This document shows positions 1 through 32,734 of a DNA stretch of 32,734 nt, in pieces. The notes beneath the pieces were generated by a model. It made no database searches. It had not been told where the DNA came from and worked only from the letters and a program-made list of their open reading frames with translations. The stretch spans positions 1 through 32,734 of the forward strand of contig NZ_MUKN01000044.1 in assembly GCF_001995175.1 (NCBI RefSeq). Reading direction: 5' to 3'. Both the position numbers and the translations under genes were made by a program. The stretch is from Rathayibacter rhapontici. GTDB lineage: Bacteria; Actinomycetota; Actinomycetes; Actinomycetales; Microbacteriaceae. Numbering within the stretch: position 1 is the stretch's first letter; every line of letters begins with the position of its first letter.

Positions 1-177
1 CGTCGCGACCGCCGCCGCACGGGGCTCCGCGTCGCCGGCCAGTGCGGCGCCGACGCTGAACGCGCCGATCCCGAGCAGGACCGCGGCGAGCACCGCGGAC
101 ACCGCGAGCAGCCACGGCCGGCGGCGGAGTGGGATCGTCCGGGGCTGAGTGGTCCGGGTCGGGGTCATCCAGGACAT
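1..177 (-). CDS. Membrane-anchored or secreted protein, N-terminal fragment
   Basis: The first 59 codons of a minus-strand gene run off the left edge of the window. The product opens with a polar, Arg-rich stretch (three Arg at about residues 18-20). A single strongly hydrophobic segment follows (about residues 22-48, Ala/Leu/Val-rich), and then a charged outer region begins. This is the layout of a signal peptide or signal anchor with a twin-positive N-region. The ATG at 175-177 is used; a second Met three codons later (166-168) is an equally possible start, and neither has a clear Shine-Dalgarno. The visible part carries no family-specific motif, so the function is unknown. Confidence 0.5.
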   Translation of the reverse strand, partial: MSWMTPTRTTQPRTIPLRRRPWLLAVSAVLAAVLLGIGAFSVGAALAGDAEPRAAAVAT

Positions 178-223
178 GGTAGTCGCGGCGGACCGGGAGG
201 ACCCGGTGGAGGGAGGGGAACGG

Positions 224-296
224 AGCCGCCTGTGGGAATCGAACCCACGACCTTCTCATTACGAGTGAGACGCTCTGCCGACTGAGCTAAGGCGGC
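224..296 (-). tRNA. tRNA-Thr (anticodon CGU)
   Basis: A complete 73-nt cloverleaf on the minus strand. The 7-bp acceptor stem pairs 290-296 with 225-231. The D arm, a 5-bp anticodon stem around loop CTCGTAA, and a T arm with TTCGATT are all present. The anticodon CGT reads threonine codon ACG. The discriminator base is the complement of position 224 and CCA is not encoded. It lies alone between the partial gene on its left and the TetR gene on its right. Confidence 0.95.
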
Positions 297-331
297 GTGA
301 ACGAGGGCCTGGGCCCCGGACACGAGTACAC

Positions 332-361
332 AGCATATACGGTCGCGGGGCCCGCCGTGAA
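332..361 (-). promoter_or_regulatory. Putative promoter of tRNA-Thr
   Basis: On the minus strand a -35-like TTCACG (356-361) and a -10-like TATGCT (332-337) are separated by 18 bp. They lie about 35 bp upstream of the tRNA 5' end. A TATATG one turn further upstream overlaps the -10 and could be used instead. This is motif resemblance only. Confidence 0.4.
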
Positions 362-396
362 CACGACCGCCGATGCTCCCGGCCCTCGGCGGCTCC

Positions 397-1017
397 TCAG
401 GAGAGGACCGAGCGCAGCTCCTCGAACGAGGCGGCGACGCGGCCCGGCAGCGCCTCCCGACCGTCCTGGTCGGCCCAGCAGACCCACGCGTGGCGCATCG
501 CCGCGAGCCCGACGAGCGTGAGCATCCGCGCTCGGCTGAGCACGACGTCGACGTCCTGCTCGCTGCGGGCGAGGCGATCGGCGACCAGCTGCTCCACCGC
601 GACCTCGAAGTCGCGCATGCCCGCGATCTTGAGTCCGACCAGCTGCGGGTGCTCGCGGAACAGCTCGCGCCGGAGCAGGTGCAGCTCGCGGTCGTCCTCC
701 ATCGGCTCCTCCATCGCCGCGACGAAGACGATCTGCAGCGCGTCGAGCACCGGTCCCTCCCCCTCGACGAAGGCGGCGGCGGTCTCGTCGGTGATCACCG
801 GGAGCCCGCCGACGAGGGCGTCCTCCTTCGACGCGAAGTAGTTGAAGAACGTGCGCGTCGAGACGTCGGCCTGCCGTGACACGTCCTCGATGGTCACGCG
901 GTCGGGTCCGCGCTCGGCGGCCAGACGGAGCACCGCCATCTCGATGGCCCGCCGGGTGGCGAGCCGCTTGCGCTCCCGCAGACCGGGACGGGGCGCGGGC
1001 TCGGTGTCTCTCAGCAC
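397..1017 (-). CDS. TetR/AcrR family transcriptional regulator
   Basis: A 206-residue DNA-binding repressor-type protein. An Arg-rich N-terminus (residues 12-24) precedes the TetR helix-turn-helix at about 41-66, with the typical ending STRTFFNYFASKEDAL. The C-terminal helical ligand domain is unspecific, so the inducer cannot be read. The GTG start at 1015-1017 is chosen because a good Shine-Dalgarno (GGAGGA) lies 6 bp upstream, inside the end of the preceding hydrolase gene, and because the two genes then overlap by 7 bp. It is the last gene of the topA-tmk-holB-hydrolase transcription unit and may control its own operon or distant exporter genes. The target is not evident. Confidence 0.85.
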   Translation of the reverse strand: MLRDTEPAPRPGLRERKRLATRRAIEMAVLRLAAERGPDRVTIEDVSRQADVSTRTFFNYFASKEDALVGGLPVITDETAAAFVEGEGPVLDALQIVFVAAMEEPMEDDRELHLLRRELFREHPQLVGLKIAGMRDFEVAVEQLVADRLARSEQDVDVVLSRARMLTLVGLAAMRHAWVCWADQDGREALPGRVAASFEELRSVLS

Positions 1018-2531
1018 TGCGGATCCTCCGGTGGCACGACGCCCTCGAGCAGGTAGGCGTCGACCGTGTCGTTCACGCACGGGGTGGACTTGTTGTAGGC
1101 GGTGTGCCCCTCGCCCGTGTAGGTCAGGAGGTGCCCCTCGGCGAGCTGTCCGGCGAGGGCCTGCGCCCACACGTACGGCGTGGCCGGGTCGTTGGTGGTG
1201 CCGACCACGAGGATCGGCGCGGATCCCTCCGCCGCGATGGGCTCGCGCGAGCCCTCGAACCGGGCCGGCCACTCGCTGCAGAGGATGTCGCCGTACGCCA
1301 TGTAGCGCCCGATCGTCGGTGCGGCCTCCTCGAGCGCCGCCGCGTCGGCGCGCATCGCGGCGGCATCGCCCGTGTAGGAGTAGTCGACGCAGTTGATCGC
1401 GAGGAAGGCCTCGGTGGCGTTGTCGCGGTACGCGCCGTCGGCGTCGCGGCCGTTGTAGGCGTCGGCGTACTGGAACGCGGTGGACGCCGCGCCCGCCTGC
1501 ACCTCGGCGAGCATCTCGCTGAGCGCACCCCATGCTCCCGCGTCGTAGAGCGGGTAGACGATCGCGGTGAAGAGCGTGTTCGCGCCGAGGACGCGGCCGT
1601 CGCCGGCGCGGATCCCGGACGCGTCGACCCGCTCGAGCATCGCCCCCACCTGGTCCATCCCGTCCTCGACGGAGCCCGTGAACGGGCAGTCGGCCGAGCC
1701 GAGGCAGTCGGCGAGATAGGCGCGCAGGGCGCTCTCGAACCCCTTCGCCTGCTCCCGCACCACGTCGAGCGAGGTGGCGGCCGGATCGATCGCGCCGTCG
1801 AGCACGAGGCGGCCGACCCGCTCGGGGAAGAGTCCCGCGTACGTCGCGCCGAGGAACGTGCCGTACGAGTAGCCGAGGTAGTTCAGCGTCTTGTCGCCGA
1901 GGGCCGCGCGCAGCACGTCGAGGTCGCGCGCCGCGTTCGGCGTCCCGACCTCGCCGAGCAGGGATCCGCTGCGCTCGGCGCAGGCGTCGGCGAAGGCGGA
2001 CGACGCGGTGCGCTGGGCGGCGATCCACTCGTCGCTCCCCCGCTCGCCCGGGGTGATGTCGTAGAGGTAGGAGTCGAGACCCGCGTCGTCGAGGCAGGTG
2101 ACGGCGGTCGAGGCGCCGACGCCGCGAGGATCGAAGCCGACGACGTCGTAGCGGGCCGAGAGCTCCTCGTCGACGGCGTAGTCCACGCTGTCGCGGATGA
2201 AGTCGACTCCCGAGGCTCCGGGACCGCCCGGGTTCACGAGCAGGGAGCCGAGCGCCGGCTGCTGAGCGGCCGGGTGGCGCACGAGGGCGATCGTCGCCGT
2301 CTCCCCCGCGGGCTCGTCCCAGTCCAGCGGGACCGTCGCCTCCGTGCACTGCGCGCCGTCGCCGCAGTCGTCCCAGACGAGGACCTGGCCGTAGTACGGC
2401 TCGAGCGGCGCCTCGACCGGCTGCGCGGCGGGCGTGGAGGTCGCCGACGGGGTCGGCGCGAAGCATCCGGCGAGCAGAGCGGAGGCGGCGATCACGGCGG
2501 CCGCGGCGAGAGAGCGCCCGGCGCGCCTCAC
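1011..2531 (-). CDS. Lipoprotein alpha/beta hydrolase, tripeptidyl-aminopeptidase (TAP/SlpD-like) family
   Basis: A 506-residue exported hydrolase. Residues 1-22 form a lipoprotein signal with lipobox LLAGC, and Cys23 is the expected lipid-modified residue. The oxyanion-region motif NPGGPGASG (about 100-108) and the nucleophile elbow GYSYGT (Ser222) are followed by a C-terminal TAP-like domain. That domain supplies Asp448 (TTNDPATPY) and His476 (GEGHTAY), so the Ser-Asp-His triad is complete. Six or more Cys residues suggest extracytoplasmic disulfides. The family removes N-terminal tripeptides or cleaves ester/amide substrates outside the membrane; the actual substrate is unknown. The GTG start overlaps the holB stop (GTGA), indicating translational coupling. 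Confidence is high for the fold and moderate for peptidase activity. Confidence 0.9.
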   Translation of the reverse strand: MRRAGRSLAAAAVIAASALLAGCFAPTPSATSTPAAQPVEAPLEPYYGQVLVWDDCGDGAQCTEATVPLDWDEPAGETATIALVRHPAAQQPALGSLLVNPGGPGASGVDFIRDSVDYAVDEELSARYDVVGFDPRGVGASTAVTCLDDAGLDSYLYDITPGERGSDEWIAAQRTASSAFADACAERSGSLLGEVGTPNAARDLDVLRAALGDKTLNYLGYSYGTFLGATYAGLFPERVGRLVLDGAIDPAATSLDVVREQAKGFESALRAYLADCLGSADCPFTGSVEDGMDQVGAMLERVDASGIRAGDGRVLGANTLFTAIVYPLYDAGAWGALSEMLAEVQAGAASTAFQYADAYNGRDADGAYRDNATEAFLAINCVDYSYTGDAAAMRADAAALEEAAPTIGRYMAYGDILCSEWPARFEGSREPIAAEGSAPILVVGTTNDPATPYVWAQALAGQLAEGHLLTYTGEGHTAYNKSTPCVNDTVDAYLLEGVVPPEDPQC

Positions 2532-3694
2532 GCCGCCACCGGACGACGGGCGGCGACCACGAGCATCGCCTCGAGCGCGAGGACCGGCGACACGTTGGCG
2601 TCGATCCGCTGCCGCGCGGTCGAGACGGCGTCGAGCACCGCGAGGGTGCGCTCGGGCCGGGTGGCGTCGGCGAGCGCGGTCATCTCGGCGCGGACCTCCT
2701 CGTTGATGACCCCGCCCGGCGCGCCGAGCTGGAGGCGGACGACGTCTCGGTAGAGCGAGAGCAGGTCGACGAGGATCCGGTCGAGACCGTCGCGGAGGCT
2801 CCGCGTCGCCCGGCGCTTCTGGTCCTCCTCGAGGGCCCGCAGCTGCGAGCGGAGCTGCGGCGGGATCGTGCCGCCGGGCTCGACACCGAGCGAGCGGAGG
2901 GCCTGGGCGCGCTCGACCTCGTCGCGCTCCAGGGTGATCGCCTTCGCGTCGTCGGTCGCGACCTCGATCAGCCGGGCGGCCCCGAGGACGGCGTCCGAAA
3001 CTCCGCGCAGGCGCAGGGCGATCCGGAGCGTCTCCTCGCGTCGGGCGCGCGCGTTCGCGTCGGTGGCGAGCCGGTGCGCCATGCCGATGTGGCTCTGCGC
3101 CTGGCGGGCCGCGCGCTCCGCGGTCTCGGAGTCGACCCCGTCGCGGCGCTCGAGCAGCCCGGCGACGTCCTCGACGCTGGGCACCCGCAGGCGCACCGAG
3201 CGCACCCGGGAGCGGATCGTGGGCAGCAGGTCGGCCTCGCTGGGAGCGCAGAGGATCCAGACGGTGCGCTCGGGCGGCTCCTCGAGCGCCTTCAGCAGCA
3301 CGTTCGACGTGCGCTCGCTCATCCGGTCGGCGTCCTCGATCACCATCACGCGGTAGCGCGAGACGGACGGCGAGTACTGCGAGCTCGAGACGAGCTTGCG
3401 CACCTCCTCGATCGAGATGATCACGCGCTCGGTCGCGAGGACGGAGAGGTCGGGGTGCGAGCGGGCCGCGACCTGCCGGCAGTCCGGGCACTCGCCGCAG
3501 CCTCCGCGTCGGCACAGCAGCGCCGAGGCGAACGCGTACGCGAGGTTCGAGCGGCCCGAGCCGGGCGGGCCGGTGATGAGCCACGAGTGCGTCATCGACG
3601 CCGACTCGTCGCCCGACGCGGAGCGGGGCGTGGACGCGTCGCGCAGGGCGCCGATGGCGTGCTCCTGGCCGACGAGCTGGCTCCAGACGTTCAC
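2528..3694 (-). CDS. holB: DNA polymerase III subunit delta'
   Basis: This 388-residue protein is the clamp-loader subunit that, with gamma/tau and delta, loads the beta clamp. Residues 1-170 form a AAA+ module: GPPGSGRS at 42-49 replaces the P-loop Lys by Arg, as expected for a non-hydrolysing delta'. A Cys cluster (Cys61, 66, 69, 72) fits the clamp-loader zinc module, and VIEDADRM is the Walker B equivalent. Sensor-1 and the SR motif follow (IRSRVRSVRL). The usual SRC reads SRV, so the arginine finger remains while the Cys is lost. The start is GTG at 3692-3694, which has no Shine-Dalgarno but a -10-like TAGCGT six bases upstream. It sits 9 bp after tmk, the common actinobacterial order. 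Confidence 0.93.
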   Translation of the reverse strand: MNVWSQLVGQEHAIGALRDASTPRSASGDESASMTHSWLITGPPGSGRSNLAYAFASALLCRRGGCGECPDCRQVAARSHPDLSVLATERVIISIEEVRKLVSSSQYSPSVSRYRVMVIEDADRMSERTSNVLLKALEEPPERTVWILCAPSEADLLPTIRSRVRSVRLRVPSVEDVAGLLERRDGVDSETAERAARQAQSHIGMAHRLATDANARARREETLRIALRLRGVSDAVLGAARLIEVATDDAKAITLERDEVERAQALRSLGVEPGGTIPPQLRSQLRALEEDQKRRATRSLRDGLDRILVDLLSLYRDVVRLQLGAPGGVINEEVRAEMTALADATRPERTLAVLDAVSTARQRIDANVSPVLALEAMLVVAARRPVAA

Positions 3695-3700
3695 GCGTCC

Positions 3701-3706
3701 ACGCTA
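3701..3706 (-). promoter_or_regulatory. Putative -10 element for a leaderless holB transcript
   Basis: TAGCGT on the minus strand ends exactly 6 bases before the holB GTG, so a transcript starting 7 nt downstream would begin at the start codon. It overlaps the tmk stop codon. No convincing -35 is visible. It may add an internal promoter to the operon. Confidence 0.3.
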
Positions 3707-4366
3707 CCCGCGAGCACCGACAGAGCTGTCGCCGACGGTGCCCTGCCGCTCGAGGAGCTCCTCCACGCGGGAGCGCACCGCGGCGGCGAGCTCCTCGACG
3801 GGGAGGGCGGCGTCGAGCACGAGGAAGCGCTCGGGGTCGGAGTCGGCGATCGCGAGGAACGCGTGGCGGACCCTCTCGTGGAACTCCGCCTTCTCGGCCT
3901 CGAGCCGGTCGAACCGGGTGCGGGCCGCGTCCAGGCGCGAGCGGGCCGCCGCCGGGTCGAGATCGAGCAGCACCGTGAGATCGGGGCGGAAGTCGTGCGT
4001 CGCCCACTCCGAGAGCCGTCTCACCTCGCCCGCGTCGAGCACGCGTCCCGCCCCCTGATAGGCGACCGAGGAGTCGATGTAGCGGTCCTGGACCACTACC
4101 TCGCCGCGCTCGATCGCCGGTCGCACCAGCGTGCCGATGTGCTGAGCGCGGTCCGCCGCGTAGAGCAGGGCCTCGGCGCGCGGGTCGATCTCGCCCCGGT
4201 GGTGGAGGACGATCTCGCGGATCTGCACCCCCACCTCCGTACCGCCCGGCTCCCGGGTGCGCACGACGGTCTCGCCCCGCGAGCCCAGCCACTCCTCGAG
4301 CAGCCGGGCCTGCGTCGTCTTGCCCGCGCCGTCCCCGCCCTCGAGGGTGACGAACAGCCCGGTCAC
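3704..4366 (-). CDS. tmk: Thymidylate kinase
   Basis: A 220-residue cytosolic kinase that phosphorylates dTMP to dTDP with ATP. The P-loop EGGDGAGKTT occupies residues 9-18. The REPGG motif (38-42) and the DRY motif (94-96, within VVQDRYIDSS) bind the nucleotide. The lid region follows YQGAGR. Length is typical for the family. The GTG start overlaps the topA stop by 4 bp (GTGA), so the gene is translationally coupled to topA, and holB follows 9 bp downstream. Together the genes link dTTP supply, topology and clamp loading in one transcript. No odd residues were seen. Confidence 0.95.
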   Translation of the reverse strand: MTGLFVTLEGGDGAGKTTQARLLEEWLGSRGETVVRTREPGGTEVGVQIREIVLHHRGEIDPRAEALLYAADRAQHIGTLVRPAIERGEVVVQDRYIDSSVAYQGAGRVLDAGEVRRLSEWATHDFRPDLTVLLDLDPAAARSRLDAARTRFDRLEAEKAEFHERVRHAFLAIADSDPERFLVLDAALPVEELAAAVRSRVEELLERQGTVGDSSVGARG

Positions 4367-7274
4367 TCCGCGGTGCCCGTCGCCTCCGACGCGGCCGCGG
4401 GCTTCTTCGCGGCCGGCTTGCGGGTGGTGGTGGTCTTGGCGGCGGTGGTCTTGGCGGCCGTCGTCTTGGCAGCGGTCGTCTTGGCCGCGGTCGTCTTGGC
4501 CGCCGTCGTCTTGGCCGCCGTCGTCTTGGCCGCGGTCGTCTTCGCAGCCGTCGTCTTCGAAGCGGTCGTCTTCGCCGCCGGCTTCTTCGCGGGAGCGCGC
4601 TTCGCGGGAGCCTTCTTGACCGGCCCCTTGGCGCGCTTGTCCGCGAGCATCTGCACGGCCTGCTCGAAGTCGATCTCCTCGATCGTCTGGCCCTTGGGGA
4701 TCGTGACGTTCGTCTCGCCGTCGGTGACGTAGGCGCCGAAGCGGCCGTCGCGGATGCGGATCGGCTTGCCGCTCACGGGGTCCGCCTCGAACTCCTTCAG
4801 AGCGCTCGACGCCCGCTTCGCTCCGTACTTGGGCTGAGCGAACACCTCGAGCGCGGCCGGCAGGTCGACCTCGAAGATCTGGTCCTCACTGGTGAGCGAC
4901 CGGCTGTCCGTGCCCTTCTTGAGGTACGGGCCGTAGCGGCCGTTCTGGGCCGTGATCGGCTCGCCCGTCTCGGGGTCCTCGCCGACCGTGCGGGGCAGGT
5001 CCAGCAGGCGGAGCGCCGTGGCCAGGTCGATCGACGCGACGTCCATCGACTTGAAGAGGGAGGAGGTGCGCGGCTTGACGACCGCGGGCTTCTTCGCCCC
5101 GCGCTTCGCAGGGGCGGGCTCGACGACCTCGCCCGTCGCCGGGTCGGCGGTCGTCTCGGGCTCGGGGTCGACCTCGGTGACGTACGGGCCGAAGCGCCCG
5201 TCCTTCACGACGACGGTCTTCCCGCTGTCGGGGTTGCTGCCGAGCACGCGGTCGGTCTGCACCGGCGCGTCGATGAGCTCCTGCGCCTTGGCGGGCGTCA
5301 GCTCGTCGGGGGCGAGCTCGAGCGGCAGGTTCACGCGGCGCGGCGTCTCCTGCCCTTCCTCCTCGGCGACCTCGAGGTACGGGCCGTACTTGCCGATCCG
5401 CAGCGTGATGTCGTCGGTGATGCGGATGGAGTTGATGCTCTTCGCGTCGATCTCGCCGAGGTTGTCGACGACGTTCCGGAGTCCGGGATGCGCGCCGCCG
5501 CCAAAGTAGAAGCGGTTGAGCCAGTCGACCCGGTCCTCCTCGCCGCCGGCGATGCGGTCGAGGTCGCCCTCCATCTCGGCCGTGAAGTCGTACTCCACGA
5601 GGTCCGAGAAGAAGTCCTCGAGCAGGCGCACGACCGAGAAGGCGATCCAGTTCGGAACGAGCGCCGTGCCGCGCGGGGTGACGTACCCGCGGTCGACGAT
5701 GGTCGAGATGATCGACGCGTACGTCGAGGGGCGCCCGATCCCCAGCTCTTCGAGCGACTTCACGAGGCTCGCCTCGGTGTAGCGCGGGGGCGGCGAGGTC
5801 TCGTGGCCCTTCGCCTCGACCTCGGCGACCACGAGAGACTGGCCGACCTCGAGCACGGGGAGCTTGGCGTCCTTCTCGTCGCGGGCGCCGTGGCGCTCCT
5901 CGTCGCGGCCCTCCTCGTAGGCGAGCAGGAAGCCGCGGAAGGTGATGACCGTGCCGGAGGCGGTGAACTCCGCGCTGCGGGTCGTGTCGCCGGCCGGGTT
6001 CGCCTCGAGGGTGACCGTGGCGGTCGAGCCCTTGGCGTCGGCCATCTGCGAGGCGACGGTGCGCTTCCAGATCAGGTCGTAGAGGCGGTGGTCGTTGCCG
6101 CGGAGGGTGCCCGCGAGCTGGTCGGGGGTGCGGAAGGTCTCGCCGGCGGGGCGGATCGCCTCGTGCGCCTCCTGCGCGTTCTTGTTCTTGCCGGAGTAGA
6201 GGCGCGGCTTGTCGGGCACGGTCTCGGCACCGTAGAGCGCGGTCGCCTGCGAGCGCGCCGCGGTGATCGCCTGCTGCGAGAGGTTCGGCGAGTCGGTCCT
6301 CATGTAGGTGATGAAGCCGTTCTCGTACAGCGACTGCGCCACGCTCATGGTCTGGCGGGCCGAGAAGCGGAGCTTGCGCGCGGCCTCCTGCTGGAGCGTC
6401 GACGTGGTGAACGGAGCGGCGGGGCGCCGCGAGTAGGGCTTGGACTCGAGGTTCGTGACGCGCACGAGGGTCGCCGGGTCGCGCAGCGCGGAGGCCAGGG
6501 CGGTCGCGCTGGTCTCGTCGAGCACGGTGACGTCGCTCTTGAGCTCGCCGCGGTCGTCGAAGTCGCGGCCGCTGCCGATGCGCTTGCCGTCGAGTCGCGC
6601 CAGCCGGGCGCGAAGCCCGCCGAGGCGTCGGCCTCGGGGGCGAGGACCGTCGCGAGGTCCCAGTAGCTCGCCGAGACGAAGGCGAGGCGCTCGCGCTCGC
6701 GGTCGACGACGAGGCGGGTGGCGGCCGACTGCACGCGGCCGGCCGAGAGTCCGGGCCCGACCTTGCGCCAGAGCACCGGCGAGATCTCGTAGCCGTAGAG
6801 GCGGTCGAGGATGCGGCGGGTCTCCTGCGCGTCGACGAGGGACGTGTCGATGTCGCGGGTGTTCTGGCTGGCCTTCTGGATCGCGTCCTTGGTGATCTCG
6901 TGGAAGACCATGCGGTGCACGGGGACCTTGGGCTTGAGCTCCTCGAGGAGGTGCCACGCGATGGCCTCGCCCTCGCGGTCCTCATCCGTCGCGAGGAAGA
7001 GCTCGTCGGCGTTCTTCAGCGCCCGCTTGAGATCGGCGACCGTCTTCTTCTTCTGGTCCGACACGACGTAGTACGGCTCGAACCCGTTGTCGACGTCGAC
7101 CGAGAACTTGCCCAGCGGGCCCTTCTTGAGCTCGGGCGGGAGGTTCTTGGGCTCGATGAGGTCGCGGATGTGGCCGACGGAGGCGAGCACCTCGTACCCG
7201 TCGCCCAGGTACTGGGCGATGGTCTTGGCTTTCGCCGGCGACTCGACGATCACCAGCTTCTTCGTGCCGGACAC
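4363..7274 (-). CDS. topA: DNA topoisomerase I (reading frame interrupted by one missing base)
   Basis: Type IA topoisomerase that relaxes negative supercoils. From GTG at 7272-7274 (Shine-Dalgarno GGAGA 5 bp upstream) the frame encodes the Toprim domain ([13 protein letters not shown] at the start; acidic triad in [10 protein letters not shown], about 96-104). It then reads to residue 222 and loses frame at about 6609. A second frame resumes directly with the CAP domain, including the active-site Tyr324 (repaired numbering) in ITYMRTDS, C-terminal topoisomerase repeats (RIRDGRFG-type motifs) and a Lys/Thr/Ala-rich tail. The 2912 nt plus one base gives 970 residues, a normal length. An extra C or G near 6609 restores it. 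topA is essential in relatives, so sequencing error is the likeliest cause. It heads the topA-tmk-holB operon. Confidence 0.93.
4426..4575 (-). repeat. Ten tandem 15-bp units encoding the TopA KTTAA tail
   Basis: Ten consecutive 15-bp units, differing from one another at only one to three positions, encode the pentapeptide series AKTTA (one SKTTA, one AKTTT). The unit on the plus strand is of the form GCCGTCGTCTTGGCC. They lie in the Lys-rich C-terminal tail of topoisomerase I, flanked by KKPAA-type repeats that belong to the same low-complexity tail. Basic tails of this type in actinobacterial TopoI help DNA binding. Near-identity at DNA level makes the array prone to slippage. Confidence 0.95.
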
Positions 7275-7299
7275 AGTTCTCCTCGGTTGATGCTGTCGG

Positions 7300-7322
7300 G
7301 TCGGACGGGCGGGCCGTCCGAC
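7300..7322 (-). promoter_or_regulatory. Hairpin in the topA leader
   Basis: A perfect 9-bp inverted repeat (7300-7308 with 7314-7322; arm GTCGGACGG) has a 5-nt loop, 26 bp before the topA start codon. A -10-like TATGGT lies upstream at 7410-7415. If that is the promoter, the hairpin falls in a 5' UTR of about 130 nt. No U-run follows, so it is not an obvious terminator. Its role is unknown. Confidence 0.4.
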
Positions 7323-7409
7323 GGGTCCCCGTCTGCGGGGAGGCGGTGCGCGGCGGCCGCACGGGGAACGGTGTCCCGTTCGCGTGGGCCTCGGGCGCCC
7401 GACAGGCAC

Positions 7410-7415
7410 ACCATA
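7410..7415 (-). promoter_or_regulatory. Putative -10 element of the topA operon
   Basis: TATGGT on the minus strand in the 277-bp region between topA and the divergent small gene at 7552. It is the best TANNNT match there, with no clear -35. The rest of this region shows only GC-rich hairpins. Confidence 0.3.
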
Positions 7416-7551
7416 CACACCGAGTCCGGGGACCGAGGCCCCCGGGAGGGCCGGATGAGGCTGAGAGCGGGCCCTGAGCACGCCGAACGCGAGACGGTCC
7501 GTCGACCCGCTCCTGGTGACGCGGCGGCCCGATCGGCGCATGATGAGGTGC

Positions 7552-7824
7552 ATGGCAACGACGCACACTCCTCCTTCCTCGCTCCGCCCGTCCGACACGC
7601 TCGCCGCGTACACGGCGAAGCTCGCGGACGGCCCTCTCGAGGGCAAGACGCTCCGCCGCCCGTACGGCGACGACGGCGCTCCCGCCGCCCGGATCGAGAT
7701 CCCGACCGGCCGCGGCTCCTCGCGCTGGGTCTACCTCCTCGCCGGCTCCCTCGAGCACGACGAGGGCTCCGGATCGCGGCCGACGGCCGCCGCGTACCGG
7801 TACCAGCGCCTCAGCTCGGACTGA
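7552..7824 (+). CDS. Small conserved-looking protein of unknown function
   Basis: A 90-residue soluble protein that I do not assign to a named family. It begins with a Thr/Pro/Ser-rich stretch, then an ordered-looking core with [18 protein letters not shown] (about residues 48-65), and ends with a tyrosine-rich segment. There is no signal peptide or membrane helix. The codon pattern (G/C at third positions) and the absence of a better gene on either strand support it as real. The ATG at 7552-7554 is chosen, but an ATG ATG pair 10-13 bp upstream is in the same frame and could start it. No Shine-Dalgarno is well placed; a leaderless start is possible. It is divergent from topA and convergent with the Tad locus. 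Confidence 0.7.
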
Positions 7825-7863
7825 TCCGGAGACCGGCGGGCGGGGGACGCGGCCGACCGACCG

Positions 7864-8280
7864 TCACGACGGCGGGCCGGCCCTCGACCGGGCGGGCAGC
7901 GCGAGCGGACCGACGGAGACCGTGACCGCGACGGTCGCGACTCCTTCTTCCACCGCGCAGTCCGAGAGCGACGCCGCACCCGCCTCCGCCACTCGCCGAG
8001 CCGCATCGCACGGCGCCCCTGCCAGCAGCCCGGAGGAGACGTCGGCCGCGGCGAGCGCCGCCGCGTCCGCCGCTGCCACTGCGCGCTGATGGCCGATCAC
8101 GCCGCCGCATCCCGCGAGCACCGCGGCGGTGACGAGGATCGTTCCCGCGACGACACCCACGACCGTCGTCGCCGCCGAGCCCTCCTCGCCGCGGAGCGAT
8201 CCACTGCGGGGCGGCCTGCTGCAGGGCGGCCTGCCGCGACGCCGCGGCGGATCCGTCCGCCCCACCGCACGCCGCGTCAC
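7864..8280 (-). CDS. TadE-like pilus/secretion protein (Rv3654c-like)
   Basis: A 138-residue last gene of the Tad operon. A basic N-terminal tail (residues 1-31) leads to EEGS (32-35), the same G/S junction as a prepilin cleavage site. A hydrophobic helix follows (about 38-60), and then AVAAADAAALAAAD, typical of TadE/TadG-like proteins that assemble beside the pilus. Unlike its neighbours it lacks Glu at +5 after the Gly. Two Cys residues in the exported part could pair. The GTG start overlaps the tadE stop (GTGA). Position and motif match the Rv3654c family in the mycobacterial locus. The substrate or partner is unknown. Confidence 0.8.
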   Translation of the reverse strand: MTRRAVGRTDPPRRRGRPPCSRPPRSGSLRGEEGSAATTVVGVVAGTILVTAAVLAGCGGVIGHQRAVAAADAAALAAADVSSGLLAGAPCDAARRVAEAGAASLSDCAVEEGVATVAVTVSVGPLALPARSRAGPPS

Positions 8281-8633
8281 CTCCCACCGCCCAGAGCGCA
8301 CGAGCGCACCTCCACCGGCACCTCGAGCACCGGGAGCGGCCGCAGTCGGGCCGCCACGCTCACGCAGACGAGGTCGCCCTCCTCCGCCACCGCGAGAGCA
8401 GCCTCGGGATCGACCCGCGCCACCGGCCCCGCCGGATCGTCTCCCCGAGCGGAGGACCGGGCGCTGTCGGCCGTCGCATCCACCAGACGCACGTACTGCG
8501 CCGACGCCGCGACCGAGCCCAGGCAGAGCGCCAGCACCACGACCACGGCGGGGAGGACGACCGCGAGCTCCGCGCTCGCCGATCCGTCCTCCTCCGCCGC
8601 TCGCCGCACGGCCCTCCCGCCGCGGCCCCTCAT
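8277..8633 (-). CDS. TadE family pseudopilin
   Basis: A 118-residue minor pilin. The N-terminus has the prepilin signature DGSASAE: Gly17 precedes the predicted cleavage and Glu22 is at +5. A 20-residue hydrophobic helix follows (23-42) and then a small soluble domain with ARSSARG and a conserved-looking Cys pair in the second half. TadE-like proteins are thought to be processed by a prepilin peptidase and to help Flp pilus assembly; none is encoded in this window. The ATG at 8631-8633 sits where the upstream DUF4244 gene should stop (ATGA), and the next gene overlaps its own stop. Confidence 0.88.
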   Translation of the reverse strand: MRGRGGRAVRRAAEEDGSASAELAVVLPAVVVVLALCLGSVAASAQYVRLVDATADSARSSARGDDPAGPVARVDPEAALAVAEEGDLVCVSVAARLRPLPVLEVPVEVRSCALGGGR

Positions 8634-8853
8634 CCGCCGGACGCAGCGCGCGGGTGACGAGATCGGTCAGGATCCCGCGCACCTCGTCCCCCTTGAGGAT
8701 CACCACCAGCAGACCGGCGAAGCCGACGGCCGCCATCGTCGCGATCGCGTACTCGGCGGTCGCCGATCCCTCCTCCTCCGTCACGAGCCGGCCCAGCCCC
8801 GGCCGTCCTCCCGCTCCGGCCGTCGTCACGTCCCTCTCGTCGAACCCGTTCAT
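8630..8853 (-). CDS. DUF4244 Flp-like pilin (3' end apparently shifted by one missing base)
   Basis: A small pilin-like protein of about 74 residues. A short leader ends in EEEGS, then ATAEYAIATMAAVGFAGLL. Gly29 with Glu34-Tyr35 reproduces the Flp prepilin signature (cleavage after Gly, Glu +5, Tyr +6) and the hydrophobic core follows. In the sequence as given, the frame runs past the expected end and stays open through tadE. The TGA overlapping the tadE ATG is one base out of frame. 224 nt plus one base is 75 codons, so one missing base near 8634-8645 would restore the ATGA overlap seen at the other junctions. The ATG at 8851-8853 has a close purine-rich GGAG. It probably forms the pilus shaft in place of Flp. 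Confidence 0.8.
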
Positions 8854-8981
8854 CACTCCTGCTCCGTTCCCGCCCCGTGCCGTGCCCCTCGTCACGAGCA
8901 TCGCCGGGTCCTCCGACCCGCGCGGAGCCGGGCGGCGATCGGTGCAGAGCACGGGCGGCCGACGCCTGGGGAGGAGCCTGC

Positions 8982-9981
8982 TCACCGCGTCACCTCGAAG
9001 GTCGAGAGCAGCACGGACACGATCATCGGAGCGACGCCCAGGAGCAGGAAGGCCGGCAGGACGCAGACGCCCAGCGGCAGCATCAGTGTCACTCCGAGGC
9101 GCGCCGCCCGCTCCCGGGCGTGCCCCGCGGCGCGCACCCGCACCAGTGCCGCCTCGCTGCGCAGCAGCGCCCCGCGGGCACTCCGGCGCTGGTCGACAGC
9201 GCGAGGACCGCCTCCGCGGCCTCCAGCGCGCGGGCGTCCGCCGGCAGTCCGCTCTCGGCCAGCGCGGCGAGCACCCGGGCGCGGGCCGAGTCGACGGAGC
9301 CCCCGCCGGCGAGCGCGACCGCGAGCAGATCGAGCGCGAGACCCGGAGCCGCCTCGCCCGGGTCCGCTCCGCGCACCAGACTGCGGGTCCAGGCCTGCGC
9401 GAGCACCATCAGCGCCGTTCCGCCGCCGAGGCAGACCAGCCCCGGAACCGTGCCCACGAGCACCCCGACCACGTCGAACCCCAGGAGGACCCCGAAGCCC
9501 AGCGCCACGAGCGGCAGCACGCCGACCACCCGTCCCGTCGCCGCGGGACCTGCGAGCGCCACGTCGATGTCGCGGCGCGCCCGCCCCGTCTCGCGCATCG
9601 ACTCCGCCAGCTCGGTCAGCGCCGCCGCGACCGGTGCGCCGGAGTCGGCGGCCACTCTCCAGCAGGCGGCGAGGGACGCCCAGGCCGTCGCCTCACCGCC
9701 GTCGCTCGTCGACCGGCGCACCCTCCTGCGCACTCCGGACCGACGCGACGCCGGGACCCCGCGCAGGAGGGCCTCGGTCGCATCGCCGCCGCGGGCCGCC
9801 TCGAGCGCGACCGAGCGGAGGAGCCGCCTGCGTCGCGCCGCCCCCGACGACCCCTGCGCCTCCCCCGCACCTGCGTCGGCGAGATGGCCGAGCGCCGAGG
9901 CCGGAGCGACCCCGCGGCGAGCAGGACCGACAGCCGGTGCACGACGGCCGCGACCTCGTCCAGGCCGTCCGCGCCCCTCAC
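8982..9981 (-). CDS. TadB/TadC-type type II secretion F-domain membrane protein (two single-base frame breaks)
   Basis: The inner-membrane platform of the Tad machine. The frame from GTG at 9979-9981 (GTGA overlap with cpaF) breaks at the C-run 9910-9913 and again at 9170-9173. Adding one base at each gives 1002 nt, 333 residues, ending at the TGA overlapped by the downstream GTG. The repaired protein has a cytoplasmic helical T2SSF segment (AACWRVAADSGAPVAAAL...) and two membrane helices (GRVVGVLPLVALGFGVLLGF onward). A second T2SSF segment (APGLALDLLAVALAGG...) follows, then a last pair of helices ending in VAPMIVSVLLSTFEV. The halves correspond to TadB and TadC, encoded here as one protein. 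Both breaks are in homopolymers, so error is likelier than loss. Confidence 0.85.
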
Positions 9982-11018
9982 GGCACCGCCCGCGCCCGAG
10001 CCGGCAGCGTCCCCTCGGCGATCCGCAGACGCCCGGAGTCGTCGAGAGCGAAGCACCCCCACGAGGCGAGCCTGCGGCGCCCGCCCCGGCGCTCGAGGTG
10101 CAGCACGAGATCGAGTGCGCTGACCGCTTGGCGTGCGACGGCGTCCGGCCCCATCCCCGCCAGTGCGCCGAGCGCCTCGAGCCGCGACGGCACGTCGGCC
10201 AGCGAGTTGGCGTGAACGGTCCCGGCTCCACCGTCGTGCCCCGTGTTCAGAGCCGAGAGCAGCTCCCGCAGCTCCGCCCCGCGGCACTCGCCCAGCACGA
10301 GGCGGTCCGGGCGCATCCGCAGCGCCTCGCGCACGAGCCGGTCGAGCCCGACGCCGCCCGCGCCCTCGAGGTTGGGCTGCCGCGCCTCGAGCGAGACGAC
10401 GTGCGGATGCGCCGGCCGCAGCTCCCCCACGTCCTCGATCGCGATGATGCGCTCGTGCGGCGGCGCGCTCCCCAGCAGCGCTCCGAGCAGAGTCGTCTTG
10501 CCGGACCCGCCCGCCCCCGAGACGAGCAGGTTCCACCGCGAGGCGACCGCTCGGCGCAGGAGCGCCCGACCTGCGTCGTCCACCATCCCCGCCGCGTGGA
10601 GCTGGTCGAGGCTCCACGCCTCGGCCCGCGGGACGCGCACCGAGATCAGCGCCCCCGCGGTGGCCACCGGAGGGAGCACCACGTGCACGCGGACGCCGTG
10701 ACGCAGCCGCACGTCGACGCAGGGACTCGCCTCGTCGACGTGCCGTCCTCCCGCGGCGACCAGGGACACGGCCAGACGCCGAGCACCCGTCGCATCGAGC
10801 GACCAGGTCGGATCCCGCACCGCCCCCTGGCCGCGGTCGACCCAGAGGCCGGCTCCGCCGTTGACGAAGAGGTCGGTGACAGCCGGATCGTCGGCGAAGG
10901 GCGCCAGGAGGCCGAGGGCGACCGCTCCCGGTCGGACCCGGGGCGGGGGCGGCGCAGCGGGAGCAGGAGGATCCCGGCGGAACTCGGCGGGGACGAGGGG
11001 CACGAAGTCGGCGATCAT
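9978..11018 (-). CDS. tadA: Tad/CpaF family pilus assembly ATPase
   Basis: A 346-residue cytosolic secretion ATPase that powers Flp-type pilus assembly. A Pro-rich N-terminus is followed by the CpaF N-domain (VTDLFVNGG..WVDRG, about 47-62). Next come Walker A SGAGGSGKTT (Lys174), the Asp box (IEDVGEL, 194-200), a Walker B-like VLGECRG (241-247) and a His box with GTVHAN (about 269-274). All catalytic elements are intact. It is the first gene of the Tad operon and is followed by the F-domain protein with a 4-bp overlap. The start ATG at 11016-11018 lies 167 bp downstream of the 6C RNA terminator. The order equals mycobacterial Rv3659c to Rv3654c. Confidence 0.93.
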   Translation of the reverse strand: MIADFVPLVPAEFRRDPPAPAAPPPPRVRPGAVALGLLAPFADDPAVTDLFVNGGAGLWVDRGQGAVRDPTWSLDATGARRLAVSLVAAGGRHVDEASPCVDVRLRHGVRVHVVLPPVATAGALISVRVPRAEAWSLDQLHAAGMVDDAGRALLRRAVASRWNLLVSGAGGSGKTTLLGALLGSAPPHERIIAIEDVGELRPAHPHVVSLEARQPNLEGAGGVGLDRLVREALRMRPDRLVLGECRGAELRELLSALNTGHDGGAGTVHANSLADVPSRLEALGALAGMGPDAVARQAVSALDLVLHLERRGGRRRLASWGCFALDDSGRLRIAEGTLPARARAVP

Positions 11019-11185
11019 CCGGGCACGCTAGGCGCGACCGCCCGTGCCCCGCCGGAGCAGCAGCCCGAGAGGTGGAGGCTCCCGCGAACTGGAGCCTGGG
11101 GAGGAATGACCGGAAGCCGTCGGCACTCGTCCGCGAGCCCGGGGCTCCAGCGGCGACCACGACCCGGAGGACTGCACGGGCCGTT

Positions 11186-11286
11186 AAAAGAAGGGGGCGG
11201 CACCCATTGGGGGGAACAGGTGCCGCCTCGGCGGCGCGGGATTGGGGGGAATCACATGCGCCGCTGAGCCGAAGTTCATTCGGCCG
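11186..11286 (-). ncRNA. 6C small RNA
   Basis: On the minus strand two hairpins each display six consecutive C in the loop, the defining feature of the actinobacterial 6C RNA. Hairpin 1 pairs 11258-11264 with 11231-11237 (7 bp; C6 at 11244-11249). Hairpin 2 pairs 11219-11227 with 11196-11204 (9 bp, arm GGCGGCACC; C6 at 11209-11214). It is followed by CCCTTCTTTT, an intrinsic terminator ending near 11186. A small 5' hairpin (GCCGAA/TTCGGC) precedes them. The 5' end is inferred from the promoter. Mycobacterial 6C (B11) also lies beside the Tad-like locus. Known 6C RNAs pair their C-rich loops with G-rich ribosome-binding sites. The surrounding gene-free stretch 11019-11473 shows nothing else beyond the promoters listed. 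Confidence 0.88.
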
Positions 11287-11292
11287 TATGTA

Positions 11293-11321
11293 AGAGTACG
11301 TGACCGCGCCCGAAACTCCAA
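11293..11321 (-). promoter_or_regulatory. Promoter of the 6C RNA
   Basis: TTGGAG (minus strand, 11316-11321) and TACTCT (11293-11298) are separated by 17 bp and would start transcription near 11286, just before the 5' hairpin of the RNA. This is among the better -35/-10 pairs in the window. Confidence 0.55.
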
Positions 11322-11409
11322 CCCCCGATTTCCGACCCGTTCTCCGGCGCGTCGACGAGCCCCTCGTCACGCGCCGCTCCCCCTCGTCGGCCCCGCCTCC
11401 CTCGCGCGC

Positions 11410-11415
11410 TACGGT
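11410..11415 (+). promoter_or_regulatory. Putative -10 element of acs
   Basis: TACGGT on the plus strand, about 60 bp before the acs start, would give a leader of about 50 nt that carries the Shine-Dalgarno AAGGAG (10 bp before ATG). No clear -35. Weak evidence. Confidence 0.3.
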
Positions 11416-11473
11416 GGAGCGAGATCGGCCGGCAGCGGCCGTGCAGGCGCACTCGCGAAGGAGCGAATCGCAG

Positions 11474-13479
11474 ATGACCACTCCCCCCGACGACGTCGTG
11501 ATCCCGGGTTCCGAGACCATCGACAACCTCCTCCACGAGACGCGCCGGTTCCCTCCTCCCGCCGACTTCGCGCACGGAGCCGTCGCCACGGCCGACCTCT
11601 ACGACGAGGCGGCCGCCGACCGTCTCGCGTTCTGGGCCGCGCGCAGCCGCGAGCTGCTGCACTGGCACCGCCCGTTCACGCGCACCCTGGACTGGAGCGA
11701 GCCGCCCTTCGCGAAGTGGTTCGACGACGGCGAGCTGAACATCGCCTACAACTGCCTCGACCGCCATGTGCTCGCCGGTCACGGCGACCGCGTCGCGATC
11801 CACTGGGAGGGCGAGCCCGGCGACACGCGCACCCTCACCTACGCGCAGCTCACCGCCGAGGTGAAGCGCGCCGCCAACCTGTTGACCAGCCTCGGCGTGC
11901 ACGCGGGCGACCGGGTCGCGATCTACCTCCCGATGATCCCGGAGGCGGTCGTCTCGATGCTCGCCGTCGCGCGCATCGGAGCGGTCCACTCCGTCGTCTT
12001 CGGCGGCTTCAGCGCCGAGAGCCTGAGGGCGCGCATCGACGACGCCGAGGCGAAGCTCGTCATCACCGCCGACGGCGGCTGGCGCAAGGGCGCGGTCTTC
12101 CCGCTCAAGCCCGCGGTCGACGCCGCCCTGGCGATCGGCGGCGACGACTCCCCCTCGACCGTCGAGCACGTGCTCGTCGTGCAGCGCGGCGGCAACGCGG
12201 TCGACTGGAGCGAGGGGCGCGACCTCTGGTGGCACGAGGAGGTCGTCGCGGTCGACGCCGACCACACGGCCCGCGCGTTCCCCGCCGAGCAGCCCCTCTT
12301 CATCCTGTACACGAGCGGCACGACCGGGAAGCCGAAGGGCATCCTGCACACCAGCGGCGGCTACCTCACGCAGGTGGCCTACACGCACCGCGCGGTGTTC
12401 GACCTGCACCCCGAGACCGACGTGTACTGGTCGACCGCGGATGTCGGCTGGATCACCGGGCACAGCTACGTCGTCTACGGGCCGCTCGCCAACGGAGCGA
12501 CGCAGGTGATGTACGAGGGCACCCCCGACACCCCGCACACCGGCCGCTGGTGGGAGATCGTCGAGAAGTACGGCGTGACGATCCTCTACGCCGCGCCCAC
12601 GGCGATCCGCTCGTTCATGAAGCTGGGCCGGCAGATCCCGCAGCGCTTCGACCTCTCGAGCCTCCGGCTGCTCGGGTCGGTCGGCGAGCCGATCAACCCG
12701 GAGGCGTGGGTCTGGTACCGCGACGTCATCGGCGGCGGCCGCACGCCCATCGTCGACACGTGGTGGCAGACCGAGACCGGCGCGATCATGGTGTCGCCGC
12801 TCCCGGGCGTCACGACGCTCAAGCCCGGTTCGGCCCAGGTGCCGCTGCCCGGCGTCTCGATCGACGTCGTCGACGAGTCCGGCCGCTCGGTCGGCCAGGA
12901 CTCGGGCGGCCTGCTCGTGATCACCGAGCCGTGGCCCGCGATGCTGCGCGGCATCTGGGGCGATCCCGAGCGCTACGTCGAGACCTACTGGTCGAAGTTC
13001 GGCGACCGGTACTTCGCCGGCGACGGCGCCCGCCGGGACCGCGACGGCGACCTCTGGCTGCTCGGCCGCGTCGACGACGTGATGAACGTGTCGGGGCACC
13101 GGCTCTCGACCGCCGAGATCGAATCCGCGCTCGTCTCGCACCCGGTCGTCGCCGAGGCCGCGGTCGTCGGCGCGGCGGACGAGGCGACCGGCCAGGCCGT
13201 CGTCGCGTTCGTCATCGCCAAGGCGAGCCAGGCGGAGTCGCTGGCGGGCGCCACGACGAGCTCGTGGCGACCCTGAAGGCGCACGTCGCCGAGCACATCG
13301 GAGCGATCGCCCGCCCGAAGCGGATCCTGATCGTGCAGGAGCTGCCCAAGACCCGCTCGGGGAAGATCATGCGGCGCCTGCTGCGCGACGTGGCGGAGGG
13401 GCGGGCCGTCGGCGACACGACGACGCTCGCCGACACGCAGGTCATGGCCGTCATCTCGTCCGCGATCGCGGCGGAGTGA
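11474..13479 (+). CDS. acs: Acetyl-CoA synthetase (AMP-forming), frame broken near the C-terminus
   Basis: Activates acetate to acetyl-CoA through acetyl-AMP. The ATG at 11474 follows AAGGAG. The Acs N-terminal domain ([20 protein letters not shown]) leads to the P-loop-like [12 protein letters not shown] (about 277-288), WWQTETG, and hinge-region [15 protein letters not shown]. At about 13246-13252 the frame shifts and would stop at 13276. One added base continues directly into [17 protein letters not shown] and the C-terminal catalytic-lysine motif [10 protein letters not shown]. 2006 nt plus one base gives 668 residues, normal for the family. Without the last part the enzyme would lack the acetylatable catalytic Lys. 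A sequencing error (CC for CCC or a lost G) is the likeliest explanation. The gene is convergent with ridA. Confidence 0.92.
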
Positions 13480-13482
13480 GCG

Positions 13483-13510
13483 CGGTGCCCGGGGCCTCCC
13501 CCGGGCACCG
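13483..13510. terminator. Bidirectional hairpin terminator between acs and ridA
   Basis: A perfect 12-bp inverted repeat (13483-13494 with 13499-13510, arm CGGTGCCCGGGG) has a 4-nt loop, placed exactly between two convergent stop codons. No T-run follows on either side, which is common in high-GC actinobacteria. Confidence 0.7.
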
Positions 13511-13513
13511 GCA

Positions 13514-13990
13514 CTAGGCGAAGGCGACGACCAGCTCGACCTCGACCGGAGCGCCGAGGGGCAGCTCCGCGACTCCGACCGCCGACCGCGCGTGGCGGCC
13601 CGCCTCGCCGAAGACGTCGCCCAGCAGCTCGGACGCCCCGTTGACCACTCCCGGCTGCCCGGTGAAGCCGGGGGCGGAGGCGACGAAGCCGGTCAGCTTG
13701 ACGACGCGGGTCACGCGGTCGAGCGATCCGATCGCGTCGGCGATCGCCGCGAGGGCGTTCAGCGCGCAGATCCGCGCGAGAGCCTTCGCCTCATCGGGGT
13801 CGACGAGCCCGTCGCCGGAGCCGACCTTGCCCGTCGCCGGCAGCACGCCGTCGACGAACGGGATCTGCCCCGCGGTGAAGACGAGGTGCTCGTGCACGAC
13901 GGCCGGGACGTAGGCGCCCGCAGGAGCGGCGACGGCGGGGAGCTCGATGCCCAGCTCCGCGAGGCGCTGGGCGATGCCCGCTCCGCTCAC
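13514..13990 (-). CDS. RidA/YjgF family protein (Rv3678c-like)
   Basis: A 158-residue trimer-forming Rid-superfamily protein. Family landmarks are HLVFTAGQIPFVDG (about residues 33-46), a central CALNALAAI helix, and the C-terminal ARSAVGVAELPLGAPVEVELV, in which the Arg corresponds to the substrate-binding Arg of active enamine/imine deaminases. It is longer than canonical RidA (about 130) by an N-terminal helix (GIAQRLAELGI), as in the actinobacterial Rv3678c type. The GTG start overlaps the stop of the DUF4177 gene (GTGA), so the two are coupled. The precise substrate is unknown; detoxifying 2-aminoacrylate-like imines is the family role. Confidence 0.88.
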   Translation of the reverse strand: MSGAGIAQRLAELGIELPAVAAPAGAYVPAVVHEHLVFTAGQIPFVDGVLPATGKVGSGDGLVDPDEAKALARICALNALAAIADAIGSLDRVTRVVKLTGFVASAPGFTGQPGVVNGASELLGDVFGEAGRHARSAVGVAELPLGAPVEVELVVAFA

Positions 13991-14157
13991 GCGCCGGCCT
14001 CGGCGACGGGGCGCTTGAGGTAGGCGACGAGGCCGCCCTCGGGGCCGGTCACGATCTGGACCAGCTCCCAGCCCTCGGATCCCCAGGTGTTCAGGATCGC
14101 CGTGGTGTTGTGGATCATCAGCGGGGTCGTGACGTACTCCCAGCGCGGGACGGACAT
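13987..14157 (-). CDS. DUF4177-like small protein
   Basis: A 56-residue protein starting MSVPRWEYVTTPL and containing ILNTWGSEGWELVQIV followed by GGLVAYLKRP. The pattern of WEY near the start and G-EGWELV in the middle is that of DUF4177-type proteins, here matching the small gene next to Rv3678c in mycobacteria. It overlaps ridA by 4 bp and is divergent from the penicillin-binding protein gene. There is no signal peptide and no catalytic motif; the function is unknown. The ATG at 14155-14157 has an upstream GAGGAGA-type Shine-Dalgarno on the minus strand (around 14162-14167). Confidence 0.85.
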   Translation of the reverse strand: MSVPRWEYVTTPLMIHNTTAILNTWGSEGWELVQIVTGPEGGLVAYLKRPVAEAGA

Positions 14158-14236
14158 GGCTCTCCTCGAGTCCGGGGCGCGCCGCCGCGAGGCGGTGCGG
14201 ACGGGGGTCCGCCGCGTCCGGAGCGGTCGCGGCGAC

Positions 14237-14242
14237 TACGCT
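14237..14242 (+). promoter_or_regulatory. Putative -10 element for a leaderless PBP transcript
   Basis: TACGCT ends six bases before the ATG at 14249. Initiation seven bases downstream would put the transcript's 5' end at the start codon. There is no Shine-Dalgarno before this ATG, which agrees with a leaderless mRNA. Confidence 0.45.
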
Positions 14243-14248
14243 GATTCT

Positions 14249-16657
14249 ATGTCGGGGGCAGGCGGGACCAGGGTCGTCAAGTCGATTGGAGGCGCCGTCG
14301 GCGGGCTCATCGGGGTGGTCGCGATGAGCGTCATCGCGGGGATCCTCGTGGCCGCGTCGATCACTCCGGCGATCGCACTCGGCGGCATGGCCGCGAACAA
14401 CGGCGTGCAGATGTTCGACAACCTCCCCGAGTACCTCGAGATCGGCACTCTCGCCGAGAAGAGCAACATCTACGCGAAGGACGCGAGCGGCGCCGACGTC
14501 CTGCTCGCCTCCTTCTACGCACAGAACCGCGTCGAGGTCGGCTGGGACGACATCTCCCCCTTCGTCAAGGACGCCGTCGTCGCCTCCGAGGATCCGCGCT
14601 TCTACGAGCACGGCGGCATCGACCTCCTCGGCACCGTGCGCGCCGCGGCGACGACCGCGATGGGCGGCCGCGTGCAGGGCGGCTCCTCGATCACCCAGCA
14701 GTACGTGAAGAACGTCCTGGTGCAGAAGGCCGAGGCCCTCTCCGACCCGATCGAGCGCGACGCCGCCTACCGGGAGGCGACCGAGACGACTCCGGAGCGC
14801 AAGGTCGCCGAGATGCGCCTCGCGATCGGCCTCGAGAAGGAGTACCCGAAGAACGACATCCTGCTCGGCTACCTCAACATCGCGCTGTTCGGAGGAACGG
14901 TCTACGGAATCGAGGCCGCCGCGAACTACTACTTCGGCACGAGCGCCCGCGACCTCACGCTGGCGCAGTCGGCCGCGCTGATCGCCATCGTCAACAACCC
15001 CGAGAAGTTCCGCTTCGACCGTCCCGACGACCCGGCCAACCTCGCCGTCGAGGGCTACCCCGAGACCCTGAACCGGCGCAACTACATCCTCACGCAGATG
15101 AACGCGGAGTCGAAGGTCACGCCGGAGCAGATCGCCGAGGCCGCGGGCACGCCCATCGCACCGGTCGTCACCGAGCCCAGCACCGGCTGCCAGACCGCCG
15201 GCATCGCCGCGTTCTTCTGCGACTACGTCACCTGGGTCATCAAGAACGACGACGCGTTCGGAGCGAGCCGGGACGAGCGCGACGCGACCTTCAAGCGCGG
15301 CGGGTACCAGATCTACACGACCCTCGACAGCGAGCTCCAGCAGGCCGCCGTCTCGGCGACCGACGCCTGGGTGCCGAAGTCGATGGGGTCGATCAACATC
15401 GGCAGCTCGAGCGTCTCGGTGGAGGTGGGCACGGGTCGCATCCTCGCCATGACGCAGAACAAGGACTACTCGAACGACCCCGACGTCGCCGGGCCGAACT
15501 ACACGAGCGTCAACTACAGCACCGACTTCGGCTACGGCGGCTCGTCCGGATTCCAGGTGGGATCGACCTACAAGGTCTTCACCCTCGCGGAGTGGCTGCA
15601 GGAGGGGCGCTCGCTCGGCGAGAGCGTCGACGGGGTGCGCCGCGCGTACACGACCTTCCGCGACAGCTGCGAGCCCGACGGCGTCTACTACGGCCCCTCC
15701 TGGGACCCCAAGAACGACGAGGGCGGCAACGGCGGCGTCTACTCCGTCCTCGACGCGACGAAGGGCTCGATCAACACGGGCTTCGCCGCGATGGCTCAGC
15801 AGCTCGACCTCTGCGGGATCCGCAACACCGCCCTGGCGATGGGGGTGCACCGCGCGGACGGCACGGAGCTGCAGAAGTACGCGCCCACGATCCTCGGCAC
15901 CAACGAGATCGCGCCGCTGACCATGGCGACCGCCTTCGCGGGCTTCGCCAACAAGGGCACCGTCTGCACCCCGATCGCGATCGACCGCATCGTCGACCGC
16001 TCGGGAGCGGACGTCGCTCCGCCCGCCTCGGAGTGCACGCAGGGCATGTCGGAGGCGGTCGCGGCCACGGCCGACTACGCCCTGCAGCAGGTCATGACCG
16101 GAGGAACGGGGCGCGCGTCCGCGACCGGCACCGGCGTGCCGCACATCGGCAAGACGGGCACCACGGACAACGCCGTGCACACCTGGATGGTCGGCGCGAG
16201 CACCGAGGTCGCCACGGCGACCTGGGTCGGCAACGTCGTCGGCAAGACCTCCATGCGCGGGCTGCGCCTGAACGGCGTGAACGCGGGCCAGGTCCGTCAC
16301 CGCATCTGGCCGCGGATCATGAGCGTCGCCGATGCGAAGTACGGCGGCTCGGCGTTCCCCTCGCCGCAGCGCTCCCTCGTGGACGCGCCCCAGGAGGCCG
16401 TGCCCGAGGTGACCGGGCAGAGCTCCGCGGCCGCCTCCGAGCGCCTGCGCCAACTCGGCTTCCGCGTGAGCGTCGACCCGGTCCGCGTGCCCTCCGACCG
16501 CCCCGAGGGCACCGTCGCCCGGACGAACCCGCCGGCCGGCTCGCGCATCGCCCGCGGGAGCGCCGTGGTGCTCCAGGTGAGCGCCGGGCCGGTGACGCCG
16601 CCGCCCTCGCCCGCGGCTCCGCCGTCCCACGCCGCCGCACCGCCCGCCGCGGGCTGA
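14249..16657 (+). CDS. Bifunctional class A penicillin-binding protein with PASTA domain (PonA2-type)
   Basis: An 802-residue membrane-anchored peptidoglycan synthase. One N-terminal membrane helix (about 12-45) precedes the glycosyltransferase domain, with motifs EDPRFYEHGGID (catalytic Glu near 113), GGSSITQQYVKN and RKVAEMRLAI. The transpeptidase domain carries STYK (Ser near 439), a later SIN motif and KTG (Lys near 635). A single PASTA domain (about 715-780; VPEVTGQSSAAASERL, then GTVARTNPPAG) and a Pro/Ala tail close the protein. All catalytic motifs are intact. The metallophosphoesterase follows 82 bp downstream, the same pair as mycobacterial Rv3682-Rv3683. Confidence 0.95.
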   Translation: MSGAGGTRVVKSIGGAVGGLIGVVAMSVIAGILVAASITPAIALGGMAANNGVQMFDNLPEYLEIGTLAEKSNIYAKDASGADVLLASFYAQNRVEVGWDDISPFVKDAVVASEDPRFYEHGGIDLLGTVRAAATTAMGGRVQGGSSITQQYVKNVLVQKAEALSDPIERDAAYREATETTPERKVAEMRLAIGLEKEYPKNDILLGYLNIALFGGTVYGIEAAANYYFGTSARDLTLAQSAALIAIVNNPEKFRFDRPDDPANLAVEGYPETLNRRNYILTQMNAESKVTPEQIAEAAGTPIAPVVTEPSTGCQTAGIAAFFCDYVTWVIKNDDAFGASRDERDATFKRGGYQIYTTLDSELQQAAVSATDAWVPKSMGSINIGSSSVSVEVGTGRILAMTQNKDYSNDPDVAGPNYTSVNYSTDFGYGGSSGFQVGSTYKVFTLAEWLQEGRSLGESVDGVRRAYTTFRDSCEPDGVYYGPSWDPKNDEGGNGGVYSVLDATKGSINTGFAAMAQQLDLCGIRNTALAMGVHRADGTELQKYAPTILGTNEIAPLTMATAFAGFANKGTVCTPIAIDRIVDRSGADVAPPASECTQGMSEAVAATADYALQQVMTGGTGRASATGTGVPHIGKTGTTDNAVHTWMVGASTEVATATWVGNVVGKTSMRGLRLNGVNAGQVRHRIWPRIMSVADAKYGGSAFPSPQRSLVDAPQEAVPEVTGQSSAAASERLRQLGFRVSVDPVRVPSDRPEGTVARTNPPAGSRIARGSAVVLQVSAGPVTPPPSPAAPPSHAAAPPAAG

Positions 16658-16739
16658 ACCGCACTCACCGGGCGCCCGGCGCCGTCGTGCAGAATGAACG
16701 CGGTCGTGCCTCGCGACCTCACCCTCGGGAGAAGGACAC

Positions 16740-17681
16740 ATGACCGGACGCAGCCGACGCCCCCTGACCACCGCTCTCGCGACGGCCGCCCTCGCCGGCA
16801 CCGCCGCCGGTGTGTGGGGCATCGGCATCGAGCGGACCCTGTTCACGGTCCGCCGGATCAGCGTCCCCGTCCTGCCGCAGGGATCGGCGCCGCTGCGGAT
16901 CCTGCACCTCTCGGACCTGCACATGGCCCCGTGGCAGTCGAAGAAGCAGGAGTGGCTGCGCTCGCTCGCCTCCCTCTCCCCCGACCTGATCGTCGACACC
17001 GGCGACAACCTGGGCCACCGCGACGGAGTGCTCGGCATCCGCCGCGCGCTCGAGCCGTTCGCGGGCGTCCCCGGCGTGTTCGTCCACGGCTCGAACGACT
17101 ACTTCGGCCCCCGGGTCAAGAACCCGCTGCGCTACTTCCGCGGACCGTCGGAGAACCCGCGTCCCGACCAGGGCGGTCTCGACACGGAAGCGCTCACGGG
17201 CTACTTCACCGACGACCTCGGCTGGACCGACCTCAACAACACCGCGACCTCGATCGAGGTGGGCGGAACCCGGATCGAGTTCTTCGGGGTCGACGACCCC
17301 CACATCTCCCGCGATCGGATCGACCTGGTGGCGGGCGCCGTCGACGAGCTCCGCGCGGCGGCCGACGGTCCGGCCGATGTGAGCATCGGAGTGGCGCACG
17401 CGCCCTACCAGCGCGTGCTCGACGACTTCGTCGCGCGCGGCGCCGAGCTGATCCTCGCCGGGCACACCCACGGCGGGCAGGTCTGCGTGCCGGGCTTCGG
17501 CGCCCTCGTCACCAACTGCGACATCCCCCGCGACAAGGTGGCCGGATTCACGACCTGGGACAACGGGCTGCGCAGCTCGTACCTCAACGTCTCCGCGGGC
17601 GTCGGCACCTCGATCTACGCGCCGGTGCGCTTCGCCTGCCGCCCCGAGGTGACGCTCGTGACCCTCGAGCCGGCGAGCTGA
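16740..17681 (+). CDS. Membrane-anchored metallophosphoesterase (Rv3683-like)
   Basis: A 313-residue calcineurin-like phosphoesterase with an N-terminal hydrophobic segment (about residues 8-30) that likely anchors it facing outward. The metal motifs occur in order: DLH (59-61), GDN (88-90), GSND (the GNHD equivalent, about 115-118), then AH near 215 and GHTHGGQ near 240. The full two-metal site is therefore present. Homologues of this type hydrolyse cell-envelope lipid or nucleotide phosphodiesters, but the substrate here cannot be read. The ATG follows AAGGA at a good distance. It lies just after the PBP gene and probably works in envelope maintenance. Confidence 0.9.
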   Translation: MTGRSRRPLTTALATAALAGTAAGVWGIGIERTLFTVRRISVPVLPQGSAPLRILHLSDLHMAPWQSKKQEWLRSLASLSPDLIVDTGDNLGHRDGVLGIRRALEPFAGVPGVFVHGSNDYFGPRVKNPLRYFRGPSENPRPDQGGLDTEALTGYFTDDLGWTDLNNTATSIEVGGTRIEFFGVDDPHISRDRIDLVAGAVDELRAAADGPADVSIGVAHAPYQRVLDDFVARGAELILAGHTHGGQVCVPGFGALVTNCDIPRDKVAGFTTWDNGLRSSYLNVSAGVGTSIYAPVRFACRPEVTLVTLEPAS

Positions 17682-17701
17682 GCCGGAGCTCGTCGGGGCC
17701 G

Positions 17702-17731
17702 TTCTTCCGGCTCGTGAATATCGGCTATCAT
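17702..17731 (+). promoter_or_regulatory. Putative promoter of tRNA-Pro
   Basis: TTCTTC (17702-17707) and TATCAT (17726-17731) are separated by 18 bp in an AT-richer patch and lie 39 bp upstream of the tRNA. This is the only plausible pair between the phosphoesterase stop and the tRNA. Confidence 0.5.
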
Positions 17732-17770
17732 TGACGAGGTTCGCCCGCGAGAGCGGTGCGAGCACTCCAC

Positions 17771-17844
17771 CGGGGTGTGGCGCAGCTTGGTAGCGCGCCT
17801 CGTTCGGGACGAGGAGGTCGTGGGTTCGAATCCCGCTACCCCGA
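17771..17844 (+). tRNA. tRNA-Pro (anticodon CGG)
   Basis: A 74-nt cloverleaf: acceptor stem CGGGGTG paired to TACCCCG (one G-U pair at position 7), anticodon stem CCTCG/CGAGG with loop TTCGGGA, T loop TTCGAAT and discriminator A. Anticodon CGG reads CCG. CCA is not encoded. Confidence 0.95.
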
Positions 17845-17853
17845 CCGGTGAGG

Positions 17854-17894
17854 AGCCCGGCCAGGATCGATGATCCGGGCCGGGCTTCGTCGTT
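17854..17894 (+). terminator. Intrinsic terminator of tRNA-Pro
   Basis: AGCCCGGCC (17854-17862) pairs with GGCCGGGCT (17878-17886). The inner GGATC/GATCC stem continues the helix past one mismatch, and TTCGTCGTT follows as a T-rich tail. It lies 9 bp after the tRNA 3' end. Confidence 0.8.
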
Positions 17895-18044
17895 CCCGGG
17901 GTCGTCCCGCGGTCCTCGTCCGGCCGCCGCGTGCGCGCCGCACAGGCGCCGTTCCGCGCTCGGGCACCGCTCTCCGAGGAACGCCGAGCAGACTGGGACC
18001 TCCCCGTCCACCGCCGCAGGCACCGTCCCCGCAGGAGGAGCACC

Positions 18045-18524
18045 ATGAGCCGGTCGCTCACCCGCCTCACCCTCGCCGTCGGCGCCCCCTACCTGGCGGC
18101 GCTGGCTCTCGTGGCGTTCTGGCCCGTCCCGGTCGACTCGGGCGTGCGACGCCTCCTCGACCGGCTGCTGGCCGCCCTCGCTCGTCACGGCCTCGGAGTG
18201 ATCGACTACGACCTGATCGAGCGCGCGGCGAACGTCGCGCTGTTCGTCCCCCTGGGCGTCCTCCTCGCCCTGCACCTCCGGGCCCGTTGGGCCTGGCTCG
18301 CCGTCGTGGTCGGAGCGACGACGAGCGCCGTCATCGAGACGGGGCAGCTGCTGTTCCTCTCGGACCGCTTCGCCACCACCGACGACGTCGTGATGAACAC
18401 TCTCGGAGCGGCGATCGGCACCGTGCTCGGCGCCGTCGTGCGCGCGGTGCTGCAGCACCGTGAGCGCCTCGCGCGGCGGGAGGACGATCTGCTCGTCCGC
18501 GCTCCGGTCGCCGGCCGCGCCTGA
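18045..18524 (+). CDS. VanZ-like membrane protein
   Basis: A 159-residue integral membrane protein with four predicted helices (about residues 8-25, 58-78, 83-105 and 125-145). It contains the VanZ-family pattern of NVALFVPLG in the second helix, E-TGQL in the third and TTDDVVMNTLGAAIG before the last. VanZ confers low-level teicoplanin resistance, but most chromosomal relatives have no known role. The ATG at 18045 is preceded by a strong AGGAGG-type site four to five bases upstream. It stands alone between the tRNA terminator and the convergent UDP-glucose dehydrogenase gene. I make no claim of antibiotic resistance. Confidence 0.85.
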   Translation: MSRSLTRLTLAVGAPYLAALALVAFWPVPVDSGVRRLLDRLLAALARHGLGVIDYDLIERAANVALFVPLGVLLALHLRARWAWLAVVVGATTSAVIETGQLLFLSDRFATTDDVVMNTLGAAIGTVLGAVVRAVLQHRERLARREDDLLVRAPVAGRA

Positions 18525-18554
18525 GGGGGCCCGCGTTCGGGGCACGGACGACGA

Positions 18555-18614
18555 CGCCGGAGGGCGGAGGCCGGTCCGACGCCGTGGCGTCGTCCGTCCT
18601 CCGCGCCTCCGGCG
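18555..18614. terminator. Nested hairpin between convergent genes
   Basis: An outer stem pairs CGCCGGAGG (18555-18563) with CCTCCGGCG (18606-18614) and is extended inward by CGGAGG/CCTCCG. Inside the loop a second perfect hairpin GACGCC-GT-GGCGTC occupies 18578-18591. It fills the 111-bp gap between the VanZ-like and ugd stop codons and probably ends both transcripts. No T-run. Confidence 0.5.
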
Positions 18615-18635
18615 CCGGTCGAGGGTGGTCGCGGG

Positions 18636-19940
18636 TCAGCGGCCCAGGCCGCGGTACTCCCAGCCCGCTGCACGCCAGTCGGCGGGGACGAGGCAGTTGC
18701 GCCCGTCGACGACGAAGCGGTTCGAGACCAGCTCGCCCGCGACGGCGGGGTCGATCGCGCGGAACTGCTTCCACTCGGTGACGACGACCACGGCGTCGGC
18801 TCCGCGCAGGGCCTCGTCGACGTCGGTCGTGTAGGTGATGTCCGGGTACTTGCGACGGGCGTTCTCGATCGCCTCGGGGTCGGTCGCGACGACCTCCGCA
18901 CCGAGCTCGTGGAACCGGCCCGCGACGTCGAGCGACGGCGAGTCGCGCGTGTCGTCGGACTCCGGCTTGAAGGCGAGGCCGAGGACGGCGATCTTCTTCC
19001 CCTCGACCGAGCCGCCGAGTCCCTCGACGACCAGGTCGACGACGCGCTGACGGCGGCGGAGGTTGATCGCGTCCACCTCGCGGAGGAACGCCACCGACTC
19101 GCCGACGCCGAGCTCGTCCGCCCGGGCGGAGAAGGCGCGGATGTCCTTGGGCAGGCAGCCGCCGCCGAAGCCGATGCCGGCGTTGAGGAAGCGACGGCCG
19201 ATGCGGACGTCGTAGCCGATGGCGTCGGCGAGCTGCGTCACGTCCGCTCCGGTCACCTCGGCGATCTCGGCGATCGCGTTGATGAACGAGATCTTGGTCG
19301 CGAGGAACGCGTTGGCCGAGACCTTGACGAGCTCCGCGGTCGCGTAGTCGGTGACGACGAGCGGGGTGCCGGCCGAGAGGGCGGTCGCGTACACCTCGTC
19401 GAGCGTGCTCTTCGCGGCCTCGCCGGCCTCGCCCGAGGGCACGCCGTAGACGAGGCGGTCGGGGCGGATGGTGTCCTCGACGGCGAAGCCCTCGCGGAGG
19501 AACTCGGGGTTCCACACCAGCGAAGCACCGGTCGGGGCGATCATCTCGGCGAGGCGGGCCGCGGTGCCGACGGGGACCGTCGACTTGCCGACGACGAGCG
19601 AGTCTGCGGTGAGGTAGGGCAGGAGGCCCTCGATCGCCGAGTCGACGAAGCGCATGTCGGCGGCGTTGGAGCCGGCCTTCTGCGGGGTGCCGACGGCGAC
19701 GAAGTGCACGGCCGCACCGGCGGCGTCGGCCGTGTCCGTCGAGAAGCGGAGACGACCCGACGCCACTCCCGAGGACAGGAGCTCGGGCAGGCCGGGCTCG
19801 AAGAAGGGGGCGGAGCCGGCAGCCAGGGCGTCGATCTTCGCCTGGTCCACGTCGATGCCGATCACGTCGTGGCCGAGCTCGGCCATCGCGGCGGCGTGGA
19901 CGGCACCGAGGTAGCCGCAACCAATGACAGAAAGCTTCAC
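18636..19940 (-). CDS. ugd: UDP-glucose 6-dehydrogenase
   Basis: Oxidises UDP-glucose to UDP-glucuronate with two NAD+, supplying an acidic sugar for the exopolysaccharide. 434 residues: an N-terminal Rossmann domain (GCGYLG, 7-12), then catalytic features STVPVGT (120-126), NPEFLREG (144-151), Lys206 in AELVKVSANAF and the nucleophile Cys262 in GFGGGCLPKD. A C-terminal UDP-binding domain contains GLAFKPESDDTRDS. Everything needed for catalysis is present. The GTG start has GGAG seven bases upstream. It is the last gene of the EPS operon, 106 bp after the tyrosine phosphatase; UDP-glucose dehydrogenases are classic targets of BY-kinases, and the kinase is in the same operon. A related UDP-sugar dehydrogenase specificity is possible. 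Confidence 0.93.
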   Translation of the reverse strand: MKLSVIGCGYLGAVHAAAMAELGHDVIGIDVDQAKIDALAAGSAPFFEPGLPELLSSGVASGRLRFSTDTADAAGAAVHFVAVGTPQKAGSNAADMRFVDSAIEGLLPYLTADSLVVGKSTVPVGTAARLAEMIAPTGASLVWNPEFLREGFAVEDTIRPDRLVYGVPSGEAGEAAKSTLDEVYATALSAGTPLVVTDYATAELVKVSANAFLATKISFINAIAEIAEVTGADVTQLADAIGYDVRIGRRFLNAGIGFGGGCLPKDIRAFSARADELGVGESVAFLREVDAINLRRRQRVVDLVVEGLGGSVEGKKIAVLGLAFKPESDDTRDSPSLDVAGRFHELGAEVVATDPEAIENARRKYPDITYTTDVDEALRGADAVVVVTEWKQFRAIDPAVAGELVSNRFVVDGRNCLVPADWRAAGWEYRGLGR

Positions 19941-20046
19941 AGGGGTCTCCGAATCGTGGACGGGTGGGTGTCGCGTCGGCGACGGCGGGTGGAGGGGTTC
20001 CGGCGATCAACGACTCAGGAAGCGTTCTCTCGCCGCGCCAATGCTC

Positions 20047-20700
20047 TCAGATCGCGGGAGATGTCGGAGACGGCAGCGGAGATCTGTCGGCGACGCGGGT
20101 GTGCGTCGCCTCGCTGCGGCCGATCGGGTCGTCGATGTCGTCCCCCGCCGCTCCCCGGGGAGCACGCCCGCGGTTCGCTGCGGCGAGGCGCACGACGCCG
20201 CGGAGCCGGGCAGCCGGGTCCTCCACCGCGGGGAGCGGGACCTCGGCGATGACGAAGGGCAGCACCCGCGCGAATTCGAGCAGTGTGAAGCCGCGGAGCA
20301 GGATCGAGGGGAAGCTCCGCGCCGCGTCCACGAGGTGGTCGCGCGTCATCGTGAGCATCACGTCGGCCTCGGCCACCAGACGCTCGGAGAGCCGGGCACT
20401 GGAGTGACCGCTCGGGTCACCGCCGTGGACCGCGCTCAGCCGGGCGGAGGTCGGGTCCATCCGGTACCCGTCGCGGGTCTGCACGCCGGCGCTGCGGAGG
20501 GAGAAGAGCGGGCCGCCCGCTGGGGACGTCACCCCGCCCAGCTCGTGCCGCAGCAGCTGCTCGGCCATCGGCGACCGGCAGATGTTGCCGGTGCAGACCG
20601 ACAGGACCGTGAACACCGGAGAGCCCGACGCGGACACCGCGTCGGACGGGAGCCTGCCTCGGCGGCTCCGACGGGATCCGTCGTCTCCGGGGAACGTCAT
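20047..20700 (-). CDS. Low-molecular-weight protein-tyrosine phosphatase
   Basis: A 217-residue phosphatase, longer than classic LMW-PTPs (about 150), with a polar N-terminal extension (1-27) and a basic C-terminal tail. The P-loop CTGNICRSP holds the C-x5-R site (Cys36, Arg42). The acidic partner is probably Asp161 in VEDPAARL, which replaces the usual DPYY-type motif, so the general-acid assignment is less certain. It most likely dephosphorylates the BY-kinase encoded 10 bp upstream, the standard Wzb/Wzc-type pairing. The ATG at 20698-20700 has only a GGGGCGG in front. Arsenate reductase activity is an alternative given to similar proteins but does not fit this operon. Confidence 0.88.
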   Translation of the reverse strand: MTFPGDDGSRRSRRGRLPSDAVSASGSPVFTVLSVCTGNICRSPMAEQLLRHELGGVTSPAGGPLFSLRSAGVQTRDGYRMDPTSARLSAVHGGDPSGHSSARLSERLVAEADVMLTMTRDHLVDAARSFPSILLRGFTLLEFARVLPFVIAEVPLPAVEDPAARLRGVVRLAAANRGRAPRGAAGDDIDDPIGRSEATHTRVADRSPLPSPTSPAI

Positions 20701-20710
20701 GCCGCCCCGA

Positions 20711-22240
20711 TCAGACGGCGCTCGGGGCGGGCTCGCTCGAGGGCTCGGTGCGGGCCCCCGTCTTCTCGGAGCCGTAGTAGCTCGTGTAGTAGTAGCCGTA
20801 GCCCCGGCCGACCTGGCCCCGCGGAGGAACGCGGTTGAGGATGACGCCGAGCGTGTGGCCGCTGACCCGCTCGAGGTTCTGGATCGCCTTGCCCAGCTCG
20901 TCGGTGGTGGTCTTGCCGGCCGAGATCACGACGAGCGCTCCGTCGGTCCGGGCGGTGAGGATCGCGCCGTCCGTGACGGGCAGCAGGGGCGGCGCGTCCA
21001 CGATCACGATGGCCTCGCGGGCGATCTCGTGCAAGAGGATGTCCATCCCGTTGGAGCCGAGGAGCTCGCTCGGGTTCGGCGGGATGGATCCGGCGCCGAG
21101 GATCCAGAGGTTGCCCGAGGGGCCCCACGGCTGGAGGACGTCCTGCAGCTCCGCCTTGCCGATGAGCAGATCGGTGAGGCCGACGCCCGGTACGAGACCG
21201 AAGGACTTGGCGACCGTGGGCTTCCGGAGGTCGCCGTCGACGACGACGGTGCGCTGCCCGGAGGCGGCGAGGGTGACGGCGAGGTTCGCCGTCACGGTGG
21301 ATTTTCCGTCGGAGGGCAGCGGGCTGGTGACGACGATGATCCGCGGGGGGCTGTCGACGTTCATGAACTGCAGGTTCGTCCGCAGCTCGCGCAGCGACTC
21401 GGCGAGCGCGTGCTTGCCGTCGGCCTTCACGTAGTCGGTCGTGTCGGCCTCGGGGATGATGCGGTTCGTCTCGCTGAGGCGCTTGTCGACGGGCAGCGTG
21501 CCGACCACGGGCAGGTCGAAGAGGCGCTCGACCATCTCGGCGGTGCGGATGCGGCGGTCGAGGGTGTTGCGGACGAACGCGTAGACGAGGCCGAGCACGA
21601 GTCCGGCGAGCGCACCGACCGCCAGGACGAGCCGGAGGTTCGGGAACGCGGGCGCACTCGGCAGCGCGGCGTCCTGGATCACCGAGAGGTTCACGGTGTC
21701 GCCCGTGCCCGTCTCGGCGTTGATCTGCTGGATCCGGGTGGCGACCGCCGAGACCCAGGCGTCGGCGAGCTTCTGCGCGCCGTCGGCGGTGGAGGCCTCG
21801 GCGGTGACGCTGAGGACGGGGGCGGCGACCTCGGGCGTGACCGTGATCGCGCTGATCAGCGCGGAGGGGCTGATGTCGAGGCCGAGGTTCTCGATGGCGA
21901 TCTCGGCGACGTCGCGCGAGGAGGCGATCGGGACGTAGGTGGTGAGGCGCGACTTGGCCAGCGCCTCGGCGATCTGCTCGCCGTACAGGTCCTGGCTGCC
22001 GTCCCCGCTGTCGGGCACCGTCACGGTGACGAGGCCCTTGGAGTCGGCCTCGTAGCGCGGCTTCTGCGTCAGGGACCACCCGAAGGCGACCAGGGTTCCG
22101 AGGAGGATCGCTGCGACGATCGGCAACCAGTGATCACGGAGAAGTCGGAGGACGTCCCTAAGTTCCAAGGTGGCAGGTTCCTTCACTGATTCGGAGCGGC
22201 GCACGACCGTCGGAGACGGTGAGCCCTGAGATTGTTGCAC
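20711..22240 (-). CDS. Wzz/BY-type tyrosine kinase for polysaccharide biosynthesis
   Basis: A 509-residue co-polymerase and tyrosine autokinase. The N-terminal chain-length (Wzz) domain lies between two membrane helices (about 38-58 and 204-224). The cytosolic CapB-like domain follows, with Walker A SPLPSDGKST (Lys313), Walker A' VVVDGDLRKP (332-341) and Walker B VIVDAPPLL. The C-terminal tail holds six tyrosines in nine residues (YGYYYTSYY, about 480-489), the autophosphorylation cluster. All features are intact. The start is taken as GTG at 22238-22240. No Shine-Dalgarno is seen, and a second GTG at codon 19 (VKEPATLEL) is a possible start. It controls polymer length and export and is the likely substrate of the phosphatase next to it. 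Confidence 0.93.
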   Translation of the reverse strand: MQQSQGSPSPTVVRRSESVKEPATLELRDVLRLLRDHWLPIVAAILLGTLVAFGWSLTQKPRYEADSKGLVTVTVPDSGDGSQDLYGEQIAEALAKSRLTTYVPIASSRDVAEIAIENLGLDISPSALISAITVTPEVAAPVLSVTAEASTADGAQKLADAWVSAVATRIQQINAETGTGDTVNLSVIQDAALPSAPAFPNLRLVLAVGALAGLVLGLVYAFVRNTLDRRIRTAEMVERLFDLPVVGTLPVDKRLSETNRIIPEADTTDYVKADGKHALAESLRELRTNLQFMNVDSPPRIIVVTSPLPSDGKSTVTANLAVTLAASGQRTVVVDGDLRKPTVAKSFGLVPGVGLTDLLIGKAELQDVLQPWGPSGNLWILGAGSIPPNPSELLGSNGMDILLHEIAREAIVIVDAPPLLPVTDGAILTARTDGALVVISAGKTTTDELGKAIQNLERVSGHTLGVILNRVPPRGQVGRGYGYYYTSYYGSEKTGARTEPSSEPAPSAV

Positions 22241-22270
22241 AGGCGTGTTGTCGGCCTGTTTCGCGGCGCA

Positions 22271-23440
22271 TCATGGGTGCACCCCGTCCGGGGTGGGCTG
22301 CTGTGCACGCCTCCTCGTGATCACTCCGAGCCCGACGAGCTCGTCGACGGCGGCGTCCACGGCCGACCGCGGATCCACTCCGTCGGGCGCCCCGCCGACG
22401 TCGGCCAGGACCGCGGCGCTCAGGCGGTCGGAGGGGACGCCCTCGCCGACCCGGCGCCAGAGGGCCGGGCCGATGCCCGAGAGGCGGACGAGGACGCCTC
22501 CGGTGAAGACGAGGACCTCGCCGGCGGGAGTGCGCAGCGCGTCGTCCACGTGCGCCAGCTCGAGGTCGTCCGAGGCCGCGCCCGACAGCGGGAGGGGGAC
22601 GATCTCGTCCCAGACCGCCGGAGCAGGGTCGCCGAGTGTCGCGAACAGCCGCTCGACGAGCCCGAGGGCCTCGGCGGACTCGGAGTACACGAGGCGCCGG
22701 ACGCCGCCGAGCGAGCGCAGGGTCTCGACGAGGTGCACGATCGGGCGCGGCCGCGCCGAGAGGTAGGAGGTCTGCGGCACGAGGTCGTCGATCGCCTCGA
22801 TCGGATCGACCGCCTCGAGGAACGGCTCCGCCACTCCGGGGCGCCGATCGAGCAGGACCACGCCGGCGAGCACGAGCGGCCCGGGCGGCGCGGGCCGGAG
22901 CCCGAGTGCGGCCGGCGCGAGCTGCGCCTTCGGGGCGGACCCCGTCAACGGCTTCACCGAGAGCGGCTTGGGGTACGGCAGGACGCGCCCGTCCACGGCC
23001 ACGCCGACCGTCTCGTCGCTCACGTAGCCGAACCGCGTGCCGAGCAGCCGCGCCATCGTCGTCTTGCCTGTGCCGGAGGCTGCCACGAAGGCGAGGACCC
23101 GGCCCGACTCGTCGGCGACTCCGCACGCGTGGAGCATCAGGAGGTCGCCGCGGCGGACGCCGATGGCCTCCACGGTGAGCCTCGAGGTCAGCGACTCCTC
23201 GAGCTGGGCGACCGTCCCGGCGAGGACGCGCACGCCCTCCCCCTCGACGATCGACGGCAGCACGTCCGCGAGGACGATCCGCTCCTCCCCCGTCGGCGAG
23301 CGGTGGCAGGCCGCCCAGCTGGAGGTGATCCGGTCGACGTCCTCCGACGACAGGCCGTCGCCGAAGACGATCCGGAAGCGCACGTCGAGGACGGAGACGA
23401 CCGTGCTGCGGAGGGCGACCCCCGCCTCGGAGGCGATCAA
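22271..23440 (-). CDS. HPr-kinase-like ATP-binding protein with C-terminal PqqD-like domain
   Basis: A protein of about 389 residues. The middle resembles the HPr Ser kinase C-domain: HACGVADESGRVLAFVA leads into the P-loop AASGTGKTT (Lys126), followed by an acidic SDE triplet (141-143) where HPrK binds metal. The last 80 residues (VLVRLSGIGPALWRRVGEG... to VDELVGLGVI) look like a PqqD-type winged-helix domain that elsewhere binds peptides or partner enzymes. The true HPr-kinase signature beyond the P-loop is not convincing and no HPr gene is near, so the substrate is unknown. The TTG start at 23438-23440 is inferred from a TTGA overlap with the sugar transferase; a GTG 19 codons later is an alternative. 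It sits inside the EPS operon between the initiating transferase and the BY-kinase. Confidence 0.75.
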   Translation of the reverse strand: MIASEAGVALRSTVVSVLDVRFRIVFGDGLSSEDVDRITSSWAACHRSPTGEERIVLADVLPSIVEGEGVRVLAGTVAQLEESLTSRLTVEAIGVRRGDLLMLHACGVADESGRVLAFVAASGTGKTTMARLLGTRFGYVSDETVGVAVDGRVLPYPKPLSVKPLTGSAPKAQLAPAALGLRPAPPGPLVLAGVVLLDRRPGVAEPFLEAVDPIEAIDDLVPQTSYLSARPRPIVHLVETLRSLGGVRRLVYSESAEALGLVERLFATLGDPAPAVWDEIVPLPLSGAASDDLELAHVDDALRTPAGEVLVFTGGVLVRLSGIGPALWRRVGEGVPSDRLSAAVLADVGGAPDGVDPRSAVDAAVDELVGLGVITRRRAQQPTPDGVHP

Positions 23441-24984
23441 TACGCGCCGTCGCGGGCGAGGACGGCGCGGGCCGTCTTGAACAGGATGATCAGGTCGCCG
23501 GTCATGGACCAGTTCTCGACGTAGTAGAGGTCGAGGCGGACGGTGTCCTCCCACGACAGGTTCGAGCGTCCGCTCACCTGCCACAGACCGGTGATGCCGG
23601 GCTTCATCAGGAAGCGGCGGTGCACGTGCGCCTCGTACTGCTCGACCTCGCGGGCCAGGGGCGGACGGGGGCCGATCAGCGACATGTCGCCGCGGAAGAC
23701 GTTGAGGAACTGGGGCAGCTCGTCGAGGCTGAACCGGCGGAGCACCGTTCCGACCTTCGTCACGCGCGGGTCCTTCGCCATCTTGAAGAGGACGCTGTTG
23801 CCCTCCGCGCGCTGCTGGGCGGCGAGAGCGGCGAGGCGCGCCTCGGCGTCGACGACCATCGAGCGGAACTTCAGCATCTCGAACGTCGCGCCGTTGAGTC
23901 CGATGCGCTCCTGGCGGAACAGGACCGGGCCCGGGCTGGTGGCGCGCACGAGGATCGCGACGACGATCAGGACCGGAGCGCTGAGCAGGATCAGCGCGGT
24001 CGACGCGACGATGTCGAACAGCCGCTTGGCGAAGCGCTGGCGCCCGTCGAAGCGCGGGGTCTCCACGTGGATGAGGGGCAGTCCGGCGACGGGCCGGGTG
24101 TGGATGCGCGGGCCGCCGATGTCGGTGAGGCTCGGCGCGACGACGAGGTGCTCGCGGCCGGGCTCGAGCGTCCAGCTCAGCTCGCGGATCCGCTGCGGGG
24201 CGAGCTCGTCGGAGCTGGTCACCACGACCGTGTCCGCGCCGGTCGCGTCCATGACCGCGCGCACTCCGTCGATCCCGGTGAACGAGTGCACGGCGAGGCC
24301 GTCGAGCTCGGTCTCGCCGCGGAGCGCGTCCGCTCCCCCGGGAGAGGTGGAGACGGCGCCGACCAGCTTGTAGCCGGCCTCGGTGCCCCGGCGCAGCTCG
24401 CGCGCGGTGTGCAGGACGCTCGTGCGGGAGCCGAGCAGAACCACCTGGTTCGCCGACCGTCCCTGCTTGCGCTCACGGGTGAGCCAGGAGCGCCAGAGCA
24501 GTCGGCCGACGCAGATGAGGACGACCCCCGCGGGGAAGGCGGTGATGATGTAGCCGCGTCCGAGCTGGATCTGGAGGAGGTAGGCGACGATCGCGACGAT
24601 GCCGAACAGCCAGATCGAGGAGTCGACGATGCGGCGGTACTCGACGTAGCCCGTTCCGATGATCCGCCGGTCGCGGGTGTCGAAGACCTGCAGGGCGAGG
24701 AGCCAGGCGAGCGAGAGCAGCACCGAGACGACCGTGTAGTTGATCGCGAACGCGTCCGTCGTGCGGAAACCCACGACGTCGGAGCCGAGATCGAGGTCGA
24801 ACCAGAACACCTGGGTGCCGAACACGGAGACGAGGATGGCGAGGACGTCGGTCGCGAGGAGCCGGCCGCGGTACTCCTGCTCCCAGGACGACCCGCGCTT
24901 CGGCGTGATGCCCTGCGCCGTCATCGATCCCCCCGACCTCTCCTCGTTCTTCGAACGGCGTTCTTCCGTCTCCGGTGATGTCAC
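23437..24984 (-). CDS. Polyprenyl-phosphate sugar-1-phosphate transferase (EPS initiation)
   Basis: A 515-residue PHPT/WbaP-type enzyme that starts the repeating unit by moving a hexose-1-phosphate to the lipid carrier. The N-terminal half has four or five membrane helices (about 40-180) and a CoA-binding-like Rossmann region (VVLLGSRTSVLHTARELRRG). The C-terminal catalytic domain begins with a re-entrant helix (KRLFDIVASTALILLSAP). It contains LFRQERIGLNG, MLKFRSM, DELPQFLNVFRGDMSLIGPRPP and KPGITGLWQVSGRS. The first gene of the EPS operon. GTG at 24982-24984 is taken, with a -10-like TAGCCT six bases upstream; ATG at 24922-24924, preceded by a G-run, is an alternative. The sugar used cannot be read. 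Confidence 0.93.
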   Translation of the reverse strand: MTSPETEERRSKNEERSGGSMTAQGITPKRGSSWEQEYRGRLLATDVLAILVSVFGTQVFWFDLDLGSDVVGFRTTDAFAINYTVVSVLLSLAWLLALQVFDTRDRRIIGTGYVEYRRIVDSSIWLFGIVAIVAYLLQIQLGRGYIITAFPAGVVLICVGRLLWRSWLTRERKQGRSANQVVLLGSRTSVLHTARELRRGTEAGYKLVGAVSTSPGGADALRGETELDGLAVHSFTGIDGVRAVMDATGADTVVVTSSDELAPQRIRELSWTLEPGREHLVVAPSLTDIGGPRIHTRPVAGLPLIHVETPRFDGRQRFAKRLFDIVASTALILLSAPVLIVVAILVRATSPGPVLFRQERIGLNGATFEMLKFRSMVVDAEARLAALAAQQRAEGNSVLFKMAKDPRVTKVGTVLRRFSLDELPQFLNVFRGDMSLIGPRPPLAREVEQYEAHVHRRFLMKPGITGLWQVSGRSNLSWEDTVRLDLYYVENWSMTGDLIILFKTARAVLARDGAY

Positions 24985-24990
24985 GCCGCA

Positions 24991-24996
24991 AGGCTA
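24991..24996 (-). promoter_or_regulatory. Putative -10 element of the EPS operon
   Basis: TAGCCT ends six bases before the GTG of the sugar transferase, the same spacing as at three other genes of this window, so a leaderless transcript is possible. A 13-bp palindrome ACGCCT-G-AGGCGT (25026-25038) lies about 30 bp upstream and could be an operator or the end of the tdk transcript. Confidence 0.35.
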
Positions 24997-25047
24997 CCCA
25001 CTAGTTCGTTTCGCGTGGGTGTCGCACGCCTGAGGCGTTCTCGGATA

Positions 25048-25656
25048 CTACCCGCGCAGGCGCCCGCGGCTCTCCTGCAGATAGCAGGCTCCGCAGAGGG
25101 ACTCGTACGTCACCAGGGCTCCGTCGATCGCCACCTGGTCGCCGTCGAAGACGAAGCGGCCGTCCACGACGCGCCCGTTGAAGATTGCTTTGCGCCCGCA
25201 GCGGCAGATCGTCTTGAGCTCCTCGAGGCTGTGCGCGATCTCGAGGAGCCGCCTGCTCCCGGGGAACGCCGCGGTGCGGAAGTCGGTTCTGATGCCGTAC
25301 GCCAGCACGGGGACGTTCTCGAGGATGGCGATGCGCAGCAGGTCGTCGACGTGCGATTCGGGCAGGAACTGCGCCTCGTCCACCAGCAGAGCGCTCACGT
25401 CCCGAGCGGTTGCGGCCAGCACGCGTGCTCGGGCGGCGGTGAACACCGCGACCGGATCCTCGTCCGGGCGGAACAGGATGTCCACCGGACGGGTGACGCC
25501 GAGCCGCGACACGATGAGCGCCTCGCCCTTGGTGTCGACCGCGGGCTTGGCCAGCAGGACCTGGTGGCCGCGCTCCTCGTAGTTGTACGCGGCCTGCAGG
25601 AGCGAGGTGCTCTTGCCGCTGTTCATCGCTCCGTAGCGGAAGTACAGCTTCGCCAT
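25048..25656 (-). CDS. tdk: Thymidine kinase (type II)
   Basis: A 202-residue salvage enzyme phosphorylating thymidine with ATP. The P-loop GAMNSGKST (9-17) and the Walker B-like LLVDEAQF (about 91-98, with the catalytic Glu) are present. The structural zinc site is formed by CRCG and CGAC pairs near the C-terminus, with a Tyr/Phe-rich lasso segment between them. The ATG follows GAGGAGACCTG, a good ribosome-binding site. It is 46 bp downstream of the response regulator and probably cotranscribed. Its presence adds to the local dTTP theme with tmk but is otherwise ordinary. Confidence 0.95.
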   Translation of the reverse strand: MAKLYFRYGAMNSGKSTSLLQAAYNYEERGHQVLLAKPAVDTKGEALIVSRLGVTRPVDILFRPDEDPVAVFTAARARVLAATARDVSALLVDEAQFLPESHVDDLLRIAILENVPVLAYGIRTDFRTAAFPGSRRLLEIAHSLEELKTICRCGRKAIFNGRVVDGRFVFDGDQVAIDGALVTYESLCGACYLQESRGRLRG

Positions 25657-25702
25657 CAGGTCTCCTCGGGGCTCGTCGGCGGTCGGGCGCTCGAGAGGGC
25701 GC

Positions 25703-26407
25703 TCACTCCAGGAAGCCGTCCTCGGCGGCGCGGCGGATGAGCTCCGCCCGGCGGCTCGCGGGACGGCCGATCCTGGCGTACTTCTGGCGCACCCGGCGCA
25801 GATAGGTCTTCGCCGTCTCGAACTGCACGTTCATCTTGGCAGCGACCTCGGGCGTGCTCGATCCCGAGACGTACAGCCGGAGGGCCTCCAGCTCGCCCGC
25901 GCTCAGCCGCGGACGCTGCTGGGCGGCGACTCCGATGGGCAGCGGTCGCCACTGCGCCGCGGATCCCGCGGTGGAGCGCATGGCCATCGCCGACCGGGTG
26001 CTCTCCATCACCTCGCGCATCGGCTGCGCCTTGGTCAGGTGGCGCGCGGCTCCGGCGCGGAGGCTGCGCTCGCGGATCTCCTCGTCCTCCCGCTCGGAGA
26101 GGACCACGACGACCGCTCCCGCGGCGCGGCAGGTCCGGATGCGCGCCTCGATCGAGATCGGCTCGCGCAGCTCGAAGTCCATGATCACGACCTCCGTGGG
26201 GAACACGGTGCTCGTCACGAGCTCCATCCAGGTCCCGGCGCCGACGACGACCTCGAAGTCCGGCGCGTGGGCCGCGATCCAGCTGCTCATGCTGTCGAGG
26301 ACGAGCTCGTGATCATCGAGGATGCCCAGGCGCACGGGGCGGGACGACTCGTCGTCGCCGCTGCGAGCGGAGGAGCCGGACGAGGGCTCACCGGAGCGGC
26401 TGACCAT
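25703..26407 (-). CDS. Orphan NarL/FixJ-type response regulator
   Basis: A 234-residue two-domain regulator. The receiver domain has the acidic pair Asp31-Asp32, phospho-acceptor Asp77 (VVIMDFEL), Ser104 (VVLSERED) and Lys126 (HLTKAQ), all the conserved positions. A linker with Pro/Gln leads to a LuxR-type helix-turn-helix (about 165-225: LSAGELEALRLYVSG, then AAKMNVQFETAKTYLRRVRQKY). No histidine kinase is encoded in the window, so the signal is unknown. The start ATG has a -10-like TAGGAT six bases upstream and no Shine-Dalgarno, suggesting a leaderless mRNA. An N-terminal Ser-rich extension (1-22) is unusual. It lies between tdk and the radical SAM gene. Confidence 0.88.
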   Translation of the reverse strand: MVSRSGEPSSGSSARSGDDESSRPVRLGILDDHELVLDSMSSWIAAHAPDFEVVVGAGTWMELVTSTVFPTEVVIMDFELREPISIEARIRTCRAAGAVVVVLSEREDEEIRERSLRAGAARHLTKAQPMREVMESTRSAMAMRSTAGSAAQWRPLPIGVAAQQRPRLSAGELEALRLYVSGSSTPEVAAKMNVQFETAKTYLRRVRQKYARIGRPASRRAELIRRAAEDGFLE

Positions 26408-26413
26408 GCGCCG

Positions 26414-26419
26414 ATCCTA
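26414..26419 (-). promoter_or_regulatory. Putative -10 element of the response regulator gene
   Basis: TAGGAT on the minus strand with six bases before the ATG. It lies in the 50-bp gap after the radical SAM gene. No -35 is seen. Confidence 0.45.
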
Positions 26420-26457
26420 GCCGAGCGGCGGCCGCGCGCTCCTGCCCCGGTTCCGCC

Positions 26458-27576
26458 TCAGAAGAGGGTCGGCTGGCCGACGCCCGGGAGCATCGCGGCG
26501 CGATCGGGACCGAGCTCCTCGGCGAGGAGACCGCCGTGCTGCAGCGGCCGGCGATCCCCGCCGAGCACCCGGAGCGTGCCGAGTCCGGAGGAGAGCACCG
26601 ACCCGGTGGCGGGATCCTCCCGCCCCTGCTCCAGGCGGTGGGCGCGCATCAGCGGGCGGATCCGCTCCGTCAGCCAGCGGCGGTACTCCGCCGGCGCGTA
26701 CGCGGAGCGGCCCGGGTAGAGCGAGCGGTAGCGGTCGAGCAGCTCCGGGTGCTCCTGCGCGAGCCACTGCAGGAACCACTCCTTCACTCCGGGCTTGAGG
26801 TAGAGCGTCGAGTACAGGATCGACGTCGCGCCCGCCTCGGCGCAGGCGCGGAGCGAGGCGTCGAGGTGCGCCTTCGTGTCGGTGAGGAACGGCAGGATCG
26901 GCATGAGGAAGACGGAGCAGTCGAACCCGGCCTCGCGGGCGGCGGTGACGGTGGCCAGCCGCGCCGCGGCGGTGGGCGCACCGGGCTCGACCGAGCGCTG
27001 CAGCTCCTCGTCGTACACGGCGATCGAGACGCCCAGGTCGACCGGCACGTGCTCCGCCGCCTCCTTGAGCAGCGGAAGGTCGCGGCGGAGGAGGGTGCCC
27101 TTGGTGAGGATCGAGAGCGGGGTGCCCGAGGCGGCGAGGGCGGCGATGATGCCCGGCATCAGGCGGTAGCGCCCCTCCGCCCGCTGGTAGGGATCGGTGT
27201 TCGTGCCGAGGGCCACCGGGTGCCGCTCCCAGCTCGGCCGGGCGAGCTCGCGCGTGAGCACCTCGGCGACGTTGACCTTCACCACGATCTGCGAATCGAA
27301 GTCGCGGCCGCCGTCGAACTCGAGGTACTCGTGCGTCGGACGCGCGAAGCAGTAGGTGCAGGCGTGGGTGCAGCCGCGCATCGGATTGATGGTCCAGCCG
27401 AAGGGCATCTTCGACGAGGTGTGCACGCGGTTGAGCGCGGACTTCGCGAGGACCTCGTAGAAGGTGATGCCGTCGAACTCGGGCGTGCGCGTCGTGCGCA
27501 CCAGATCGGTCAGCCGCACGAGGCCCGGGAGCGCGCGGTCGTCGGCTGCACCGATCGACTGCCCGCTCCACCTCAT
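26458..27576 (-). CDS. Radical SAM protein, Rv2578c/SplB-related family
   Basis: A 372-residue radical SAM enzyme. The [4Fe-4S] cysteines are C69, C73 and C76 in GCTHACTYCFAR, preceded by NPMRGC and followed by the sugar/Gly-rich LGTNTDPYQRAE. A later ILTKG..LRR region continues the partial TIM barrel. The C-terminus carries a short tail ending QPTLF. Family members are annotated as Rv2578c-type proteins distantly related to spore photoproduct lyase; the substrate is not established. The ATG at 27574-27576 lies just behind a LexA-box-like palindrome, so control by DNA damage is likely. No gene of the same operon is certain; the response regulator follows after 50 bp. Confidence 0.9.
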   Translation of the reverse strand: MRWSGQSIGAADDRALPGLVRLTDLVRTTRTPEFDGITFYEVLAKSALNRVHTSSKMPFGWTINPMRGCTHACTYCFARPTHEYLEFDGGRDFDSQIVVKVNVAEVLTRELARPSWERHPVALGTNTDPYQRAEGRYRLMPGIIAALAASGTPLSILTKGTLLRRDLPLLKEAAEHVPVDLGVSIAVYDEELQRSVEPGAPTAAARLATVTAAREAGFDCSVFLMPILPFLTDTKAHLDASLRACAEAGATSILYSTLYLKPGVKEWFLQWLAQEHPELLDRYRSLYPGRSAYAPAEYRRWLTERIRPLMRAHRLEQGREDPATGSVLSSGLGTLRVLGGDRRPLQHGGLLAEELGPDRAAMLPGVGQPTLF

Positions 27577-27584
27577 GGAGCCAT

Positions 27585-27600
27585 TAGAACATATGTTCGA
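27585..27600 (-). promoter_or_regulatory. LexA (SOS) box-like operator
   Basis: On the minus strand TCGAACATATGTTCTA contains the perfect 12-bp palindrome GAACATATGTTC. It matches 10 of 12 fixed positions of the actinobacterial SOS box TCGAAC-N4-GTTCGA. It sits 8 bp before the radical SAM start codon and covers the only -10-like hexamers there (TATGTT, TCTAAT), which is where a repressor would block transcription. Confidence 0.75.
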
Positions 27601-27630
27601 ACTCCGCGCGCCGGGCGGCGCCCGATCGGG

Positions 27631-29118
27631 TCAGACCGAGGCGGAGAGCGCCAGGGTCTCGGCCGTCGCCGCGACCGTGCGCTCGGCGGCCTCCGGAGCG
27701 TCGTTCAGAGTCGAGCCGTAGCTCGGGATGAGCGAGCGGATGCGCGGCTCCCAGCCCTTCAGCTCGTCGGGGAAGCAGCGCTTGAGGACGTCCAGCATGA
27801 TCGGCACGGCCGTCGATGCGCCGGGCGAGGCGCCGAGGAGCCCGGCGATCGTGCCCTCGGCACCGGTGATGACCTCGGTGCCGAACTGCAGCACTCCGCC
27901 CTTCTTCTCGTCCTTCTTCATGACCTGCACGCGCTGACCGGCGGTGATCAGGTACCAGTCCTCGGAGCGGGCGGTGGGCAGGAACTCGCGGAGCGCCTTC
28001 ATCTTCTTGCCGCGCCCGGCGACCACCTCGCCGAGGAGGTACTTCATCAGATCGAAGTTGTCGCGGGCGACCGCGAGCATCGGCCCGAGGTTGTGCGGGC
28101 GGATCGAGAGCGGCAGGTCGAGCCACGACCCCTGCTTGAGGAACTTGGGCGTGAATCCGGCGTAGGGGCCGAAGAGGAGCGACGCCTCGCCGTCGACGAC
28201 GCGCGTGTCGAGGTGCGGCACCGACATCGGCGGCGCGCCCACCGCGGCCTTGCCGTAGACCTTCGCCTGGTGCCGCGCGACGATCTCGGGGTTGTCGGTG
28301 CGGAGGAACTGCCCCGAGATGGGGAAGCCGCCGAAGCCCTTGATCTCGGGGATGCCCGACTTCTGCAGCAGGTGCAGGGCGCCGCCTCCCGCGCCGACGA
28401 AGACGAAGCGGGCGAGCACGCGCTTGGGCGTGCTGCCGACGAGCTGCTTGAGGTCGAGCTGCCAGAGTCCGTCCTTGCGGCGGGTGATGTTCGTGACCTC
28501 GTGGCCCGTGTCGAGGGTCCCGCCGTTGCCCACGACGTGGTCGAAGAGCTGGTGGGTCAGAGCGCCGAAGTCGACGTCCGTTCCGGCGGGGATGCGCGTC
28601 GCCGCGTACGGGCCGCCGCCCGCGGGGCGCTGCTCCATCAGGAGGGGCGCCCACTCGTGGATCGTCTTGACGCTCTCGGTGAACTCCATGCCGGCGAAGA
28701 GCGGCTGGTCCTTCAGGGCCTCGTAGCGCTTGCGGAGGTACTCGACGTTCGCCTCGCCGTGCACGAAGGTCATGTGCGGAGCGGCGTTGATGAAGCTCGA
28801 GGGCTCGCGGATCGCCCCGGCCTCGACGAGGCTCGCCCAGAACTGGCGCGAGATCTGGAACTGCTCGTTGATCTGGATCGCCTTGGCGGGGTCGACGGAG
28901 CCGTCGGCCGCCTCGGGCATGTAGTTGAGCTCGCAGAGGGCGGCGTGGCCCGTGCCCGCGTTGTTCCAGGGGTTCGAGGACTCCTGCGCGACGTCGCCGA
29001 GCCGCTCGTAGGCCGCGATCGTCCAGTCGGGCTGGAGCGTGGTCAGGAGGGCTCCGAGCGTGGCGCTCATGATGCCCCCTCCGATGAGGGCGACGTCGAC
29101 CGGTTCCGAGGAGTTCAC
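27631..29118 (-). CDS. mqo: Malate:quinone oxidoreductase
   Basis: A 495-residue membrane-peripheral FAD enzyme oxidising malate to oxaloacetate and passing electrons to menaquinone. The N-terminal FAD motif LIGGGIMSATLG is followed by the Mqo-specific ESSNPWNNAGTGHAALCELNY, GGGALHLLQKSGIPE, GFGGFPISGQFL and, near the end, the GLLGASPGAST segment. The GTG at 29116-29118 gives the normal family length and sits eight bases after a -10-like TAAACT, so the mRNA would be nearly leaderless. Upstream in-frame starts (to 29181) would only add a Pro-rich extension not expected in the family. It links the TCA cycle directly to respiration. Confidence 0.94.
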   Translation of the reverse strand: MNSSEPVDVALIGGGIMSATLGALLTTLQPDWTIAAYERLGDVAQESSNPWNNAGTGHAALCELNYMPEAADGSVDPAKAIQINEQFQISRQFWASLVEAGAIREPSSFINAAPHMTFVHGEANVEYLRKRYEALKDQPLFAGMEFTESVKTIHEWAPLLMEQRPAGGGPYAATRIPAGTDVDFGALTHQLFDHVVGNGGTLDTGHEVTNITRRKDGLWQLDLKQLVGSTPKRVLARFVFVGAGGGALHLLQKSGIPEIKGFGGFPISGQFLRTDNPEIVARHQAKVYGKAAVGAPPMSVPHLDTRVVDGEASLLFGPYAGFTPKFLKQGSWLDLPLSIRPHNLGPMLAVARDNFDLMKYLLGEVVAGRGKKMKALREFLPTARSEDWYLITAGQRVQVMKKDEKKGGVLQFGTEVITGAEGTIAGLLGASPGASTAVPIMLDVLKRCFPDELKGWEPRIRSLIPSYGSTLNDAPEAAERTVAATAETLALSASV

Positions 29119-29126
29119 GAGAACAG

Positions 29127-29132
29127 AGTTTA
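29127..29132 (-). promoter_or_regulatory. Putative -10 element of mqo
   Basis: TAAACT on the minus strand, eight bases before the chosen GTG. It lies in an AT-richer patch of the 147-bp gap between asd and mqo; that gap also holds a GGCGGCGCCGCC palindrome near the asd stop. Confidence 0.45.
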
Positions 29133-29265
29133 CCGTCGCGGGAGGGTCTGCAGCCCGGACGGGGGGCCGCACCGTCATCAAATTCGCGGCTTTTCGACGA
29201 CGATCACCTTGCGGCGCCGCGCGGAGTCGAGCGGTCGGCTCAGTCCGGGCGGCGCCGCCAGTGCC

Positions 29266-30483
<1,218 letters not shown>

Positions 30484-31764
30484 TCAGCGGCCGGTGCCGG
30501 CGTAGACGACCGCGTCGTCCTCGGCGTCCAGGCCGAAGGCGGTGTGGACGACGCGCAGCGCCTCGTTCACGGTGTCGGCGCGCGTGACGACCGAGATGCG
30601 GATCTCGCTGGTGGAGATCATCTCGATGTTGATGCCGGCCTCGAACAGCGAGCGGAACAGCTTCGCCGAGACGCCCGCGTTGGTGCGCATGCCGGCGCCG
30701 ACGAGGGCCAGCTTGGCGATCTGGTCGTCGTACTGCAGCGCCTGGAAGCCGACGTCCTCCTTCTCGGCGTTGAGCGCCATGAGGACCGTCTGGCCGTCGG
30801 CCTTGGGCAGCGTGAACGAGATGTCGGTGAGACCGGTCGACGCGGCGGACACGTTCTGCACGATCATGTCGATGTTCGACCCGGTCTTCGCGACGATCGT
30901 GAAGATCTGGGCGGCCTTCCCCGGGATGTCGGGCACGCCGACCACGGTGATCTTGGCCTCGTTCAGGTCGGCGGCGACGCCGGCGATGATGGGCTCTTCC
31001 ACGGTCTGTCCCTTCTCGGTGCCGGCTGCTCCGGCGTTGTAGACGATGGTGCCCTCGTTCGGGCTGAAGGAGGAGCGCACGTGCAGCGTCACTCCGTGGC
31101 GGCGGGCGAACTCGACGGCGCGGATGTGCAGGACCTTGGCCCCGGCCGCGGCGAGCTCGAGCATCTCCTCGCTGGAGATGCGGTCGAGCTTGCGGGCGCG
31201 CTTGACGACGCGGGGGTCGGCGGTGAAGACGCCGTCGACGTCGGTGTAGATCTCGCAGGTGTCGGCGCCGAGGCCCGCGGCGAGCGCGACGGCGGTGGTG
31301 TCGGAGCCGCCGCGGCCGAGGGTGGTGATGTCCTTGGTGTCGCGGTTGAAGCCCTGGAAACCGGCGACGATGACGACGGCGTTCTCGTCGAGGGCCTCGC
31401 GCAGGCGCACCGGGGTGATGTCGACGATGCGCGCGGCGCCGTGCTGCGCGTCGGTGATCATGCCGGCCTGGCTGCCGGTGAAGGAGCGGGCCTCGTAGCC
31501 CATGCTCTTGATGGCCATGGCGAGCAGCGCCATCGAGATGCGCTCCCCGGAGGAGAGCAGCATGTCGAGCTCGCGGGGAGCCGGGATCGGCGTCACCTGG
31601 TGGGCGAGCTCGAGCAGGTCGTCGGTGGTGTCGCCCATGGCCGAGACCGCCACGACGACGTCGTTGCCCGCCTGCTTCGTGGCGACGATCCGCTTCGCGA
31701 CGCGCTTGATGCTCTCCGCGTCGGCGACGGAGGACCCGCCGAACTTCTGGACGATCAGGCTCAC
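30484..31764 (-). CDS. lysC: Aspartate kinase
   Basis: Phosphorylates aspartate as the first committed step to lysine, threonine, methionine and diaminopimelate. 426 residues: the kinase core has KFGGSS (7-12), GRGGSDTTA and EIYTDVDGVFTADPR; two C-terminal ACT domains (from about 265) include the regulatory stretch GKAAQIF..SNIDMIVQNVS. These ACT sites bind Lys/Thr feedback effectors in relatives. In corynebacteria an internal start also yields a separate beta subunit; a candidate Met is present before the ACT region but no proof is visible. The GTG start has GGGAG about 7 bp upstream. Confidence 0.95.
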   Translation of the reverse strand: MSLIVQKFGGSSVADAESIKRVAKRIVATKQAGNDVVVAVSAMGDTTDDLLELAHQVTPIPAPRELDMLLSSGERISMALLAMAIKSMGYEARSFTGSQAGMITDAQHGAARIVDITPVRLREALDENAVVIVAGFQGFNRDTKDITTLGRGGSDTTAVALAAGLGADTCEIYTDVDGVFTADPRVVKRARKLDRISSEEMLELAAAGAKVLHIRAVEFARRHGVTLHVRSSFSPNEGTIVYNAGAAGTEKGQTVEEPIIAGVAADLNEAKITVVGVPDIPGKAAQIFTIVAKTGSNIDMIVQNVSAASTGLTDISFTLPKADGQTVLMALNAEKEDVGFQALQYDDQIAKLALVGAGMRTNAGVSAKLFRSLFEAGINIEMISTSEIRISVVTRADTVNEALRVVHTAFGLDAEDDAVVYAGTGR

Positions 31765-31812
31765 GTGCTGCTCCCGGGTCGGTGGCTGGGGGCCGTCGCG
31801 ACCCGACGAGGG

Positions 31813-31818
31813 AGTCTA
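31813..31818 (-). promoter_or_regulatory. Putative -10 element of lysC
   Basis: TAGACT on the minus strand in the 112-bp gap between recR and lysC would give a leader of about 42 nt carrying the GGGAG ribosome-binding site. No -35 match. No riboswitch-like fold was seen in this short leader. Confidence 0.4.
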
Positions 31819-31876
31819 CCGGCGGGCGCATGCGCGAGGGGCCATGTTTCGGCCCGGCCGGTCGTCCCCTCCTGCG

Positions 31877-32476
31877 TCAGTTCTCGACGAGGCGGCGGCC
31901 CTCGAAGGCGCGGCCGAGGGTGATCTCGTCGGCGTACTCGAGGTCGCCGCCCACGGGCAGGCCGGACGCGAGCCGGGTGATCCGGATGCCGAGCGTGCTG
32001 AGCATTCGCGAGAGGTAGGTCGCGGTCGCCTCGCCCTCGAGGTTGGGGTCGGTCGCGATGATCACCTCCTGCACCTCGCCGTCGGCGAGACGCTGCAGGA
32101 GCTGGCGGATGCGGAGCTGATCCGGCCCGATGCCGTCGATCGGGCTGATCGCCCCGCCGAGCACGTGGTAGAGGCCGCGGAACTCGCGGGTGCGCTCGAT
32201 GGCGGGGACGTCCTTCGCCTCCTCGACGACGCAGATGACGGTGCGGCTGCGACGCGGGTCGCGGCAGATCCCGCAGGTCGCCTCCTCGGCCACGTTGCCG
32301 CAGATGTCGCAGAAGTGCACGCGGCCGCGCAGCTCGAGCAGGATCTCGGCGAGACGGGTCACGTCGAACGTCTCGGTCTGCAGGATGTGGAACGCGATGC
32401 GCTGCGCGGACTTCGGGCCGATGCCGGGGAGTCGGCCGAGCTCGTCGATCAGCTCCTGGACGATGCCTTCGTACAT
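31877..32476 (-). CDS. recR: Recombination mediator RecR
   Basis: A 199-residue ring-forming protein that works with RecO/RecF to load RecA at gaps. The N-terminal helix-hairpin-helix [11 protein letters not shown] (15-25) is followed by the C4 zinc finger (CDIC..CGIC, about 56-71). The Toprim domain comes next ([15 protein letters not shown], then [12 protein letters not shown]), and the C-terminal [13 protein letters not shown] has the Walker B-like features. Normal length. The ATG is preceded by GAGGAGG. It follows dnaX by 58 bp, the conserved dnaX-recR pair of most bacteria. Confidence 0.96.
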
Positions 32477-32534
32477 GCGGTCGCCTCCTCTCGGTCGGGG
32501 CGGGTGGAGCGGGCGGGTCGGGACGGCGCGAGGA

Positions 32535-32734
32535 TCATGCGCCGCTCACGCGGGGACCGCGCGGCACGTGGGGCTGCTCCTCGATGAACTGGGCGCCGAG
32601 GATCTCGCGCACCACGGCCTCGCCGTAGCGCTGACGGCCGTCGGCGGTGGCCGAGCGGGTGGTCCGGGTCACCGGGCGCGCGGGCGGCTCGCGGCGCTCG
32701 GGCGCGCGGCGGGAGCGCGGACGGGCTCGGGGGC
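32535..32734 (-). CDS. dnaX: DNA polymerase III gamma/tau, C-terminal fragment
   Basis: The last 65 codons of a minus-strand gene entering from the right edge. After a low-complexity Arg/Pro-rich linker the product ends in [23 protein letters not shown] and a short tail, which is the actinobacterial DnaX C-terminus. Its place directly before recR supports the call. The AAA+ part lies outside the window, so the identification rests on this tail and synteny. Confidence 0.8.

Follow-up and report, generated by a model that had tools for sequence, protein, structure and literature searches.

The locus and its predicted RNA

The window is the whole 32,734-nt stretch of Rathayibacter rhapontici DNA that was analysed. 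It features a predicted small RNA of the 6C family between a Tad pilus gene and a divergent acs gene. The features that bear on this RNA are listed below.

9978..11018, minus strand: cpaF/TadA ATPase, the first Tad gene downstream of 6C (TIGR03819, 391.9 bits)
11025..11030, minus strand: TAGCGT box separated by 6 nt from the cpaF ATG, a putative leaderless-type promoter read from the sequence
11186..11286, minus strand: 6C-family small RNA of about 101 nt, with predicted start and end (Rfam, fold, covariation)
11196..11227, minus strand: hairpin 2, the terminator, with loop CCCCCC at 11209-11214 and a tail to about 11186 (terminator scan, covariation, loop motif)
11228..11267, minus strand: hairpin 1, with loop CCCCCC at 11244-11249 and UU/AA closing (fold, covariation, loop motif)
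11268..11284, minus strand: 5' hairpin GCCGAA-TGAAC-TTCGGC, 5' of the Rfam model region (fold, with weak support in the alignment)
11293..11321, minus strand: promoter-like pair TTGGAG (11321-11316) and TACTCT (11298-11293) with a 17-nt spacer (sequence reading)
11474..13276, plus strand: acs, acetate-CoA ligase, the divergent neighbour (TIGR02188, 861.5 bits)
23437-24984, minus strand: EPS priming glycosyltransferase (PF02397) in which a G tract precedes an internal ATG (24924), a candidate target

The minus strand carries a three-hairpin element that has two C6 loops, together with a terminator and a promoter-like pair. This confirms the first-pass annotation, which had described two C6-loop hairpins, a U-rich terminator, the 17-nt spacing and an RNA of about 100 nt; the transcript itself is predicted. 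The RNA folds with a minimum free energy of -48.2 kcal/mol versus a shuffle mean of -34.3 (z -4.3), and 0 of 200 shuffles equal this value. Hairpin 2 is the sole terminator-like site within the scanned kilobase, where shuffles give 0.2, and the U-rich tail 3' of it reads CCCTTCTTTTAA on the minus strand, with the U run interrupted. A strict sigma-70 scan reported no promoter at the RNA locus; of the 63 Microbacteriaceae rows, 59, the window among them, have a TTG...TANNNT pair with a spacing of 16-19. The idea that the 5' hairpin relates to LexA/SOS was weighed by eye and dropped.

Runs of GGGGGG/CCCCCC are depleted about five-fold in the window, with 8 observed versus 39 expected from dinucleotide shuffles. 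Two of these eight runs are the loops of the RNA, which lie 35 nt apart on one strand, and given the depletion two such loops are unlikely to occur by chance. The depletion has two candidate causes, avoidance of pairing with 6C or codon use. The acs frame ends early at 13276 and its last 67 residues match in another frame (13255-13455, plus strand); this break (window 11474-13455) is either a real frameshift or an assembly error.

Membership in the 6C family

The RNA matches the Rfam 6C model (RF01066) with 40.3 bits at 11192-11268, covering model positions 1-75 of 75, with an E value of 0.0005 for 381 bases under permissive settings. The same match has an E value of 0.0012 across the whole 3.9-Mb genome and is the top 6C match there. 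The covariance-model search proposed in the first-pass annotation therefore did return a match, but one that scores under the Rfam gathering score of 47 bits, and a default Rfam scan of the window omits the RNA because of this cut-off. The genome of C. glutamicum, in which 6C is reported to be validated by Northern blot (PMC4046766), likewise has its RF01066 match under 47 bits, so the gathering cut-off was not taken as a biological definition. Structurally, the RNA features two adjacent stem-loops with about six or more C per loop and is backed by covariation in 67 sequences; its neighbours are acs and Tad, as in 6C members above the cut-off. The window RNA is a member of the known 6C family in a known kind of place, and its predicted transcription toward cpaF, as in the first-pass annotation, is supported.

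The likeness to RF01066 includes both C6-loop hairpins over the full model length, whereas the window RNA differs in its score, in its UU/AA-closed loops, and in an extra 5' hairpin outside the model. The C. glutamicum 6C RNA (cgb_03605) is described in PMC4046766 as about 100 nt on a Northern blot and as reaching 27 nt further 5' than Rfam predicts, which resembles the window RNA; it differs in having runs of eight C, and links to GlxR and SOS are reported for C. glutamicum. The Streptomyces sRNA Scr3202 (RF02833) also has C-rich loops and gives a weak match over the same stretch, but this match is at chance level (22.1 bits versus a gathering score of 52, E 0.5).

Covariation was determined with 80 named loci collected through CpaF similarity, among which the window CpaF is nearest to Rathayibacter (86% for the top row and 77-80% for the next four). 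Since these loci were found via CpaF, they show how often Tad has 6C and not the reverse. An automatic rule, which requires a C-loop hairpin of at least 9 pairs, preceded at 22-50 nt by a second C run, at most 1 kb upstream of cpaF, is satisfied by 66 of the 80 loci. Among the 14 that fail, L123 has only 231 nt of upstream sequence, three (L145, L170, L175) are 6C-like by eye, and ten have no C-run/hairpin pair within 900 nt upstream of cpaF. The alignment consists of the 66 passing loci and the window. In these 67 rows, two-sided changes occur at 22 of 31 pairs (14.7 in shuffles) and in 175 cells versus 51.7 in shuffles, which ignore relatedness, and the covariation score is 0.288 versus 0.159. 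The observed value was reached by 0 of 500 shuffles on four of five measures and by 1 of 500 on the fifth. The paired cells amount to 86.7% and drop to 35-48% when the pairs are slid; RNAalifold was also applied to the alignment. Helix 3 (hairpin 1) covaries, helix 4 is nearly invariant, and helix 5 (hairpin 2) is paired in 96% of cells. Hairpin 1 is poorly aligned in the Pseudoclavibacter rows (4) and the Microbacterium-type rows (7), and the 5' hairpin is paired in just 56-69% of cells. The 6C structure is thereby backed by strong covariation in Microbacteriaceae.

A 6C match is found in 156 of 295 class genomes at E <= 0.05 (108 above the gathering score) and in 34 of 296 phylum genomes at E <= 0.01 (16 above it); both searches used strict filters that lose weak matches, and the class count is too low. 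One genus (g3) gave no match in its 9 listed genomes under the strict filters. When two of these genomes were searched again with looser filters, both carried a 6C match between acs and cpaF (41.1 and 34.5 bits). Named loci that share its loop type lead us to infer that this genus is Microbacterium. At the Rfam cut-off, 6C goes undetected both in the window and in further Microbacteriaceae genomes; this under-detection is a new detail. Two genomes of genus g11 feature second 6C-like copies with C7 loops away from Tad (L042 and L044). A second weak match in the host genome (26.7 bits; C8, L102) was rejected as a single long terminator-like hairpin that has no pair of C6 loops.

Gene order and the probable Tad promoter

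Linkage to Tad was examined at 81 loci, comprising the window and 80 stretches around 6C matches that were hand-chosen to span the listed genera. Eight loci were dropped, namely the two second copies (L042, L044), the weak second match (L102), and five loci from other classes (L097-L101), some of which have one or two C6 runs; none of the eight has a Tad gene nearby. In 66 of the remaining 73 loci (66 of 81 without exclusions), ssd/CpaE or cpaF lies on the same strand at most 1.2 kb downstream of 6C. The median distance, measured to the start of the HMM match, is 203 nt (range 94-1111), and the 66 loci represent 21 families and 52 genera. Typically acs comes first, often followed by a divergent HAD hydrolase, then 6C, ssd, and cpaF. 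The Microbacteriaceae loci of this census yielded neither ssd nor HAD, with topA following at a distance of 4.4-4.8 kb; acs is divergent and upstream of 6C in 63 of 63 Microbacteriaceae rows. Mere co-occurrence of 6C and Tad is uninformative because nearly all class genomes (286 of 295) match the Tad ATPase profile. Among the sampled loci the 6C-Tad linkage is class-wide, as the first-pass annotation had suggested for distant actinobacteria.

The exceptions take several forms. In three loci (L050, L051, L067), ssd or cpaF is 2.1-5.8 kb off with genes intervening, and in three others (L080, L093, L095) no Tad gene is present within the fetched stretch. In L062 (G328:C125, a draft of about 150 contigs), the HAD and ssd genes diverge, and 6C lies between them on the same strand as HAD, apparently inverted in place. 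One genome (G327) gave no match to the Tad ATPase profile, in a draft of 220 contigs where absence is not proof, and keeps a 51.6-bit 6C between a HAD gene and an ssd remnant; this remnant is counted among the 66 linked loci. Two 6C copies are present in another genome (G307): one of 48 bits that is not linked to Tad, and a degenerate copy scoring a weak 34 bits some 1.5 kb upstream of the Tad ATPase.

A TANNNT box located 6-7 nt before a start codon is a mark of leaderless promoters. An in-frame cpaF ATG or GTG with such a box is present in 76 of the 80 CpaF-derived loci, compared with 1 of 80 and 0 of 80 in the other two frames and 1.7 expected from shuffles. At a gap of 6 the count is biased by TAG and TAA boxes, which double as the in-frame stop preceding the reading frame; boxes starting with TAC or TAT, 35 of the 76, escape this bias.

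These boxes bear on the proposal of the first-pass annotation that 6C may be read through into Tad. As a leader or attenuator, 6C would drive cpaF by regulated read-through past hairpin 2, and the consistent strand and short distance in the 66 linked loci, the Cis-reg type under which Rfam files the 6C family, and the interrupted U tail in the window are all in line with this. The leaderless-type box that precedes cpaF, both in the window and in most other loci, speaks against it, as do the 6C retained in G327, the flipped 6C in L062, the three loci where 6C is kilobases away and the three where it is unlinked. The boxes, which come from one family, together with G327 argue against the pilus-leader reading despite the Rfam label, and it is judged highly improbable. 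6C is probably not a Tad leader, and transcription of Tad probably begins at a leaderless promoter of its own.

The first-pass annotation had also treated the linkage as unreported, which does not hold, since parts of it are in print. The 6C gene position is reported as conserved between mycobacteria and S. coelicolor (PMC6582537), and the mycobacterial B11/6C, a 93-nt RNA with C-rich loops, is placed by PMC12395582 between Rv3660 (Tad/ssd) and Rv3661, on the same Tad side as in the window. Where mycobacterial-type loci carry ssd downstream and a HAD gene in divergent orientation upstream, the window has cpaF and acs. Extra unlinked 6C copies on mycobacterial chromosomes and plasmids are reported in PMC9569102. 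Among the titles listed by our literature search, none was recognised as testing a tie between 6C and Tad. Partitioning and pilus genes were reportedly noted near 6C when the motif was first described in 2007. Among Actinomycetes 6C occurs widely; the census adds a class-wide 6C-Tad gene order, and what is new here, the linkage census with its exceptions and the leaderless-type Tad promoters, is modest detail.

An operator-like palindrome, TGTCC-N10-GGACA (e.g. TGTCCTCATTTATGAGGACA), recurs in 18 of 63 Microbacteriaceae rows, always at the same position between acs and 6C, and sits just upstream of the 6C -35 box in L118, L119, L132, L137, L140, and others. Among these 63 rows it is not in the window or in the other Rathayibacter rows.

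Loop motif and candidate targets

The reading that we consider likely is that the Microbacteriaceae 6C is an sRNA with its own promoter and terminator that acts in trans via its C6 loops, and that its adjacency to Tad is mainly old gene order. Transcription of 6C would start at a dedicated promoter and stop at its own terminator hairpin, and the two C6 loops of the RNA would pair with G-rich segments located at mRNA starts or close to them. This pairing would lower translation, as in mycobacterial 6C/B11, and the order acs - 6C - ssd/cpaF - Tad would be mainly ancient and conserved and would not reflect a cis leader. We infer transcription in the host strain, trans action, repression and targets, and the mode of action is taken by analogy from mycobacteria. 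In M. abscessus, genes with RBSs complementary to B11 are reported to rise on B11 deletion, and reporter studies in the same source found that either C loop is enough for repression and that escape requires both to be changed (PMC10470900). In M. marinum, the C loop of the terminator is described as the seed, and compensatory changes partly restored repression (PMC12395582). The mycobacterial RNA has known targets, whereas those of the window 6C are putative only. The persistence of the strong 6C-Tad linkage is not accounted for by trans action alone.

Both loops share the motif UUCCCCCCAA. The form TTCCCCCCAA is found for loop 1 in 52 of 67 rows and for loop 2 in 49 of 67 rows, by a script that reads the first two C runs per row and may misassign a few rows. 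The U-A pairs flanking both C loops hardly vary while the outer pairs covary. TTGGGGGGAA, the complement of the whole motif, is found in the genome (G000) solely as the antisense of both loops, and the reversed control pattern has two occurrences there. Plain 10-nt pairing with targets is unsupported given this absence, and an extended seed, in which UUCCCCCCAA pairs in full, is disfavoured, as TTGGGGGGAA does not recur at target starts in G000.

The near-fixed UU/AA closing pairs would also be expected if the C loops form a protein-binding element for which mRNA pairing is secondary. The lack of the full complement elsewhere in the genome fits with this, and the authors of PMC12395582 propose an undiscovered core function, possibly via proteins. 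However, the loop and compensatory mutants reported for mycobacteria support pairing, and the fixed pairs may merely reflect relatedness within the family; a protein-binding element is regarded as decidedly unlikely.

For trans action by the C6 loops, the first-pass annotation had named the leaders of Tad, acs, and EPS genes as pairing partners. In the window, inspection by eye found no run of five or more G close to the start of cpaF or of acs, which speaks against the first two. The same result, together with a leaderless cpaF that offers no leader for pairing and the 6C retained in G327, weighs against the idea that 6C acts in trans and that its linkage is kept because Tad, ssd, or neighbours are among its core targets. 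This idea draws on a linkage across 21 families that, in our judgement made without a control, outlasts expected neutral gene order, and it has very little probability. Genome-wide, the pattern G6-N3-9-ATG occurs at 51 sites versus 21 for the reversed pattern, a comparison in which ATG and GTA frequencies may differ, and most of the 30 sites that were read are not gene starts.

For the EPS partner there is one lead. A G5-G6 tract before an ATG is conserved in 12 of the 13 closest PF02397 orthologues, the window included, a count that leaves out five more distant matches and 12 further ones. In most PF02397 rows, as judged by eye, a GTG lies in frame 20-26 codons upstream after a TAGCCT-type box, though it was not seen in L227, and L231 features an ACG in place of the ATG. 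The upstream GTG and the ACG imply that the tract may be coding, and the glycosyltransferase in the window may start at the leaderless-type GTG at 24984. This gene is the best target lead, a candidate of doubtful status.

In a broader and unlikely reading, the near-identical UUCCCCCCAA loops of Microbacteriaceae would be a recognition element, either for a protein or for a G-tract regulon that includes exopolysaccharide priming, and the locus would tie carbon status, through the divergent acs, to the surface polymer or pilus. The conserved UUCCCCCCAA loop motif is a new detail for the Microbacteriaceae 6C and offers something testable for this family.
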